Below, piece after piece: positions 1-64,000 of a DNA stretch of 64,000 nt. This stretch comes from Candidatus Alcyoniella australis (GTDB taxonomy: Bacteria; Lernaellota; Lernaellaia; JAVCCG01; Alcyoniellaceae), in the NCBI GenBank assembly GCA_030765605.1, contig JAVCCG010000048.1:16565-80564 (forward strand). The letters are read 5' to 3'. The translations under genes and the position numbers were made by a program. The notes beneath the pieces are model-generated. The model worked only from the letters and a program-made list of their open reading frames with translations. It made no database searches and was not told the origin of the DNA. Every line of letters begins with the position of its first letter. Position 1 is the first letter of the stretch.

Positions 1-1941
1 GACCTCAACGGAATGGACATCTGCCGCACGATGCGCGAGGACCCGTATTACAAGGACGTGCCGATCATCCTGCTGTTCGACATGCGTCGCAGCCCCAAAT
101 TCATCCGCGAGGTGATGGACAAGGCCGACGCCGCAAGCTACCTGGAAAAACCGTTCGATATGACTACCCTGGAAAAGGCGATCGAAAATCTGTTGGACGA
201 TTCGCTGATACCGCAAGAGCCGGCGTCTCTGGTCGAGATCGACGCTAACGGATCGGATAAATCAGCTTCGGCTGTCAAGAAACCCGAGCCTTCCCCGCCA
301 ACGCCCCGACCGGCCGCACGAGATCTTCCGCAGGTTATTCCGTCGATCGGCACCACTGATTCGGCAAACCTGCCGCAGATCCTGTTGGCGATATTCCAGC
401 AGAAGATCGATTGCGTGGCCACCATCGAGACCGGCAACAACGGACTGTGGAAGCTCGAGTTCGAGCAGGGCGTGCCCACGTTGATCCTCTCGCCGTTCAT
501 CGAGGAGATGAGTACCGGTCGGCTGCTGCGCGATCGCGAGTTGATCGACCTGGACGACCTGGATCAGTTGCGCAAGAAAGCCCTTGTCCACGAACGACCG
601 CTGGGCGAGGTGCTGATCGAGTCGGGATTAATCACGCCCCACGAGCTGCACGAGGTGCTGTTGGATCAACTTGTGCGCAAGCTCGCGGCCGTGCTCAAGC
701 TCAACCTGAGCAGCTACCAGATCGAACTCGCCAACGTCTCCACCACCGCGCAGATCGCAGCGTCGGAATATATCGTGCTGCTGCTCAAGCAGGTTCGCGA
801 AGCCTACGGCCTGGAAAAATTGGAACCGTTGCTCTACGAACATCGCCGACTGCGTGTGATCAACAACGTCGAACAGGCGAACGTAGAAATTAAAATCGCG
901 ATCAACATCGGCAGCGGCGGCAGAAAGCTGCTCGAACTGTGCAACGGCAAACGTACGCTGGGCGACCTAATGGCCGGCAGCAGCATGGGACTGGTCGATA
1001 CATTCAAACTACTCTACCTGTTGCTGATAACCGGCATGATCCGCCTCAAGGGCATCGCCGCCGGTCCGGGTAAAGTCGACTTCAATGCGAGCTATATCTC
1101 GACCCGACCGTCTATTGACCAGCCGCCTGCGGCCGCGGACCCGGTCCCGACCCCGAGCGTTGAAGATCCTCCGAGCAGCCAAGGCGCCGCGTTGCGCGGG
1201 ACGAACCGGCAGGCGTTCCAGACCGAGGTCTCCGGAAGCCGAAGCGGGGAAATCGTCGGTCTGAATCTGCCTCGGGAGTTGATGCGTATCCACCACCATC
1301 AACCTACCGGACGTTTGGGCGTCAACGGCCGGGACGATACGCTGGTGCTCGAAGTGCACGATGGAAAGCCGCTGAAAGTCACCTCGGAGGGCGCGGTCGT
1401 GCCCTGCCTGGGTGAAATCATGATCGATCAGGGATGGATCGACGAGCAGCAGCGCGACAATGCGCTGATCCAGGCCGCAGACGAGGGCCGGAAACTGGGC
1501 GAGGTATTATTAATCAACGGTCTGGTTAAGCCGCACCAGGTGTTCGAGGCTTTGCAAATCCAGATCGAAAAAGGGATGACGAAACTGCTGGCGATCACCG
1601 AGGGGAACTGGGAGTTCGCGCCCGTGACCCTCGAGCAGGATCCGGCTTTACAGTTCCAACTGACCCTGCCGCAAGCGATCGCCGATTGGATGCTCAACCT
1701 GGCCCAACAGCGCACCTTGGCTCAACTGATCTCTCGCTTCAGAGACAGCAGACCGCGTCTTTACAAAGAAGCGACGATCCCTCTGGACAGCCTGCTGCGT
1801 ACGGCCGCGCAGCGCTCTTGTCTGCGCTCGTTCAACGGACGCAGCAGCGTTGCCGAGCTGCTCAGCGGCACGCCCGAACACGACCGCACGATCTCCGCTG
1901 TAATTCTGCTGGGAATCACGATCGAAGCCTTACAAATTTAG
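1..1941 (+). CDS. Receiver domain plus two PATAN (DUF4388) modules, 5' truncated
   Basis: The reading frame is open from base 1, so the true start lies upstream. Visible residues 1-65 are the C-terminal half of a response-regulator receiver: the conserved lysine lies in LEKPFD (about residue 50), while the phospho-acceptor Asp must lie just off the window. Two similar modules follow, at about residues 120-245 and 425-550. Each has a PATAN-like beta-rich core (for example GLWKLEFEQGVPTLIL) followed by a helical stretch with the repeated pattern LGEVLIxxGLxxPHxx, resembling the MshEN/GspE N-terminal fold. A Pro/Ala-rich linker joins them. PATAN proteins in delta-type bacteria are linked to regulation of motility and surface behaviour; the output here is unknown. 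It converges on the next gene with a gap of about 30 bases. Confidence 0.8.
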   Translation, partial: DLNGMDICRTMREDPYYKDVPIILLFDMRRSPKFIREVMDKADAASYLEKPFDMTTLEKAIENLLDDSLIPQEPASLVEIDANGSDKSASAVKKPEPSPPTPRPAARDLPQVIPSIGTTDSANLPQILLAIFQQKIDCVATIETGNNGLWKLEFEQGVPTLILSPFIEEMSTGRLLRDRELIDLDDLDQLRKKALVHERPLGEVLIESGLITPHELHEVLLDQLVRKLAAVLKLNLSSYQIELANVSTTAQIAASEYIVLLLKQVREAYGLEKLEPLLYEHRRLRVINNVEQANVEIKIAINIGSGGRKLLELCNGKRTLGDLMAGSSMGLVDTFKLLYLLLITGMIRLKGIAAGPGKVDFNASYISTRPSIDQPPAAADPVPTPSVEDPPSSQGAALRGTNRQAFQTEVSGSRSGEIVGLNLPRELMRIHHHQPTGRLGVNGRDDTLVLEVHDGKPLKVTSEGAVVPCLGEIMIDQGWIDEQQRDNALIQAADEGRKLGEVLLINGLVKPHQVFEALQIQIEKGMTKLLAITEGNWEFAPVTLEQDPALQFQLTLPQAIADWMLNLAQQRTLAQLISRFRDSRPRLYKEATIPLDSLLRTAAQRSCLRSFNGRSSVAELLSGTPEHDRTISAVILLGITIEALQI

Positions 1942-1972
1942 ACAAGCGGGGCAGCCGTCCGGCCGCCGTAAA

Positions 1973-3064
1973 TCATTTAATCAAAATCAGCTGACCCAGG
2001 ACCTCTGCGGGCACAGTGCGGCTCGAGCCGTTGAGCTCGAGGTTGAGCATTGCCTTGGAGTAGACGCGGATGTAGGCCGGATCCGCGACAAAGGTGCGCA
2101 CGATCGCCGCGGTCACCGGGTTGAGCTTTTCCAGTACCTCCATGCGGTTGACGATGTAATCCCCGCTGACCGTGAAGTCCATCTGCAATCCCTCGCCCAC
2201 CGCGCGTACAGTGATCCGCCGGGGCAGCAGTCTGCCGGTGTACGGCTCCTTTGCAAAATCGCTGCGAATCAATTTCACCCGGTTGGTGGCCGCCAGGTAA
2301 CGGCCGTCCTCGCAGATCAGGACGAGGTAGATCGCCGCATCGTCGAAGTCCTCGTTGGCGTCGAACCCGAGCACGATAATATCCAAATCGCCCGCATGCA
2401 CCTGGAAGGAGACCCAGCTGTCGGCAAAGGACGGTCCGAGCATCGTCTGCACCAGGTGATCCAACGAGCCCCAACCCGAGGCGTCGATCGGGCGCCCGTC
2501 GATGGTCAACGTCCCCTCGATCCGCGAGTCCGGCGCCGGCCAGCAGATCCGCATCGTCTTGCCGTTTCGCAGGGACATGCGGCCGTCGCCGGCTGAAAAA
2601 CCAGGGCCGCGCGAGGTGATCTCCAGATCGCAGGATACGCGCTCGCCGTTGATCTTCAGCCGATAGTGCGGGTGTTGCCCGCTGAGCAATACCGGGCCGA
2701 AGTGCAGGTCCAATTTGTCGCGTGAGGCGACCAACTGTTGCGAGTCGTACTCCTGGCTGTCGGTAACCGAGGTGCCGTCGGGCCCGATGATCGTCAGGCT
2801 GTATCCGGGAAAAAAGTTCGAGAATCCGGTGGAGCTGATGATCACCTGGGCGAAGATCATCGCGCCGTTGTCGCTGCGCATCATCAGCGTCCAGGTTTCG
2901 CCGTACTGCTTGCCCGGCTGCGGATCGTAGGCCGCATCCTTGGCCGGCAGACCCTTCGTAATATCGTCCGGTCCCAGGTTGTAGCTCGGCCCCGACTCGG
3001 CCGCCGCAGGCAGACCCGCGGCGATCACGGTAATCAGTAACAGTAGTGCGCCCAGCGATCTCAT
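1973..3064 (-). CDS. Exported lipocalin-like (AttH/CrtC/Svf1-type) protein
   Basis: 363 residues with an N-terminal signal peptide (hydrophobic residues 5-21, AAAES cleavage region), so probably periplasmic. The body is beta-rich in two halves. The second contains GWGSLDHLVQTML followed by SWVSFQVHAGDLDIIVLGF, a layout like the paired-lipocalin AttH/CrtC/Svf1 families, which bind or hydrate hydrophobic ligands. That assignment rests on pattern only; no catalytic residues can be named. It lies 80 bases downstream of the CPBP protease gene on the same strand and could be the last gene of that operon. It could also simply be an uncharacterised beta-sandwich protein. Confidence 0.6.
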   Translation of the reverse strand: MRSLGALLLLITVIAAGLPAAAESGPSYNLGPDDITKGLPAKDAAYDPQPGKQYGETWTLMMRSDNGAMIFAQVIISSTGFSNFFPGYSLTIIGPDGTSVTDSQEYDSQQLVASRDKLDLHFGPVLLSGQHPHYRLKINGERVSCDLEITSRGPGFSAGDGRMSLRNGKTMRICWPAPDSRIEGTLTIDGRPIDASGWGSLDHLVQTMLGPSFADSWVSFQVHAGDLDIIVLGFDANEDFDDAAIYLVLICEDGRYLAATNRVKLIRSDFAKEPYTGRLLPRRITVRAVGEGLQMDFTVSGDYIVNRMEVLEKLNPVTAAIVRTFVADPAYIRVYSKAMLNLELNGSSRTVPAEVLGQLILIK

Positions 3065-3144
3065 GGAGCGCGGATGTTAGGAAACCACGCGGTCGGTTGT
3101 CAAATCGGGCAAACGACCATGGGCAAGTTTCATCGAAATCTGGA

Positions 3145-3966
3145 TTAAACCAACGAGCGCAGCACCACGACCCACTCCATCGAGGCGGCGACCATCCAGT
3201 GCAAAATTACGCACGGCCAGAAACTGCGAGTCTTTAGCGCCAGCACGCACAGGGCTATTCCGGCGATCACCGATCCCAGGGCCTCGGGAAACGGCTTGGA
3301 ATAGTGCAGCACCACAAAGGGTAGGTTGGCGATCAGCACGGCGTTGAAACCCAGGCGGTCGTAGAGGCCGAACAACATGTATCCGCGGAAGAGAAACTCC
3401 CAGCCGATAAAGTAGAGAAATAGAAACAGGTGCACCAACAGCAGCCGCCCGACCATGGTTCCGGCGGAGACCGGGGTCTTGCCGATCAACAGCGGGTCGA
3501 CCCACTTGACCTGGGGATAGTAGTCAACGAACGCGTCCAGCGCCTCGGCCCCGGATTGCCAGCCCGCAAAGTTGCAGAGGTCGGGCAGCAGTCCGACCAG
3601 CACGGTCAGCGGCAACATGATCAGCGCGAACAGGCCGACGATCTTCAGCGCCAGACGACTGTCGCCGATCCCCAAGCCGAAATCGGAGAGCTTACGGCGG
3701 TGCAGCAGTTTGATCAAAAGCAGCGGGATCACGAAATAGATCACAAACGAGGACAGAGCCCAGATCGCATAAGGGTAGAGCTCGCTGAACTCGCCCTTGA
3801 TCGGCTTGATGCCGAACTGGGGGAGGATGTTGCGCCTGATAGAGCCGCGGCGGAAAAAGCTGTGGTGCACCAGGATCAGCACGCTGGAGATCAACAGCAC
3901 CAGCGCCTCGGGCTGCCGCAGCTCGCGGAAGACCCTAATCAGCTCAGACTTAATCGCCTTGAACAT
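3145..3966 (-). CDS. CPBP family intramembrane metalloprotease (CAAX-like)
   Basis: 273 residues with several membrane helices. The family signature is visible near the C-terminus: WEFLFRGY (usual form EExxxR; here only the second Glu is kept), then FVVLHYSKP (the FxxxH motif) and LHWMVAAS (last conserved His). Members cleave or process membrane-associated peptides, including bacteriocin-immunity proteins, or act as CAAX endopeptidases. Replacement of the first Glu of the EE pair by Trp is a variation that may alter activity. The start codon lies 10 bases after the stop of the NamZ-like gene, which suggests one transcript. The substrate is unknown. Confidence 0.82.
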   Translation of the reverse strand: MFKAIKSELIRVFRELRQPEALVLLISSVLILVHHSFFRRGSIRRNILPQFGIKPIKGEFSELYPYAIWALSSFVIYFVIPLLLIKLLHRRKLSDFGLGIGDSRLALKIVGLFALIMLPLTVLVGLLPDLCNFAGWQSGAEALDAFVDYYPQVKWVDPLLIGKTPVSAGTMVGRLLLVHLFLFLYFIGWEFLFRGYMLFGLYDRLGFNAVLIANLPFVVLHYSKPFPEALGSVIAGIALCVLALKTRSFWPCVILHWMVAASMEWVVVLRSLV

Positions 3967-3975
3967 TCAGTCGCC

Positions 3976-5148
3976 TCAACGGTAGAGCAAAATCTCCGCG
4001 CGCGCGGCCATGAAGTCGGCGTCGACCTCTTCGGCCACAGCCAGCAGCTCGTCCAACGCGGCGTGGGCGTCGATCATTCGCCGTACCCTGTCTGTGCCGC
4101 ACAGCATGTCGATCGCCAGGCGGTCGGACACGAATTCGTAGGGCTCGGTGCGCCAGTTGAACTGCGAGCCGGCGACCTTGTTGGCGGCCCACAGCAGGGC
4201 CAATCCCGTGCGATAGGGCCTGAAGGAGTGCTGCTCGATTACGTGACAGAATACGCCGTCACAATCGTTCGCCGCGTGTTTGCCGAAAACAGGGTTGAAG
4301 CTGATCGGACGGAAGCGCACTCCCGGAAGTCCGACCAGATTCAGGCGTTCGGCCAAAGCGCCGGCGCTGATGAACGGCGCACCGATCTGTAAAAACGGCA
4401 TGGTCGTGCCGCGCCCCTCGGAGAGGTTGGTGCCCTCGACCAGACAGGCGCCGGGGTAGACCAATGCGGTCTCGAAACTTGGCATGTTCGGACTGGGCGC
4501 GATCCAGCGCAAATCGGTCTGGTTAAAAAGCATCGAGCGCTTCCAGCCCTGGCATTGCAGCACCGTGACCTCGCAGTACAAACCCAAATGGCGCGTCATG
4601 AAGATCGCCAACTCGCCCAATGTCATGCCGTGCCGGACCGGAATCGGGAACAGCCCGACAAAGCTCTGGTACTCCGGCTCGAGCAGGTTGCCCTCGACCT
4701 GTTCGCCGCCCAGGGGATTTGGTCGGTCGAGCACCAGCGCCGGAATTCCGGCCTGGCCGGCAGCGCGCAACGCATGGGCCATGGTGGCGGCGTAGGTGTA
4801 GTAGCGCGCACCGATATCGACCAGGTCGATCACCAGCAGGTCGATCTCCGCCAGGCGCTGCGGATCGATCTGCAGGCTCTGCTCGTCGCCGCCGTAAAGG
4901 CTATCCACTTCAATACCGCGGTACATCGTGTCCTGAGCCGCGACTTGGTCCTGCAACGTGCCGAATAAACCGTGCTCGGGCGAGTGGATCTGCACCAGCT
5001 CGGCGTCCACGCCGTCGATCAGCACGTCGGCGGCGCTCGCCAGCTCGCGGGTCAGGGCTGCGGCGTGAGTCAACAGGGCGATCCGTTTGCCGCGAATATT
5101 GGGATATTCTCCGGCCGCCAGTCGGTCCAATCCGCAGAGCACTCTCAC
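3976..5148 (-). CDS. DUF1343 / NamZ-type exo-beta-N-acetylmuramidase family protein
   Basis: 390 residues, full length for DUF1343. Family motifs appear in order: SPEHGLFGTLQDQ, DIGARYYTYAATM, LDRPNPLGG with VEGN, and RHGMTLGELA. The characterised member of the family, NamZ, releases terminal N-acetylmuramic acid from peptidoglycan fragments. I see no signal peptide, whereas many homologues are exported, so this copy may act in the cytoplasm during wall recycling. The start is GTG at 5148, overlapping the TGA of the phosphoesterase gene by four bases (GTGA), which indicates translational coupling. Confidence 0.85.
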   Translation of the reverse strand: MRVLCGLDRLAAGEYPNIRGKRIALLTHAAALTRELASAADVLIDGVDAELVQIHSPEHGLFGTLQDQVAAQDTMYRGIEVDSLYGGDEQSLQIDPQRLAEIDLLVIDLVDIGARYYTYAATMAHALRAAGQAGIPALVLDRPNPLGGEQVEGNLLEPEYQSFVGLFPIPVRHGMTLGELAIFMTRHLGLYCEVTVLQCQGWKRSMLFNQTDLRWIAPSPNMPSFETALVYPGACLVEGTNLSEGRGTTMPFLQIGAPFISAGALAERLNLVGLPGVRFRPISFNPVFGKHAANDCDGVFCHVIEQHSFRPYRTGLALLWAANKVAGSQFNWRTEPYEFVSDRLAIDMLCGTDRVRRMIDAHAALDELLAVAEEVDADFMAARAEILLYR

Positions 5149-5918
5149 AGCTCGATCCGCCTCAGGGTGCGATGTTTACGAAAGTAGCCCAGGTTGACGC
5201 AGTTGGTGTCGTGAATTTTCTTTTCATGGCTTTGGGGCTGGTGCACGTGACCGAAGTAGCATTCCCGCGGCTTGAACCGTTCGATAAACGCCGAAACGGC
5301 TGCACAGCCCTCTTCATCGCGTTGAGCGTGAATGTCGACGGTCAACTCCGCGTCGGCCGGAGGTGGGTGGACCAGTAGCACGTCGACCTCGCCCAGCCCG
5401 TAGAGTAGTTCGGCGTAATCATGCGGCGGCCGTTCACCCGGCAGGCCGAAGCTGAAAGGCCCGGGCGGCATACCCGAGAGCATGCCGACCGTGCTCGAGC
5501 CGATCTCGATGCACAGGCTGTCGACCACCGTAATTCGCTCGTTCCCCTCGGCGGCAGCTTGCAGCAGATGCGGCACGTCGACGTTGCCCCACAGCAGGTA
5601 GGCGCGGCAAGGAATGGAGTTGATCAGTTCGACGTACGACTCGGCTACACGCTGCATCACTGTGGCATAAAACTGCGGCCTGTCGCCGCCGACATCCTGC
5701 ATGGTCCGTTTTACCGACTCGCGGTCGCCACGGCGTAGCGCCTCGAGCGCGCTCGCCACAACGTCATGGCCCAGCAGGTCGACCAAGATCCCCTCAATGT
5801 CGTCGTAGTCCACTAGGTTCAGGTAATCGCCCAGGCCGATAAACAGGTCGTCCGCGGAGAGTCCGCTTGCCAGTTCGTCGAAGCGGCCGTGGATGTCGGC
5901 GGCAAGCTTGACGATCAT
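5145..5918 (-). CDS. Calcineurin-like metallophosphoesterase
   Basis: 257 residues from the ATG at 5918. The longer open frame upstream of that codon has Arg-rich, non-protein-like composition and was rejected. The metallophosphoesterase signature is complete: ADIHGR (DxH), GLGDYL (GD), WGNVD (variant of GNHD/E), VHPPP and GHVHQP (GHxH) near the C-terminus. The enzyme should bind two metal ions and hydrolyse a phosphomonoester or phosphodiester; the substrate cannot be read from the sequence. Its ATG overlaps the TGA of the thioesterase gene (ATGA), and its own stop overlaps the GTG of the next gene, so it sits inside a coupled operon. No signal peptide. Confidence 0.85.
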   Translation of the reverse strand: MIVKLAADIHGRFDELASGLSADDLFIGLGDYLNLVDYDDIEGILVDLLGHDVVASALEALRRGDRESVKRTMQDVGGDRPQFYATVMQRVAESYVELINSIPCRAYLLWGNVDVPHLLQAAAEGNERITVVDSLCIEIGSSTVGMLSGMPPGPFSFGLPGERPPHDYAELLYGLGEVDVLLVHPPPADAELTVDIHAQRDEEGCAAVSAFIERFKPRECYFGHVHQPQSHEKKIHDTNCVNLGYFRKHRTLRRIEL

Positions 5919-6373
5919 GAGGTGGGCGCCTGCCTGGCCTTGGCGATCAACTCGCGGGTCTGGGGATGGATCACGGCGTAGGTGATCAGGGCCTTGCACA
6001 CCATCGCGCCCTGAGCGTCGAAGATCTCGACGTCGCAGACCGCGGTCGTGGTCCCCTTGCGCACAACGCGCGCCTCGCAGATGCATTTCCCCGGCGCGGC
6101 AGGGGTAAGGAAATTAATTTTCATCTCGATGGTCGTCACCCGCTCCTGCGGATCGCACAGCGATAGCACGGCGATCGCCGTGGCCGAGTCGGCCAGAGAG
6201 GACAGTGCGCCGCCGTGGATTACGCCGCCGGCATTGGACAGCTGTTCCGATTGGGCCATCACCAGCCGGGCGTAGCCATTATCGATGTGTTCGATGGTGA
6301 TGCCCAGATGGCTCCAGAACGGACTGCTCTGGGCAATGTCGGTCACCAGTCGGCGCCAAGTCTGCTCGTCCAT
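5915..6373 (-). CDS. PaaI-type hotdog thioesterase
   Basis: 152 residues from the ATG at 6373; sequence upstream in this frame is low-complexity Arg-rich and not protein-like. The hotdog-fold hallmark is visible as GGVIHGGALSSLADSA, in which the HGG and nearby Asp are typical of the PaaI/YdiI 4HBT group. This is followed by the beta-strand region TIEMKINFLTPAAPG. Such enzymes hydrolyse acyl- or aryl-CoA thioesters in the cytosol. The start overlaps the previous gene's stop by one base (TAATG), and the stop overlaps the phosphoesterase start. The C-terminal extension after AVIHPQ is unremarkable. Confidence 0.85.
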   Translation of the reverse strand: MDEQTWRRLVTDIAQSSPFWSHLGITIEHIDNGYARLVMAQSEQLSNAGGVIHGGALSSLADSATAIAVLSLCDPQERVTTIEMKINFLTPAAPGKCICEARVVRKGTTTAVCDVEIFDAQGAMVCKALITYAVIHPQTRELIAKARQAPTS

Positions 6374-7470
6374 TAATCGCTTTCCAAGTTGCGCGCGACC
6401 AGCCGCTTGCCGATCGGATCGCGGTTGAGAACACTCGCAACATTGCGCAGCCAGGTATAGCGACGGCTGGGCTCGGGCTCGGCCGGCTGAGCCTCGATCA
6501 GCATCTCGAACCAGGCCCGCGCATCGCGCTCGCTGCGCCTGCGAGTGCCTGCGCCGTCGCTGTAAAGCACGCCCTCGAGGCAGTAGAGCCAGAACTCTTT
6601 GATCCCCGCGGCCTTGGCCGCGGCAACATCGCAACGCATATCCTCGGGACCGCCGTATGTGCGCAGCGGCTTGCCGGGCAACACGGCCTCGTAATTGCTG
6701 CCCAGTGTAATCTGTCCGTGATCGCCGAAGCGTTCGCGCAGCAGCCGCGACTGCTCAAAGACCATGCGCGTGACGCCGCGGCGGTCGAGCAGGTTTCCCA
6801 TCAGGTCGCCGAGGTACGAGGTGTACATCATCAGGTTGTAGTTGCGATAGTCCACCGAGAAAATCGGCATCTCCAACAAGTCCTGCAACCGGTAGCCCTC
6901 GACGAGCAGATCGGCGAGCAGCAACGGGAAGACCGCCACATAATTGGTTTCACACCTCTGGGCAACGGCGCGAACCATGCGTTCGATCTCCTGCGATGCG
7001 CCTGCAAATCGCCGCGGATTGCGGTTTTCCAATGCGAATTTCAACAGCTCAGCGGCCTTAGAAAGCCCGCAGGTCTGCGGATCGAGCATCGCGCTCATCT
7101 GCTGCCAGGGAGTCTCCACGTCGTAAACCACGCCGGGCAGATCGGCCTTGCAGTTGTCGAACCAGTCCAGCAGCCGCGACATGGATTCGGCGAAACGCCG
7201 CGCGTTGCGCTCGTTGAGCCAGTAGCCGTGATCCTTGGGAAGCAACGGCCAGAGTAGGGCGCGTCCGCCGCGCTGATTGAACGTATCGATCCAGCGCCGG
7301 ATGCCGTTCCAAAAACGATCGTCAACCGCGATCGGCTCCAGCGGCAGGGGTACGGCGTAGGCCACGGTCAGGTTATAACGCTGGACGATCTCCAGGGTGC
7401 GCCGATGGCTCAACTCGTCCAGCGGCATGGTCTCGGCGTATGCCCCAAGGCGCGGCAACGAATCGCCCAC
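6373..7470 (-). CDS. Conserved-looking protein, probable TIM-barrel fold, function unknown
   Basis: 365 residues if GTG at 7470 is the start, 29 bases after the M14 peptidase stop. No strong ribosome site is visible, so the exact N-terminus is uncertain. I do not recognise the family. The alternation of short hydrophobic strands and helices (VAYAVPL, ALLWPLLP, GVVYDVETP, YVAVFPLLL, IKEFWLYCLEG) looks like a (beta/alpha)8 barrel such as those of glycosidases. Acidic residues at strand ends (YDVETP, CLEG) could be catalytic. No clear signal peptide. It lies between a secreted peptidase and cytosolic hydrolases on one transcript; a role in carbohydrate or envelope turnover is only a guess. Confidence 0.6.
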   Translation of the reverse strand: MGDSLPRLGAYAETMPLDELSHRRTLEIVQRYNLTVAYAVPLPLEPIAVDDRFWNGIRRWIDTFNQRGGRALLWPLLPKDHGYWLNERNARRFAESMSRLLDWFDNCKADLPGVVYDVETPWQQMSAMLDPQTCGLSKAAELLKFALENRNPRRFAGASQEIERMVRAVAQRCETNYVAVFPLLLADLLVEGYRLQDLLEMPIFSVDYRNYNLMMYTSYLGDLMGNLLDRRGVTRMVFEQSRLLRERFGDHGQITLGSNYEAVLPGKPLRTYGGPEDMRCDVAAAKAAGIKEFWLYCLEGVLYSDGAGTRRRSERDARAWFEMLIEAQPAEPEPSRRYTWLRNVASVLNRDPIGKRLVARNLESD

Positions 7471-7499
7471 TATCTTGCCTGCAAAGCGCTGATCAGCGC

Positions 7500-9617
7500 T
7501 TACCCGCAGCAGCTCTGGTCGTCGTCGTCATCGTCGCCGGACGCATCGTCGTCATCGTCGCCAAGATCGTCGTCGTCATCGTCGCTGTCGTCGTCATCAT
7601 CGTCGTCATCGTCGCCGGGCTGGTCGACCACAATATACTCGACGCGCGTGGCCACGCCGCTGCCGATGCTGCTGTCGATCGTCAGCTGAACCGTATAGCG
7701 ACCCGGATACTGGTACACGTGGCTCGGGTTCTGATCACTGCTGGTATCGGTGTCGCCGAAGCTCCAGCTCCAGCCCGTGATATTGCCCATCAGGCACTGG
7801 CTCATGTCGGTGAAATCGACGCTAAGCGGCGCGTCGCCCTGGGTCGGATCGCCGACGAAATCGACGACCAACGCAATATAGCTGCCCACGGAATCGAGGT
7901 TGAGCGTCCCCTTGGAGCAGTTGTCCACGCGTAAATAGCGCACGCTGGACAGTCCGCTGCCGTCCAAATCGAAGCTCGATGTTCCGCTGCCGTATCCCAG
8001 CAGCTTCCAGTTGCTCGACGGCTGATGCCACGGCGTGTTCGAGCCGTAGAGTGCGTAGCCCTCGCTGTCGGAGACCACCACCAGGACGTCGTCGCCGTCG
8101 TTATCGTCGATCGCCCCCTCCGGGCTGAGGTCGATCACCGCGTAACCGTTGTTGCCGATGGCCACGTACCCGCCGTCGGTGGGGCCCAGGGCGTCGATGG
8201 TCAGGGTGGTGGTGGACTCGCTGTTGGTCATGAACGAGTACAGCCAGCGAAAGCCGTAGCTCATCGGCGTGGCTTGCGGTGTCAGTTCCAGGTCGACCTG
8301 GGTACGGCTACCCGTGCTGACTACCACGTCCTGCTGCGTGGCGACCTGGTAGCCCGGGGCCCAGGCGGTGACGTCGTAGGTGCCCGGACGCAGCACGCGG
8401 AAAAAGTCGCCGACCAGCGGGTCGCTGTAGACCACCCAGGCCGGATCAACGTAGAGCATGGCGCCGACGGGCGCGTCGCTGGTCGCGTCGGTCACCATCC
8501 CCTGGATACCGGTATCAACCTGGGTCATCAGGTCGAATACGCCGTCGTCGTTGATGTTGATTATCCCGGGAATCTGCGAGTACGGCGGTGTCTTGATGGT
8601 GCTAATCTCGATGGTCCAGCCCAGGGATCCGAACGTACCGTAGAGCGTATCCTTGCTCGATCCGTGGTACGGCGAGCCGTAGAGTCCGGCCCCCTGGTAC
8701 CGCTGATACCCGGTGTATCCGCAGTAGACGCCTCCCATATAATCCATCAGCGCGCCGTCCGGCGGGCTGGTGTAGGTGTAGCTCCAGGCCCAGAGGAATT
8801 TTGTTGTCCCGGTGTGGTAACTGGTCCCCATTGAGAACTGGTTGTCCAGCCACAGGTTGGCGATCGCCTGGCTCTCGGGCTCGCCATAGGGGAAGTCCGA
8901 TCCGCCCTCTGACTCCCACATGTAGCCGTAGTCGCGGTTGAGGTCCACACTGTCGCCGTTGTAACGACTGGAATTGACGTGTCCATCGGGATTGACGATC
9001 GGCACGAACCAGTTTTCAAGGTCGTCAACCAACGCCGTCATATCCCAGTCGGTGCCGTAGCCGGTGACCATCTGATTGATCACGTCGAGCAGCAACTCGG
9101 TGCCCGGCGGTTCGTCGCCGTGGGTCGTGGAGTCCCAATAGATCTCGGGCTCGGCCTCGTCCACCGTAACGTTGTCCGAGATCTTCAGCGCCCACAGCGT
9201 GCGCCCGCCCAAGCTGGTGCCCAGGTTGTGCAGCTGCGCGATACTCGGATAGTTCGTGGCCACGTTGCTTAAAAACGTCGCCATCTCAGAGTAGTCGTAG
9301 TACTCGGCCGGCGGCCCGTCCAATCCGCGGGCCAGTCGATCGCCCCAGTAATCCTCGATCAACACGTCGAAGGCGATCGAGCTGTCGATTAATTGCTCGA
9401 TCTGCTGCGGCGAAAACAGAAAATCAAGATGCAGCTCGTCCGCACCCATGTAGGCCCGTGCGGCAAGCTGCACCGTTGCGATGTCCTGCGGCCCTGCAGA
9501 ATAGACCCGCACCAGCGATTCGAGTGGATGAAAATTGTAATCGCGCGCCAGGCCGGGTAGGGCGCAAATCAGCGTCAGACACAGTGCGATCAACAGGCAA
9601 CGCTTGAATGTGTTCAT
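7500..9617 (-). CDS. Secreted M14 zinc carboxypeptidase with PKD domain and poly-Asp/CCG tail
   Basis: 705 residues. The signal peptide covers residues 1-25. The M14 catalytic domain spans about 105-360: zinc ligands H166 and E169 (HGDEPPGTE), third ligand H268 (SYHTG), substrate-binding Arg in VDLNRDYGY (about 228) and catalytic Glu in TIEIS (337). A carboxypeptidase regulatory-like beta domain follows (about 365-450), then a beta-sandwich region, then a PKD domain with GWSWSFGDTDTSSDQNPSH and YTVQL. The protein ends in runs of 9, 6, 5 and 6 Asp and finishes QSCCG. It should trim C-terminal residues from extracellular peptides. A ribosome site (AGAGGA) precedes the ATG. The Cys-Cys-Gly end is discussed in the findings. 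Confidence 0.9.
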   Translation of the reverse strand: MNTFKRCLLIALCLTLICALPGLARDYNFHPLESLVRVYSAGPQDIATVQLAARAYMGADELHLDFLFSPQQIEQLIDSSIAFDVLIEDYWGDRLARGLDGPPAEYYDYSEMATFLSNVATNYPSIAQLHNLGTSLGGRTLWALKISDNVTVDEAEPEIYWDSTTHGDEPPGTELLLDVINQMVTGYGTDWDMTALVDDLENWFVPIVNPDGHVNSSRYNGDSVDLNRDYGYMWESEGGSDFPYGEPESQAIANLWLDNQFSMGTSYHTGTTKFLWAWSYTYTSPPDGALMDYMGGVYCGYTGYQRYQGAGLYGSPYHGSSKDTLYGTFGSLGWTIEISTIKTPPYSQIPGIININDDGVFDLMTQVDTGIQGMVTDATSDAPVGAMLYVDPAWVVYSDPLVGDFFRVLRPGTYDVTAWAPGYQVATQQDVVVSTGSRTQVDLELTPQATPMSYGFRWLYSFMTNSESTTTLTIDALGPTDGGYVAIGNNGYAVIDLSPEGAIDDNDGDDVLVVVSDSEGYALYGSNTPWHQPSSNWKLLGYGSGTSSFDLDGSGLSSVRYLRVDNCSKGTLNLDSVGSYIALVVDFVGDPTQGDAPLSVDFTDMSQCLMGNITGWSWSFGDTDTSSDQNPSHVYQYPGRYTVQLTIDSSIGSGVATRVEYIVVDQPGDDDDDDDDDSDDDDDDLGDDDDDASGDDDDDDQSCCG
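7518..7613 (-). repeat. Asp-codon (GAC/GAT) trinucleotide repeat encoding the poly-Asp tail
   Basis: Runs of GAC and GAT codons (read on the plus strand as GTC and ATC) encode 9, 6, 5 and 6 consecutive aspartates separated by Ser, Leu-Gly and Ala-Ser-Gly. GAC and GAT are mixed, so this is not a pure microsatellite. That suggests selection on the protein rather than slippage alone. Confidence 0.85.
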
Positions 9618-9640
9618 CGTCGAATCCTCTTGGAGTTTAG

Positions 9641-9713
9641 CCTGGATTATTCATGCGGGTTCGTCAACGAAACGTGCCGGGAGCCGCAGCTAAACCTTGA
9701 TGCATAATCCAGG
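9641..9713. repeat. Inverted-repeat element in the M14/GT39 divergent intergenic region
   Basis: CCTGGATTAT at 9641-9650 is repeated exactly in inverted orientation at 9704-9713 (ATAATCCAGG). Similarity continues on both sides (TA before, CAT after, with single mismatches), giving arms of about 19 bases separated by about 50 bases. The loop is too long for a terminator and no T-run follows. A short MITE-like insertion or insertion-sequence remnant is the likeliest reading. Confidence 0.45.
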
Positions 9714-9830
9714 TTAGGATTGGCAACAAATTAGCCCGTAGCGAGGTGAAAATCAAAGCCGGTCAACTCCATTGCCTGCTCTGGCCCCTTCCGATCAAAG
9801 TGCGATCCGAGGCAACGCACGAAGATCCGA

Positions 9831-9860
9831 TTCGGCCCTATTATCCACCTGGGCTATAAT
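9831..9860 (+). promoter_or_regulatory. Putative promoter with perfect -10, possibly leaderless
   Basis: A perfect TATAAT lies at 9855-9860, with a weak -35 (TTCGGC, 9831-9836) 18 bases upstream. The ATG of the glycosyltransferase gene begins at 9868, only seven bases beyond the -10. Transcription would start at or beside the start codon. Confidence 0.4.
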
Positions 9861-9867
9861 CCCCGCG

Positions 9868-11886
9868 ATGCACAGTCCCAAAGATCTTTCATTGCGCACG
9901 GTCGTATTTGCACTCATCGCGTTGCTGGCGCTGGCCGGACTGCTGCGGTTCTGGGGGGTCTGGGACCGGCCGCTGTGGGACGATGAGATCTCGACCTTGC
10001 ACTACAGCGAGCAGGGGTTGCGGCAAATCTACCAGATCCACGGCGGACGCGATTCCAGCCCGCTGGGGCTCTACTTCTTCTACCATTACTACGGACGGCT
10101 GGGAGTCGGGCACGTGATCAGCCGGCTGCCGATGCTGGTCTCCTCGATCCTGGCCGTGCTGTTTACCTACTTGTTGGCCCGCAGCTTTGGTTCGCGGCGC
10201 ATGGCGCTGATCGCGGCCGCAGCCCTGACAATCAGTCCGCTGGCAACCGCCTGCTCCCAGGATCTGCGAATGCAGAGTCTGGTGCTGCTGTGCGCGACCG
10301 CCGGATCGTTGTCCCTGGTCAAGCTGCTCCAGGGACGAAACCTGGGCTGGTCCGTGCTCTTGGCAATCTGCTGGGCCGCATTGATCAACCTGCACTACGC
10401 CACCGCGTTCCTGTTCGCGGCCTGGGTAGTGATGATCGTGGTGTTCAGCTTGCGGCTGTTCCGGGCTCAGGGCGCTGTCAACCAGCCGCAGAGCCTTGAG
10501 CGCTGGGCCGTGTCGCTGCGCTCACGCTACCTGACACTGCTGGCCTTGCTTTTTGCCATGGGCTTTGCCGCTGCCAGCTTCGTACCCACGTTGAAAATCT
10601 TTTTCGTTCAGGCGATGCGCGGACAGACTTGGCGTCCGCCGATCGGCTTGTTCGAGCTGCTGATTAAACTGGCGATTTACTTTTCCTACGGAGCTGTGGA
10701 CGATCATTTTCCAACACTGATCGGTCCGCTGGATCGTTTTACTAATCAGCAGATGTTGGCCGGGATTATCTTGATGGCGGCGATGTCCATACCGTTTGCA
10801 GCGCTGTGCCTGCGCGGCGCCCGCGGCAAATTTCAAGATCGCTGGATGCTGCTAATTTTGGCTGCGCTGCCGCCGTTGATGCTGATCGTGATCACGCGCG
10901 CGGTCAACCTGTTCGACGTGCGCCCCACGTTGTACATGCTACCCGCGTTGCTGATCCTGCTCGCCATCGGTTTGGAGCGGACCTGGAACTCGCGCCCCAC
11001 ATTGGCGGTCATTGCGGCCAGCTGGCTGTTGCTCACCAGCGGCCTGAGCCTGCGCGACTATTACTACAACCCGGACTTCGTCGGACAGGACTTCCGCCTT
11101 GCCGCCCGACAGATTGAGGACGGGTTGCGGCCCGGCGACGCAGTGGTCAGCTTTCATCCGCAAAAGACATTCGGACTTGAATACTACCTCCAGATCAACC
11201 AACCGCTGATCTACCTGTTCGACGACGCAATGATCAATCAGCCTCCCGAGGAGATGCAGTCGCGGATCTCCGAGAAGCTCGACCAGCTAGTGGCCGATCA
11301 CAATCGGATCTGGCTGTTCGATTATCATGGCAAGGTCTACGACTTCCTGGGCTACACCAACGAGCAACTCCGGCAGCGGATGTATCAGGTCGGTCGCTGG
11401 AGTTGGGGGCGCGAGCCCAAGGGCTTCAGCCTCGAACTCTACAGTTCCGACGTGTACCAGGCCGCAAGCTCCTACGTGGAGCAGATCGACCTTCGGCCCG
11501 GCGGGCGAGGCGAAGGGCAGATCCTCTCGGGCCTCTATCCCCAAAGCCCGGAAGGCCGTTGGATGGCTCAACGTGCGCTGTTCGTGCTGCCCAACCCCCA
11601 GACCGCGGGCAAGGCCTGCGCCGATTACCACCTGGCCGCGTACCTGGGCGAAGAGCCGCTGGAAGTAAGCCTGGTTATTGACGGCGCAACCCTGGCCGCG
11701 CGCAGCGACCGGGCTCCAGGCGACTTCGATCTCTGCGGACCGTTCCAGCCCTCAAGCCGCCCGCTGCTTTACCTCGAGCTGATCGCCGACCGGACTTTTA
11801 TTCCCGGCCAGGTCGATCCGCGACTAAAGGCCGACACGAGCAGCAAATCGATTTTCGTCTATGGAGTTGGAATCGAAAGTCAGTGA
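9868..11886 (+). CDS. GT39/PMT-like membrane glycosyltransferase (GT-C fold)
   Basis: 672 residues from the ATG at 9868; an earlier in-frame ATG at 9772 would add an N-terminus unlike the family and was rejected. After the first membrane helix comes RPLWDDEISTLHY, the acidic D(D)E motif in the first periplasmic loop that binds the lipid-linked sugar donor in GT39/ArnT-like enzymes. About ten more hydrophobic helices follow to about residue 410. The C-terminal 260 residues form a soluble periplasmic region with a beta-rich end domain. The acceptor (protein, lipid A or polymer) cannot be told. It converges on the rhomboid gene and overlaps its 3' end by seven bases. Confidence 0.82.
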   Translation: MHSPKDLSLRTVVFALIALLALAGLLRFWGVWDRPLWDDEISTLHYSEQGLRQIYQIHGGRDSSPLGLYFFYHYYGRLGVGHVISRLPMLVSSILAVLFTYLLARSFGSRRMALIAAAALTISPLATACSQDLRMQSLVLLCATAGSLSLVKLLQGRNLGWSVLLAICWAALINLHYATAFLFAAWVVMIVVFSLRLFRAQGAVNQPQSLERWAVSLRSRYLTLLALLFAMGFAAASFVPTLKIFFVQAMRGQTWRPPIGLFELLIKLAIYFSYGAVDDHFPTLIGPLDRFTNQQMLAGIILMAAMSIPFAALCLRGARGKFQDRWMLLILAALPPLMLIVITRAVNLFDVRPTLYMLPALLILLAIGLERTWNSRPTLAVIAASWLLLTSGLSLRDYYYNPDFVGQDFRLAARQIEDGLRPGDAVVSFHPQKTFGLEYYLQINQPLIYLFDDAMINQPPEEMQSRISEKLDQLVADHNRIWLFDYHGKVYDFLGYTNEQLRQRMYQVGRWSWGREPKGFSLELYSSDVYQAASSYVEQIDLRPGGRGEGQILSGLYPQSPEGRWMAQRALFVLPNPQTAGKACADYHLAAYLGEEPLEVSLVIDGATLAARSDRAPGDFDLCGPFQPSSRPLLYLELIADRTFIPGQVDPRLKADTSSKSIFVYGVGIESQ

Positions 11887-12647
11887 ATCGTCGGACCGTC
11901 GTCGCGGTCGTCCCGTCCGCCGTCGATCACCTTGAAGCTGTCCTTGATCCGCTTGAGCTTGCGGCGGTAGTAGACCTCGCGCAGGCGATGGTAGAGCACG
12001 CTGTAGCGTAAGTAGAGGAATCCGAAAAGCATCCCTCCCAGGTGGGCGATGTGGCCAATGCCCGAGCCGCCCTGGTCGCGGATCATCCGTAGCGAGAACA
12101 CCAGCTCAATCGCGCCGAAGATGATCACCATCCAACGCGCCTGAATCGGAATCACGAAAAACAACAGGATCTGCCGCCGCGGCCATAGATAGGCGAAGGC
12201 GAACAGCACGCCGTAGGCGATGCCCGAGGCGCCGATGGCGGGAATCATCCACTCTTCGCGCTGCATCAGCGGCATTGCCGCCAGGTTAAGCAGGCCCGCG
12301 CCAACTCCCGTGATCGCGAAATAGACGATGGTCCGCCGCGGCCCCAATGTGCGCTCGAGGTCCGCGCCGAACATCCAGATCGCGAACAGGTTGAAGAACA
12401 GGTGCAGGAAGTTGGCGTGAAAGAAGTTGAAGCTCAACGGCTGCCAGATAAAGCCGTGGATCACCCGTTCGGGCACCAGCCCGAAAAACATAATTAGGCC
12501 GTATAACGCCTGATCGCCGAGGAACTCCCGGACCAGGAATTCCACGCCGAACACCGCGGCGCAGATGATCAAAAATACCTTGACCACGGGCGTCAACGGC
12601 GGGCCAAAGCGCACCGTGGCCGGGCCTTGTCGCGAATCCATTCTCAC
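11880..12647 (-). CDS. Rhomboid family intramembrane serine protease
   Basis: 255 residues with six or more membrane helices. The catalytic dyad is clear: Ser141 in GASGIAYG and His202 in HIAHLGGMLFG. The oxyanion-stabilising HLFFNLFAIWMFG motif (H82, N86) precedes it. Rhomboids cleave transmembrane segments of single-pass proteins within the inner membrane. The C-terminal 45 residues are basic then acidic and cytoplasmic. The GTG start at 12647 overlaps the stop of the upstream gene (GTGA); an ATG at 12641 is the alternative. Substrates are unknown; there is no GlyGly-CTERM protein in the window that would make it a rhombosortase. Confidence 0.9.
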   Translation of the reverse strand: MRMDSRQGPATVRFGPPLTPVVKVFLIICAAVFGVEFLVREFLGDQALYGLIMFFGLVPERVIHGFIWQPLSFNFFHANFLHLFFNLFAIWMFGADLERTLGPRRTIVYFAITGVGAGLLNLAAMPLMQREEWMIPAIGASGIAYGVLFAFAYLWPRRQILLFFVIPIQARWMVIIFGAIELVFSLRMIRDQGGSGIGHIAHLGGMLFGFLYLRYSVLYHRLREVYYRRKLKRIKDSFKVIDGGRDDRDDGPTIH

Positions 12648-13471
12648 GGTGCGTTCACCAGCTCGAACAGTGCGTCCAGGTGCAGTTCCAAAGGCCCGAA
12701 CATCTGGGCCAGGTTGCTGCTAACGCCGGCTCCGGCCCTGAGGATCATCCGTTCGCGGCACACGACCTGGAAGGTCCAACCCAGCTGCTCAATGTGTTCC
12801 GCAGCCTCCTGGATCCGTTCGGAAACCGATCCGATCATTTCGTAGAGGTCTGCCACCGAGAATTTGCGCAGGCTGGTCGCACGTCGTCCCTTGAGCACCA
12901 GGGTCGCCAGGTCGAGGTAGGTCCGCGGATCGCACAGCTCAACCGCTAATATCGCGCCGTCCCAACGCACGTCGTACAGCTTTTGGTCGCCGAACAACGC
13001 GCTGAAACGCAAACCCCGATCGGCGGTCAGCTCGAAGTAGCGCGTGGCCAAGGTCAACAGGTCGGCAAACGGCCGATCGTCCAGCAACAGCTCGAGCAGG
13101 ACCTTGAGCTCGCGTAGCGACTCGAGCCGATCCTCGATGAACTCTTGCGGGCCCGACCAGCCCTGCGGAGTGCGCAGCTCGAAATTCCAGGGCTCGACCA
13201 CCCACAGCTCGAACAGTGCGCTGCGGTCCATTTCAATCACGATCCGATCCGTCGAGCTGCCAAGCAGCGGCTTGCCCTGACGACGCAACTCGGTCCGCGA
13301 ATCCGGGAGCGCTGCGATCAGCGGCTCGATCTGGGTGCAGCGCTCGTTGTGTTGAAATACAAAACGCATATCCGCGCGGGCTATGGTCTGCGAAAGCCGC
13401 AACAGCAGGCGTTTGGTCTTGATTGCGAAATCGACCAGCGTGTTGACCATTTTGGGATCCTTGCTGCTCAT
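12644..13471 (-). CDS. Uncharacterised soluble protein
   Basis: 275 residues from the ATG at 13471 (MSSKDPK). The upstream part of the frame overlaps the acyl-CoA ligase gene and is not protein-like. I recognise no family. It is predicted cytoplasmic, with alternating amphipathic helices and strands (FELWVVEPWNFEL, LYDVRWDGAILAVEL, GWTFQVVCRERMIL), and no membrane segment or metal-binding cluster. The TGATG overlap with the upstream ligase gene and the GTGA overlap with the downstream rhomboid gene show it is translated as part of this operon. Its position between an acyl-CoA ligase and a rhomboid protease does not define a role. Confidence 0.65.
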   Translation of the reverse strand: MSSKDPKMVNTLVDFAIKTKRLLLRLSQTIARADMRFVFQHNERCTQIEPLIAALPDSRTELRRQGKPLLGSSTDRIVIEMDRSALFELWVVEPWNFELRTPQGWSGPQEFIEDRLESLRELKVLLELLLDDRPFADLLTLATRYFELTADRGLRFSALFGDQKLYDVRWDGAILAVELCDPRTYLDLATLVLKGRRATSLRKFSVADLYEMIGSVSERIQEAAEHIEQLGWTFQVVCRERMILRAGAGVSSNLAQMFGPLELHLDALFELVNAP

Positions 13472-14985
13472 CAGATGCTGTTTAGGAAGCGTTCCATCAA
13501 GCTTTGCTTGTTGAGCTTGCCATGGGAATCGCGCGGCAGTTTTTCCACGAACAGCACGCGGGTAGGGCATTTGTATCCGGCGAGGGGTCCCAGGCAGCGC
13601 TCGATAATCGACTGCTCGTCCGCACGGCAATCGGGTTTAAGCACCACGAAGGCCACTACCTGCTCGCCGTAGATCTCGTCCGGCGCGCCGATCACCGCGG
13701 TCTCTATCACTCGTTCGTCGTTCTCCAGCGCCTCGACCACCTCGCGTGGAAAGATGTTTTGGCCGCCGCGGATGATCAGCTCGCGCGCGCGGCCGACGAT
13801 GAAGAAGAATCCGTCGCGGTCGCAGTATCCAACGTCGCCGGTGTGCATCCAGCCCTCGACGATCGTCTCGGCCGTGGCCTGGGGGTCGTTGTAGTAGCCG
13901 AGCATCACGTTGGGCCCCTTGATCTGGATCTCGCCGATGCGTCCCGGCGGAATCGGATCGCCTTGCCGGTCGACAATCCGCATCTGCTGGTCGGGGACCG
14001 GCAATCCGACCGAGCCGATCTTGCGCGTCGAATCCAGCGGGTTGACCGATGCGGTACAGGTGGCCTCGCTCAGCCCGTAGCCCTCGATGATGGTTGCGCC
14101 GAAGCGACTTTCGAAACCGTGGAGCACATCCACGGGCAGCGGCGCCGCGCCGCTGATACAGTAACGTAGCGAACGCAGGTCGTAGCGCCGGGTGTCCCGA
14201 AGCTTATTGAGAATCGCGTAAACCGTAGGCACGGCGCTGAAGGCCGTAACCTTGTGCTTGCTCAGCGCCGGGAGGAAGTCGTGGGCCCTGAACTTGGGCA
14301 CCAGCAACACCGATGCCCCGGCGTACAACGGAGCGAGCAGGGTCACCACCTGGGCGTTGACGTTGTACAGCGGCAGCATGCACAGCAGCCGATCCTGCTC
14401 GCGCATCTGAACGCCGACTGCGGTCTGTGCGGCGTTGACCGTATAGTTGGCGTGGCTGAGCATCACGCCTCGCTGATGCCGGGAAGAGGCCGTTGCATAG
14501 AGTATCGCCGCAAGATCGTCGTCCCCCACATCCGTGGAGTCTTTGCACGGCGTACATGAGGTCAGCTCGGAAAACGCGCGGCCGCCTGCAACGTCCAGCG
14601 AGCCGACAACGACCAGATTATCGATAAGTTCCCGCTCAAGCAGCGAGCGCACCCGCTCGACTCGGGTGTGGTGCACGATCAAGGTGCGGGCGCCGCAATG
14701 CTGGACGATATTTCGAATCTCGTCGTGTTTGAGGTGCGTGTTCAGCGGTACGGCCACCGCACCGAGGCGCATAATCCCGAGGAAGCTCTGCACGAACTGC
14801 GGACAGTTGGGAAGCAGCAGCGCCACGCGATCGCCGTGGGCAACTCCCATGTTGCCCAGGCCCGCGGCCACTGATGATGTCGAGCGGTTTAACTGCCCGT
14901 AGGATGTCGTCGATTCCTCGAAAAACAGAAAAGTCTTATCGGCGTATTTGCGGGCGCGCTCGTTCAGCAAATCAACAAGGTTCAC
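13471..14985 (-). CDS. Acyl-CoA ligase (ANL superfamily) with degenerate phosphate-binding loop
   Basis: 504 residues from the GTG at 14985, chosen because it forms a GTGA overlap with the upstream hydrolase. ANL motifs are present: EGYGLSEATC (A5), GWMHTGDVGYCDRDGFFFIVGRARELI (split here as A7/A8), and the C-terminal catalytic Lys in PRDSHGKLNK (A10). The A3 phosphate loop, usually YTSGTTGxPKG, is YATASSRHQRG at residues 163-173, with the same length but nearly all Gly residues lost. The expected reaction is acid + ATP + CoA to acyl-CoA + AMP. With this loop, activity may be reduced or altered. The next-door monoacylglycerol lipase-like gene would supply free fatty acids. Confidence 0.85.
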   Translation of the reverse strand: MNLVDLLNERARKYADKTFLFFEESTTSYGQLNRSTSSVAAGLGNMGVAHGDRVALLLPNCPQFVQSFLGIMRLGAVAVPLNTHLKHDEIRNIVQHCGARTLIVHHTRVERVRSLLERELIDNLVVVGSLDVAGGRAFSELTSCTPCKDSTDVGDDDLAAILYATASSRHQRGVMLSHANYTVNAAQTAVGVQMREQDRLLCMLPLYNVNAQVVTLLAPLYAGASVLLVPKFRAHDFLPALSKHKVTAFSAVPTVYAILNKLRDTRRYDLRSLRYCISGAAPLPVDVLHGFESRFGATIIEGYGLSEATCTASVNPLDSTRKIGSVGLPVPDQQMRIVDRQGDPIPPGRIGEIQIKGPNVMLGYYNDPQATAETIVEGWMHTGDVGYCDRDGFFFIVGRARELIIRGGQNIFPREVVEALENDERVIETAVIGAPDEIYGEQVVAFVVLKPDCRADEQSIIERCLGPLAGYKCPTRVLFVEKLPRDSHGKLNKQSLMERFLNSI

Positions 14986-15836
14986 CCGTCGGACTCGCCC
15001 ACACGTTTGAGCAACCACTCGCGCATGTCGTTAAGCGGCTTCTCCTTGCCGATCTCGTTGAAAATCTCGTGGTAAAAGCCCTCGTAGCGCAGCAGGGTGC
15101 GGTCTTCAACCGTGAGCCCGTCGTAAAACGCGCGGCTCCCCTCAGGGTTGCAGATCGGGTCGGCGTCGCCGTGCATCAGCAGGCACGGCAGGGTCAGTTC
15201 GCCGGCGCGTTCGACGGTCGACGCCATCGTCGCGACCATCTCGGTAAACAGCCGGGTCGTTATCTTCGGATGGACCAACGGGTCGGCGATGTAGGCCTCG
15301 ACCACCGCCGGATCGTGGCTCAGAGACTGCGGATCGAGCTCGTTGTTGAGGCTTAATTTGGGGATGAACTTGCTGGTGACGTTGCCCAGCAGCCTCTTAA
15401 CCGCGGGAACCTCCACTGCCAGCTTCAACGCAGCGCCTGAGCTCACCACGCCGCTGAGCCCCTCGGGCCGGGCCAGTGCGTATGACAGTACAATCAGGCC
15501 GCCCAGAGAATGCCCCGCCAGAAAAACCGGCAGGCCCTTGGCCTCAATCGACACCTCGGAGATCAGCTGACCCAGGTCGTCGTGAAATTGGTCAAAGCGT
15601 TTCACGAACGCGCGCTGCCCCTCGGACCGACCGTGTCCGCGATGATCCAGGGCGGCGACTGCAATGCCGGCGGGCAGCAGCACATCGACCACGTTGTTGT
15701 AACGCCCGGAGTGCTCGCCCAGTCCGTGGGCCAGCACCACCCAGGCGCGGGGCGACTGCGGCACCCACTGTTGGACGAACAGCGACAGGCCGTCCGCCGA
15801 GAAGATCGTACGCGTGGTATTCGTAATTTGTGTCAT
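14982..15836 (-). CDS. Alpha/beta hydrolase, monoacylglycerol lipase-like
   Basis: 284 residues from the ATG at 15836, preceded by an AGGGA ribosome site; an in-frame start at 15893 lacks support. The serine-hydrolase triad is visible: nucleophile in GHSLGG, Asp in MHGDADPI and His in GFYHEIFNE. The oxyanion HG is in LAHGLGEHSGRY, and LDHRGHGRSEG follows. This pattern matches the Hydrolase_4 / monoglyceride lipase group, which releases fatty acids from monoacylglycerol or lysophospholipid. No signal peptide, so cytosolic. First gene of a four-gene overlapping operon with the acyl-CoA ligase, the unknown protein and the rhomboid. Confidence 0.88.
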   Translation of the reverse strand: MTQITNTTRTIFSADGLSLFVQQWVPQSPRAWVVLAHGLGEHSGRYNNVVDVLLPAGIAVAALDHRGHGRSEGQRAFVKRFDQFHDDLGQLISEVSIEAKGLPVFLAGHSLGGLIVLSYALARPEGLSGVVSSGAALKLAVEVPAVKRLLGNVTSKFIPKLSLNNELDPQSLSHDPAVVEAYIADPLVHPKITTRLFTEMVATMASTVERAGELTLPCLLMHGDADPICNPEGSRAFYDGLTVEDRTLLRYEGFYHEIFNEIGKEKPLNDMREWLLKRVGESDG

Positions 15837-15877
15837 GGCGATTTCCCTAGTGTTAGAACACTTGATAGGAGAATCAA

Positions 15878-15906
15878 AATCTATCGTTCGCAAGATATTC
15901 AGTCAA
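15878..15906 (-). promoter_or_regulatory. Sigma70-type promoter for the hydrolase/ligase operon
   Basis: On the minus strand TTGACT (15906-15901) and TAGATT (15883-15878) are separated by exactly 17 bases, about 40 bases upstream of the hydrolase ATG. Hexamer quality is 5/6 and 4/6. Confidence 0.55.
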
Positions 15907-15993
15907 GGATCGCAGGCCGATCTGACACCGATCATATTCGTGGGAGCGCCAAGGATTATCATCTATGATTGAGACATTCTTAAGGAGCTTTGA

Positions 15994-17007
15994 ATGGACA
16001 AGAGAAAAATGAAAACGGAAGATTGCCGTCAACCGCTGCGCGACGAACTTCTCCATCGTGAAAAGCTGCCGCAGATCATCGACGGAATCGTGGCCTCGTG
16101 CCACGAACTAAAGGCTATTCAGCACATCAACGCGACGCTGATGCCCAGCCGCGACGAGGTGGCCAAGATCGTCGAGCAGCTCAGCGCGGTCCTCTTTCCC
16201 GGTTACGTCGGCCGCAGTTCGTTGGAGAGCAATAATCTAGTTTTCTACATCGGCGAGATGATCAACACGGTCTTCGAAGGGCTGGCGGGCCAGATCGAGC
16301 GCGCCATTCGACACGAGTGCCTGCGGCGCGAATCAGAAGTCTGCCTAAAATGCTTCGAAGCTTCCCGCGATAAGACAGTCGAATTTCTCAGCCGGATTCC
16401 GCAGCTCAGAGCAATCTTGGCCGACGATGTGCGCGCCGCCTACGAGGGAGACCCTGCCGCCCGCTCTCACGACGAGATCATCTTCAGCTACCCCGGAGTG
16501 CGCGCGGTCTCGATCTACCGCATGGCCCATGAGCTCTATCTGCTGAAGGTGCCAATCATCCCGCGGATCATGACCGAACACGCGCACCAGATCACCGGGA
16601 TCGACATCCATCCCGGCGCGACCATCGGTCCGGGCCTGTTCATCGACCACGGCACCGGCGTGGTAATCGGCGAAACCACGGTGATCGGTCGTAACGTCCA
16701 GATCTACCAGGGCGTAACTCTCGGTGCACTGCGCGTGCATAAGGACGAGGATGGTCGCGTGATGCGCGGCCACAAGCGCCACCCGGACATCGGCGAGGGA
16801 GTGACGCTCTACGCCGGGGCCACGATCCTCGGCGGCGAGACCTCGATCGGTAGCAACAGTACGGTCGGCGGCAACCTGTGGCTGACCCATTCGGTGCCCG
16901 ATGGAACGATCGCCGTGATGGAGCAAAACCGGATCAGCCTTCGCAAGCGCAAAGTCGATGGGATGGGACGCGACGTCGAGGAATCGACCATGGACTATTC
17001 GATCTAA
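15994..17007 (+). CDS. cysE: Serine O-acetyltransferase
   Basis: 337 residues. A helical N-terminal region (1-190) is followed by a left-handed beta-helix of hexapeptide repeats: ITGIDIHPGATIGPG, FIDHGTGVVIGET and VTLYAGATILGG. The His/Asp residues in DIHPGA and IDHGTG are the catalytic and substrate-binding positions of serine acetyltransferases. The enzyme makes O-acetylserine from serine and acetyl-CoA, the first step of cysteine synthesis. Length and layout fit the longer SAT type seen in deltaproteobacteria and cyanobacteria. A good ribosome site (AAGGAG) precedes the ATG. No cysteine synthase lies nearby. It diverges from the hydrolase operon. Confidence 0.92.
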   Translation: MDKRKMKTEDCRQPLRDELLHREKLPQIIDGIVASCHELKAIQHINATLMPSRDEVAKIVEQLSAVLFPGYVGRSSLESNNLVFYIGEMINTVFEGLAGQIERAIRHECLRRESEVCLKCFEASRDKTVEFLSRIPQLRAILADDVRAAYEGDPAARSHDEIIFSYPGVRAVSIYRMAHELYLLKVPIIPRIMTEHAHQITGIDIHPGATIGPGLFIDHGTGVVIGETTVIGRNVQIYQGVTLGALRVHKDEDGRVMRGHKRHPDIGEGVTLYAGATILGGETSIGSNSTVGGNLWLTHSVPDGTIAVMEQNRISLRKRKVDGMGRDVEESTMDYSI

Positions 17008-17666
17008 GCCAGCTCCGCCTGCCAGCCGTTGATCTGCACCACGATCTCCTCGTAGATCTCGCGCATCGAGCGCCCCTTGACCACGTAGGAATGTTCTCCG
17101 CCCTGAACCAGGTGGACTTGATGCGGTACCTGGACCTGCCGCAGGGTGGTGGTCAGTAGGTCCAGGTGGCAAAACGGATCGCGGGTTCCCTGGACAAAGA
17201 GCATCGGCCGCGTTACCGACTTGATCAGCTCGTCGCGCGTCTCGCTGTGGAAATCGGGCGTATGCAGTGGGAACCCGAGAAATATCAGGCCGTCGCACTG
17301 GAATCCCATGGATACTGTCAGCGCGGCGATGCGCGCGCCCAGGCTCTTGCCGCCGAGGATCAGCCGCACGTCCCGGCCGTTCACCGCAGCCCGGGCGACG
17401 AACTCCAACGAGCCGACCAGCACCGGTTCGGGATCCGGCGTCTGATTGCCGGCATGGGTGAACGGAAAATTGAACAGCGCCACCTCGTGTCCCAGGTCCA
17501 CCAGACCGTGGGCCACGGTGCGCATTATCGGGTGGTCCATGTTGTTGGAGACCCCGTGGGCCAACACGAACAGCGTGAAGTTATCGGTCGGGGCGTCCGG
17601 CGTCAGGTGAACCCCGTAGACCCAATCGCCATGGGTGATCCGCACCTTAAGCGATCGCTGCTGCAT
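17004..17666 (-). CDS. Alpha/beta hydrolase, TEX30/KANL3 (dienelactone hydrolase-like) type
   Basis: 220 residues. The nucleophile motif is GGKSLGARIAA, typical of the TEX30/KANL3-like hydrolase group. The acid is in VQGTRDPF and the His in GGEHSYVVKG. An oxyanion loop occurs as LAHGVSNNMDHP. No signal peptide, so cytosolic. The substrate is not known for these bacterial proteins. It converges on the acetyltransferase gene with a four-base overlap and starts three bases after the stop of the heparinase-like lipoprotein gene, so it may be co-transcribed with it. Confidence 0.8.
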   Translation of the reverse strand: MQQRSLKVRITHGDWVYGVHLTPDAPTDNFTLFVLAHGVSNNMDHPIMRTVAHGLVDLGHEVALFNFPFTHAGNQTPDPEPVLVGSLEFVARAAVNGRDVRLILGGKSLGARIAALTVSMGFQCDGLIFLGFPLHTPDFHSETRDELIKSVTRPMLFVQGTRDPFCHLDLLTTTLRQVQVPHQVHLVQGGEHSYVVKGRSMREIYEEIVVQINGWQAELA

Positions 17667-17669
17667 TAA

Positions 17670-19982
17670 TTAATCTTTCAGGATAGCGGGAACAGTGCGG
17701 CTCGAGATGCCGAACTGCGGCAGATCCCAGGCGGCCGATAGAGCGGGCTTGTCCAAACCGTAGATCACTATCCCGCTGTCAGTGCAAATCTCTTGGGAAG
17801 CGCTTTGCAGCGGCAGCGTGATACAGAAGCTGTCGTCTCCGGCCTGCGAGACCGCAAAGACGTCCAAATGTTGATCGTCTTCCACGATCCAACCGGCCAG
17901 GCCTTCGGCCTCAAGCTCAGCTAGTTGCGGCAGCACGTCCCCGAGGCGATAGGGGATCAGCACGGTCGCCCAGGCCGGGTTGAGCGCTGATACTGTGGAG
18001 CTGACCACCTGGTGGCTGTCCACGATCGAGTGGTACTGACCGTGATAATCCCACAGGGAGTCCAACGACTGTCTGTCGGTGCTGCTGATCCAGGCCTCGA
18101 GCCCCACATCGTCGGCCTCGAACCTGAAGCCCGACCCCTCAATCTGTAGATTGCCGCCGATGGTTCCGCTCGACAGGGTGTGCCACAGCGAGCTGTATTC
18201 GTGATCTGCGTCATCGGCGGTGCGATCGATCACCACCAGGTAGTTATCCCGCACCAGCAACAGTCGGCGCTCGAAATCGACTCCCGCGTAGCGCGCCTCA
18301 ACCTTGAGTCCGGACAGGTTGTCCAGGTCGACATCGGTCGAGAGGTAGGCGTCCACGCCGCAACCCAGTCCACGTAATCCGCTGGGCGGGCCCTTGCCGT
18401 CGACCAGGATCAGGTTGTGGTTCTCGGCGTCGGCGACCAGACCGCGCTTCTCGAAGTTGATGTAGCCCGAGTCGATCAGCAGCATCCGGCCGAAGGCTGC
18501 GACGCTGAAGCTGGTTGCGTCGGGATGTTCGTGGCCGATGCCGTGCTCGCGCGCCACGCCGTGCTCGCCCAGCAGCAGCGCGTACAGCGCGTCGGGCGAT
18601 GCCGAGCTGCGCAGCACTCCCTGTCCCGCCGGTTCGAGCAACTTCAGCCGCGGTCGGGAGGGCACGCCGATCGACGGGTTCTCCTGATAAAAGGCCAGGT
18701 GCATCAAATCGAGCCTGCCGGTCATCCCGCGCTGTTGGAAATTCCAGTAATACTCCGGATCGTGGGTCAACGCGGCCCAGATCCCGCTGTAGGCGTCGTG
18801 CAGGTTCGAATCGTCGATCATCGGGCCCTGGCCCCAGGGCAGCGCGATATCGAGCCACCAGCGGTGGATCTGTTCCAGCCGCGGATCGAGCAGCATGTCG
18901 TTGATCTGCAGCACGCCGCCCTCGCAGCCACCGAAGCGCACTCGGCAATCGACCGTATAGGGGTAGTTCTCACCCTGTGCAAATCGGTTGTAGGCAGCCA
19001 AATAGGGCAGGGAGGACTCCTCGGTGTAGCTCAGGTAATTGGGGCCCTCGGCCCAGCCACCGCCCTCCACGTACTGCCAATCGAGCATGTAATGGTAGAT
19101 CTCGGTTTGGGCAAAGCTGACGTAGACCGCGGCCTCGGGCCGCATGTTAAAGCACAGGCCGGCCATCCCCAGTCCTGCGGCGAATTTAATGTTGTGGTTG
19201 TTCTGGGTCAGCATCAGCTCGATGGGCAGAAACTCGACCTGGAAGTGATACAGTGCGTCGGCCAGCGCGACCACTCCCAGCCGCGCATTCTCGAGCGCCA
19301 CCGGGTCCAAGCCGCGAATCGAGGCTAGTAGATCGTAGGCCACGCTGAACTGCCCCAGGGCTGTTCCGCCGAGAATCGTGTTCTCGTCCAGCTTGTTCAG
19401 CGGAAGTTCGTGCACCCGATGCTCGATCGATGCCAAAATCTGCAACGCCTTGCTGCACAGCGACCGATCATTGTCGAGGATCGAGACGAACGCCGCGGCC
19501 TGGGCGATGTCGGATTGTTGCAGGGTCACCGTGGGATCGTAGTAAGCGGTAGGCATTTGCGGAATCGTCCGCTGGGAGCGGGAGCGCAATCCGCGGACGA
19601 TCTTGTTGTAGGGCCATTGGTCGCTCTGAGCGCGAATCAACATCTGCTCGAGCCCGCCCGAATCGAACAGCAGGCGCGGACGCTGGTCATATTCCGGGTG
19701 CCAGGCCGGAGCGCTGGCAGGATCGAACGGATCGAATCCCATCTCGAGCTCGACCCGGCTGTCGATGCCGTCGCGGTCCGGGTCGCCGATCAGTTCCTGC
19801 AAGGCCCCTGCGGTTGAATCGTCGTCCGCCGGATCGTCGTCGTTGTCGGCCGGCTGATCAGCGTCCTGCGACGGGGAGTCGTCGAAGTCGGATTGCACGC
19901 AGGCAGCACCGCAAAGGCACATCCCCAGCGCGGCGATCGACATCACCAGGCGCGGCAACCAACGTTCAGCGTTCAATCCCAT
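17670..19982 (-). CDS. Heparinase II/III-like lipoprotein
   Basis: 770 residues from the ATG at 19982 (an ATG at 19997 is possible). The signal peptide ends in a weak lipobox (CLCGAAC), so Cys28 is probably lipidated. An Asp-rich spacer follows (NDDDPADDDS), then a calcium-type DPDRDGIDS stretch. An alpha/alpha toroid domain spans about residues 100-440 (NNHNIKFAAG, GGGWAEGPNYLSY). A heparinase II/III-type beta-sandwich follows with EHGIGHEHPDATSFSVAAFG and ENHNLILVDGKG. The His and Tyr residues of these motifs are typical of PL12/PL21 uronate lyases. It may depolymerise acidic polysaccharide at the cell surface. It overlaps the end of the cobalamin gene. Confidence 0.75.
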   Translation of the reverse strand: MGLNAERWLPRLVMSIAALGMCLCGAACVQSDFDDSPSQDADQPADNDDDPADDDSTAGALQELIGDPDRDGIDSRVELEMGFDPFDPASAPAWHPEYDQRPRLLFDSGGLEQMLIRAQSDQWPYNKIVRGLRSRSQRTIPQMPTAYYDPTVTLQQSDIAQAAAFVSILDNDRSLCSKALQILASIEHRVHELPLNKLDENTILGGTALGQFSVAYDLLASIRGLDPVALENARLGVVALADALYHFQVEFLPIELMLTQNNHNIKFAAGLGMAGLCFNMRPEAAVYVSFAQTEIYHYMLDWQYVEGGGWAEGPNYLSYTEESSLPYLAAYNRFAQGENYPYTVDCRVRFGGCEGGVLQINDMLLDPRLEQIHRWWLDIALPWGQGPMIDDSNLHDAYSGIWAALTHDPEYYWNFQQRGMTGRLDLMHLAFYQENPSIGVPSRPRLKLLEPAGQGVLRSSASPDALYALLLGEHGVAREHGIGHEHPDATSFSVAAFGRMLLIDSGYINFEKRGLVADAENHNLILVDGKGPPSGLRGLGCGVDAYLSTDVDLDNLSGLKVEARYAGVDFERRLLLVRDNYLVVIDRTADDADHEYSSLWHTLSSGTIGGNLQIEGSGFRFEADDVGLEAWISSTDRQSLDSLWDYHGQYHSIVDSHQVVSSTVSALNPAWATVLIPYRLGDVLPQLAELEAEGLAGWIVEDDQHLDVFAVSQAGDDSFCITLPLQSASQEICTDSGIVIYGLDKPALSAAWDLPQFGISSRTVPAILKD

Positions 19983-20508
19983 CCCTGGCAGGTACATGGT
20001 TGGTATAGTAGTGCTTGACCTCGCGCATTTCCGTCACCAGGTCGGCCGCCTCGATTAAACTCTCCGGGGCGTAGCGCCCGGTGAGCACCAGCTCGATCCC
20101 CTCGGGCCGCAGCTTGATCAGCTCAAGGGCCTGCTCAATGCTCAGCAGCCCAAACCACAACGCGGTGTTGATTTCGTCGGCGACCACGATGCTATATTCG
20201 CCGGAGATCAGCGCCTTGCGCAGGGCCGCGAGGCACTGTTGGGCCTTGTCCACGTCGCGCGGATCAGGCGGCTTGGTCACGTGCACAAACTCGTCGCGGC
20301 CGAACTGCTCAATGGTCACTAAACCGCCGAGCATTTGAGCTCCTTTGAGCTCGCCGTAGAGCTGGCCCTTCATGAATTGGCCGATGTAGGTTTTAATCCC
20401 TCTGCCCGCAGCGCGCAGGGCCAGGCCCAGGGCGGCGGTGGTTTTACCCTTGCCGTTGCCGGTGTAGACCTGGACGTAGCCTCTACCGATCGGGGCGTTG
20501 CTGGTCAC
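19966..20508 (-). CDS. cobO: Cob(I)yrinic acid a,c-diamide adenosyltransferase
   Basis: 180 residues from the GTG at 20508, with an AGGA ribosome site about ten bases upstream. A longer frame to 20685 has Cys-rich, unlikely sequence and was rejected. The P-loop GNGKGKTTAALG near the N-terminus and VVADEINTALWFGLL define the CobA/CobO/BtuR family, which attaches the 5'-deoxyadenosyl group of ATP to the cobalt of corrinoids. The C-terminus carries VLTGRYAPESLIEAADLVTEM, typical of the family. No other cobalamin gene is present, so it probably serves salvage or an unlinked pathway. Its 3' end overlaps the heparinase-like gene start. Confidence 0.9.
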   Translation of the reverse strand: MTSNAPIGRGYVQVYTGNGKGKTTAALGLALRAAGRGIKTYIGQFMKGQLYGELKGAQMLGGLVTIEQFGRDEFVHVTKPPDPRDVDKAQQCLAALRKALISGEYSIVVADEINTALWFGLLSIEQALELIKLRPEGIELVLTGRYAPESLIEAADLVTEMREVKHYYTNHVPARDGIER

Positions 20509-20820
20509 TGATTGTGTATCCTCGTTCGCTAAAGCGGGGCGCAGTGCAAGGTACCATGATCGGCCGGCCCTTGAAAACAGATTCAATTGACAGTTCGCGC
20601 AACTAGAACATAGGCTGCAAAGATTAATTTGCCCGCATTCTTCTTGAGGGTTCGTAGCGAGGCGTGCAAGATGCCGCAAGAACAAGGAAGCCGAGCTGGT
20701 ACTCCGCAGGCTTACTCCCCGCAGTACGTCGAGGACGGATCAGCGAGGATGACACGGTTATTGCGAGCAGATTGTACGCCGTAGTAGAAGCCTCATGAAA
20801 AATACGGGCTTGGAGGTCAC
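20509..20820. other. 312-base intergenic region with an imperfect inverted repeat
   Basis: No convincing gene is present. It holds the upstream region of the divergent cobO and DMT permease genes, a long inverted-repeat element (20661-20780, described separately) and a strong ribosome site (GGAGGT) just before 20821. No consensus promoter is obvious. Confidence 0.6.
20661..20780. repeat. Imperfect inverted-repeat element of about 120 bases
   Basis: The left arm (20661-20682) ends in CCGCAAGAA. Its reverse complement, TTCTTGCGGCATCTTGCACG plus CC, aligns with TTATTGCGAGCAGATTGTAC plus GCC at 20758-20780 with few mismatches and small gaps. An inner partial hairpin (GTACT at 20699-20703 with AGTAC at 20723-20727) lies between them. 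The layout resembles dispersed intergenic elements I recall from deltaproteobacterial genomes, but only one copy is in this window. Confidence 0.5.
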
Positions 20821-21732
20821 ATGATCGTTTACCTGCTTATCATCGTTATAGCCATCCTCTGGGGCTCCGGGGGATCGATGCAGAAGCACGGCATGGCGAC
20901 CGCTTTTCCCAAGCTCAGCCTACGGACCCTGGCCAAAGACTGGCACAAGATCATCGCCGCACTGCTGATGAACAAGGTCTGGATCAGCGGCCTGGGCGCG
21001 ATGGCGTTGGGCAGCATCGTATTCGTCTACACCACGAGCATCGGCGACATCAGCGTGATCCAGCCGCTGACCAACATCAACGGCATTGTCGCGGTGCTGA
21101 TCGGCGTGTTTCTGCTCAAGGAGCGCGTGCAATCCATCGAGCTGGTGGGAGTGATGCTGCTGGTCGGCGGAGCGCTGGTGGTCGGTTTCTCCTCAGAGGC
21201 CTCCACCGCCGGTCAGGCTAACGAGTCGATGCTGCTGATGCTCACGGCGGTCACCGTGGTGCTGCTGGTGCTGGGATTCGTGGTCTTCGGCCTGGGATCG
21301 CGCCTGGGGGGCGGAAGCTGGTCCGCCTTGATCATGGCGTTCATCGCCGGTGTCGGCTTTGGCTGCGCCAACCTGTTCGTCAAAGTGCTCACCGAGAGTA
21401 CTAAAGAAGGCGGCGAGGCGATGCAGCTCAACGGCGCAGTGCTCGTAGATCTGCTGACCTCCTATCATATCTATGCCCTGCTGGTGGTGGTGATAATCGG
21501 CTCGGTGGCTTTCCAGCTCGGCTGCTCCCACGGTCGGATCGCGGTGATTCAACCCACGACCACGGTCTTCAGCAACATCATGCCCGTGGCCGGAGGCTGG
21601 CTGGTTTTCGGCGAGCTGATGAACCCGGGCAAGATCGTCGGCATCGTGATTATCGTGATCGGCACCCTGCTGCTGGCTTTGGGAAAGCCTGAGGAGCCCG
21701 TATCGTCAATCACTCAAAATTGTAGCCCCTGA
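20821..21732 (+). CDS. EamA/DMT-superfamily permease
   Basis: 303 residues, about nine or ten membrane helices in two repeated halves. Helical pairs carry the typical DMT pattern: ISVIQPLTNINGIVAVLIGVF in the first half (shown in part) and IAVIQPTTTVFSNIMPVAGG in the second, each followed by a LxEx loop (LLKERV, VFGELM). It probably exports or imports a small metabolite across the inner membrane; the substrate is unknown. The GGAGGT ribosome site is five bases from the ATG. A M20 peptidase gene follows after 14 bases, which suggests one transcript. Confidence 0.82.
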   Translation: MIVYLLIIVIAILWGSGGSMQKHGMATAFPKLSLRTLAKDWHKIIAALLMNKVWISGLGAMALGSIVFVYTTSIGDISVIQPLTNINGIVAVLIGVFLLKERVQSIELVGVMLLVGGALVVGFSSEASTAGQANESMLLMLTAVTVVLLVLGFVVFGLGSRLGGGSWSALIMAFIAGVGFGCANLFVKVLTESTKEGGEAMQLNGAVLVDLLTSYHIYALLVVVIIGSVAFQLGCSHGRIAVIQPTTTVFSNIMPVAGGWLVFGELMNPGKIVGIVIIVIGTLLLALGKPEEPVSSITQNCSP

Positions 21733-21746
21733 ACCAGAGAACGAAC

Positions 21747-23141
21747 TTGGCGACCAAGGGTAAGCGGCACCGCGGCGGCGGACTGCAGCGGGCCGCGCAG
21801 AACGGGCCCGCCGCGCTGCTTGCCGCGCTGGTGGCGTTCGACACTACTAACCCGCCGGGCAACGAGACGCCGCTGGCAGCGGCCATTGCAAAGCTGCTCC
21901 AATCCTACGGCGCGCAGCCTGTGCTGCTTGAGCCGCAGCCCGGACGCGGCTCAGTGGTCTGCCGCATCAAGGCCACGGGAACATCCGCTTCCAAGGGGCT
22001 GCTGTTGATGAGCCACATCGACGTGGTCCCGGCCAAGGCCGAGGAGTGGAGCGTGCCGCCGTTCTCCGGAGTTGCGCGCGACGGGTTCCTATATGGCCGC
22101 GGCACGTTCGACGATAAATACCTCACCGCCACCCACTTGACGGCTGTGATCCAGACGCTGCGCAGCTCGCGCCCGCTGAGGCGCGACTTGATCTTCGCCG
22201 CCACTGCGGATGAGGAGGCCGGCGGCGGATTAGGCATGGACTGGATCGCCCGCAACCACTTCCCGTTAATCGACTGCGACGCGGGCCTGAACGAGGGCGG
22301 CGGCTTCAGCCTGGAGCTGGATAAGCGCAACGTCTACCTGCTGCAGGCCGCTGAACGCGGCTCGATCTGGCTCGAGCTGATCGCACGCGGCGAACCGGGA
22401 CACGCCTCAATGCCGCGCAAGGATGCGGCTGTGGATCGGCTGCTGGCCGCACTGGGCGAGCTGCAATTCACGCCCGCGCTTCCGCACTTGACCCGCACCG
22501 GCGGCCAGTTCCTGGCCGGAATGCTTCCCGGGCTTAACTACCCGAGGCTCGCGGCGCAGCTCGTCTCCTCGGCCGCCTCGGGCTCGTCGCTGGCGCGGTT
22601 GTTCCCAACGGATAAAGATCAACCCGCCCCTGGGCAGTCGAATATTGAGATCGTTAAGCGGATGTTTTTCAACAGCATGGCGATCACCGGCCTGGAGGCG
22701 GGCGACAAGATCAACGTGGTTCCGTCGCGGGCGCGTGCGACCCTGGACATCCGCGTGCTTCCCGGCATCGACCCCGAACAGGTGGTCAAACGCGTGCAAC
22801 GCATCTGCCGCAAGCACAACGTCGAGGTGGGTACGATCCGCTCGGTCCCCGGCGTGCAGGCCGAGTTGGAGCACACGCTGCTGCCCGCGATCAGCCAGAC
22901 CATGCGCGAGCTCGACCCGCTGTCCCAGGTCGTGCCGTACATGCTGCCGGCAAGCACTGACGCGCGTTTCCTGATCGAGCGCGGGATTCCGATCTACGGC
23001 TTCGCACCGGTCATGCCGCGCAAGCAGGTCACCGACCTGACCTCGCGCGCCCACGGAATCGACGAACGGATCAGCCTGGACGACATTGAACTGGCGGCGA
23101 ATTTCGCGCGCCGGATCGTCGCAAAGATTTGTCTCTGTTGA
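21747..23141 (+). CDS. M20 family metallopeptidase (carboxypeptidase/deacylase)
   Basis: 464 residues from a TTG start at 21747; the ribosome site is weak. Metal and catalytic residues are in family order: His in LLMSHIDVVPA, bridging Asp in YGRGTFDDK, catalytic Glu and metal Glu in ATADEEAGGG, an acidic residue in LNEGGG, and the final His in SRAHGIDER. The dimerisation (lid) domain covers about residues 200-370. Members hydrolyse dipeptides, N-acyl amino acids or C-terminal residues in the cytosol. It is probably co-transcribed with the permease upstream, so the pair may import and cleave the same compound. No signal peptide. Confidence 0.87.
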   Translation: MATKGKRHRGGGLQRAAQNGPAALLAALVAFDTTNPPGNETPLAAAIAKLLQSYGAQPVLLEPQPGRGSVVCRIKATGTSASKGLLLMSHIDVVPAKAEEWSVPPFSGVARDGFLYGRGTFDDKYLTATHLTAVIQTLRSSRPLRRDLIFAATADEEAGGGLGMDWIARNHFPLIDCDAGLNEGGGFSLELDKRNVYLLQAAERGSIWLELIARGEPGHASMPRKDAAVDRLLAALGELQFTPALPHLTRTGGQFLAGMLPGLNYPRLAAQLVSSAASGSSLARLFPTDKDQPAPGQSNIEIVKRMFFNSMAITGLEAGDKINVVPSRARATLDIRVLPGIDPEQVVKRVQRICRKHNVEVGTIRSVPGVQAELEHTLLPAISQTMRELDPLSQVVPYMLPASTDARFLIERGIPIYGFAPVMPRKQVTDLTSRAHGIDERISLDDIELAANFARRIVAKICLC

Positions 23142-23175
23142 TGCTAGCTAGGGATTATGTGCCATAAGGATATAT

Positions 23176-24678
23176 ATGGTTTTTCATATTAAATTTATTA
23201 ACGTACTAAAGGCACTCGGTCTATTATCCTTACCATATATATTTCTATGTATATTAGCGGTCAATTCTCCTCCCGCCTGGATAATTCCCGGTGATCAGAC
23301 GGACCTGTACTCATTTATCGTCATCTACCATACATTAAGACTCCTGTTACTTATAACTACATCCCTCTTAATATTTCTCTTGAGAAAGGTGTATTTATCG
23401 CAGACCGTCAGCCTGTTAAGGCGTCTGCACTCGACCCGACTGGTCAAATTAATAATCGCGAAACCACAGTTCCTACTGGCCAGTCTTTTAATTCTTTTCA
23501 TCTCTGCCAATATCGCGTGGCTGAATCCGCAACCTTCATTTTCTCCGATCTGCGTTTTCCATAAACGAATACCGGTCATCTGGCAATACAACTACGACTC
23601 GAGAATGGAACTGGAAACCGCGTATTATTTCCCGGCATATGACCGAATTCCGACAAGAACAAACCGGCCTTTATTCAATGGTATAGTACATGGAATACAA
23701 AGATTTATTGGGCTGTCCCTGAGACCTTTTTGCCAACATGAGAAGCTGATTTTTGCCGCAATCGGCTTTATCATATTAAATCTGATCACGGTTAATGTTT
23801 TCGCATATCTCGGATATCTCGTGCTTCGTGAATTCATCGAAGACACTCCTGCAACGCTTGCTGTCCTGATACTTTTATTCCATAGATTTACAATCAGTTA
23901 TATAACCACGTACCATACGGCTCTTTTAGAAATCCTTTCCCCGGTTGTCATCATATTTTTGTTTATGAAGTTATACAAAGATCCCAGACTATCACGCGTA
24001 GCCCTTTATTCATTGATAGTCGGCGTGCTGATGCTGGGGAAACAGAATTACAGCACGTACATCGCCTTGCTTGGGCTGGGCTTGTTTAATAGAAAGTTCT
24101 TTACTGTCTTCATCAGTGTTGTTGTACAGTTCATTCCTCTCGCATTATGGATTCTTTACCTGAAATCTACTGGTCTCCCTTACTACAACCACGAGGCTGC
24201 CGCATATGGACAGGGGGTTTGGTTATACCAGGAATATATTTACTTGCCGGTTTTCGAGATGATATCACGTATGCTTTCAGGAATATTCATGTACGGAAAA
24301 ATATTGCTGAGGTTTTACGGCATCTGGTTGTTGCTTGCCCTGGCAGCGGTGATGCTAAGACCCAAGCCCGCTCTTTTCAAGGGGACGTGGCTGACAGTCT
24401 CATTATTGTTGCTCATATTTTTCAACTTTCTACAGGTTTTTGCCGCCAAGCGCTATATCCCATATATGACAGCGGACATTTCGATTGTTGTATTGGGCCT
24501 GGCCTGTTATACAATCCAAAAATGCAAGTACTTATTCTTAGTGCTTAAATCCAAATATTGGCTGCTGTTTATCCTCGTTGTCTGGCTTGGCTACAACCTG
24601 CTGCAAATTATCCATCTGCCCTGGATTCATCCATATTTACAGTTGAACAATTGCTCGTTGGGCTTGCCGCTCGCCTGA
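23176..24678 (+). CDS. AT-rich polytopic membrane protein, GT-C-like, probably acquired
   Basis: 500 residues with about ten to twelve membrane helices and no family motif I can name. A long first loop contains YYFPAYDRIPTRTNRP, and the overall layout (helices, large periplasmic loop, more helices) is reminiscent of GT-C glycosyltransferases or O-antigen polymerase-type proteins. Base composition is visibly far more AT-rich than all neighbours, with AAA/ATA/TTA codons common, so recent transfer is likely. The last eight or so codons (CSLGLPLA) return to GC-rich sequence, which suggests the original end was lost. The ribosome site AAGGA precedes the ATG. Confidence 0.7.
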   Translation: MVFHIKFINVLKALGLLSLPYIFLCILAVNSPPAWIIPGDQTDLYSFIVIYHTLRLLLLITTSLLIFLLRKVYLSQTVSLLRRLHSTRLVKLIIAKPQFLLASLLILFISANIAWLNPQPSFSPICVFHKRIPVIWQYNYDSRMELETAYYFPAYDRIPTRTNRPLFNGIVHGIQRFIGLSLRPFCQHEKLIFAAIGFIILNLITVNVFAYLGYLVLREFIEDTPATLAVLILLFHRFTISYITTYHTALLEILSPVVIIFLFMKLYKDPRLSRVALYSLIVGVLMLGKQNYSTYIALLGLGLFNRKFFTVFISVVVQFIPLALWILYLKSTGLPYYNHEAAAYGQGVWLYQEYIYLPVFEMISRMLSGIFMYGKILLRFYGIWLLLALAAVMLRPKPALFKGTWLTVSLLLLIFFNFLQVFAAKRYIPYMTADISIVVLGLACYTIQKCKYLFLVLKSKYWLLFILVVWLGYNLLQIIHLPWIHPYLQLNNCSLGLPLA

Positions 24679-24733
24679 GGTTTGAGTAAACTGCCCATCG
24701 TTCAACCATTGTAATTATTGCCTCGGAGCACCC

Positions 24734-27712
24734 ATGGCCCACAGGATCGAAGTCGCACTCCTTGAACAGATGGACGACGCGGTCGGCCGCAAGATCGGAC
24801 GGCGGATCAACGAAGATCTGGGCCTGAGCATCGATGACGTGCGCACGATCCAGGTCTACACCGTCGACAAGCAACTCAGCGCCGAACAGCTCGAGGCCTG
24901 CGCCTCAGGACCGCTGTGCGATCCGATCATCCAGACCTACGCGGTCGATAATCCGCTGGCGCGCGACTTCGATTGGCTGATCGAGGTCGGCTACCTGCCC
25001 GGCGTCACCGACAACATCGGACGCACCGCCCGCGAGGCGCTCGAGGTCCGGCTGGGACTGCGCTTCGAGCCCGGTGAGTCGGTCTACAGCTCGATCCAGT
25101 ATCTGGTTAAGGGCAAGCTCGAGCCCGGCCAGGCCGAGGCCATCGCCCGCGACGTGCTGGGCAACGGGCTGATCCAACGCTTCACCGTGATCAGCGCCGA
25201 ACAGTTCGACGTTGCCGGCGGCGTCCCGCTGGTGGTTCCCAAGGTGACGTCGATGCACCATCCCGAGGTCCGCCGGATCGACCTCGACGTTCCCGAAGCA
25301 GAGCTGTTGCGCATCAGCAGCGAGGGCGTGCTGGCGCTGAGTCTCGAGGAGATGCAGACCCTTGCCTCGTATTATCATCGGCCGGATGTGCGCAAGCGTC
25401 GCAGCGACGCGGGCCTGCCGCCGGATCGGCCCACCGACGTGGAGCTGGAATGCCTGGCCCAGACCTGGTCCGAGCACTGCAAGCACAAGATCTTCAACGC
25501 ACTGATCGACTACGACGACGGCAGCGGCGAAGGCGAGGTAATAAATTCGCTGTTCAACACCTACATCAAAGGCGCTACCCGCGACGTGCGCGAGACGCTG
25601 GGCGAACGGGACTACTGCCTCTCGGTGTTCAAGGATAACGCCGGCGTGATCCGCTGGGAGCCCGACACCAACCTGGTGATGAAGGTCGAAACGCACAACA
25701 GCCCCTCGGCTCTCGACCCCTACGGCGGAGCGCTGACCGGAATCGTCGGCGTCAACCGCGATCCGTTCGGCACGGGCATGGGCTCCAAGCTGTGCTTCAA
25801 CGTCGACACCTTCTGCTTTGCCTCGCCGTTCTGGGACAAACCGCTGCCGCCGCGGCTGCTGCATCCCAAGCGGATCCTCGAAGGCGTACGCGAGGGGGTC
25901 GAGCACGGCGGCAACAAGTCCGGAATTCCGACCGTTGACGGCGGACTGGTGTTCGACGACCGCTTCGCGGGCAAGCCGCTGGTGTTCTGCGGCACCGGCG
26001 GGATTATGCCGGTCGAGATCAACGGCAAACCGGCACACGAAAAGCAAGTGCTGGCCGGCGACTTGATCGTGATGTGCGGCGGCCGTATCGGCAAGGACGG
26101 GATTCACGGCGCGACCTTCAGTTCCGAGGCGCTGCACGCCGGAAGCCCGGCCACGGCAGTTCAGATCGGCGATCCGATCACCCAGAAGCGGATGACCGAC
26201 TTCCTGCTCGTGGCGCGCGACATGGGGCTCTACAATTCGATCACCGACGACGGCGCGGGCGGACTCTCCTCGTCGGTGGGCGAGATGGCCCGCGACTGCG
26301 GCGGATTCACCCTCGAGCTGGACAAGGCTCCGCTCAAGTACGCCGGGCTCGACCCTTGGGAAATTTTAATTTCCGAATCCCAGGAGCGCATGACCCTTGC
26401 GGTACCGCACGATAAGCTCGAAAGCCTGCTGGCGCTCTCGGAAAAGATGAACGTCGAGTCCACGGTGCTCGGCGAGTTCAACGACTCGGGCATGGCCTGC
26501 TGCCGTTTCCAGGAGCGTACGGTGCTGCTGCTCGAGATGGACTTCCTGCACGAGGGACTGCCGCAGATGCGGCTTAAGGCGGTCTGGCAGCCGCCGCAGC
26601 GCGACGAGAGCGAGCCCGACGAGCCGCAGGACTACGGCTCGATCCTGCACAAACTGCTGGCGCGACTCAACGTCTGCTCCCGCGAGTACGTGATCCGGCA
26701 GTACGACCACGAGGTGCAGGGCGGCTCGGTGATCAAGCCGCTGGTCGGCGCGTTGAACGACGGCCCCTCCGACGCCGCAGTGGTCAGGCCATTGCTCGAC
26801 CGCTGGAGCGGGGTGGTGGTCAGCAACGGCATCTGCCCCAAGTTCTCGGACATCGACGCCTACGCCATGGCTGCCAACGCGGTGGACGAGGCGGTGCGCA
26901 ACGCCGTGGCCGTGGGCGGCGACCCGAATTATCTGGCGGGCCTGGACAACTTCTGCTGGTGCGATCCGGTGCAAAGCCAGTCCACGCCCGACGGACACCA
27001 CAAGCTCGCCCAACTGGTGCGCGCCAACAAGGCGCTCTACGCGATGTGCTTGGCCTACGGCATCCCGCTGATCAGTGGCAAGGACTCGATGAAGAACGAC
27101 TTTCAAATCGGCGAACACAAGATCAGCATTCCGCCGACCCTGTTATTCTCGATCATCGGCCGCGTGGACGACGTGCGCAACTGCGTGACCATGGACGCCA
27201 AAGCTGCGGGCGATTTGGTCTACGTGCTGGGGACCACGCGGCACGAGCTGGGCGGCTCCGAGTATTGCGCCATGTTCGGCACGATCGGCGCGCAGGCGCC
27301 AAGCGTGAACGTCGAGCACAACCTGGACATTTACGAGGCCCTGGCCGCCGCGATCCAGAGCGGGTTGGTGCAAAGCTGCCACGACGCATCGGACGGCGGA
27401 CTGGGCGTGAGCCTGGCCGAGAGCTCCTTTGCCGGCGACCTGGGAATCGAGATCGACCTCGAGCGCGTGCCGGCCCAGGGCGCTCTGCGCTCGGACGTGC
27501 TGCTGTTCAGCGAATCGTCGGGACGCTTCGTGGTGACGGTCAGCCCGGATCTGGCCGCTGATTTCGAGCAGGCGATGGAGGGCGCGTCGTTGGCCAAGGT
27601 GGGAACGGTGACCGACGATCGTACCCTGACAATCAAGCGTAAACAGCTCTCACTGATCAATGAGAACATCGACGAGCTGCGCGCAACCTGGAAAAGCACG
27701 CTGGACTTCTGA
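24734..27712 (+). CDS. purL: Phosphoribosylformylglycinamidine synthase, PurS-PurL fusion
   Basis: 992 residues. The N-terminal portion (about 1-210) contains two PurS-like ferredoxin folds (MAHRIEVALLEQMDD, ESVYSSIQYLVKG). The PurL synthetase region carries the hallmark TWSEHCKHKIF, KVETHNSPSALDP and HGGNKSGIPTVDGG, and the second half repeats the AIR-synthase fold with SGKDSMKND and CHDASDGGLG. It converts FGAR, ATP and ammonia to FGAM, the fourth step of purine synthesis, using ammonia from PurQ. Fused PurS replaces the separate small subunit. It overlaps purQ by one base (TGATG). Full length, no damage seen. Confidence 0.96.
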   Translation: MAHRIEVALLEQMDDAVGRKIGRRINEDLGLSIDDVRTIQVYTVDKQLSAEQLEACASGPLCDPIIQTYAVDNPLARDFDWLIEVGYLPGVTDNIGRTAREALEVRLGLRFEPGESVYSSIQYLVKGKLEPGQAEAIARDVLGNGLIQRFTVISAEQFDVAGGVPLVVPKVTSMHHPEVRRIDLDVPEAELLRISSEGVLALSLEEMQTLASYYHRPDVRKRRSDAGLPPDRPTDVELECLAQTWSEHCKHKIFNALIDYDDGSGEGEVINSLFNTYIKGATRDVRETLGERDYCLSVFKDNAGVIRWEPDTNLVMKVETHNSPSALDPYGGALTGIVGVNRDPFGTGMGSKLCFNVDTFCFASPFWDKPLPPRLLHPKRILEGVREGVEHGGNKSGIPTVDGGLVFDDRFAGKPLVFCGTGGIMPVEINGKPAHEKQVLAGDLIVMCGGRIGKDGIHGATFSSEALHAGSPATAVQIGDPITQKRMTDFLLVARDMGLYNSITDDGAGGLSSSVGEMARDCGGFTLELDKAPLKYAGLDPWEILISESQERMTLAVPHDKLESLLALSEKMNVESTVLGEFNDSGMACCRFQERTVLLLEMDFLHEGLPQMRLKAVWQPPQRDESEPDEPQDYGSILHKLLARLNVCSREYVIRQYDHEVQGGSVIKPLVGALNDGPSDAAVVRPLLDRWSGVVVSNGICPKFSDIDAYAMAANAVDEAVRNAVAVGGDPNYLAGLDNFCWCDPVQSQSTPDGHHKLAQLVRANKALYAMCLAYGIPLISGKDSMKNDFQIGEHKISIPPTLLFSIIGRVDDVRNCVTMDAKAAGDLVYVLGTTRHELGGSEYCAMFGTIGAQAPSVNVEHNLDIYEALAAAIQSGLVQSCHDASDGGLGVSLAESSFAGDLGIEIDLERVPAQGALRSDVLLFSESSGRFVVTVSPDLAADFEQAMEGASLAKVGTVTDDRTLTIKRKQLSLINENIDELRATWKSTLDF

Positions 27713-28539
27713 TGGACAAACAAGTTCGCGCGATGGTGATGGCCGGCAACGGCACCAACTGCGAAATGGAAATGGCCCATGCCTGCCGCATGGCGGGCGC
27801 GGAGGTGGTCGACACCGTGTCGATCTACGAGCTGCTCGACGGCGAGCGCAAGCTCGAGGACTACCATTTCCTCAACATTCCAGGCGGCTTCCTCGATGGC
27901 GACGACCTGGGATCGGCCAAGGCCGCGGCCAACATCTACGCCCACGCCAAAGTGCGCAACAGCGACGAAACCCTGCGCGGCCAGCTCGAGCGCTTCGTTG
28001 AGCAGGGCAAGCTGATTCTCGGCATCTGCAACGGCTTCCAACTGTTGATCAAGCTCGGGCTGGTCCCGGCGATCGACGGAAAATATTTCGAGCAGCAGGC
28101 CACGCTGACCTTCAACAAGTCCGGACGCTTCGAGAACCGTTGGGTGCGGCTGACGATCGACCCCCAATCGCCGTGCGTGTTTACCCGCGGGCTGACCAGC
28201 ATCGAACTGCCCGTGCGTCACGGCGAGGGGCAGGTAGTGGTTCCCGACAGCGCCATGGGCGAGCGCCTCAAACACGGGCACGTTGCGCTGCGCTATGCCG
28301 CTTGCGTGGGCGGATTGCCGACCGAGGAATATCCGGCCAACCCCAACGGCTCTCAAGACGGCGTGGCCGGACTGTGCGACCCCAGCGGCCGGGTCTTCGG
28401 CATGATGCCGCACCCCGAGGCGTTCCTGCATCGCACCAACCACCCGCGCTGGACCCGCGAGACCCTGCCCGAACAAGGCGACGGACTGGCGCTGTTCATC
28501 AACGCCGTGGACTACATCAGGGACAACCTGCTCGACTGA
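27712..28539 (+). CDS. purQ: Phosphoribosylformylglycinamidine synthase glutaminase subunit
   Basis: 275 residues, class I glutamine amidotransferase. The nucleophile Cys106 is in LGICNGFQLL, and the partner His/Glu are in GMMPHPEAFLH. An N-terminal MVMAGNGTNCE and PGGF loop match PurQ. It releases ammonia from glutamine and channels it to PurL. The ATG overlaps the purL stop, so the two are made together. At about 275 residues it is longer than the short PurQ type (about 225), matching forms that pair with long PurSL proteins. Its 3' end lies four bases from the stop of the convergent PqqD-like gene. Confidence 0.95.
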   Translation: MDKQVRAMVMAGNGTNCEMEMAHACRMAGAEVVDTVSIYELLDGERKLEDYHFLNIPGGFLDGDDLGSAKAAANIYAHAKVRNSDETLRGQLERFVEQGKLILGICNGFQLLIKLGLVPAIDGKYFEQQATLTFNKSGRFENRWVRLTIDPQSPCVFTRGLTSIELPVRHGEGQVVVPDSAMGERLKHGHVALRYAACVGGLPTEEYPANPNGSQDGVAGLCDPSGRVFGMMPHPEAFLHRTNHPRWTRETLPEQGDGLALFINAVDYIRDNLLD

Positions 28540-28543
28540 AGTC

Positions 28544-28879
28544 TCAGCGGTAGCTGACCAGCCGGTTGCGCTCGAAAATCTGCAACAACTGCATAATGCG
28601 CTGGACCACCGGCTCGACCTCGTCGCCGAAACGTTGCTGCATCTGGTCGCAGATCTGTTGCACGTTGCGCTCTCCGTCGATCAACTTCCAGCAGTAAGCG
28701 CTACGTTCGTCGAGTTTCAGGCTCAGCTGCTCCGAGCGGCGCAGCAGCCTGCCGAAGAATTGCCCGATTTTGGAGCGGAAACGCGGTGCATGGATTACGA
28801 CGCAGCCCGGATCGCCCGTAATATCGGCCGGCCGCTGCAGCGGAACCAGTGTGAGGAAGTTGCGTGGCGCCAGCGCCAC
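28544..28879 (-). CDS. PqqD-like small protein at the end of the OPT operon
   Basis: 111 residues from a GTG at 28879, with an AGGAGG site inside the end of the upstream gene. The C-terminal 60 residues resemble the PqqD fold: LKLDERSAYCWKLIDGERNVQQI followed by helices ending in a short strand (ERNRLVSYR). PqqD-type proteins bind peptides and present them to modifying enzymes. No radical-SAM enzyme or precursor peptide is visible here, so the role is open. It may bind a peptide or protein partner of the transporter. Six bases separate it from the OPT gene, so it is almost certainly co-expressed. Confidence 0.65.
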   Translation of the reverse strand: MALAPRNFLTLVPLQRPADITGDPGCVVIHAPRFRSKIGQFFGRLLRRSEQLSLKLDERSAYCWKLIDGERNVQQICDQMQQRFGDEVEPVVQRIMQLLQIFERNRLVSYR

Positions 28880-28884
28880 GCGGG

Positions 28885-30957
28885 TCAGCCCTCCTCGGTC
28901 CTGGACAAGGCTACCTTGACCAGCATCCAGACGACCACGCCGAGCATGATGATCGGCATCAATCCCTTGGGGTCGAGCTTGAAGAACACCATCGACGCCA
29001 ACAGGATGCCCATAATCGCCTCACCGGCGATCAACCCCGAGGCGAACAGCGTTCCACGGTGGATGCTGTGTTTCGGGTCGTCCCCCTTGCCCTTGGCGCG
29101 TCTGGTGAGGACCAGCGCGATCAGTCCGCCGAAGAGGATCGGCACCGACAGGCTCAACGGCAGATAGATCCCCACGGCAACGGGCATGATGTGCATGCGG
29201 AAGACCTTGCCCGACGAGCGGAGGATCTCGTCGATGGCGATGATCACCACGCCGATGATCGAGCCTGAAATCAGCATGCCCCAGGGCAGGGGAGTCTCGG
29301 TGAAGATCGAGCTGACCAGCGAGGCGAACAGCGTGGCCTGGGGCGCCTTGAGCGGCTGCACCCCCTCGATCACCTCAATGCCGATGCCCGGGTAAGTGTG
29401 CAGCAGGGTCAGGATCGGGGGGATGATCGCCGCCGGAGTGATGACCGCCACGAGCTGCACTGCCTGCTGCTTCCAGGGGGTCGCGCCGACCAGATAACCG
29501 GTTTTCAGATCTTGGCAGATGTCGCCCGAGGTGCAGGCCGCGCAGCACACAACGCCGGCAATGCCCAGCGAGGCGATGATCCCGGCTGTGCCGGTCATCC
29601 CCATCTTCCAAAGCACGGCCGAGGAGAGCAGCACCGTACAGATCGTCATGCCCGACACCGGGCTGTTACTCGATCCGACCAATCCGACAATATAGCTGGC
29701 CACAGCCACGAAGAAGAAGGCTGTGACCACCATCAGCAGACCGGAGATCACACCGATGCCGAAGCTTTTCGTGAGCACGATATAGAGCACGAATATGGGA
29801 ATAATCGTCGCCAGTAGGAAACCGAGGATCGTGGGCAGCGAAAGATCGCGCTCAGTGCGCGACACCGCGCTGCTGCCGTCGGCGTGGGTGGCCTTGCTGT
29901 AGCCGGCCATCGCCCCGCCGATGCCGCGCACGATTCCCTTGCGCACTTTGATGATCGACCAGATGCCGCCGACCACCATCGCGCCCACGCCCAGGAAGCG
30001 GATGCGCGTATCCCAGATGGTCCACATCATGTCCAGGGACGAGTATTCCCCGCCCGAGGACGCGGAGATCAACATTGAGCTCAGCGATAGCTCTTTGGTC
30101 GCGTGGGTCATCTCGGCCACACCCATTGAGCTTTGAGTGAGCATTGCCTGGGCCATGGCCAACGCCGCCTGCGCCGTTCCGGCCGTTGAAGGATCGAAGG
30201 CCAGGGCGTAGCGGGCAATGAAGATCGGAATCGCGGCCAGCCAACCCAGGGCGCCACCGATGAATACCAACAACGAGATATTGAAGCCGACAATGTAGCC
30301 CACGCTGAGCAGGGCCACCGAGACGTCGGTGCCCATGTACAGCGAGACCTGCAGCTTGCCGATCATCCAGACCCAGGCTCCCTCGAGGGTGCCGGCCACC
30401 ATGTTCCAGCCCGAGACCAGGAATTTGAAGATCGCGCCCACGGCCATCGCCTGGAAGATGTAGCTCACCGATACGCCGCCGCGATCGCCCGCCTCGAGCA
30501 CCTCGGCGCAGGCCACGCCCTCGGGGAAGATCAGCTCGGCCTCCTCGACGATCAGCGCCCGACGCAGCGGGATCATGAACAGCACGCCCAGCAGTCCGCC
30601 GAAGATCGCGATCAGGGTCGTAGGCCAGAACTTGAACTCGGTCCAAACGCCGGTGATCACCATCGCCGGGATGGTGAAGATAATGCCCGCGGCCAGACTC
30701 TCGCCTGCCGAGGCGATGGTCTGGACGATGTTGTTCTCGAGAATCGTGGCCTTGCTGAACGCTCCACGCAGAATGCCCATCGAGATCACGGCCGCGGGAA
30801 TCGAGGCCGAGACGGTCATGCCCGCGTACAATCCCAGGTAGGTGTTGGCCGCGGTCATAATCAGCCCGAGTCCGATGCCCAGCAACAGGGCCTTGATCGT
30901 AACCTCGGGAACGGTCCTCTCGGCGGGAATGTAGGGCACGAAGTCGGCTTGGCTCAT
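28885..30957 (-). CDS. OPT-family (oligopeptide/metal-chelate) transporter
   Basis: 690 residues from the ATG at 30957 (GAGGTG ribosome site); an extended frame to 31026 was rejected because it overlaps the neighbour with unlikely sequence. About 14-16 hydrophobic helices. The N-terminal repeat with ANTYLGLYAGMTVSASIPAA, LENNIVQTIASAGESLAAG and EGVACAEVL is characteristic of bacterial OPT proteins. These import peptides, siderophore-like chelates or related solutes using the proton gradient. It is next-to-last of the DUF6754/MutL cluster; the three small membrane proteins upstream are its likely partners. The substrate cannot be inferred. Confidence 0.88.
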   Translation of the reverse strand: MSQADFVPYIPAERTVPEVTIKALLLGIGLGLIMTAANTYLGLYAGMTVSASIPAAVISMGILRGAFSKATILENNIVQTIASAGESLAAGIIFTIPAMVITGVWTEFKFWPTTLIAIFGGLLGVLFMIPLRRALIVEEAELIFPEGVACAEVLEAGDRGGVSVSYIFQAMAVGAIFKFLVSGWNMVAGTLEGAWVWMIGKLQVSLYMGTDVSVALLSVGYIVGFNISLLVFIGGALGWLAAIPIFIARYALAFDPSTAGTAQAALAMAQAMLTQSSMGVAEMTHATKELSLSSMLISASSGGEYSSLDMMWTIWDTRIRFLGVGAMVVGGIWSIIKVRKGIVRGIGGAMAGYSKATHADGSSAVSRTERDLSLPTILGFLLATIIPIFVLYIVLTKSFGIGVISGLLMVVTAFFFVAVASYIVGLVGSSNSPVSGMTICTVLLSSAVLWKMGMTGTAGIIASLGIAGVVCCAACTSGDICQDLKTGYLVGATPWKQQAVQLVAVITPAAIIPPILTLLHTYPGIGIEVIEGVQPLKAPQATLFASLVSSIFTETPLPWGMLISGSIIGVVIIAIDEILRSSGKVFRMHIMPVAVGIYLPLSLSVPILFGGLIALVLTRRAKGKGDDPKHSIHRGTLFASGLIAGEAIMGILLASMVFFKLDPKGLMPIIMLGVVVWMLVKVALSRTEEG

Positions 30958-30973
30958 CGGGACACCTCGCGTA

Positions 30974-31756
30974 TCAGCGCACGACCATGTGCAGCCAATC
31001 TCCGAATAGGAACTCCATCCGACCAATCAGCAGCGAAATACGGCCCATCACGGTATAGCCGAAGCTCGCGCCGAAGGTGACCATCAGCACCATGATTCCG
31101 GCCTTGCTGGCCACTCCGAACGCTCCCTTGTGCTCTTTGCTGAAGAAGAAGTAGACCAAGCCGCAGAGCACTCCGAGGATGATCACGATGTTCGAGAACG
31201 TCTCGCCGACGGAAAACTTGCCCTCGACCATCCCGACCACCGGCAAGATCGTGCTGTAGATCTGGCCCATGAAATCGGAGTTGAAGTAGCTGATCAGGTA
31301 GAAGCCGGCCGTGGCGCCGACCACGAAGCTCAGCGCCCAGCGGCTGAGCCAGCCGATCTTGGGCACCAGCTGCATCAGCAGCAGCATGCCCAGCAGCAGC
31401 GGAATGACGTACCAATAGTTCGGGTCGTTCTCCATCACGCCGGGGATCAGGCTCGAGGTCCAGACCGGCGTGAGCTTGCCGAACAGGTTGGGGATCATCA
31501 CCTGCCACACGCCCAGAGCCATGTAATAGCCGGCGCTGACCCCGATGAACAGGTGCTCGGCAAAGCGGTACAGCGGGTTGTCGCGGTACAAAAAGCTCAG
31601 GATACAGATCGTGAGAAAGGCGCCGATCCAGACCCAGAAGGCATCGTAGCTCGACCAGGGAGCCAGTGCGGGACCGAATGCGGTGTAGAGGACGACCATC
31701 AGCACCAGCACGCCGGCAACGATCCATTCAGTCTTCCGAGTCGTCTTTTCATCCAT
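30974..31756 (-). CDS. Polytopic membrane protein of the DUF6754/OPT cluster
   Basis: 260 residues from the ATG at 31756 (GGAGGT ribosome site); the frame upstream overlaps the neighbour and was not used. About eight membrane helices, beginning WIVAGVLVLMVVLYTAFG, with a conserved-looking AEHLFIGVSAGYYMALG stretch and FVVGATAGFYLISYFN. I do not recognise a named family. It overlaps the upstream 292-residue gene by eight bases (ATGGATGA-type overlap), which suggests tight coupling and perhaps a complex. The protein ends in a short cytoplasmic or periplasmic tail (GDWLHMVVR). A membrane subunit of a transport assembly is the simplest reading. Confidence 0.7.
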   Translation of the reverse strand: MDEKTTRKTEWIVAGVLVLMVVLYTAFGPALAPWSSYDAFWVWIGAFLTICILSFLYRDNPLYRFAEHLFIGVSAGYYMALGVWQVMIPNLFGKLTPVWTSSLIPGVMENDPNYWYVIPLLLGMLLLMQLVPKIGWLSRWALSFVVGATAGFYLISYFNSDFMGQIYSTILPVVGMVEGKFSVGETFSNIVIILGVLCGLVYFFFSKEHKGAFGVASKAGIMVLMVTFGASFGYTVMGRISLLIGRMEFLFGDWLHMVVR

Positions 31757-32627
31757 TGTCACTACCTCCCCTGGCCTGTCTGCGGCGCTCGACGAAGTAG
31801 GTGATGTTTCCCAGCAGAATGAAGGCGACAATCACCAGGTGAGCGATGGCCTGAGGGCTCATGTTACGAATCGCACGCTTGTAGCTGTTGTCGGAGAACC
31901 GCGGGTAGGCGTCGCCCAGCGCCGCCTCGAACTCGGCCGCTCCCTTGAGTCCGCCCATCAGGCCGACCAGCTGGCGCGGGTAGTACGGGTAGAGCAGGGG
32001 AGCCTGGACCGCGGTCGATCCGCCGACGATCGGAATGTTGGCCTTGTCGCCGGCGAACTGGATCCACTCTTTGAGGCCCGGCGTGCCCGCGGAGATGTTG
32101 ATGATCAGATCCATCTGCTGCAGGTTCTGCACGCCCTTCATGATCTCGAGGTCGTTGAGGCTACGCCCCTCGACGTCGGTGAAGTACAGCCCGCGGAAGT
32201 TGGTCAGAACCACGTTGATCACGCCCTGGGCCCCGGATTTAAAGCCCAGGTTGACGTAATCGCGGCCCGATTTGTAGTTGGGAAAATCTTTCTTAATTAC
32301 AGATTCGATGGTGCTCACGGACATCGACTGGCCCATCGGCCACAGCGCCATGATGTAGATCCGATGGTTCTTCTGGCACAGGTGGCGCATCAGCGCGTCG
32401 GCCATCGGCTGCAGCTCGGGCTCGGAGGGCGGGTCGTAGTCGAAGCTGACCAGCACGCGGCTGCCGTCGGGCAGCTCGTCGATGGCGTCGAACACCGCCT
32501 GGACGATCTTGGTCGGCTTCTCGGGAAAATAGACCGGGATCAACAACGGAATGATCACCGACAGAGCGATGCACAGGAAGATCACCCGCCGGTCGATGTT
32601 CATTAATATGTCTAGTACTTTGTTCAT
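31749..32627 (-). CDS. Bitopic protein with extracytoplasmic alpha/beta domain (cluster gene)
   Basis: 292 residues. One helix at about 14-33 and another near the C-terminus (about 260-280, IAHLVIVAFILLGNITYFV) flank a soluble region of about 220 residues with alternating strands and helices: SRVLVSFDYDP, HRIYIMALWPMG, MDLIINISAG and NIPIVGGSTAV. This could be a Rossmann-like or substrate-binding fold, in the periplasm if the first helix is an uncleaved anchor. I do not recognise the family. The AGGAGAA site lies upstream of the ATG. It lies between two polytopic proteins in the operon, so it may be the ligand-recognising part of the assembly. Confidence 0.65.
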   Translation of the reverse strand: MNKVLDILMNIDRRVIFLCIALSVIIPLLIPVYFPEKPTKIVQAVFDAIDELPDGSRVLVSFDYDPPSEPELQPMADALMRHLCQKNHRIYIMALWPMGQSMSVSTIESVIKKDFPNYKSGRDYVNLGFKSGAQGVINVVLTNFRGLYFTDVEGRSLNDLEIMKGVQNLQQMDLIINISAGTPGLKEWIQFAGDKANIPIVGGSTAVQAPLLYPYYPRQLVGLMGGLKGAAEFEAALGDAYPRFSDNSYKRAIRNMSPQAIAHLVIVAFILLGNITYFVERRRQARGGSDNG

Positions 32628-32640
32628 TTTCTCCTCCCCC

Positions 32641-33327
32641 CTATTCGACGTCGGAACCGAGATAGCTGCGTTCCACGCCGAGGATCAGACGCAGCGAGGT
32701 GGAGATGATGCCCAGTGCAATGCCGATCATGATCGCCCGCTGTCCGGCGAGGTTGGGCACGCGCATCACCCAATTGGCCAGGGAGGGTATCGAGAGGAAC
32801 TCCAGGTTCGCAGGCAGCCAGGAGGTGATGTAACTGCCGATGAACGTGCGGCCGATGAGGATGATGAACGCCGAGACCAGCAAGATCGTGGCGTCGCGGT
32901 TCTTGGCGCGGAAGGCGCGGTAGCTCGCGGAGGCCACGTAGAACGCGAGCAGCGCGAACATCGTCGAGCTCAGCGGCGCGAAAATGAACAGATAGACCGT
33001 GTCGAACAGGCTGCCCGCGGCCGTGATTTCGGCCGTGATCCCGCCGGGGTTGCCCAGCTTGAACAAGCCGATGAGCAGGGTGAAGAAAAATCCGGCCAGG
33101 GCCACAACCGCATAGCCCCAGCCCTTGCTGCGCTTGTAGATGCGGTTGCCCATAATCTTGATCAGGTTGCCCGCGCCCAGTACGAAGGCAAACACGGCAA
33201 TGATGTCGAAGAAGACCGAGAACTCCTCGCCGAGGTTGGCGAAGGCGTGATGCGGGATGTAAGCCGAGAGGATCAGGGCCCAGCCCGCGGCGAAGCAGAT
33301 AATAATCGGTATGGTGCGTCGCAGCAT
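32641..33327 (-). CDS. Polytopic membrane protein of the DUF6754/OPT cluster
   Basis: 228 residues with about seven membrane helices: IPIIICFAAGWALILSAYI, FFDIIAVFAFVLGAGNLI, VVALAGFFFTLLIGLF, TVYLFIFAPLSSTMFALLAF and others. A basic cytoplasmic loop (NRIYKRSKGWG) follows the second helix. No named family recognised. It lies 11 bases after the DUF6754 gene and 13 before the next, all on one strand. The retained order of FN3/DUF6754 protein, this protein and the bitopic protein suggests a membrane complex, though this is inference from context. Confidence 0.7.
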   Translation of the reverse strand: MLRRTIPIIICFAAGWALILSAYIPHHAFANLGEEFSVFFDIIAVFAFVLGAGNLIKIMGNRIYKRSKGWGYAVVALAGFFFTLLIGLFKLGNPGGITAEITAAGSLFDTVYLFIFAPLSSTMFALLAFYVASASYRAFRAKNRDATILLVSAFIILIGRTFIGSYITSWLPANLEFLSIPSLANWVMRVPNLAGQRAIMIGIALGIISTSLRLILGVERSYLGSDVE

Positions 33328-33338
33328 GGCCTACCTCC

Positions 33339-36170
33339 TCAGTTCGGAAGGGCGAACAGTTCGCGGAACCAATGGGAGAATCTGACGATCGCGCTGGTCG
33401 ATTCCGGGTTCGCGGAAAGGATGAATTGCGAGATCGTCTCCAGGATGCCTCCGAACACGATGGCGAACATAGCGATTCCCTTGCCGATGTCCTGCCCCTT
33501 GAGGCTTCCCAGCTGTCGGGGCTCGCCCGAGAGGTAGGCCGAGGCTGCGAACAGCTCCTCGCCGATCAAGGTGTAATCGCATGCGGCGATAAAGAACGGC
33601 AGCTGCGCCGGCTGGGCCGTTCCCGCGATCTGGATCGCGCCGATCAGGTTGCCGGTCTCGGCCAGGATCAGCGACTCGGCATAGAACGAGCCGAGGAAAA
33701 AGCAGGTGGCCGGCTTGTCGCGGACCATCATTCCGGTGACGCCGGCCACGTAGCCGAACTGGTCGTCGGTGAGGTAGGTGATGTTGTCCACGTTGTAGGC
33801 GTCGGGACGCCCGGCCTCGAGAAACGCCTCCTTGACCACCTCGCGCGCCGTGGTCATCACCAGCGACTTGGAGGTCGGGACGTTGAGCTGCGTGTCGTGC
33901 TCGGCGATCGTCTTGGCGATGCGCGAGAGGATCGTCAGCGACGCCAGGGTTTGCACGTCGTTGATGTCCATGATCCCCGGGACGAACATGATGTTCTTAC
34001 CCATCTCGGTCGCGCGGCCGATGGCGTCGTCCACCGCCTCGAGCCCGGCGATCTTGCGGATGAACATCTTGCGGCCCTTCTTGGCGTGCTCGATAAAGAA
34101 GATAATCGCAAAACTGATTATCAGCATCACCACGAAGTAGGGCAGCTTGGCCATGTCGAACCACTGCGGGTGGGACTCAACCGCCTCGGCGGTAATCACC
34201 GGATCGCTGGTTACGGCGGAGACCGCCACCACGCGGTAAGCAAACGAAGTGCGGTTGCTCACGTAGAGATCCAGGTACTCGGTGGTTCCAGTGGGCACGT
34301 GGTCGTGCAGCTGGAATTCGCCGGAGTCGATGTTCTCTTTGGTGGCGCGATAGATGTCGTAGCCCGTGACGCCGGCGCGGCCCGCTGAGCCGACCGGATC
34401 GTCAGGGCTGAGATCCCAGGTGATCTTGATCCGACCGCGCATCCGGCTCGCGTCGGTAACGATCGGCACGGCTTGCACGTTGCTCGGCGGCGCGGGCGGC
34501 AGTTTGTCGGTGTAGGCCATGGCCGGCGAGCCGTTATTGGCCAGGACGCTCTCCGAATCGCCTTCGACCTTCTTGACGATAACCAGATAATAGTAAGGCA
34601 CGCCGTCGAGCACATCTTTGTCGTCGATCAGGAAATAGTGATCACGCCCCAGTGCGGGCTGAAGCGCCACCCCCTCAAACGGTAGAGAGGGATCCTCGGA
34701 GCGCAGAACCTCGTAGCCGATGAACGACTCGTCGGGCTGACCCTCATCGAGCGTTTCGTCCGGCGAGGCCCTGAACGAGATCAGAATCCGCGAGCCGAAA
34801 TCGCCGCGCACGTCGCGGGCCAGCACATCTTGGGGCGGGGCGGCGCTGATCGCGGGCTCGACAACTTGCGGCTCCACGGCTGAGGGTTGATCCGCCGCAG
34901 CCTCGGCCGTCGCTGCTGCGTCCCCTGCATCAACATCGACGACGACAGACTCTTCACCGGATTCGGTCGCCTGCTGCTGATCATCAAGCTCTTTGTCCGG
35001 CATAGCGGGCTCGGGCGGGGCCACGTAGGGCTGCTGCGCGGCCACTGCCTGAGCAGTGACCGGATTGTCGACGCTCGTCGCGCCGGTGGTCGTGGTCACC
35101 ACGCGATAGAAATAGGCAACGCCGGGTTGGGCAGTACGGTCGGTCCAGGTCTGCTTGCGCGGCCTTGAGTCCTTGTTGCCCACGGCGTCCACGTCGGCGA
35201 GCAGGTTCGCCGAATCCTCAAGCCCCGCTGAATCGGCGGCGCGATAAACCTGATACGATTCGACTATCTGGCGGTAGAGCCCGTCGTCAGGCGATTTTTC
35301 CCAAGTCAGGTCGATCCCGCCGTTGATCCCCGGCGCGGCCTTGACCCAGTCGCCGGGCTTGGGCGGAGCTACGATCACCGCGCCGGAGCACGCGGTGGGC
35401 TCGGACTCGCCCTGAACCTTGGCCACCACTCGGTAATAGTAAGGTACGGAGTTGGATACGTACTTCGGGTCTTCTTCAACAATTTGCTTGACCGAGGCGT
35501 TGATCAACAGGTAGCGCATGGAGTCTGGAGTCGCCGGTTCGCCGGCCTTGGCCGCGTCCTCGTAGGCTCCGACGTTGAAGCCCAGCAGCTTGGCGGTCTG
35601 ACCCGATGCGAGGGTTCCGATCCAGACTTCCTGATCGAACTCGGGGCTCGCGGAACGGTAGATTTCGTAGCCGTTGACCGCATAGCTGCCGGCGTTGTCG
35701 TCGCTCGAGGCCTGCCAGACCAAGTGGATCGAGTGTCCCGAATCGTTGACCGAGTCAAAGGCGGCCAGCGCCCTGGGAGGCGCCGGTACCGGGATCTGGG
35801 CCGAGATCATGATCGGACCGATCACTGCGGCCTCGCCCGGGCCGTTGGGACCTATTGCTTCAACTTTATAGAAGTAGGGAATGTTCGGCCCCACACCCGA
35901 ATCGCTGAACTCGGTCCGGTCGTACCCCTTGGCTACCTGGACCATCCGGTCGGCGTCAGGGCCGTGAAAGATGTTGTACCCCTTTGCTCCCAGCTCATCT
36001 CCCAAGGGCTCCCACGAGATCAAGATACTGCGGCCGTCCTGGCCGATCTCGGCTTTGAGCCCTGTAGGAGCAGGCAAGTTGTCCTGGGCCAGCGCCGGAT
36101 AGGCAATAAGAGCCAGCGCCGCGCACAGCAGGACAAGGGCAAAGGACATCTTGCGCAGTTGAACGTCCAT
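33339..36170 (-). CDS. FN3-repeat protein with membrane-attached DUF6754-like domain
   Basis: 943 residues. A signal peptide (1-28) is followed by about five fibronectin-III-like domains: roughly 30-125, 130-270, 275-400, 485-600 and 605-665, with typical YFYKVEAIG, YYYRVVAK, YFYRVVTT and FAYRVVAV strands. Domains three and four are joined by an Ala/Pro/Asp/Glu-rich linker. One helix at 676-693 anchors the protein. The remaining 245 residues are cytoplasmic and match what I recall as DUF6754 (AEHDTQLNVPTSKSLVM, GYVAGVTGMMV, AETGNLIGAIQIAGTAQ in its core), with another hydrophobic stretch near 897-918. The layout spans the membrane with extracellular FN3 arms. Function unknown. Confidence 0.75.
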   Translation of the reverse strand: MDVQLRKMSFALVLLCAALALIAYPALAQDNLPAPTGLKAEIGQDGRSILISWEPLGDELGAKGYNIFHGPDADRMVQVAKGYDRTEFSDSGVGPNIPYFYKVEAIGPNGPGEAAVIGPIMISAQIPVPAPPRALAAFDSVNDSGHSIHLVWQASSDDNAGSYAVNGYEIYRSASPEFDQEVWIGTLASGQTAKLLGFNVGAYEDAAKAGEPATPDSMRYLLINASVKQIVEEDPKYVSNSVPYYYRVVAKVQGESEPTACSGAVIVAPPKPGDWVKAAPGINGGIDLTWEKSPDDGLYRQIVESYQVYRAADSAGLEDSANLLADVDAVGNKDSRPRKQTWTDRTAQPGVAYFYRVVTTTTGATSVDNPVTAQAVAAQQPYVAPPEPAMPDKELDDQQQATESGEESVVVDVDAGDAAATAEAAADQPSAVEPQVVEPAISAAPPQDVLARDVRGDFGSRILISFRASPDETLDEGQPDESFIGYEVLRSEDPSLPFEGVALQPALGRDHYFLIDDKDVLDGVPYYYLVIVKKVEGDSESVLANNGSPAMAYTDKLPPAPPSNVQAVPIVTDASRMRGRIKITWDLSPDDPVGSAGRAGVTGYDIYRATKENIDSGEFQLHDHVPTGTTEYLDLYVSNRTSFAYRVVAVSAVTSDPVITAEAVESHPQWFDMAKLPYFVVMLIISFAIIFFIEHAKKGRKMFIRKIAGLEAVDDAIGRATEMGKNIMFVPGIMDINDVQTLASLTILSRIAKTIAEHDTQLNVPTSKSLVMTTAREVVKEAFLEAGRPDAYNVDNITYLTDDQFGYVAGVTGMMVRDKPATCFFLGSFYAESLILAETGNLIGAIQIAGTAQPAQLPFFIAACDYTLIGEELFAASAYLSGEPRQLGSLKGQDIGKGIAMFAIVFGGILETISQFILSANPESTSAIVRFSHWFRELFALPN

Positions 36171-36239
36171 TGGCCTCCCCCGACTTTTCGTTATTTATCG
36201 ACTACGAATGTGTTGGTTCGGTAAGTCTGAATCTGGCGC

Positions 36240-36268
36240 AGAATACGTTACAAATCAGCCTTAGTCAA
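36240..36268 (-). promoter_or_regulatory. Sigma70-type promoter for the FN3/DUF6754-OPT transcript
   Basis: TTGACT (36268-36263) and TATTCT (36245-36240) on the minus strand are separated by exactly 17 bases; hexamer matches are 5/6 and 5/6. The FN3 gene starts about 70 bases downstream. This makes the six downstream genes independently transcribable from the four upstream. Confidence 0.65.
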
Positions 36269-36336
36269 TCCTTCGGCTCAAGACGCATTCGGAATGGGAA
36301 TCGTTAGAAAGTATCCGGATTGGGCGTGTCCGCGGA

Positions 36337-37467
36337 TCAGCTTTCGATCAGCTCGACGTTGGCCCTGGGCACTACCACCTCCGCCCCGTCGGGGAAGCGA
36401 ACCTTGAGGATCCGCGCCTTTGAGCCCGACTCCAGTACGGTCGGCTCCGAGGGCAATCCAGCCACCTCGCCCAGACGGCCGAAGTACGGCTGCCGGATCA
36501 CGCGCACCGGGGATCCGACCTCCAGGCCCATCGTCGCCTCGTGGTGCACTTGGTCGTCGTTGACTACGTCGCTCTCCGCTATGGGGATCACCACCTCGGG
36601 ACGGATCACGCCGGCGCGAATCTGGGTGGCGCCGTTGATGCTCGCCAACCGTCCGGCCTTGGACTTGAACAGCTCGAAGGTCTTGCCCGCCATAGTGATC
36701 TCGCCGAAGCCCTCGGTGACGATCAGCGTAATTCCGAGGTCCTCGTGTCCGGTGATCGCCACGCCCAGGTCGTAACCCAGGAAAGCGACCAAGTCCTTGT
36801 CGTGGAATCCTCCGGAGACAACGCCCGCGGCGCCGACTTCGATCGCCTTGCGCAGGGCCTCGGCGGTCACCAGCTCGCCGCCGATCAGGATCTTGCCCTT
36901 GTGCTCGGGCTTGATCAGGTCGGCGGTAAGCTTCTGCTCGGGCGTTTGGCAGACCATCTCGATCAATCCGTGGGTCTCGCCGCCGATGCCGAAGATGCCC
37001 TGGATGAACGAGGCCCGGCATTCGACCACGCAACCCTCGTCGGGTACGACCTCACAGACCCGGCCGATGATGTAGGCCAACACCTCCACCGGCTTGGGGT
37101 AGCCGCGCAGCAGCACCTGACCGGTGATGTCGGAGATGTTCTCGATCGTGCCTTCCATTGTGGCCTTGGACTCGCTCTTGAACATGCCGAAGAAGGATTT
37201 GGAACGGGCGATGATCTCATCGGCAGAGACCTTGTCGCCGATCTTCTTGAGCATGATGCTCGGAACTTCCTTGGGCTCGACGTTGCACTGCTGGGCCACG
37301 TTGACCAGCGACACGTCTCCGGGAAGATTGGTGCGCGCCACAGCTTGTTCGGGAACGACCTGATCGTCGAGCTTGACCAGCACCTCGCCTTTGAGCGGCA
37401 GGATGCGGCGCTTGCGCACCAGCGTCTGCTCGGTGACCTTGAGACCCGGGGTATATGCGTGAGCCAT
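36337..37467 (-). CDS. Barrel-sandwich/KOW-domain protein of the MutL cluster
   Basis: 376 residues, no signal peptide or membrane helix. The N-terminal half has barrel-sandwich-like (RnfC or RNA-polymerase-like) strands: GEVLVKLDDQVVPEQAVART, KKIGDKVSADEIIARS and ATMEGTIENISDITGQVLLR. The centre has IQGIFGIGGETHGLIEM and a Gly-rich alternating region (LIGGELVTAEALRKAIEVGA) that may be a Rossmann-like core. The last 65 residues are KOW-like: GSPVRVIRQPYFGRLGEVAG ending in VVPRANVELIES. No named function. It has a good AGGAG ribosome site and follows the MutL gene after 11 bases. The pair probably works together. Confidence 0.65.
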   Translation of the reverse strand: MAHAYTPGLKVTEQTLVRKRRILPLKGEVLVKLDDQVVPEQAVARTNLPGDVSLVNVAQQCNVEPKEVPSIMLKKIGDKVSADEIIARSKSFFGMFKSESKATMEGTIENISDITGQVLLRGYPKPVEVLAYIIGRVCEVVPDEGCVVECRASFIQGIFGIGGETHGLIEMVCQTPEQKLTADLIKPEHKGKILIGGELVTAEALRKAIEVGAAGVVSGGFHDKDLVAFLGYDLGVAITGHEDLGITLIVTEGFGEITMAGKTFELFKSKAGRLASINGATQIRAGVIRPEVVIPIAESDVVNDDQVHHEATMGLEVGSPVRVIRQPYFGRLGEVAGLPSEPTVLESGSKARILKVRFPDGAEVVVPRANVELIES

Positions 37468-37478
37468 GGATTAACTCC

Positions 37479-39302
37479 TTACTTGTCCAGTGCGCCGTCG
37501 GGGTAGACCTGCCACTCGATCATCCATTGGGTGATCTTGGCCAGACGGGTATCAACGTCCTCGGGCAACGCCAGCGGACGTCCGCGGCCGTCGAGCAGTA
37601 CGCCCATCGTGCCGCCTTGCACATCGCGTTCGATGGCCACGCCCGAACCCTCGCCCAGGTTGAAACCGCGGGCGGGATTGGCGTGCAGCCGGGCCTTGGT
37701 GTCCAGACCCAGTTCGATCAGCTTGACATCGCCAAATTTGAGCACGCCCTCGTCGATCACCCCCTGATCGCCGACCAGCTTGTAGGTCATGATCTGCTTA
37801 CCCGGCTTGGTGATGCCGGCGGGCGCAATGCACGTGCCCAGGTAGACTAGGCAATCTTTGGTAAAGACCTCGGTGGCGGCCTTGGGATGCACTTCGGCCA
37901 TCACGCCCAGGTGCGGCATCATGAAGATCGAGTCCTTGGCCAGCTGGGTCACGCCCTCGGGCTGGAACGCGTCGATCATCATCATCGCGGTCTGGTTAAA
38001 GCGCGGGGCGTGGCTGAGTACGCCGCCGGAGCCCACCAGCAGGTCCAGCGTCAGCATGTTGACCAGGGTTCCACCGGCGTTGGACTGCTGGAAAGTGTCG
38101 CCGATGGTGCGCTGCTGCTGCACTCCCTTGAGCTTGGTGGCGAAGCTTTTATGCTGCACGAACGCCAGGCGCAGCGCCTCTTTGGCGATCGCCTGCTCAA
38201 AGATCAGCTCCTCCATGCTCTGCGGGATGGTGGTCGGCCGGATCATCTTGTTCTTCACGCGGTTGCGCAGGTCCTCCTCGTCCATCGAGAACGGGACCCA
38301 GCGCATCACGTTGGCCATCCCGGCCTCGGCAAAGACGTTGCTGATCGAGTAGCTCATGCCCAGGTTGGCCGATACCGTGCGGTTGAAGATCCCGGTGAAC
38401 ACCGAAAACACGTCGGTGGTCGCGCCGCCGATGTCAACGCCCACGACCTCGATGTCCTGGATCTCGGCCACGCGCTTGAGGATGTTGCCCACAGCGCCGG
38501 GGGTGGGCATGATCGGCGCGTCGGTCCATTCCATCAGCTTGCGGTAGCCCGGCGCCTGGGCCATCACGTGCTCCATGAACAGATCGTGGATCTTCTCGCG
38601 CGCCGGCAGCAGGTTCTCGACTTCCATCGACGGGCGGATGTTGTCGACCATCGACAGGTCGGTCTTCTCGGCCAGGACCTCCTCGATCTTGTCCCGGGCG
38701 TCCTTGTTCCCGGCGTAGATCACCGGCAGCTTGTAGGCCGATCCCAGGCGCGGCTTGGGGTCGGCGGCCGCCACGATCTCGGCCAGATCGACCACGTGCT
38801 TGATCGTGCCGCCGTCGGCGCCGCCGGAGAGCAAAATCATGTCCGGCCGCAGTTGGCGGATGCGCTCGATCTGCTGGTGGGGCAGGCGCTTGTCGTTGTG
38901 CGCCAGCACGTCCATCACGATCGCGCCCGCGCCCAACGCGGCGCGCTCCGCACTCTCGGCGGTGATCTTGCGCACCACGCCGGTGACCATCATCTGCAGT
39001 CCGCCGCCCGCCGAGCTGGTGCTGATGTAGATGTCGCACCCGCGGTCGCCCTGAGCGGGCTGGATAATCCTGTCGTTTTCGTCGATCAGTTGACGACCGG
39101 CCAGCTCCCCAACCTCGCTCACCGAGTTGAGCACGCCCATGGTCACGTCCTCGAAGGGGGCCTCGACCGTGGTCGGGGACTCGCCGCGATATGTCTGGCG
39201 GTACTCGTCGCCCACCTTTTGGATCATGATCGCCTTGGTGGTCGTGCTGCCGCAGTCCGTGGCCAGGATGACCTTGATGTCATCGGGCTTCAGATCACTC
39301 AT
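37479..39302 (-). CDS. MutL/GlmL-type ASKHA protein (glutamate-mutase-L family)
   Basis: 607 residues from the ATG at 39302. The ASKHA phosphate motifs are visible: ATDCGSTTTKAIM near the N-terminus, LLSGGADGGTI, and VGVDIGGATTDVFSVF in the centre. GSGGVLSHAP follows. The GlmL/MutL family is thought to be an ATPase chaperone reactivating B12-dependent glutamate mutase, usually about 460 residues. This copy is longer, and no mutase (GlmE/GlmS) is present. The annotation 'glutamate mutase' would therefore mislead; it may act on the membrane complex encoded downstream. The ATG overlaps the stop of the preceding gene by eight bases. Confidence 0.85.
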   Translation of the reverse strand: MSDLKPDDIKVILATDCGSTTTKAIMIQKVGDEYRQTYRGESPTTVEAPFEDVTMGVLNSVSEVGELAGRQLIDENDRIIQPAQGDRGCDIYISTSSAGGGLQMMVTGVVRKITAESAERAALGAGAIVMDVLAHNDKRLPHQQIERIRQLRPDMILLSGGADGGTIKHVVDLAEIVAAADPKPRLGSAYKLPVIYAGNKDARDKIEEVLAEKTDLSMVDNIRPSMEVENLLPAREKIHDLFMEHVMAQAPGYRKLMEWTDAPIMPTPGAVGNILKRVAEIQDIEVVGVDIGGATTDVFSVFTGIFNRTVSANLGMSYSISNVFAEAGMANVMRWVPFSMDEEDLRNRVKNKMIRPTTIPQSMEELIFEQAIAKEALRLAFVQHKSFATKLKGVQQQRTIGDTFQQSNAGGTLVNMLTLDLLVGSGGVLSHAPRFNQTAMMMIDAFQPEGVTQLAKDSIFMMPHLGVMAEVHPKAATEVFTKDCLVYLGTCIAPAGITKPGKQIMTYKLVGDQGVIDEGVLKFGDVKLIELGLDTKARLHANPARGFNLGEGSGVAIERDVQGGTMGVLLDGRGRPLALPEDVDTRLAKITQWMIEWQVYPDGALDK

Positions 39303-39738
39303 GGTCACCTCGTTTGCCGCCGCGCCGCGAACGCCTGGATCGACGCTGCTCGGCGTGGGCCGCCTTCTGCTCATCCCGACGCTCCTGCCGGAGCGCCTCG
39401 AAATGGTCTATTCGGTCCAGCAGCAGCTCGACGCTGCCGCGCTTCTCCAACGTCTGGTAAAAGATCGTGTACTCGCGCCAGTCGAACACCCCGCGAATCA
39501 TCGGCTCGAAGAACGCCAGGAGTTGGCTGCCCAGGTAGTTCAGCGGCCGAAGCATTTCGATGAATATCGCGCCCGGCGCGGTCAGGCCCCACTCGACGAT
39601 CTTCTCGGCCAACCTGTCCAACAGCTTGGACTGCTCGTCGGTCAGCTCGAGATCCTCGGGCTTTTCTACGGCAAAGGCGTGGGACAGTCCACTACGCAGC
39701 CGTTTTCGGCGGCTCGGTTGCGCGTCCGGGGCCTTCAC
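39295..39738 (-). CDS. Small basic helical protein of the MutL cluster
   Basis: 147 residues from the GTG at 39738, which overlaps the preceding stop as GTGA. I do not recognise it. After a basic N-terminus there is a helical region with a partly hydrophobic stretch (APGAIFIEMLRPLNYLGSQLL), then FFEPMIRGVFDWREYTIFYQTLEKRGSVE, here quoted in parts of less than a motif length elsewhere. The C-terminus is strongly Arg/Lys-rich (RRSRRSRRGGKRG). The amphipathic middle could lie on the membrane surface. Overlaps on both sides (GTGA before, eight bases after) show it is an integral operon member between the PH-like and MutL proteins. Confidence 0.6.
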   Translation of the reverse strand: MKAPDAQPSRRKRLRSGLSHAFAVEKPEDLELTDEQSKLLDRLAEKIVEWGLTAPGAIFIEMLRPLNYLGSQLLAFFEPMIRGVFDWREYTIFYQTLEKRGSVELLLDRIDHFEALRQERRDEQKAAHAEQRRSRRSRRGGKRGDHE

Positions 39739-40193
39739 TCCGTCTCCCGCGTCTCGCTCGTCGGAGCTTGGCCGGTCGTCTCGATCCTTTGGCGGATGAA
39801 TCGCAGCACCTCCTCGCGGGGCGTATGTGCAGCCCATCGCAGAAAGAACCCGCGAAAATTCTCCAGGCGCGAACGCCTGGCGAACGGGCTGAGGAACACC
39901 CCACGGCGTTCGGGGTAGATCCGCTTGATCGAACTCCAGGCGACGCTGCGCTCGAAGAACAGCAGCCTGCTGCGCACCCCGTGCTCGTCGAGCGTAAAGA
40001 CCACCGGCATAAAGAATTCCCTGACGCCGATCGCCACCACCAGCGCCCCGAAAATCCCCCAATAGACTGAATTTCCCAGGGCCCAGACGGTCCAAAACAC
40101 CGCGAGCAGACACAGTACAAAGAGCACTGCCTTGCCCGGCTGAGAAGCGATTGGCAACACTGTCCAGCGATAGTCGACGGACTCGTCACCCAC
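39735..40193 (-). CDS. Membrane protein with bacterial PH-like domain, first gene of MutL cluster
   Basis: 152 residues from the GTG at 40193, chosen because GGAGG lies six bases upstream; a GTG at 40208 is possible. Two adjacent membrane helices occur near the N-terminus (AVLFVLCLLAVFWTVWALG, VYWGIFGALVVAIGV). A strand-rich region follows, with VFTLDEHGVRSRLLFFERSVAWSSI split across the PH-like core and RGVFLSPFARRSRLENFRGFFL. This resembles bPH/YdbT-type small membrane proteins. The final helix is soluble. Role unknown; the promoter at 40229-40257 drives it with a leader of about 30 bases. Confidence 0.65.
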   Translation of the reverse strand: MGDESVDYRWTVLPIASQPGKAVLFVLCLLAVFWTVWALGNSVYWGIFGALVVAIGVREFFMPVVFTLDEHGVRSRLLFFERSVAWSSIKRIYPERRGVFLSPFARRSRLENFRGFFLRWAAHTPREEVLRFIRQRIETTGQAPTSETRETE

Positions 40194-40228
40194 TTCAGCC
40201 CTCCGCACTTCCGGCCAAGGCCGGCCAA

Positions 40229-40257
40229 AGGATAATCGAAGCTTGGATCACGGTCAA
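40229..40257 (-). promoter_or_regulatory. Sigma70-type promoter of the MutL cluster
   Basis: TTGACC (40257-40252) and TATCCT (40234-40229) on the minus strand, 17-base spacing, about 36 bases upstream of the GTG at 40193. Matches are 5/6 and 4/6. It resembles the internal promoter at 36240-36268 in both hexamers and spacing. Confidence 0.62.
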
Positions 40258-40321
40258 CATGGCGTCAGTAGGCGATAAACATCCTTGACGAGCTCGCCGC
40301 GCTACGCTGAGTGAAAGCATC

Positions 40322-40921
40322 TTAGCCAAGCAGGACGCTTGATTCACAGGTTTTAACCCCTGCCTCTGCGAGCTCTCTGAGGGCATGTTCTCCGCCCGCG
40401 GCCGTAACCGGGGCCACTGCATCGGTCAGCAGCGTGACCTCGTAGCCACACTCGATCAGGCCCAGGCAGGCGGCTTTAACGCAGTAGTCCGTGGCGACTC
40501 CGAAGACCACGGCATGGCCGCGGCCGACCGAACGCAGGATCGTCTCGGCCTGCGGATTGGCAAACAGACTGAACACCGGGCTTTCGATCACCGGCTCGAC
40601 CCCGGGTTGGTAAAGATAGTTCCCGGGCTCGCAACTGATCCGCTGATGGGGCTCGATCACGGACTGCGGGATCTTTTCCGCACCCGGCGTCCCTCTGACG
40701 CAATGCGGCGGGAACTGCTCGAACTCCGGATCGTCCGGGGCGTGGGCGTCGACGCTGGCCACGATCGGCACGCTGTTTTCAACGGCGAAGCGCACCAGCC
40801 GCTCGATGGTCGGAATCAGCGCGTCGGCTCCGGGCACGTAAAGCGCTCCGTTGGGCAGCATGAAGTCGTTTTGGGTATCCACATCCACCAACATAATTTC
40901 GCCAAGATCGATCATCGTCAT
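40322..40921 (-). CDS. Nicotinamidase/isochorismatase-family hydrolase
   Basis: 199 residues. Catalytic Asp15 is in VDVDTQNDF, metal ligands Asp58 and His60 are in SVDAHAPDD, His73 in FPPHCVRGTPG, and nucleophile Cys147 in GVATDYCVKAA. This layout fits a nicotinamidase, turning nicotinamide into nicotinate. The third catalytic residue, a Lys normally before the xFxxF strand (as in EKQTF-type motifs), reads IESPVFSLF, so Ser stands where Lys is expected. The ATG overlaps the stop of the phosphoribosyltransferase gene (ATGA), so the two salvage enzymes are co-translated. The first ATG is followed by another two codons later. Confidence 0.8.
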   Translation of the reverse strand: MTMIDLGEIMLVDVDTQNDFMLPNGALYVPGADALIPTIERLVRFAVENSVPIVASVDAHAPDDPEFEQFPPHCVRGTPGAEKIPQSVIEPHQRISCEPGNYLYQPGVEPVIESPVFSLFANPQAETILRSVGRGHAVVFGVATDYCVKAACLGLIECGYEVTLLTDAVAPVTAAGGEHALRELAEAGVKTCESSVLLG

Positions 40922-42237
40922 TCCTCCACGATCTTCAGCCCGGGATCAACGCGCACGTCGTACTCCAAACGCGCGTCAAGGTGCCTGGCCGATTCCGGAA
41001 GTTTGCCCAGCTGTTCTGCGGCGCGTTGCTTAATGCTCTCAAGCGACGGTCGGCCCTCGATCCGCCGTCCGCTCTCCATCACATCGACGAGTTGGGGGCT
41101 CGCTGTTGCGGGACCCGGATCGCCGCGCCTTGTCAGCAGATCGTACAGCGGGAGGCCCTGTTGGTCTGTCGCCCGCCAGACCTGCTTGGCCCAGGGCAGG
41201 GTGGCCTTATCAGTGCTGTTCTTGTACGCCGGTTGAGTTTGGCCGTCGCGCTGGATCTGCACCAGCTTGTACACGCCGGAAAGATTGGGCGCGTCCGCGC
41301 TGGTGACCATCTGGGTGCCCACGCCGAACAGGTTGATCGACGCGCCCGAGCTGAGCAGCTTGTCGATGCGGTACTCGTCCAGATCGGAGCTGGCCACGAT
41401 CTTGGTCGCTTGCATTCCGGCTTGGTCGAGGATCGCGCGCACCTCGTTGGAGGAACGCACCAGGTCGCCCGAGTCAATGCGCACGCCGGTCACCTGCGGA
41501 CCGAACGAGGCGGCGATCCGCGCTCCGGCCAGGGTGTCGTAGGTATCGATCAACAGAGTCGCGTTGTGCGGGAAGTCGCGCAGATAAGCGGCAAAGGCGC
41601 GTTGCTCGTCGCCGTAGGCCATGATCTGGCTGTGGGCCACTGTGCCGAAAATCGGCACGTCGAAACGCTGTCCGGCCTCGACGTTGCTGGTGCCCGCGCA
41701 CCCACCGATGAAGCAGGCGCGCGCCGCGAGTACCGCGGCCTCGGGCCCGTGGGCGCGACGGCTGCCAAAGTCGACCACCGCGCGACCGCGCGCCGCCGAG
41801 CAAATGCGGCTGGCCTTGGTGGCGATCATCGTCTGGAAAGTGATCTGACTCAGCAGGTAGGTCTCGACTATCTGCGCCTCGATCAACGGTGCGCGCACCT
41901 GCAGCAGCGGCTCGCCCGCGAACGCCACTCCGCCCTCGGGAATCGCGCTGACCGAGCCGCTGAAACGCAGCTCCGCGAGCATCTCGAAAAATGAGGGCGC
42001 TACATCGGCGAACACCGGGTGCGATCGTAGGTAGTCGATCTGGTCGCCGGTGAAATGCAGGTTCTCCAGAAAATCCAGGGCCTGCTCCAGCCCGGCGACC
42101 AACAGGTAGTTGCGTTTGGGCGGCAGCTTGCGCACGAACAGCTCGAAGCAGGCCTGATCGCAAAAGCCCGACTGATGGTAGGAGGCGGCCATGGTCAGCT
42201 CGTAGAGATCGGTCAGCAACGCGCCGTGCCCCGACAT
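40918..42237 (-). CDS. pncB: Nicotinate phosphoribosyltransferase
   Basis: 439 residues from the ATG at 42237; an ATG at 42255, overlapping the upstream stop by eight bases, is equally possible. The N-terminus LLTDLYELTMAASY and the phosphoribosyl region with VVDFGSRRAHGPEA (catalytic His in the RRAHG loop) and FGTVAHSQIMAYGDE are characteristic. FGVGTQMVTS closes the PRPP site. The enzyme joins nicotinate and PRPP to give nicotinate mononucleotide in the cytosol, in the Preiss-Handler route to NAD. The downstream nicotinamidase provides its substrate. Confidence 0.93.
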   Translation of the reverse strand: MSGHGALLTDLYELTMAASYHQSGFCDQACFELFVRKLPPKRNYLLVAGLEQALDFLENLHFTGDQIDYLRSHPVFADVAPSFFEMLAELRFSGSVSAIPEGGVAFAGEPLLQVRAPLIEAQIVETYLLSQITFQTMIATKASRICSAARGRAVVDFGSRRAHGPEAAVLAARACFIGGCAGTSNVEAGQRFDVPIFGTVAHSQIMAYGDEQRAFAAYLRDFPHNATLLIDTYDTLAGARIAASFGPQVTGVRIDSGDLVRSSNEVRAILDQAGMQATKIVASSDLDEYRIDKLLSSGASINLFGVGTQMVTSADAPNLSGVYKLVQIQRDGQTQPAYKNSTDKATLPWAKQVWRATDQQGLPLYDLLTRRGDPGPATASPQLVDVMESGRRIEGRPSLESIKQRAAEQLGKLPESARHLDARLEYDVRVDPGLKIVEE

Positions 42238-42247
42238 TGCTGTCCGC

Positions 42248-42898
42248 TCATCCATCAGTTGCACTGGATCGCTGTGGAGCAAACGCGGATGTGCTCGGCT
42301 GTTCCAGGGTTCCGCTGGCTGTAATGTCGTCGGCATTGCCCAGCCGGCGGTCAGGACCCGAGGAACGCAAAACGAACCGATCGCCCTCACATTCGAGCTT
42401 CAACCGGCAACCCCAGGGGTCGCGCAACGGGATCTCTCGATAGAATGTAAAGCTGCGGTCGTTCTCAAGGTATACTACCAAGCCGTTCCAGAGGCCGTAA
42501 CCAAAGACCGTTTCAGCCACGCAGGGAAACTGCGTGCAAGAATCGATCGCTTCGTACCGGGCATGCACGGCCGTGTAGCCGCTGGCGAGCTGGTCGAGCA
42601 TCAGCTCGGTCGCCACGCTCTGGATACGCCTGGTGTGTCCGCCCTGGACGATGGCGGCCAGTCCGACCACGAACGTCGCCGCCAGACACAGCGTCAGCAT
42701 CGCGGGCTTGAACACCGGCCGCCGCGTGCGCCAAAGTCCGACCACGCAGGCAGCAATTCCGGCGAAGACCACCGGGTAGATCAGCGCCTGATCGTAGTTC
42801 ACGCCCACGGCCACGCGGGTCGTCCAGGCCAACACCAACAGCGGCGTGAGCCAGGGAATCGAGCGTTCCACCAGTCCGGCGCTGCGTTCGGGCATCAT
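42248..42898 (-). CDS. Membrane protein with GspG-like pseudopilin C-terminal domain
   Basis: 216 residues. Three hydrophobic segments lie at about 15-33, 38-55 and 65-85. The third is followed by a long amphipathic helix (RRIQSVATELMLDQLASGYT) and a small beta domain containing DPWGCRLKLECEGDRFVLRSSGPDRR and NADDITASG, closely resembling the GspG signature DPWGxxY...SxGxDxxxGxxDDI of type II secretion pseudopilins (quoted in pieces). There is no prepilin peptidase site, so it is not a classical pseudopilin. It may be a membrane-fixed derivative. Overlaps of four bases upstream (ATGA) place it in the pncB transcript. Confidence 0.65.
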   Translation of the reverse strand: MMPERSAGLVERSIPWLTPLLVLAWTTRVAVGVNYDQALIYPVVFAGIAACVVGLWRTRRPVFKPAMLTLCLAATFVVGLAAIVQGGHTRRIQSVATELMLDQLASGYTAVHARYEAIDSCTQFPCVAETVFGYGLWNGLVVYLENDRSFTFYREIPLRDPWGCRLKLECEGDRFVLRSSGPDRRLGNADDITASGTLEQPSTSAFAPQRSSATDG

Positions 42899-43158
42899 TT
42901 ACCCCGCTTGTCACGCTCCTTGGCCTGCTTCTTGAGCAGCTTGGCCTGGCGTTTATCCTCCTTGGCCTGCACTTTGGCCTGCTTTTCCGCCAATTTCCGC
43001 AGGAAGGTATCACCCTTGGACACGCAGCAATCCTTGTATTTCCTGTCAGATCCGCAGGGGCAGGGGTCGTTGCGGCCAATATCGATAGTCTTGCGCGGCC
43101 CGGTGACCACGCTTTTTCTCATGCTCAGGCTGGGCTTGATCCGCGTTCTACGTACCAT
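42895..43158 (-). CDS. SEC-C zinc-motif small protein
   Basis: 87 residues from the ATG at 43158, preceded by GGAGG; the open frame to 43218 lacks a ribosome site. The SEC-C motif GRNDPCPCGSDRKYKDCC supplies four zinc-binding cysteines (CPC...CC), as at the C-terminus of SecA. The remaining 40 residues form a Lys/Ala/Gln-rich helix (KLAEKQAKVQAKEDKRQAK), highly basic and probably a coiled coil or nucleic-acid-binding tail. SEC-C motifs bind SecB or ribosomes in some proteins; the partner here is not known. First gene of the transcript leading to pncB. Confidence 0.78.
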   Translation of the reverse strand: MVRRTRIKPSLSMRKSVVTGPRKTIDIGRNDPCPCGSDRKYKDCCVSKGDTFLRKLAEKQAKVQAKEDKRQAKLLKKQAKERDKRGK

Positions 43159-43385
43159 GATTGATTCATCCTCCCGGCCGCCCGTTGATCTGTCTCGGGC
43201 GGCGCCGTTGAGGGCCAAGAGATTATAATAAAAAGCCGATGATGAATAGCCGGTTGCAACAAGTTAGTCATTTGATTCCAGCGGGAAACGGCCGCGACGT
43301 TCGCCGCGCAGAGCCGCGGAATCCGGAGCCGGAAGCTGCGCACAAGGCCGTTGTGACGAATCCCGATAAATGATCCGGTCTAGAA

Positions 43386-43415
43386 TTGACATTCAAGCTC
43401 TTGTCATGTTATTGA
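43386..43415 (+). promoter_or_regulatory. Promoter of the beta-oxidation operon
   Basis: A perfect TTGACA at 43386-43391 is followed after 18 bases by TATTGA (43410-43415), a weak -10. TGTTAT at 43407-43412 (15-base spacing) is an alternative. The operator begins at 43413, overlapping the -10 region. Confidence 0.6.
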
Positions 43416-43430
43416 ATGAGCACTCATTCA
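43413..43430. promoter_or_regulatory. TetR/FadR-type operator palindrome
   Basis: TGAATGAGCACTCATTCA is a perfect palindrome with eight-base arms and a two-base centre. It matches the TGAATGA-N4-TCATTCA operator bound by TetR-type fatty-acid regulators (FadR of Bacillus and related proteins), which release DNA on binding long-chain acyl-CoA. Its position on the -10 and transcription start would block RNA polymerase. Confidence 0.8.
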
Positions 43431-43547
43431 GTGGGGGCGTGAAGCCGACCCGACTTCAGCCTCCAACCAAGTCAATCAACGGCTGTAAGCGAGATTTTCC
43501 CGAGTCGAGCAGTCTCAATTATCTTCCAGTATCGGAGGTAGCGCGTT

Positions 43548-45947
43548 ATGAAAAAGCAGATCAAGAAGGCTGCCGTATTGGGCTCCGGTGTTATGGGGAG
43601 CGCCATTGCGGCCCACTTGGTGGGATGCGGCATCGATGTACTGATGCTCGACATCGTCCCGTTCGACAACATGCTGTCGGACGCGGAAAAAGCCAAGAAG
43701 GACAGTGATCCCAAGATACGCAACAAGATGGGCAACGATTCCCTCAAGGCCGCCTTGAAAGTCAAGAAGCCCACGCCGGTGTTCTACTCGCCCAAGGACG
43801 CCAAGCGCATCACCATCGGCAACTTCGACGATGATATGCCCAAGATCGCCGATTGCGACTGGATCATCGAGGTCGTGGTTGAGCGGATGGACATCAAGAA
43901 GAAGATTCTGGGCGAGATGGCCAAGTACCGCACGCCGGGAACGATCTGCACGTCCAACACCTCCGGCCTGAGCATCGAAGGCATGGTCGAGGAGCTGGAC
44001 GACGATTTGAAGGAAAACTGGCTGGGAACGCACTTCTTCAACCCGGTTCGCCACATGAAGCTGCTCGAGATCATCCCGCACAGCAAGACCTCGAAGGAAG
44101 TTCTGGACTTCATGGCCGAGTTCTGCACAACCGTGCTGGGCAAGGGCGTGATCTGGGCCAAGGACACACCGAACTTCATCGCCAACCGCATCGGCGTTCA
44201 CGGCATCATGAACGGCATGAAGCTGATGCAGGAGATGGACTACCGCATCGACGAGGTCGACGCAATCGCCGGCCAGCCGATGGGACGCCCCAAGACCGCG
44301 GCCTACGCCACGGCCGACCTGGTAGGACTGGACACGCTGCACCACGTGGCGATGACCGTCTACAACAGCTGCACCGAAGATCCGGTACGCGACGTGTTCA
44401 AGCCGCCCAAATTCTTCGACGAGATGGTCGAGCGCAAGTGGCTGGGCAACAAGACCCGCGGCGGATTCTACAAGCGGGGCCCCGAGGGAAAGATGGTCGT
44501 CGACTGGAAGACCATGGAGTACGTCAAGGCCGAGAAGTTCAAATGGGAGTCCACGGGCAACGCCCGTTCGGCTAAGAACCTGGGTGACAAGCTCCAGGCC
44601 ATGTGCTACGGCGACGATCGCGCCGCCGAGTTCGCCTGGAAACTGACCGCCGACAGCCTGAACTACACCGCCGGCCTGATCCCTGAGATCTCCGACACGA
44701 TCCTCGAAGTCGACCGCGGCATGATGTGGGGCTTCAACTTCAAGGTCGGCCCGTTCGAGAGCTGGGACCTGATCGGCGTGCGCAAGAGCGTCGAGAAGAT
44801 GGAAGCCGACGGCATGGCCGTTCCCGAGAACGTCAAGCAGATGCTGGCGGCCGGCAACGAGTCTTTCTACAAGGAAGAGGGCGGAGTCCGCTACCAGTAC
44901 GATCTGGTCAACGGCAAGTACGTCCCGATCCAGAGCGACGATCGCATCTTCACCATCGCCAAGTTCGAGGCCGACAAGAAGGTCGCGGGCAACGACGGCG
45001 CCACCCTCTGGGACATCGGCGACGGCGTGGCGATGCTCGAGTTCCACACCAAGATGAACGCCATCGACAACGAGATCATCGAGATGATGAACACCTCGAT
45101 GGACATCGTCGCCGACAAGTTCACCGGCATGGTCGTGGCCAACCAGGCTGCCAACTTCAGCGTTGGCGCCAACATCGTGATGATCCTCGCGGCCGCCAAC
45201 AACGAGATGTGGGACGACATCGAGAAGCTGGTCAAGGCGCTGCAGGACGCGAACATGCGGATGAAGTACTTTGACAAACCGATCGTCACCGCTCCGGCCG
45301 GTATGGCCTTGGGCGGCGGCTGCGAGATCACCTTGCACGGCCAGAAAGTTCAGGCCGCGGCCGAGACCTACATCGGACTGGTCGAGGTCGGCGTAGGCGT
45401 GATCCCGGCCGGCGGCGGCACCAAAGAGTTCGTGCTGCGACTGAGCGAAGGAATCCGCGGAGGCGCCGAGCCGCCGATGCTGCCCTTCTCGATGAAGGCC
45501 TTTGAGGCGATCGCAACGGCCAAGGTGGCGTTGGGCGCCAAAGACGCAATGGATATGGGCATACTGCGCGAGACCGACCAGATCACGATCAACCGCGACT
45601 ACCAGATCTACGATGCCAAGAACCTGGTTCTGGGCATGGCCAAGTCCGGCTTCAACCCGGGCAAGCCGCGCACCGACGTTAAGGTGGCCGGCGAGGGCGC
45701 CACAGCAGCCTACATGGTGGCAGTCGACGGTATGTATCGCTCTGGATGGGCGACGGACTACGACCGTGTCGTGGCCGCCAAGGTCGCTCATGTGGTCGGC
45801 GGCGGAGCCATGGCCGAAGGGACCCAGGTCAGCGAGCAGTACCTGCTCGACTTGGAGCGCGAGGCTTTCCTGAGCCTGCTCGGTGAGCAGCGCACCAAGG
45901 ACCGCATCATTACGATGGTCACCACCGGCAAGCCCCTGCGTAACTAA
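43548..45947 (+). CDS. fadN: 3-hydroxyacyl-CoA dehydrogenase / enoyl-CoA hydratase fusion (FadN type)
   Basis: 799 residues. The N-terminal dehydrogenase has the NAD loop [14 protein letters not shown] (residues 11-24) and the catalytic His162 in [14 protein letters not shown] second helical domain carries [11 protein letters not shown]. The hydratase domain is C-terminal (about 470-680), with [12 protein letters not shown] forming the oxyanion hole and [20 protein letters not shown] the catalytic loop. Dehydrogenase-first order matches FadN rather than the E. coli FadB order. It hydrates trans-2-enoyl-CoA and oxidises the product in fatty-acid degradation. GGAGG ribosome site; controlled by the operator upstream. 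Thiolase follows after 26 bases. Confidence 0.93.
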
Positions 45948-45973
45948 ACGGTTTTGAACGGAGGAATATACAG

Positions 45974-47221
45974 ATGCGCGAAGTCGTAATCGTTGCTGCG
46001 TGCCGCACGGCAGTCGGTAAGGCCAAACGCGGGTCGCTGGTTGATACCAGGCCCGACGACATGGCCGCAACCGTTATTGCCGAAGTGGTGAAGCGTGCCG
46101 GCATCAAGCCGGAAATTATCGATGATGTAGTCTTCGGCTGCGCCATGCCCGAGGCCGAGCAGGGCATGAACGTAGCTCGTAACGCGGTGTTCCTGGCCGG
46201 CCTGCCGCAGACCGTCCCCGCAATGACTCTTAACCGCTACTGCTCCTCGGGAATGCAGGCGATCTGGAACGTCGCCACCGATATCATGGCCGGAACAATC
46301 GACGTCGGCATCGGCGGCGGTACCGAGACCATGAGCATGATCCCGATGGGCGGCAATAAGATCGTGCCCAACATCAAACTTGGCAAAGATTGGCCCGGCG
46401 CCTACTCGGGCATGGGACAGACCGCTGAGAACGTGGCCATGAAATACGGCGTCAGCCGCGAGGACCAGGACCAGTTCGGACTGGAGTCCAACCGCAAGGC
46501 GGCCAAGGCCAACGAGACCGGCGCGTTCAAAGAGCAGATCGTACCGCTCAACACCTACATGTTTGACGGCAAGGGCAATAAAAAAGAGTTCGTGTTCGAG
46601 GTCGATGAGGGACCGCGCGGCGACGCCAACATTGAGACCATGGCCAAGCTACGTCCCGCATTCGCCAACCCCAAGGCCAAAACGCCCGAGAAGCTGTTCG
46701 ACGGCTCCGAGCCCAAGGGCAAGCTTGGCACAGTGACGGCAGCCAACAGCTCGCAGATGAGCGACGGCGCAGCCGCAGTGCTGCTGATGGCGCGCGAGAA
46801 GGCCGAAGAGCTGGGCCTCACTCCGATGGCCCGCGTTCACGGCGTGGTCACCGTGGCCTTTGAGCCCGAGCTGATGGGCATCGGACCGGCACTGGCCGTC
46901 CCACGACTGATGGAGAAGGTCGGCAAGCCCCTGGGCATCGGCATGGACGACATCGGCGTGTTCGAGCTCAACGAGGCGTTCGCCAGCCAGGGCGTGTATT
47001 GCTCACGCGAGCTGGGTCTCGTGGATGATCCGCGGGTCAACCCCAACGGCGGCGCGATCGCCCTGGGGCATCCGCTGGGCTGCACCGGCGCCAAGCTGAC
47101 CACCCAGATTGTCTACCACATGAAGGACAACAACCTGAAGTACGGTGTGGTCACGATGTGCATCGGCGGCGGTATGGGAGCAGCCGGACTCTACGAGAAC
47201 CTGCTGTACGAAGAGAAATAA
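45974..47221 (+). CDS. fadA: Acetyl-CoA acyltransferase (thiolase)
   Basis: 415 residues. The nucleophile Cys90 lies in [11 protein letters not shown], with the GHPLGCTGA motif (His) and the second catalytic Cys in [11 protein letters not shown] near the C-terminus. NEAFASQ is also present. It cleaves 3-ketoacyl-CoA with CoA to release acetyl-CoA, the last step of beta-oxidation, and pairs with the fused dehydrogenase/hydratase upstream. The ribosome site GGAGG is followed by a strong intrinsic terminator at 47236-47277, making a two-gene operon. Degradative type (FadA) is favoured over the biosynthetic by context. Confidence 0.93.
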
Positions 47222-47235
47222 TCTAGCTTCGTTCG

Positions 47236-47277
47236 GCCCCGACGGCGCATTCGCCGTCGGGGCTTTTTCTTTTTTTG
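47236..47277 (+). terminator. Intrinsic terminator of the beta-oxidation operon
   Basis: A perfect 12-base stem, GCCCCGACGGCG (47236-47247) with CGCCGTCGGGGC (47252-47263), closes a four-base loop and is followed by TTTTTCTTTTTTT. Confidence 0.95.
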
Positions 47278-47370
47278 GCATCAGCTCCAGGCATCGAACT
47301 CACTGGGGTTGATTAATAGCGCGATAACCACGAAAATCCACCAAAGTTCAACTCATGGCGGAGGATTTCG

Positions 47371-48291
47371 ATGCAGTTATCGCGTCTGTTCCTGATTACG
47401 GTTATGGCCTTGTCGCTGTTGTCGTTTACTGCAGTGGCGCAGCAGGCCGAACAGGCCGCACCCGAAGCAGCGGCGTTCGACCCGGCTGACATGGCCAATC
47501 CGATCTACTTCGAGAACAACGGAACGATTTACAGGATCTACATCGACGGCAGTAACCTGCAGCAGGTCGTCGTCGGAACCATGCCCGCTGTTTCTCCGGA
47601 CAACAACGAGCTGGCGTTCTTCGCCGACGGAGATCTGCAGTTGCTCGACTTTACGCAAAGCAGCGTCGAATTGATCGTGACCAGCGAACCGGCTTCGCGT
47701 ATTTGGTGGACCAGCGACGGGCACATGTTGATCTACCGCGAGAAGCGGGAGGACGCGAATCAGTTCGTACAGGTAAACCCCGCCGCCAAGTCCAAGAACC
47801 CGATTGATCCGAGCATGGTCTATTCGCGGATCGTTCGCCCACTGCCCATCACCGGCCGTTCGCCGTATACCAGATTCAACAGCGACACGGGCAATTCACT
47901 GCGAGTACTCAGCGGCGCGCGCGGACACAGCAAATGTCTGGCCCGATCCTCGGACATCGTCGAGCGCGGCGATTGCAGCTTCGAGGAGTTCAAGGGCTTC
48001 GACGCCTATTTCACCCCGGACGAACGCGGTGTGATCTTCCGCACGCGTTGCGGTGCCGACGCCGAACCCGTGGGTCCGCTGTATTTCGTCAGCCGCAACG
48101 GCACCGACCTGCAACGTCTGACAAAGCTGACCTACAACGAGATCCCGTTCAGCGTTTCGCCCAGCGGACGCTGGATACTTTTTCACGACATTGAGCCCGA
48201 AAGCGGGCTGTACAAGATCTATCGTTGGGATGTGCAGAACCCGCAGAACAACCCGTTGGAGCTGACCCAGGGCAGCAACGTCAGCTGGTAG
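47371..48291 (+). CDS. Exported TolB-like beta-propeller protein
   Basis: 306 residues. A signal peptide (1-23, ending AVAQ) targets it to the periplasm. Repeats of the WD40-like/TolB pattern follow: GTIYRIYIDGSNLQQV, PAVSPDNNELAFFADGD, YFTPDERGVIFRT, LYFVSRNGTDLQRLT and FSVSPSGRWILFHD, consistent with about five or six blades. A Cys pair (KCLARSSDIVERGDC) may form a disulphide. TolB-like propellers bind partner proteins or sense ligands; the partner is unknown. The GGAGG ribosome site precedes the ATG. A hairpin with a T-run ends the transcript at 48306-48329. Confidence 0.78.
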   Translation: MQLSRLFLITVMALSLLSFTAVAQQAEQAAPEAAAFDPADMANPIYFENNGTIYRIYIDGSNLQQVVVGTMPAVSPDNNELAFFADGDLQLLDFTQSSVELIVTSEPASRIWWTSDGHMLIYREKREDANQFVQVNPAAKSKNPIDPSMVYSRIVRPLPITGRSPYTRFNSDTGNSLRVLSGARGHSKCLARSSDIVERGDCSFEEFKGFDAYFTPDERGVIFRTRCGADAEPVGPLYFVSRNGTDLQRLTKLTYNEIPFSVSPSGRWILFHDIEPESGLYKIYRWDVQNPQNNPLELTQGSNVSW

Positions 48292-48295
48292 TAGA

Positions 48296-48853
48296 TTGAA
48301 CCGTCCGAGCGATCTCCCCGCTCGTTTTTATCGGGCGGGGAGGTTTTTATTTGGATTGCTCGCGGTGCTTCTGGCCTGCGTGTTGCTGCTCATTGGTTGC
48401 AGCGGCGATCGACTGCTTGAGCGCGGGGAGAGGGTGCCGAACTTCAGCGCAGACCAACTCGACGGCTCGCGCTTCTATTTTTACAATTCGATCGAAAAAA
48501 CACTGATCCTGTTTTTCTACGCCACCTGGGACCAGGATTCACAGGCCATGCTCGCAACGTTGCGCAGAATAGCGCCGACACAATCCAAGCTGAGCATCGC
48601 CTGCGTGGCGGCCCGGACCTCGGACCGTGACGCCCTGCGCGAAATCGAAATCCAACAGCAGCTGCCGTTCAGCTTCATCCTCGACAGCAGCGGCCGGATC
48701 AGCGAACATTTCGGTGTGCGCAAGCTGCCTGTGGTTTTTCTGATCTCTCCTTCGGCGCAGGTGCTGCGGGTCTACAGCGACGCCTCGCCGAGCACCCTGC
48801 GGGAGATCGAGACCGACGCCGCCGCAATTGCGTCGGGCAGGAATCTCGACTGA
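48296..48853 (+). CDS. Thioredoxin-fold lipoprotein lacking the CxxC site
   Basis: 185 residues from a TTG at 48296. A TTG at 48356, downstream of a strong GGGGAGG (48337-48343), is an alternative, and the first choice overlaps a terminator hairpin. A membrane segment ends in LLLIGC, a lipobox, so the Cys is probably lipidated. The rest is TlpA/redoxin-like: VPNFSADQLDG, LILFFYATWDQDSQAM, FSFILDSSGRISEHFGV and the cis-Pro region KLPVVFLI. The CxxC expected after ATW is replaced by DQDS, so redox activity is unlikely. It may be a binding or scaffolding relative. Its role is not known. Confidence 0.72.
   Translation: MNRPSDLPARFYRAGRFLFGLLAVLLACVLLLIGCSGDRLLERGERVPNFSADQLDGSRFYFYNSIEKTLILFFYATWDQDSQAMLATLRRIAPTQSKLSIACVAARTSDRDALREIEIQQQLPFSFILDSSGRISEHFGVRKLPVVFLISPSAQVLRVYSDASPSTLREIETDAAAIASGRNLD
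48306..48329 (+). terminator. Intrinsic terminator after the TolB-like gene
   Basis: CGAGCG (48306-48311) pairs with CGCTCG (48319-48324) across a seven-base loop, followed by TTTTT. It is moderate in strength and lies within the first codons of the next gene if that gene starts at 48296. Confidence 0.6.
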
Positions 48854-48947
48854 TCTCTTTTGGTGTGTAGGCCGGACAATGGTAATCGATGGGCGGGAGC
48901 CTTATAATCTGTCTTCGATGGAAGCTATAAAATTTCGGGAGACCGCG

Positions 48948-50207
48948 ATGTCCTATAAAAAAACCCGCTTGCTGATTGCGCTTCTCGGCATCGTACTGCT
49001 TTCCGGCCTGCTGGCGGCCGCATCGGGCTGCAACGACAACAATTCCGACGATGACGACGACGCGGCCCAGGACGACGACGATATTTCTGAGGACGACACG
49101 GTTGATGACGACGATACGGCTGATGACGACGACGAACAGCCGCCGCCTGATTGCGAGGGTACGCCGGACTATCAAAGCTCGTCGCAGATCATCCGCGGAC
49201 CGTATCTGCAACATGTCACCCAGAACTCGATCCGCCTGATGTGGGAGACCGCAGAGCCGGCCAACACCATCGTTAAATGGGGTCCGAGCACGACATTGGG
49301 TTGGTCGTTCTGCCACTGGGATGAATCGACCCACCACGAAGTCGAGCTGGTGGACCTGGATTTGGGCACCAACTACGAGTACGTGGTGCGCTCCAACGGC
49401 GAACAAAGCCCAATGCACAGCTTTGCCACGGCTCCGGCGGTTGACTCGCCGTTCAAGTTCGCAGTGCTGGCCGACAGCCACGTGGTCCCGGACATCCACG
49501 GCATAGTCGTCGATTCGGTAATCGAGGCTGATCCGGACATCGTGCTCTACGCCGGCGATCTAACCGTTGACGGACGCAACCGCGAGGAGTTCGATGAGGG
49601 CTTCTTCATTCCCGGGGCCGAGCTTTTCGCGGAAAAACCGATCTATGCGTTGCTGGGCAACCACGAGAAAGAGACCGAGTATTTCTTCGAGCTGTTCAGC
49701 TATCCCGAGCCCGAGCGCTGGTACAGCTTCAGCTACGGCAACGTGCGCTTCATCGGCCTGGACACCAACTGGCTGCACGTACCCGGCTCGACCCAGTACC
49801 AATGGTTCGAGCAACAGCTTGCGCAGGCCAACGAAGACGTTGAGGTGGAGTGGATCGTGGTCTACGCCCACCATCCGGCGTACTGCGAGGGCTGGGGCCA
49901 TCCGGGCTACGACGGCGAGCCCGGCGTGCGCCACATCCTGCGACCGCTGATGGAGCAGTACGGCGTGGACCTCTATTTCTCGGGGCACGCCCACGACTAC
50001 GAACGCGGCGAGATGGGCGGCGTGACCCACATCATCACCGGCGGCGCCGGAGGGGCACTGGACTCGTTCCAGAAGGATTGGGAACACATCGTCGTCTACC
50101 AACCGTTCCATCATTTCACCCTGGTCCAGGTGCAGGGCAAGACGCTGACGATCGAGGCGCAAACGCCCGAGGGCGTGCTGCTCGATCATTTCACTCTGAA
50201 TCATTAG
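48948..50207 (+). CDS. Lipid-anchored purple-acid-phosphatase-like phosphoesterase
   Basis: 419 residues from the ATG at 48948. Signal peptide with lipobox AAASGC; Cys28 begins the mature protein and is followed by an Asp-rich spacer (residues 34-62). A FN3-like N-terminal domain (IRGPYLQHVTQNSIRLMWET) resembles that of purple acid phosphatases. The metallophosphoesterase motifs are complete: LADSHVV (DxH), YAGDLTVD (GD), LLGNHEKE (GNHE), VVYAHHPAY and SGHAHDYER (GHxH). It should hydrolyse phosphoesters at the outer face of a membrane. A TATAAT at 48903-48908 may be its promoter -10. The codons before 48948 in this frame are not coding-like. Confidence 0.87.
   Translation: MSYKKTRLLIALLGIVLLSGLLAAASGCNDNNSDDDDDAAQDDDDISEDDTVDDDDTADDDDEQPPPDCEGTPDYQSSSQIIRGPYLQHVTQNSIRLMWETAEPANTIVKWGPSTTLGWSFCHWDESTHHEVELVDLDLGTNYEYVVRSNGEQSPMHSFATAPAVDSPFKFAVLADSHVVPDIHGIVVDSVIEADPDIVLYAGDLTVDGRNREEFDEGFFIPGAELFAEKPIYALLGNHEKETEYFFELFSYPEPERWYSFSYGNVRFIGLDTNWLHVPGSTQYQWFEQQLAQANEDVEVEWIVVYAHHPAYCEGWGHPGYDGEPGVRHILRPLMEQYGVDLYFSGHAHDYERGEMGGVTHIITGGAGGALDSFQKDWEHIVVYQPFHHFTLVQVQGKTLTIEAQTPEGVLLDHFTLNH
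49047..49133 (+). repeat. Asp-codon repeat encoding the N-terminal acidic spacer
   Basis: GAC/GAT codons encode runs of 5, 4, 2, 4 and 4 Asp within residues 34-62 of the phosphatase-like lipoprotein, directly after the lipidated Cys. Comparable spacers occur in three other window proteins. Confidence 0.85.
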
Positions 50208-50288
50208 CAAGGATTAGAGCGGCAACACGACGTCGATCAGCCGCCGAAAAGGCAGCGGTTTGATGAATACCGGAAGTTGGTTTTCGCC

Positions 50289-50317
50289 TTGATCTTTTCT
50301 CGTTGCGCAAGCATACT
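50289..50317 (+). promoter_or_regulatory. Putative promoter of the acyl-CoA synthetase operon
   Basis: TTGATC (50289-50294) and CATACT (50312-50317) with exactly 17 bases between them lie 35 bases upstream of the ATG at 50353. Each hexamer matches 4/6 consensus positions. Confidence 0.45.
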
Positions 50318-50352
50318 GAAATCCCGCCTGAAACTCCTTCACCGGAAGTACT

Positions 50353-52458
50353 ATGCTTGAACAACTACTTTATCCAGAAACAGTTGCAGTTATCGGTGCA
50401 TCCCGGACTCCGGGCAAAGTGGGTCACGAGGTTGTCGCCAATCTAATCAAGAGCGGTTTCAAGGGCACGATCGTACCGATCAACCCCTCGGCCGACGAGA
50501 TCCTCGGTTTAAAGTGCTATCCCGAGATTGGGCACTACGAGGGCAGCGTCAACCTGACGGTTATCACCGTTCCCACGGCGATGGTCTACGACGCCGCCAA
50601 CAGCGCGATCAGGGCCGGAACCAAGGCAATGGCGGTTATCACCGCCGGGTTCAAGGAGGTCAACCAGGAGGGTGCGCGTCTCGAGCGCGAGGTCGCCGAG
50701 CTGTGCCGCGCCAACCGAGTCAAAATGCTCGGCCCCAATTGCCTGGGACTGATCAACACCGACAACGGGATGAACGCGACCTTTGCCAAGCACCATCCGT
50801 CCAAGGGCGGTATCTCGGTAATCTCCCAATCCGGCGCCCTGTGCACCGCGATCCTCGACTGGGCCAACGAGCGTAAGCTCGGCCTGGCCAAGATGGTCAG
50901 CATCGGCAACAAGGCCGACCTGGACGAGAACGACTTCCTGCGGGCCTTTTCCCAGGACGAACAGACTAAAGTGATCGTGGTCTACCTCGAAAGCATCACA
51001 TCCGGCGAGGAGTTCATTAAGGCCGCCTCGGAGGCGGCGAGCAACAAGCCGGTGATGGTGCTCAAGGCCGGCATCACCGAGGCCGGGGCCAAGGCCGCCT
51101 CGTCGCATACCGGCAGCCTGTCCGGCGCGGATGTGGCCTACGGCGCGGCGTTCAAGCGCGCGGGCGTGATCCGCGCCGATACTTTCGAGAACCTGCTGGA
51201 CTACGCCACGGCGTTCTCGATGCAGCAGCTGCCCCAGGGCAATCGCGTGGCGATCATCACCAATGCCGGCGGCCCGGGAGCGATGGCCGCCGACGCGGTG
51301 GAGAACTGCGGCTTAAAAGTCACCCGGCTGGGGCAGGCCGCCTCGGACGAACTCAAAAAAAGCCTGCCCACCGCGGCCAGCGTGGCCAACCCGATCGACG
51401 TGCTCGGCGACGCCTCGCCCGATCGCTACGCCAAGGCGATCCAGGTCGCACAGAAGGACGACTCGGTGGACGCCACGGTGGTGATCCTCACCCCGCAGGC
51501 GATGACCAAGCCGGCCGAAACCGCGCTGCAGATCGCCCAGAGCCACGAGGCCTCGGGCAGCAAGCCGATCCTCGCCGCGTTCATGGGCGGCTCGGACGTG
51601 ATGCCCGCGCGGGCCAAGCTCGTGGAATACAATCTGCCCGACTTCCCGTCGCCCGAGCGCGCGGTCAACGCCCTGCGCGCGATGGTCGAGTACGCCACTT
51701 GGCGCAACCGCCCGCCGCGCATCGTCCAACGCTTTCCGGTCAACCGCCGGCGGGTCGAGCGCATCATCTCCCGCAACTCGCGGATGAACAGCACCCAGCT
51801 TAGCGAGCCGGACGCCAAAGAGATCCTCACCGCCTACGGCTTCAGCGCACCCGAAGGCTCGTTCGCCGTGGACGCGGAAGAGGCCGTTGACATCGCAATG
51901 CGCATCGGCCTGCCCGTGGCGATGAAGATCGTCTCGCCGGACATCGTTCACAAGTCGGACATCGGCGGGGTCAAGCTCAACCTGATCAGCCCCGATCTGG
52001 TGCGCGACGCCTACGACCTGATGATGATGCGCGTCCGCCAGCGCGCCCCCAACGCCGACCTCTCCGGTGTCTACGTCGAGCAAATGGTGCCGCGCGGACG
52101 CGAGGTGATCATCGGCATGACCCGCGACCCGCAGTTCGGACCGATGCTGATGTTCGGCCTGGGCGGAATCTTCGTCGAGGTGATGAAGGACGTCACATTC
52201 CACCTCGCGCCGATCACGGCCGAGGAGGCGATGCAGATGCTCGAGGGCACGCGCTCCTACGCGCTGCTCAAGGGGACCCGCGGCATGGAGGCCGTGGACA
52301 TGCAGAGCATCGCCACCGCCCTGCAACGGATGAGTCAGCTGGTGACCGACTTCCCGCTGATTATGGAGATGGACATCAACCCGCTGATCGTCCGCGAGGT
52401 CGGCAAAGAGTCGCTGGCCGCCGACGCGCGCATCACGCTCTCCAAGGAGAGTCACTGA
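50353..52458 (+). CDS. ADP-forming acetate/acyl-CoA ligase (alpha-beta fusion)
   Basis: 701 residues. A CoA-binding Rossmann domain (1-130, VAVIGASRTPGKVGHEV) is followed by a succinyl-CoA-synthetase-like region with VISQSGALC and the phospho-His loop SSHTGSLSG (His252). The C-terminal third is an ATP-grasp domain (GLPVAMKIVSPDIVHKSDIGG, VPRGREVIIGMTRDPQFGPM, EMDINPLIV). Together these make the ADP-forming enzyme acyl-CoA + ADP + Pi to acid + CoA + ATP, reversible. In this setting it can conserve energy from acyl-CoA produced by beta-oxidation. It has a two-base gap to the CoA-transferase gene, so one operon. Confidence 0.92.
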   Translation: MLEQLLYPETVAVIGASRTPGKVGHEVVANLIKSGFKGTIVPINPSADEILGLKCYPEIGHYEGSVNLTVITVPTAMVYDAANSAIRAGTKAMAVITAGFKEVNQEGARLEREVAELCRANRVKMLGPNCLGLINTDNGMNATFAKHHPSKGGISVISQSGALCTAILDWANERKLGLAKMVSIGNKADLDENDFLRAFSQDEQTKVIVVYLESITSGEEFIKAASEAASNKPVMVLKAGITEAGAKAASSHTGSLSGADVAYGAAFKRAGVIRADTFENLLDYATAFSMQQLPQGNRVAIITNAGGPGAMAADAVENCGLKVTRLGQAASDELKKSLPTAASVANPIDVLGDASPDRYAKAIQVAQKDDSVDATVVILTPQAMTKPAETALQIAQSHEASGSKPILAAFMGGSDVMPARAKLVEYNLPDFPSPERAVNALRAMVEYATWRNRPPRIVQRFPVNRRRVERIISRNSRMNSTQLSEPDAKEILTAYGFSAPEGSFAVDAEEAVDIAMRIGLPVAMKIVSPDIVHKSDIGGVKLNLISPDLVRDAYDLMMMRVRQRAPNADLSGVYVEQMVPRGREVIIGMTRDPQFGPMLMFGLGGIFVEVMKDVTFHLAPITAEEAMQMLEGTRSYALLKGTRGMEAVDMQSIATALQRMSQLVTDFPLIMEMDINPLIVREVGKESLAADARITLSKESH

Positions 52459-52459
52459 C

Positions 52460-54328
52460 ATGAGTAAATCGAGATTTGATCCGAACTGGCAGCAGAAATA
52501 CAAAGACATGATCGTCACCTCCGAGCAGGCGGTGTCGCAGATCAAGCCGGGCCACCGCGTGTTCATCGGCACGGGCTGCGCCCAACCCCAGGAGCTGGTC
52601 AGGGCGCTTACCGCGCGCTCGCAGGAGCTGGTCGACGTCGAGATCATCCACTTCCTCGCCCTGGGCGAGGCCCCCTACGCACACAAGAAGCTGCGCCAGC
52701 ACTTCCGCGTCAACAGCTTCTTCATCTCGGAAAACGTGCGCGACACGATCCAGGAGGGGCTGGGCGACTATACGCCGATATTCCTCTCGGACATCCCGCG
52801 GCTGTTCGACCTCGGACAACTGCCGTTGGACGCGGCGCTGATCCAGGTCTCGCCGCCGGACGAGCGCGGGATGGTCAGCCTGGGCATCGCGGTGGACATC
52901 GTCAAGAGCGCCGCGGAAAACGCCTCGCTGGTCATCGCCCAGGTCAATCCGCAGATGCCACGTACCCACGGCGATTCGATGTTGCACATCACCGACATGG
53001 ATTTGCTGGTCTACACCGACGTGCCGCTGCTGTACTACACGCCGCAGGAGAGCACGGAGGTCACGCGCAAGGTGGCGCAGAACATCGCCTCGCTGATCGA
53101 GGACGGCTGCACCATCGAGATCGGCATCGGCCGCATTCCCCAGGCCGTGCTCGAGTTTCTGCGCGACCGCAAGGACCTTGGAATCCACACCGAGATGCTC
53201 AGCGACGCGGTGATCGACCTGATCGAGTCCGGCGCGGTCACCGGCAAGCGCAAGTCGCGGGAGCAGGGGAAGATCGTGGCCAGTTTCGCCATGGGCACAC
53301 GCCGGCTTTACGACTACATCGACGACAACGAAACCTTCGGCTTCCATCCCACGGAGTACGTCAACGATCCGTTCGTCATTGGCCAACAGCACAAGATGGT
53401 CTCGATGAACGTGGCGCTGGAGGTCGACCTCACCGGCCAGGTCTGCGCCGACAGTTTGGGTGAGAAGTTCTTCTCGGGCATCGGCGGCCAGGTCGACTTC
53501 AACCGCGGAGCGGCCCGCTCGATCAACGGCAAGGCGATCATCGCGCTGCCCTCGACCGCCAAGAACGGCACGATCTCGCGCATCGTCACGCGGCTGACCC
53601 CGGGCGCCGGAGTGGTGACCACCCGCGGCGACGTGCATTACGTGGCCACCGAACACGGCGTGGCCTATCTGCACGGCAAGAGCGTGCAGGCGCGGTCCAT
53701 GGCGCTGATCAGCATCGCCGACCCCAAGTTCCGCGCCCAACTGCTGCGCGAGGCCATCGAGTACAAGTTCGTGCGCTCCGAGCTCAGCGAGGTCGAGGGC
53801 AAGATCATGATCGCCCCCGAGGGCCTGCGCACCACCTACCTGATCAACGACGGCACCCAGATCAACTTCCGGCCGATCCACCCCACGGACATGCCGCTGA
53901 TGCAGGACATGTTCTACGAGCTGTCCCAGCAGACCGTGTACTACCGCTTCATGTCGCGGATGAAGCACCTGCCGCAGAAGCAGATCCAGAACTTCGTGTT
54001 CGTCGATCACCGCCAGGAGGTGGCGATCGTCGGCACGATCCCCGAGGCACACGGCGAGGACATCATCGCTATGGGCAGCTACTACCTGGACAAGGCGACC
54101 AACCTGGCCGAGGTGGCGTTCATCGTACGCGACGACTGGCAGGACAAGGGGATCGGCACCTATCTGCTCAAGTACCTGATGCTAATCGCCAAGCGCAACG
54201 GCATCCGCGGCTTTACCGCCGAGGTGCTGGCGCAGAATCATCCGATGCAGTCGGTGATGCACAAGAGCGGCAGCCAGCTCACCAGCCATCTGAGCGGCGG
54301 AGTGTTCAGCTTCAAGCTCGAGTTCTAA
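52460..54328 (+). CDS. CoA-transferase/hydrolase fused to a C-terminal GNAT domain
   Basis: 622 residues. The first 440 are an acetyl-CoA hydrolase/4-hydroxybutyrate CoA-transferase type enzyme. The catalytic Glu245 is in LGIHTEMLSD, and SGIGGQVDFNRGAARS is the family CoA-binding loop. From about residue 465 a GNAT acetyltransferase domain follows (INFRPIHPTDMP, VAFIVRDDWQDKGIGTYLLK, with the Q/RxxGxG/A acetyl-CoA loop as QDKGIG). The fusion is known in other delta-type bacteria. The first part moves CoA between carboxylic acids; the GNAT part may acetylate lysines to control an acyl-CoA synthetase. The operon ends at the terminator at 54368-54397. Confidence 0.9.
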   Translation: MSKSRFDPNWQQKYKDMIVTSEQAVSQIKPGHRVFIGTGCAQPQELVRALTARSQELVDVEIIHFLALGEAPYAHKKLRQHFRVNSFFISENVRDTIQEGLGDYTPIFLSDIPRLFDLGQLPLDAALIQVSPPDERGMVSLGIAVDIVKSAAENASLVIAQVNPQMPRTHGDSMLHITDMDLLVYTDVPLLYYTPQESTEVTRKVAQNIASLIEDGCTIEIGIGRIPQAVLEFLRDRKDLGIHTEMLSDAVIDLIESGAVTGKRKSREQGKIVASFAMGTRRLYDYIDDNETFGFHPTEYVNDPFVIGQQHKMVSMNVALEVDLTGQVCADSLGEKFFSGIGGQVDFNRGAARSINGKAIIALPSTAKNGTISRIVTRLTPGAGVVTTRGDVHYVATEHGVAYLHGKSVQARSMALISIADPKFRAQLLREAIEYKFVRSELSEVEGKIMIAPEGLRTTYLINDGTQINFRPIHPTDMPLMQDMFYELSQQTVYYRFMSRMKHLPQKQIQNFVFVDHRQEVAIVGTIPEAHGEDIIAMGSYYLDKATNLAEVAFIVRDDWQDKGIGTYLLKYLMLIAKRNGIRGFTAEVLAQNHPMQSVMHKSGSQLTSHLSGGVFSFKLEF

Positions 54329-54367
54329 AGCACCTGGCGGCCGCTTGGCCGTCGATCAGACCAACCG

Positions 54368-54397
54368 GGGCCGGCCATTGGGCCGGCCCTTTTTTTT
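54368..54397 (+). terminator. Intrinsic terminator after the CoA-transferase gene
   Basis: A nine-base perfect stem, GGGCCGGCC (54368-54376) with GGCCGGCCC (54381-54389), closes a four-base loop and is followed by a run of eight T. Confidence 0.93.
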
Positions 54398-54486
54398 CTT
54401 TGAGCGATTCCCCTGTGTTTTCGAGTTGATCGATCATGCGCTACAATATCGGGCACTGATAACGCTCAACGGGGGCTTGATAGGGT

Positions 54487-55155
54487 ATGGCGCGCCGCAG
54501 GAAACCCAAACAACTCGACCTGTTCGACATGCGCAAAATGGGGCTGGAGCACGACCATTTTGAACGCTGGCTGCGAAACCAAGGATTCGCCCATGTCGCG
54601 GGAATCGACGAGGCCGGGCGCGGACCGCTGGCCGGACCGGTGCTGGCCGCCGCGGTAATCCTGCCCGCGGGCTCGCGGATCAAGGGGCTGACCGACTCCA
54701 AGCGCCTGAGTGATGCCAAACGCCGCGAGCTGTACGTCAAGATCAGGGATAAAGCGATCGCCATCGGCGTGGGCCGCGCCGAGCCAGCTGAGATCGACCG
54801 CATGAACATCTTGCAGGCCACGATGCAGTCGATGCGCCGCGCTGTGGACGCGCTGCAACAGCAGCCCGATTACCTGCTGGTCGACGGCATCACGCCGATC
54901 CCCACGGTTCTTCCCCAACGCACTCTGGTCAAGGGGGAACTGCGCTCGATCTCCGTGGCCGCGGCCTCGATCATCGCCAAGGTCGAACGCGACGACATCA
55001 TGCTCGAGATGGACAAGCTCTACCCTGATTACGGCTTTGCCCGGCATAAGGGCTACGGTACCGAGGCGCATTTGCTCGCGCTGCGACAACACGGCGTGTG
55101 CCCGATCCACCGCAAGACCTACCGTCAGATATCGGATCTGCGACAGAGGTTGTGA
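54487..55155 (+). CDS. rnhB: Ribonuclease HII
   Basis: 222 residues. Catalytic residues Asp41 and Glu42 lie in GIDEAGRGPLAGP. TDSKRLSDAKR is the next conserved block, the third Asp lies in YLLVDGITP, and SVAAASIIAKVERD and GFARHKGYGTEAH contain the family's later motifs. The enzyme cuts RNA in RNA-DNA hybrids and single ribonucleotides in DNA. A 25-residue basic N-terminal extension precedes the core. The ribosome site is weak (AGGG). The start codon of the YraN gene overlaps its stop by one base (TGATG), a pairing common in bacteria. Confidence 0.95.
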   Translation: MARRRKPKQLDLFDMRKMGLEHDHFERWLRNQGFAHVAGIDEAGRGPLAGPVLAAAVILPAGSRIKGLTDSKRLSDAKRRELYVKIRDKAIAIGVGRAEPAEIDRMNILQATMQSMRRAVDALQQQPDYLLVDGITPIPTVLPQRTLVKGELRSISVAAASIIAKVERDDIMLEMDKLYPDYGFARHKGYGTEAHLLALRQHGVCPIHRKTYRQISDLRQRL

Positions 55156-55526
55156 TGGACCATCGTATGGCGCGCGGCAAATGGGGCGAGCGGCTCGCGG
55201 CGCGCCACCTGATGCGTCATGGGTTGCGCATTATCGAGCGCAACTGGACCGTGCGTCGCGGAGAGCTCGACATCATCGCCCTGGAGCAGGACACGCTGGT
55301 CATCGTCGAGGTGCGCACCCGGCAAAAGGGCTCGATGGTCTCGCCCGAGGAGAGCGTGAATCTGCGTAAGCGTCGCAAGCTGATCGCCTTGGCCGAGGAA
55401 TATCTCGCCTCCCGCGAGATCAAACAATCGCAGCTGCGCTTCGACCTGGTGGCAGTGCGCTACGGTCCGATCGGCCTGTTCGGCAGCTGCATCCACTACC
55501 GCGGTATTTTCGAGGCCGACGGATGA
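55155..55526 (+). CDS. YraN / UPF0102 family endonuclease-like protein
   Basis: 123 residues from the ATG at 55155. The UPF0102 signature is clear: GKWGERLAARHLMRHGLRII, then RRGELDIIALEQDTLVIVEV and RTRQKGS. The E...D...ExK-like arrangement resembles the core of restriction-endonuclease-fold nucleases such as Holliday junction resolvases (D in ELDII, E in IVEV), though biochemical function is unproven. The usual neighbour is rnhB, as here. It overlaps the stop of rnhB by one base and the histidine kinase start by four (ATGA). Confidence 0.9.
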   Translation: MDHRMARGKWGERLAARHLMRHGLRIIERNWTVRRGELDIIALEQDTLVIVEVRTRQKGSMVSPEESVNLRKRRKLIALAEEYLASREIKQSQLRFDLVAVRYGPIGLFGSCIHYRGIFEADG

Positions 55527-56959
55527 CGCGCCAAGTCCCGAAGATCCGCCGCCGCATTCGCAGCAAGCTGATCGTGATCTACCTCGTCCCGACCCTGGCG
55601 ATCATCGCCGGGTTCGGCACGGTCTTCTATTTCATGGTGCGCTTCTCCTTGGAACAGGAGATGGGCCGCAGGCTGGTGGCCATCGCCTCGAGCGCCGCGC
55701 TGCACCTGCCGCTTGACCGTGTGCATCTGCTCGCACCTGGCGAAGAGGAAAGTCTCAATTACGAAAAGCTTCGCGAACGGCTGATCAAAGTCCGTGACGC
55801 CAACGAGGCCACGCGAATCTCGCTGTTCAATCCGGACGGAGCGAGCCTGCTGGACACCCGCGCCGGAATCCACATCGGACAGCTGCTGCCCGAGCTCGAG
55901 GCTGATCGGCTGGAGATCGAACGCGTGCTCACCGGACAGCCCACAGCCTCGACCCTCTTTGCTGGTCCCAGCGGTGCGCTGTACATGAGCGGCTACGCTC
56001 CGCTGCTGGGCGAGGACGGACTGGTCGCGGCGATGGTGCGCGTCGACGCCTCGGTGGTGTTCTTTGATCAGCTCAAGGCGTTGCGCCGCAACCTGGTGTT
56101 CGTCGAGGCGCTGGCCGGCCTGGCGATCGTCGTAATCAGCCTGCTGTTCGCCAGCCGCATCGAGCGTCCGATCGCCGAGCTGGTCGACGAGGCGCGCCGC
56201 ATCGGCGAGGGCGAGCTCGAACGCGAAATCGAGCCCCACGGCGAGGACGAGATCGGCTTTTTAGCGCGCAGCATGGAGGAAATGCGCGCCAATATCGTGG
56301 CCCGCGACGAACACCTGTTAATGCTGCAACGCGGCATCGCCCACGAGGTGCGCAACCCCCTGGGCGGCATCGGGCTGTTCATCGACCTGCTGTCCGAGGA
56401 GCTGGGAGCGGATCAGGACGAAGCGCGCGGCTACGTGGCCAAGATCCGCAAGGAGCTGCGCTCATTGGACAGAGTGGTCAACGACTTCCTCGACTTCACC
56501 CGCAGCATTGTGCCCGAGCCGCGCCGGGTCAACCTCGGCGAGTTTCTCGACGAGGTGGTGCCGCTGATCTCGGGCCAGGCATTGGAGCGCGACATCACTG
56601 TCGAACGCGAGGACGGGCATCTGCAAGACTGCTACATGCTCGACCAGGACCTGCTGCGGCGGGTGCTGCTCAACCTGCTGACCAACTCCGCCCAGGCCTG
56701 CGGGCCAGGCGGATTGGTGCGGATCGTAACCAACGAGGGCGAGGGCGAGCTGCGGATCAGCGTGCTCGACAACGGCTCGGGAATCAAACCAGAGAACATC
56801 GAAAAGATATTTGAGCCCTTTTTCACGACCAAGGAGCGCGGGTCGGGCCTGGGGCTGTCCTATTCGCTGAAGATCGTCCAAGCGCTGGGTGGAGAGCTGA
56901 AGATTCAACGGGCGCCCGACCACGGCACGCTGGCGACCGTGATCCTGCCGCTGGAATAA
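55523..56959 (+). CDS. Membrane sensor histidine kinase with HAMP domain
   Basis: 478 residues. Helices at about 17-38 and 190-210 flank a sensor domain of about 150 residues in the periplasm. A HAMP domain (211-262, [19 protein letters not shown]) follows. The dimerisation and phospho-acceptor motif [10 protein letters not shown] has His274. The ATPase domain shows N-box [36 protein letters not shown] and a final [10 protein letters not shown]. It should phosphorylate the NtrC-type regulator encoded 10 bases downstream. Its signal is unknown, though the barrel and coiled-coil genes downstream suggest an envelope-related role. Confidence 0.92.
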
Positions 56960-56969
56960 GGAGCTGCAA

Positions 56970-58363
<1,394 letters not shown>

Positions 58364-58367
<4 letters not shown>

Positions 58368-59263
58368 CGCGCGGCCGCGTTCTTCCGGCGTTGATCGCCC
58401 TGTTGCTGCTGTTGGCGGCCCTGCCGGGAAGCGTGCGCGCTCAGAGTACGCGGATCGACGAACTGCAGGACAAGATCCAACGCATCCAGATACGTATCAG
58501 CGACCTTGAACGCGACCGGCAACGCAAGCTGCAGGAAAACGAGGATCTGGGACGGCGCATCGAACAACTCAAGCTGCGGCTTGAGCAGGATTCGGGCTTT
58601 TTCAACAAACAGCGGCTGGACGAGCTGCTCAACCGGCAGCGCCGACTCAGCCGCGAGCTCTCGACCGTCGAGAGCCGGCTGGCAGCCTACGACTCGGACC
58701 TGCAACGAACGCGCGACGCACTGCGCAAGGAATACACCATCGAGCTCAACCGTCTGGCCGAACAGATCGACGCCGAGCAAGACCGCGGCCGACGCGCCGA
58801 GCAGCTGGCCTCCTACTTCGATCTGCGCCAGGCCAAGTCGCGGGTTCCGGCCTCGAGCCACAGCACCGAAATCGATCCGCAGGTGCCGATCCAGCTGACC
58901 ATCGATCCGCTGGACAGCGTCGATGACCTGCTGGAGAAGGCCGCGATTCTGCGCGACACCCGGCGCCGCGTGCGCGCGCGCATCAGACAGGTCGAGCGGC
59001 TGATCGCCGAGCTCGAGCAGGACCGCCAGATGGACCTCGAGATGTGGGAAACCATCGAGCGCGAACGATTCTTTGAGGACGGCGGAGTGATCCAAACTTT
59101 CGGCCAACGCTCTCCGCCCAAACTCGAGCAGTACGACCAACAGATCGAAGCGCTCAAATCCGAGCTGCCCCGGCTTAAATCGATTGCCGACGAGCTGGCG
59201 CGCAGGGCTGAACAATTCGAGATCGAGGCCGCCAACCGGCGGAAAGGGGGGAACGTCCAATGA
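58364..59263 (+). CDS. Periplasmic coiled-coil protein
   Basis: 299 residues if a CTG at 58364 initiates, or 290 from the TTG at 58391. The CTG is favoured because it gives a complete signal peptide ([20 protein letters not shown]... ending VRAQ), follows a GGGGGA site closely, and overlaps the regulator's stop as CTGA. After the signal, two long coiled coils (about 35-145 and 195-290) flank a short non-helical break ([17 protein letters not shown]). No enzyme motif. It overlaps the barrel gene by four bases (ATGA), so the pair may form an envelope structure. Function unknown. Confidence 0.7.
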
Positions 59264-60345
59264 GGGCGCGAAACGGCCCGATGGCGATGATTGCGGCCGC
59301 GCTGCTATCAGCCCTGTTGCTCGGATTGGCAACGCTGCCCGCTGCGGCCGAGACGAACATCGCTCACAGCGCTACGCTGTCTTTGGAATACGACGACAAT
59401 GTGCTGCGCACGCCGTCGAACCCGGACCAGGACTTCCTGCTCAGGCTGCTCTACTCCTTTGACCTGCTCTACCTGCCGCGCGACGCGCACCGGCTGGAAC
59501 TGCGCTATTTGATCGGGGGGAAAAAGTACATCGATCTCGAGCGCGAGGACACGCTAGTCAACAGTCTGTTCCTGGGCTACGTCAACAGCTCGTTCAACCT
59601 CACCGATATCGGGGTCTCGGCCAACTTCAAGCTGCACAACCTGCGCGGCAGCCGAAGCAGCTACGACAAGCTGCTGCTCGACGCGTTCTACCAACGGGGC
59701 CTGCCCGCGGACTTCACGATCAAGGCCGCCGTGGGCTTCGACCGTTTCGATTACATTGAGCTCGATTACTTCGACTACTGGGTCCACCGCTACAACGGCT
59801 CGTTCAGCCGTAACTTCTCGCGCCACGTGCAGGCCGGGCTGGACTACGTGTTCAGCCAGAAGCGTTACGCCTTCGGCGCGTTCCGCCGCGTGGGCCAGGG
59901 CGGCGGAGACGTGATCCTGGTACAACGCAACACGCGCCGCGTGGACGACCGCCACGAGCCGCAAGTCTGGCTCGATCTGCGCTGGCGGATCCGGGCCCAC
60001 CTGGGATACGCGTTGCGCATCAAGGATTCGAACAGCTACGGCGAGAGCTACACCAGTCACGTGCTCTCCACCGCTTTCTCGATGCCGGTGATCGACCGCC
60101 TATCGCTGCATTGGCTGGGGATCTTCCAATGGCGCGACAGCCACGAGGAAGTGACCCTGCCGCATTCGGGAGGCGTGGAAGACGAGGAGGAACACCTCAA
60201 CGCGGTGGCCCTGCGCGCCACGATCCACGCGCACAAAATCCTCGACATCGAGACCCGCTTCAGCCGCTACTGGAGCAACGAGCCCGACGACAACTTCCGT
60301 TTTGTTAAAGACGTTGTCTCCGTAGGCTTCCAGTTCAGCTTTTGA
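59260..60345 (+). CDS. Outer-membrane beta-barrel protein
   Basis: 361 residues. Signal peptide 1-30 (ending AAAET). The body is alternating-pattern beta strands, with aromatic girdles such as SLEYDDNVLR, LELRYLIGG, HVQAGLDYVFSQKRY and IETRFSRYWSN. The C-terminal strand VVSVGFQFSF ends in Phe, the BAM recognition signal. About 14-16 strands could form the barrel. The opening resembles DUF560/BBP2-type barrels with YDDNV. It is the last gene of the rnhB-yraN-kinase-regulator-coiled-coil transcript. A role in export of a polymer or as the kinase's regulated structure is inference. Confidence 0.82.
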   Translation: MRARNGPMAMIAAALLSALLLGLATLPAAAETNIAHSATLSLEYDDNVLRTPSNPDQDFLLRLLYSFDLLYLPRDAHRLELRYLIGGKKYIDLEREDTLVNSLFLGYVNSSFNLTDIGVSANFKLHNLRGSRSSYDKLLLDAFYQRGLPADFTIKAAVGFDRFDYIELDYFDYWVHRYNGSFSRNFSRHVQAGLDYVFSQKRYAFGAFRRVGQGGGDVILVQRNTRRVDDRHEPQVWLDLRWRIRAHLGYALRIKDSNSYGESYTSHVLSTAFSMPVIDRLSLHWLGIFQWRDSHEEVTLPHSGGVEDEEEHLNAVALRATIHAHKILDIETRFSRYWSNEPDDNFRFVKDVVSVGFQFSF

Positions 60346-60394
60346 GTCGACGTTGATACCGGACCACGAAAAGTTGATGCTGAACATCAGAAAT

Positions 60395-60426
60395 TTGAGC
60401 ATAACAGTCGATAAAACGTATATAAT
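60395..60426 (+). promoter_or_regulatory. Putative promoter of the Ig-like lipoprotein gene
   Basis: TTGAGC (60395-60400) and TATATAAT (60419-60426) with 18-20 bases between, giving a leader of about 75 bases before the ATG at 60506. The -10 is consensus. Confidence 0.5.
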
Positions 60427-60505
60427 TTGCTCGACAAGAGGGATAGAGGCTGTTTTTCTTCCGGCACGGGTTTTGCCTCTATATTCCAGCGGAGATTGTT
60501 GAACC

Positions 60506-61309
60506 ATGAGCGTTATGAATCGCAACATAGCATCAACCCTGCTGCTTCTGCTGATGATCGGCGTGCTGCTCAACGTCGCGTGCATGGACCAGATCGGGCT
60601 GGAGAACGACGACCTGGAACCGCCGCCCAAGACCATGACCGGCCATGCGTATTTAAACGACAGCGACAACCACGGAACAATCAAGGTCGAGTTGGGCGAC
60701 GCGGGCTTCAGCCTGCTGACCGATATCCAGGGCGCCTACACACTGCCGGCCGAGATGGGCGATGGGCAGTGGACGCTGACCGCGCGCTATCCGTATTACG
60801 CCGACGCCTTGCAGACGATCGAGATCATCGACGGCTACCCCGAGGAGCCGCTGCAGGACATGCTGCTGACCAAACAGATCGAACTCGAGGTGCTGACCGA
60901 TCGGACGAGCTACGGCAAACACGACGAGGTGCTGATCACGCTTAACGTGACCAACGTCTCGGATCAGGAACTGGTATTAGGCTCCGACACGTCTCCGGCC
61001 ACGGCCTACGCCGTGCGCATCGCCGACCAGATCGCCTACGGCGGGCTGTTCCCCGGCACCGGCAACGAGCCGACATCGATCACCCTTGAAGCCGGTGAGA
61101 CGCAGAGCTTTGAGATGAGCTGGCAGATCGACGAGTTCAACCTCACCGGGTCTGATACGCAGATCGAAATATTCGCCGTCTATTGCACGAGCACGACCCA
61201 CCCGCAATACTTCGACCCACAGGCCCTCGAGGAACTCAACCAGTCGCTGTACTCACGGCTGACGCCGACGACGATCAGGATCGTCTACGACAACGTTCCC
61301 ATACAGTGA
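60506..61309 (+). CDS. Lipoprotein with carboxypeptidase-regulatory-like and BsuPI-like domains
   Basis: 267 residues. The lipobox LLNVAC follows a hydrophobic signal, so Cys26 is probably lipid-anchored. A first beta domain (45-125) resembles carboxypeptidase regulatory/CNA-B folds (GHAYLNDSDNHGTIKVELGDAG split around the first strands). The second (about 130-260) has IELEVLTDRTSYGKHDEVLITLNVTN (quoted as pattern: LxVxTDRTxYxxxDxVxIxLxVTN), typical of BsuPI/intracellular-protease-inhibitor Ig-like domains. Such domains bind other proteins, including proteases. The acidic spacer is shorter here. Another start two codons later is possible. Confidence 0.7.
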   Translation: MSVMNRNIASTLLLLLMIGVLLNVACMDQIGLENDDLEPPPKTMTGHAYLNDSDNHGTIKVELGDAGFSLLTDIQGAYTLPAEMGDGQWTLTARYPYYADALQTIEIIDGYPEEPLQDMLLTKQIELEVLTDRTSYGKHDEVLITLNVTNVSDQELVLGSDTSPATAYAVRIADQIAYGGLFPGTGNEPTSITLEAGETQSFEMSWQIDEFNLTGSDTQIEIFAVYCTSTTHPQYFDPQALEELNQSLYSRLTPTTIRIVYDNVPIQ

Positions 61310-61333
61310 CCCCGCGCCGCAGCAGCGGCCTGA

Positions 61334-63400
61334 TTAATATTCCAGCCAGTATTTGCGATAGGGCTCGTCAAAGTCGAGTTCCAGGCGCTGGCCGTCGAAC
61401 TCGATTCGTGTGGGGTTGGTGTCGAACTCGTGCGAGGAATATTTATTGTCCCAGCGCTTGAACGGCCCGAGGTCTATCGGATTTCCCTCGACCAGCATCG
61501 GCCCGTCCCAGCTCACGTTGACCTCGCCGATTGAGGGCGACTCGTAGAACACGGTCCAGGCCCCAACGCTCAGCGGGGCCGCGGCGATCTGTTCGACGAA
61601 CGAATCGAAGTCGCCGTTATCGTCCGCGCAGCCCAGCTCGCAGATCCAGACGTTGCTCTTGCCATCGGCCCGCAGCTCAAAGGGCGGCTCGCCCTCGTTG
61701 TCGACCCACTGCGTGGGATTTTGCGAATACAGCGCCACGTACGACCCGCCCTTGCGGCCGAAGGTCCAGCCGGCTTGCTGCACGACCTGGTCAAAGCCGG
61801 CCACCGGGAAAAAGGCGTGGGTGTAATCGGTGAAGAACAGATCGTCGGCCAGCGGTATCGAGCGCCTGTAGTACTGCAGCACAGCCACATTGCGGTGGAT
61901 CGTGGCCCGCGGGAACCAGCCGCCGGTCCATTCGCCGGCCATGTAATCGCCGGCCATGCCGCCGGGATAGCTGGTGAAGACCCGCGCGTCGAAGTCGATG
62001 GTCGCCTGCCAGATGTGCGCCTGCGCGCCCCACATCCCCTTTTTAAAATCCTGGGCGCCCGAGAGCTGATAGTACGGCGTGCGGAAGGTGTAGGTGTTGA
62101 TCGTCTCCAGGGCCGGGCCGCGGGTCAGATCGTCGAAGATCTCGGCGACCACGGGCAGCAGCGGGCTGCCGACCAGCAGACGCAGGAACGAGATGTCGGA
62201 CCACAGCCAGCCGTCCCACATATCGAAGTCCTCGACCAGCTGCAACGTGCCCATCATCACGTGGTGCTCGGCGTAGGCGCCCATACCCCACCAGAACATC
62301 ACGTCCTCGTGATCGGTGTAGCCGATGCCGTAGTCCGGCCCGTCGATCACATCGATCCCGTCCCGCTCGCGCGCCTCGTGGTTCAGCCGCGCGTCGGCCG
62401 CGAGTGGTTCAAGCAGCGCCGGGGGCCAGTAGTCGGTGCTGGTGGCCAGGGCCACGGCGGCGAAGTTGCCGTCGCTTTGATAGTCGGCCAGCCCGAGCAT
62501 CACGTAGGCCGCCTCGTTGGTGCTGTCGCGGCTGCCCTCGATCAGCTTGTTCTGGTAGGTGCGGCCGTGGGTCGTGGCGTAGAGATTGCGGTAGTAGTTA
62601 TTGGCGAAGTCGAACGCCAGCAGATCAAGCAGCATCGAGGCGCGCAGAGCGATCTGCTCGTCCTGGGCAAAGTCCACCAGGTTGACCAGCGCCGGGATGT
62701 CCTCGTTGAAATAGACGTTGGAGTGCCACTCGACAAAGCCGATCCTGCCGCGCAGCTCCAGCCAGCGTTGCAGCAGGGGCAGGGCGTGTGCCACGTGGTC
62801 GGCCCCGGTCATGCCCGAGTTGGGAAAGACCTCGTCGTAGAACAGCTGCCCGGCGAGCAGCTCGGCCGTGTGATAGAGGATCTGATGGTTCTCCGACCAC
62901 CAACAGACGTCGTCGTCTCCGGGCTCGTCGAGCCAGTACTTGAAGTTGAGCACGGTCTGCTCAAGCTGGGAGCACGTCTCATCGCTGAGGGTCGGGTGGT
63001 CGCGGAACAGGTAGAGCATTCGCAGAATCGAATTCAGGTCGAAGTCGGAACAGTCCAGACGCTCGTCGATCTTCTGGCAGGAATTGTCGATCGCCTGCTC
63101 GTCGAGGGTCTGAGCGTCCATTGCCAGGCGGCAGACCTGACCGTGAATCCCGCCTTCGCCCGGGCCGTTGCCCGCCGAACAGTAGGCCAGGTACTCGGCC
63201 TGACGCTCCAGATAGCCCGCGGTGGGCTCGATCGGATCGCCCGGGTCCGTCTGGTCGTCGTCGTTATCGTCGTCATCATCGTCATCGTCCGTGACGTCGT
63301 CGTCGTCGTCGTCGTCAGACGTGCATCCCGCGGCCATGGCCAAAGACAGCGCGGTCAGCGCGACGATCAGCAACCACAAGATCAGGCGTCTATTGTTCAT
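61334..63400 (-). CDS. Large lipoprotein with probable alpha/alpha-toroid domain
   Basis: 688 residues. A signal peptide ends in AMAAGC; lipidated Cys26 is followed by acidic runs of 7, 8 and 3 Asp. The body (about 60-500) has repeated helical segments with aromatic and His-rich motifs (WWSENHQILYHTAELL, YTDHEDVMFWWGMGAYAEHH), which suggests an alpha/alpha toroid as in polysaccharide lyases or glycosidases. The C-terminal 150 residues are beta-rich. I do not recognise the exact family. It shares its build (Cys, poly-Asp, toroid, beta domain) with the heparinase-like lipoprotein at 17670-19982. It follows the truncated gene upstream by 18 bases. Confidence 0.7.
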   Translation of the reverse strand: MNNRRLILWLLIVALTALSLAMAAGCTSDDDDDDDVTDDDDDDDDNDDDQTDPGDPIEPTAGYLERQAEYLAYCSAGNGPGEGGIHGQVCRLAMDAQTLDEQAIDNSCQKIDERLDCSDFDLNSILRMLYLFRDHPTLSDETCSQLEQTVLNFKYWLDEPGDDDVCWWSENHQILYHTAELLAGQLFYDEVFPNSGMTGADHVAHALPLLQRWLELRGRIGFVEWHSNVYFNEDIPALVNLVDFAQDEQIALRASMLLDLLAFDFANNYYRNLYATTHGRTYQNKLIEGSRDSTNEAAYVMLGLADYQSDGNFAAVALATSTDYWPPALLEPLAADARLNHEARERDGIDVIDGPDYGIGYTDHEDVMFWWGMGAYAEHHVMMGTLQLVEDFDMWDGWLWSDISFLRLLVGSPLLPVVAEIFDDLTRGPALETINTYTFRTPYYQLSGAQDFKKGMWGAQAHIWQATIDFDARVFTSYPGGMAGDYMAGEWTGGWFPRATIHRNVAVLQYYRRSIPLADDLFFTDYTHAFFPVAGFDQVVQQAGWTFGRKGGSYVALYSQNPTQWVDNEGEPPFELRADGKSNVWICELGCADDNGDFDSFVEQIAAAPLSVGAWTVFYESPSIGEVNVSWDGPMLVEGNPIDLGPFKRWDNKYSSHEFDTNPTRIEFDGQRLELDFDEPYRKYWLEY
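63254..63316 (-). repeat. Asp-codon repeat encoding the lipoprotein spacer
   Basis: GAC/GAT codons encode runs of 7, 8 and 3 Asp directly after the lipidated Cys-Thr-Ser of the toroid lipoprotein. Confidence 0.85.
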
Positions 63401-63418
63401 CGCCTAATCCCTGTTTCC

Positions 63419-64000
63419 TCAACCGCCGCAGCACGCTTTGTCGTCATCGTCGTCGGACGAATCGTACCCGCCCGATCCGCCCTCGTCGTCGCCGTCGCGC
63501 TCGGGGATGTCATCGTCGTCCGGCGCCATATCGTCGTCATCGTCGTCGTCGGCATTGGGATTGCCCGGCGGCACGAAGCCGTAGTAGCGCCCAATCCAGT
63601 AGGGCGTGATGTAGTCGATGCCGGCGTAGGTCTGGCGCAGGTTATCGCTGCCGCCGCAAGAGATCTCCCAGGAGTTGCGCTGCCAGACGTAGTCCGTGGG
63701 GCAGCGGTTCTCGATCTGGCGCCCCTCGGCGCAGTTCGATTTGAAGTCCAGAACCTCTTCCAGTCCCAGAGCCTCGCTCAGCTGCTTGAGTATTTCGCCA
63801 ATCGGGTCGAGCTCGCACTCGGGCATCGGAGGAATGATGCGCAGTTTGGGCCCATCGGGGAACTTCTCGAGCTGGCGCAGGTCGTCCTCGATCGTCCACT
63901 GGTAATCGCGCGCCGCCTGGCCGAAGTTGGCCAAATAGATGTAGTCGTACCAGACGTTGTGCGCTTTGTGGACCGTGGGGCGGACGTTTTCGTCAAAGAC
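63419..64000 (-). CDS. C-terminal part of an exported(?) protein ending in poly-Asp and CCGG
   Basis: The frame is open to the window edge, so the gene starts beyond 64000; 193 codons are visible. The visible sequence begins VFDENVRPTVHKAHNVWYD and has several Cys (PECELDP, SNCAEG, ENRCPTD, ISCGG), suggesting disulphides and export. I do not recognise the domain. The last 43 residues are Asp-rich (runs of 7, 4 and 5) and end KACCGG. The same tail design (Asp-rich then CCG at the extreme C-terminus) ends the M14 carboxypeptidase at 7500. The toroid lipoprotein gene follows 18 bases downstream, probably in one transcript. Confidence 0.75.
   Translation of the reverse strand, partial: VFDENVRPTVHKAHNVWYDYIYLANFGQAARDYQWTIEDDLRQLEKFPDGPKLRIIPPMPECELDPIGEILKQLSEALGLEEVLDFKSNCAEGRQIENRCPTDYVWQRNSWEISCGGSDNLRQTYAGIDYITPYWIGRYYGFVPPGNPNADDDDDDDMAPDDDDIPERDGDDEGGSGGYDSSDDDDDKACCGG
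63440..63550 (-). repeat. Asp-codon-rich tract encoding the C-terminal acidic tail
   Basis: GAC/GAT-rich codons encode Asp runs of 7, 4 and 5 separated by short Gly/Ser/Pro-containing pieces, just before the terminal Lys-Ala-Cys-Cys-Gly-Gly. Confidence 0.8.

What the first reader, a model, noticed from the sequence alone, without database searches (positions are those of the whole stretch)
28544..40208. Candidate undescribed membrane system: MutL-like ATPase, KOW/barrel-sandwich protein, FN3-DUF6754 protein, membrane proteins and OPT transporter
Ten same-strand genes are closely spaced or overlapping: PH-like membrane protein, small basic protein, MutL/GlmL homologue, barrel-sandwich/KOW protein, FN3-DUF6754 protein, three membrane proteins, OPT transporter, PqqD-like protein. 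GlmL is known only as a partner of B12-dependent glutamate mutase, yet no mutase subunit is here. An ASKHA ATPase that recharges or assembles a membrane complex fits the context. The FN3 arms and the bitopic alpha/beta protein would face outward and could capture a ligand for the OPT permease.
Basis: partly seen in the sequence, partly recalled or inferred. Interest (0 to 1): 0.82.

Follow-up and report, generated by a model that had tools for sequence, protein, structure and literature searches.

The report
Undescribed eight-gene bacterial membrane system
A set of eight genes, four for proteins of the inner membrane and four that go with an ATPase resembling a vitamin-B12-enzyme repair factor, is inherited together across many little-studied bacterial phyla although no B12 enzyme is near it, which points to a widespread cell-envelope machine that nobody appears to have described.

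Summary
The ten genes are really there, tightly packed on the minus strand. Eight of them form a conserved system; the OPT transporter and PqqD-like genes do not belong to it. Module A is PH-like, small basic protein, MutL-type ATPase and KOW protein. Module B is DUF6754, a 6-TM protein, a two-TM protein with an outside alpha/beta domain, and a 5-6-TM protein. Module B keeps its order in over 100 loci, and A plus B run in one row in Planctomycetota and Fermentibacteria (rearranged elsewhere). Of 241 whole genomes, 65 have DUF6754, 62 the KOW protein and 62 the long MutL; 61 have all three. MutL and KOW are fused in five genomes. The MutL is not GlmL: it misses every GlmL cut-off, has an extra C-terminal domain, forms a separate clade, and no glutamate mutase is found in this genome or 40 others. 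The KOW protein is predicted to have an RraA-like swivelling domain and a KOW domain; DUF6754 a cytosolic Rossmann-like domain, with FN3-like arms outside. My best reading is an ATP-driven MutL/KOW chaperone pair acting on a four-protein inner-membrane complex. The conserved system is well supported; the mechanism and cargo are inference.

The parts
39735..40193 (-). module A gene 1: PH-like membrane protein, two N-terminal membrane helices then a soluble domain (true start uncertain, GTG 40208 or 40193)
   Evidence: bPH_6 below cut-off; 23 homologous ORFs, next to sm/MutL
39295..39738 (-). module A gene 2: small charged soluble protein, no Pfam or NCBIfam match
   Evidence: (39 homologous ORFs)
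37479..39302 (-). module A gene 3: long MutL-type ASKHA ATPase (PF13941) with an extra C-terminal domain of about 120 residues; ATP motifs DCGSTTTK, DIGGATTD and GSGG intact
36337..37467 (-). module A gene 4: KOW protein; beta-rich (barrel-sandwich-like) N-terminal part, RraA-like swivelling domain (130-297), C-terminal KOW domain
33339..36170 (-). module B gene 1: signal peptide/first helix, five FN3-like repeats, TM helix, cytosolic Rossmann-like DUF6754 domain, C-terminal helices
32641..33327 (-). module B gene 2 (t6): six-helix membrane protein, no known family
31749..32627 (-). module B gene 3 (b7): two membrane helices framing an outside alpha/beta domain of about 225 residues, no known family
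30974..31756 (-). module B gene 4 (t8): five- to six-helix membrane protein, no known family
28885..30957 (-). OPT-family transporter, packed against t8 here but NOT part of the conserved system
28544..28879 (-). PqqD-like small protein (RRE-type), packed against OPT here but NOT part of the conserved system

Best explanation
It is an undescribed two-module envelope system. Module B (DUF6754, t6, b7, t8) forms one inner-membrane complex: b7's alpha/beta domain and the FN3-like arms of the DUF6754 protein lie outside the membrane, and the Rossmann-like DUF6754 domain lies in the cytosol. Module A supplies a soluble ATP-driven pair, the long MutL and the KOW protein, which work together as an ASKHA ATPase plus swivelling domain, in the manner of B12-dehydratase reactivases, and which bind the cytosolic face of the membrane complex to assemble, gate or reset it; the PH-like and small proteins hold the pair at the membrane. 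Shown: the gene set, its co-inheritance, MutL-KOW fusion, separation from GlmL, intact ATP motifs. Inferred: the physical complex, the topology, and ATP-driven assembly, gating or resetting. The cargo is not known; transport or export of an envelope compound is my guess.
For: Module B is kept in the same four-gene order in over 100 loci, often as two or three tandem copies. Modules A and B share genomes almost without exception: 61 of 241 have all three markers; MutL and KOW lie within 3 kb in 45 of the 61, and DUF6754 within 4 kb of one of them in 28. Both orders A-B and B-A occur, so linkage was re-formed (L094, L125 against L142, L151, L098). MutL and the swivelling part of KOW are fused in five genomes. 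No Met_asp_mut_E over the cut-off in 41 genomes. ATP motifs intact. KOW model: RraA-like Z 9.4, rmsd 4.5, 131 residues; DUF6754 model pLDDT 92 with a Rossmann-like domain between helices; positive-inside topology.
Against: No experiment or complex prediction shows that the eight proteins meet. Three genomes keep DUF6754 without KOW or long MutL (G063, G082, G222) and one keeps KOW without long MutL (G013), so module A may be dispensable, or these genomes are incomplete. No fusion joining module A to module B was seen. Fold matches are of middling Z and show no function. Neighbouring genes differ between phyla, so no cargo is indicated.
Confidence: 0.35

Rival explanations
1. Long MutL and KOW are a reactivase for a B12 or other radical enzyme encoded elsewhere, and their linkage to module B is secondary.
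For: The family's known members (GlmL, Or-4) sit beside B12 mutases. ASKHA plus swivelling domain is the layout of diol dehydratase reactivase (from memory). MutL-KOW fusions and the divergent pair in G036/G183 stand away from module B with no common neighbour.
Against: Presence of long MutL and KOW follows DUF6754 almost exactly, which a stand-alone repair factor for a common enzyme would not do. No glutamate mutase over the cut-off in 41 genomes. Long MutL is a separate clade with an extra domain.
Confidence: 0.2
2. Peptide or metal-chelate uptake system in which module B captures a ligand for the OPT permease.
For: OPT follows t8 by 16 nt here; another OPT lies just upstream of module B in G005; oligopeptide ABC transporter genes lie upstream of module B in L142 and L151.
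Against: Close relatives of the window's OPT are unlinked in G001, G004, G005, G006 and G224, and the G005 neighbour is a distant frameshifted paralogue. Three of 14 genomes searched have no OPT at all but have the system (G009, G018, G230). The transporters found differ between phyla.
Confidence: 0.08
3. Energy-coupled outer-membrane transport or motility complex, in which module B works with ExbB/ExbD/TonB-type motors.
For: In WOR-3 and Fermentibacteria loci, ExbB-, ExbD- and TonB-like genes and TonB-receptor-like genes follow module B on the same strand; MotA_ExbB matches 3 downstream neighbours.
Against: Seen in only part of the phyla; not seen beside the system in Planctomycetota or in the window. 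Motor genes are common in these genomes.
Confidence: 0.15
4. A defence system against phage.
For: Undescribed membrane and ATPase genes conserved together; patchy between distant phyla.
Against: No PADLOC model matches any of the ten proteins; a mostly single module A per genome and tandem paralogues of module B are unlike defence islands.
Confidence: 0.03

Closest known systems
GlmL/MutL, accessory protein of B12-dependent glutamate mutase (NF040745, TIGR01319), and Or-4 of ornithine aminomutase (NF040744)
   Same: Same Pfam family PF13941 and the same ATP motifs; presumed ATP-driven chaperone (GlmL is called a chaperone for reactivation of glutamate mutase in PMC4682846).
   Different: About 120 residues longer, scores below all three NCBIfam cut-offs, separate clade, no mutase beside it, almost always in genomes with KOW and DUF6754.
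Diol/glycerol dehydratase reactivase (DdrA/DhaF), from memory
   Same: ASKHA ATPase working with a swivelling beta/beta/alpha domain; here the swivelling domain is in the partner protein, fused to MutL in five genomes.
   Different: The swivelling domain resembles RraA, the partner also has a KOW domain, and the likely client is a membrane complex, not a B12 enzyme.
DUF6754 (PF20539)
   Same: The domain in module B gene 1, 412 bits.
   Different: Only a name in Pfam; no paper with the name was found, and no function or gene set is on record there.
RraA fold and NusG/Spt5 KOW domains
   Same: Middle and C-terminal parts of the KOW protein (Z 9.4, rmsd 4.5, 131 residues; and about Z 8-9 over 50-60 residues).
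   Different: Low sequence identity, different overall architecture; no reason yet to think of RNA.

Membership tests
GlmL (glutamate mutase accessory protein) | score over the curated NCBIfam cut-off (NF040745 475 bits; TIGR01319 204) | tested here: not met
   242.6 and 192.7 bits
GlmL (glutamate mutase accessory protein) | encoded next to GlmS/GlmE mutase subunits | tested here: not met
   no mutase among the ten genes or in the own genome; short MutL controls do have it
GlmL (glutamate mutase accessory protein) | ASKHA ATP-binding motifs | tested here: met
   DCGSTTTK, DIGGATTD, GSGG conserved
GlmL-related ornithine degradation protein Or-4 | NF040744 cut-off 600 bits and ornithine aminomutase neighbour | tested here: not met
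   208.4 bits; no such neighbour among the ten genes
MutL family PF13941 (broad) | score over Pfam gathering cut-off | tested here: met
   430 bits against 27, whole profile covered
B12-enzyme reactivase (DdrA/DhaF type) | ASKHA ATPase together with a swivelling beta/beta/alpha domain | tested here: inconclusive
   RraA-like swivelling domain in the KOW protein, fused to MutL in five genomes; no direct comparison with a reactivase structure
B12-enzyme reactivase (DdrA/DhaF type) | ATP-dependent exchange of damaged cobalamin on a client enzyme | not testable with these tools
   needs biochemistry
OPT-dependent uptake system | OPT permease conserved with the binding/membrane proteins | tested here: not met
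   close OPT relatives unlinked in five genomes; OPT not found in G009, G018, G230
known anti-phage defence systems | match to a PADLOC model | tested here: not met
   none for ten proteins

The most novel reading that the evidence does not exclude
A new class of bacterial envelope machine, spread over a dozen or so phyla without model organisms, in which an ASKHA ATPase of the B12-reactivase type has been turned to driving a four-protein inner-membrane complex through a separate swivelling/KOW partner.
Probability: 0.4. Interest if true: 0.85.

Novelty: categorically new. Interest (0 to 1): 0.66.

Why it matters
At least 578 loci in one named genome collection and about a quarter of a broad genome sample carry DUF6754, the marker of a system for which no paper was found (open-access library only). 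It would show an ASKHA reactivase-type ATPase working on a membrane complex, not on a B12 enzyme, and it warns that 'GlmL/MutL' annotation in these genomes does not mean glutamate fermentation. A Gimesia MAG carries all but the PH gene in one row (L099), so cultured planctomycetes of that kind offer a test bed.

Tried and rejected
OPT as the core: rejected. PqqD as part: seen only in the window. Glutamate mutase nearby or in the genome: none. Defence: no PADLOC match. NAD salvage genes just upstream (40322-42390) as part of the set: not found beside it in other loci. Idea that b7 and DUF6754 are ancient duplicates because both end in similar GTA...L[IL]G...AA motifs: profile comparison gave no support. 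Sequence searches of b7, t8, DUF6754, t6 and MutL against solved structures: nothing convincing (t6 to a Mrp antiporter subunit at E 0.12 is chance level). Neighbour census for a cargo: only lineage-specific neighbours, PPDK, MotA_ExbB, DUF4388, Opp, Gcv. Context of the MutL-KOW fusions: no common neighbour. Papers on DUF6754, PF13941, PF20539: none in the library. The careful MutL tree did not finish; the quick tree was used.

Full report
Observation. The window holds ten genes on the minus strand from about 40200 down to 28544. At their likely starts, all but one of the gaps are under 17 nt, and several genes overlap. Pfam recognises MutL (430 bits), DUF6754 (412), OPT (334) and PqqD (37); the KOW protein, t6, b7 and the small protein have no Pfam family, and the PH-like protein and t8 only matches below cut-off.

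Conservation splits the run into parts. I fetched the surroundings of MutL and DUF6754 from class-mates and distant genomes and from 79 named loci. Profile searches of all open frames show module B, DUF6754-t6-b7-t8, in that order and strand in over 100 loci, often as two or three tandem copies in Zixibacteria. Module A, PH-small-MutL-KOW, is likewise kept, though the PH-like gene is the least conserved or least detectable. In Planctomycetota and Fermentibacteria all eight can run in one row; in Riflebacteria-like loci (L142, L151) and L091/L098/L106 module B comes first. In the window's own class the modules lie at separate places in every relative examined, so the joined form in the window is not the only state.

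Co-inheritance. In 241 whole genomes, mostly one per family across bacteria, DUF6754 is in 65, KOW in 62, long MutL in 62 and all three in 61 (Fisher p below 1e-50 for each pair; relatedness is not corrected for, but the genomes span about 190 families). MutL and KOW are within 3 kb in 45 of 61 and DUF6754 within 4 kb of one of them in 28 of 61, against a chance of about 0.2% for any two genes. In five genomes MutL and the swivelling part of KOW form one frame of about 860-1015 residues, with no shared neighbour. None of the 14 well-known control genomes has DUF6754.

The MutL is not GlmL. It falls below the cut-offs of NF040745, NF040744 and TIGR01319, has an extra C-terminal domain of about 120 residues and intact ATP motifs, and lies in a clade apart from short MutLs (quick tree, several long branches). 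Short MutLs serve as control: five of the nine examined sit beside glutamate mutase (L176, L177, L178, L180) or ornithine aminomutase (L174) subunits, and an ornithine aminomutase alpha subunit lies nearby in a sixth, L179. In the window's genome and 40 others no Met_asp_mut_E gene reaches the cut-off.

OPT and PqqD. OPT follows t8 by 16 nt in the window, but its close relatives in G001, G004, G005, G006 and G224 are elsewhere in the genome, and three carriers of the system have no OPT. The OPT next to module B in G005 is about 34% identical over 151 residues and frameshifted. PqqD was found only in the window.

Structure. The KOW protein was predicted at mean pLDDT 87 from 35 sequences: residues 130-297 align with RraA (Z 9.4, rmsd 4.5, 131 residues) and the last 60 with NusG/Spt5 KOW domains. 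DUF6754 was predicted at pLDDT 92 from 51 sequences: an alpha/beta Rossmann-like domain between membrane helices, best Z 11.7 (rmsd 3.4, 139 residues) with a Sir2 enzyme, then many Rossmann folds at Z 8-10; this is a fold class, not a function. Hydropathy with charge puts the FN3-like arms and the b7 domain outside and the DUF6754 domain inside. Five FN3-like repeats in the arm align to each other, though Pfam fn3 does not score.

Mechanism. The simplest reading is one inner-membrane complex (module B) with a soluble ATP-driven pair (MutL and KOW) acting on its cytosolic side, as ASKHA reactivases act on B12 enzymes. Shown: gene set, co-inheritance, fusion, ATP motifs, absence of mutase. Inferred: complex, topology, ATP-driven assembly, gating or resetting. 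The cargo is open; neighbours differ by lineage (ExbB/ExbD/TonB-like genes in WOR-3 and Fermentibacteria, oligopeptide ABC transporter and chain-length-determinant-like genes in Riflebacteria-like loci).

Novelty. No paper in the library names DUF6754, PF20539 or PF13941; GlmL is described there only as a reactivating chaperone of glutamate mutase (PMC4682846). The library is open-access only, so an earlier description cannot be excluded.

Noticed in passing
window 40322-42390 (-): Nicotinamidase-like and nicotinate phosphoribosyltransferase-like genes overlap each other directly upstream of the cluster on the same strand (named by eye from the translation); no homologue was found beside the system in other loci.
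   Followed up: yes
L155, L156, L157, L158, L159: Natural MutL-KOW fusion proteins of about 860-1015 residues that lack the C-terminal KOW domain, in genomes that also keep separate MutL and KOW genes; no common neighbour.
   Followed up: partly
L057 (G037): A short MutL with no mutase subunit recognised nearby, flanked by luciferase-like monooxygenase and ABC transporter genes; another possible off-mutase use of the family.
   Followed up: no
L132, L133 (WOR-3): Module B is followed on the same strand by a DUF4388-like protein, two roadblock-looking proteins, two small membrane proteins, ExbB-, two ExbD- and a TonB-like gene.
   Followed up: partly
L051-L053 and L162 (G013): Three copies of module B and one KOW gene but no MutL in a genome rated 100% complete.
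   Followed up: no
L084, L090, L111, L136 (Zixibacteria and an FCB-group MAG): A secreted-looking protein of about 250 residues sits between MutL and KOW in several loci.
   Followed up: no
window 28544-28879 (-): Stand-alone PqqD-like (RRE) protein packed behind the OPT gene; a nearby RiPP precursor or radical SAM gene was not looked for.
   Followed up: no
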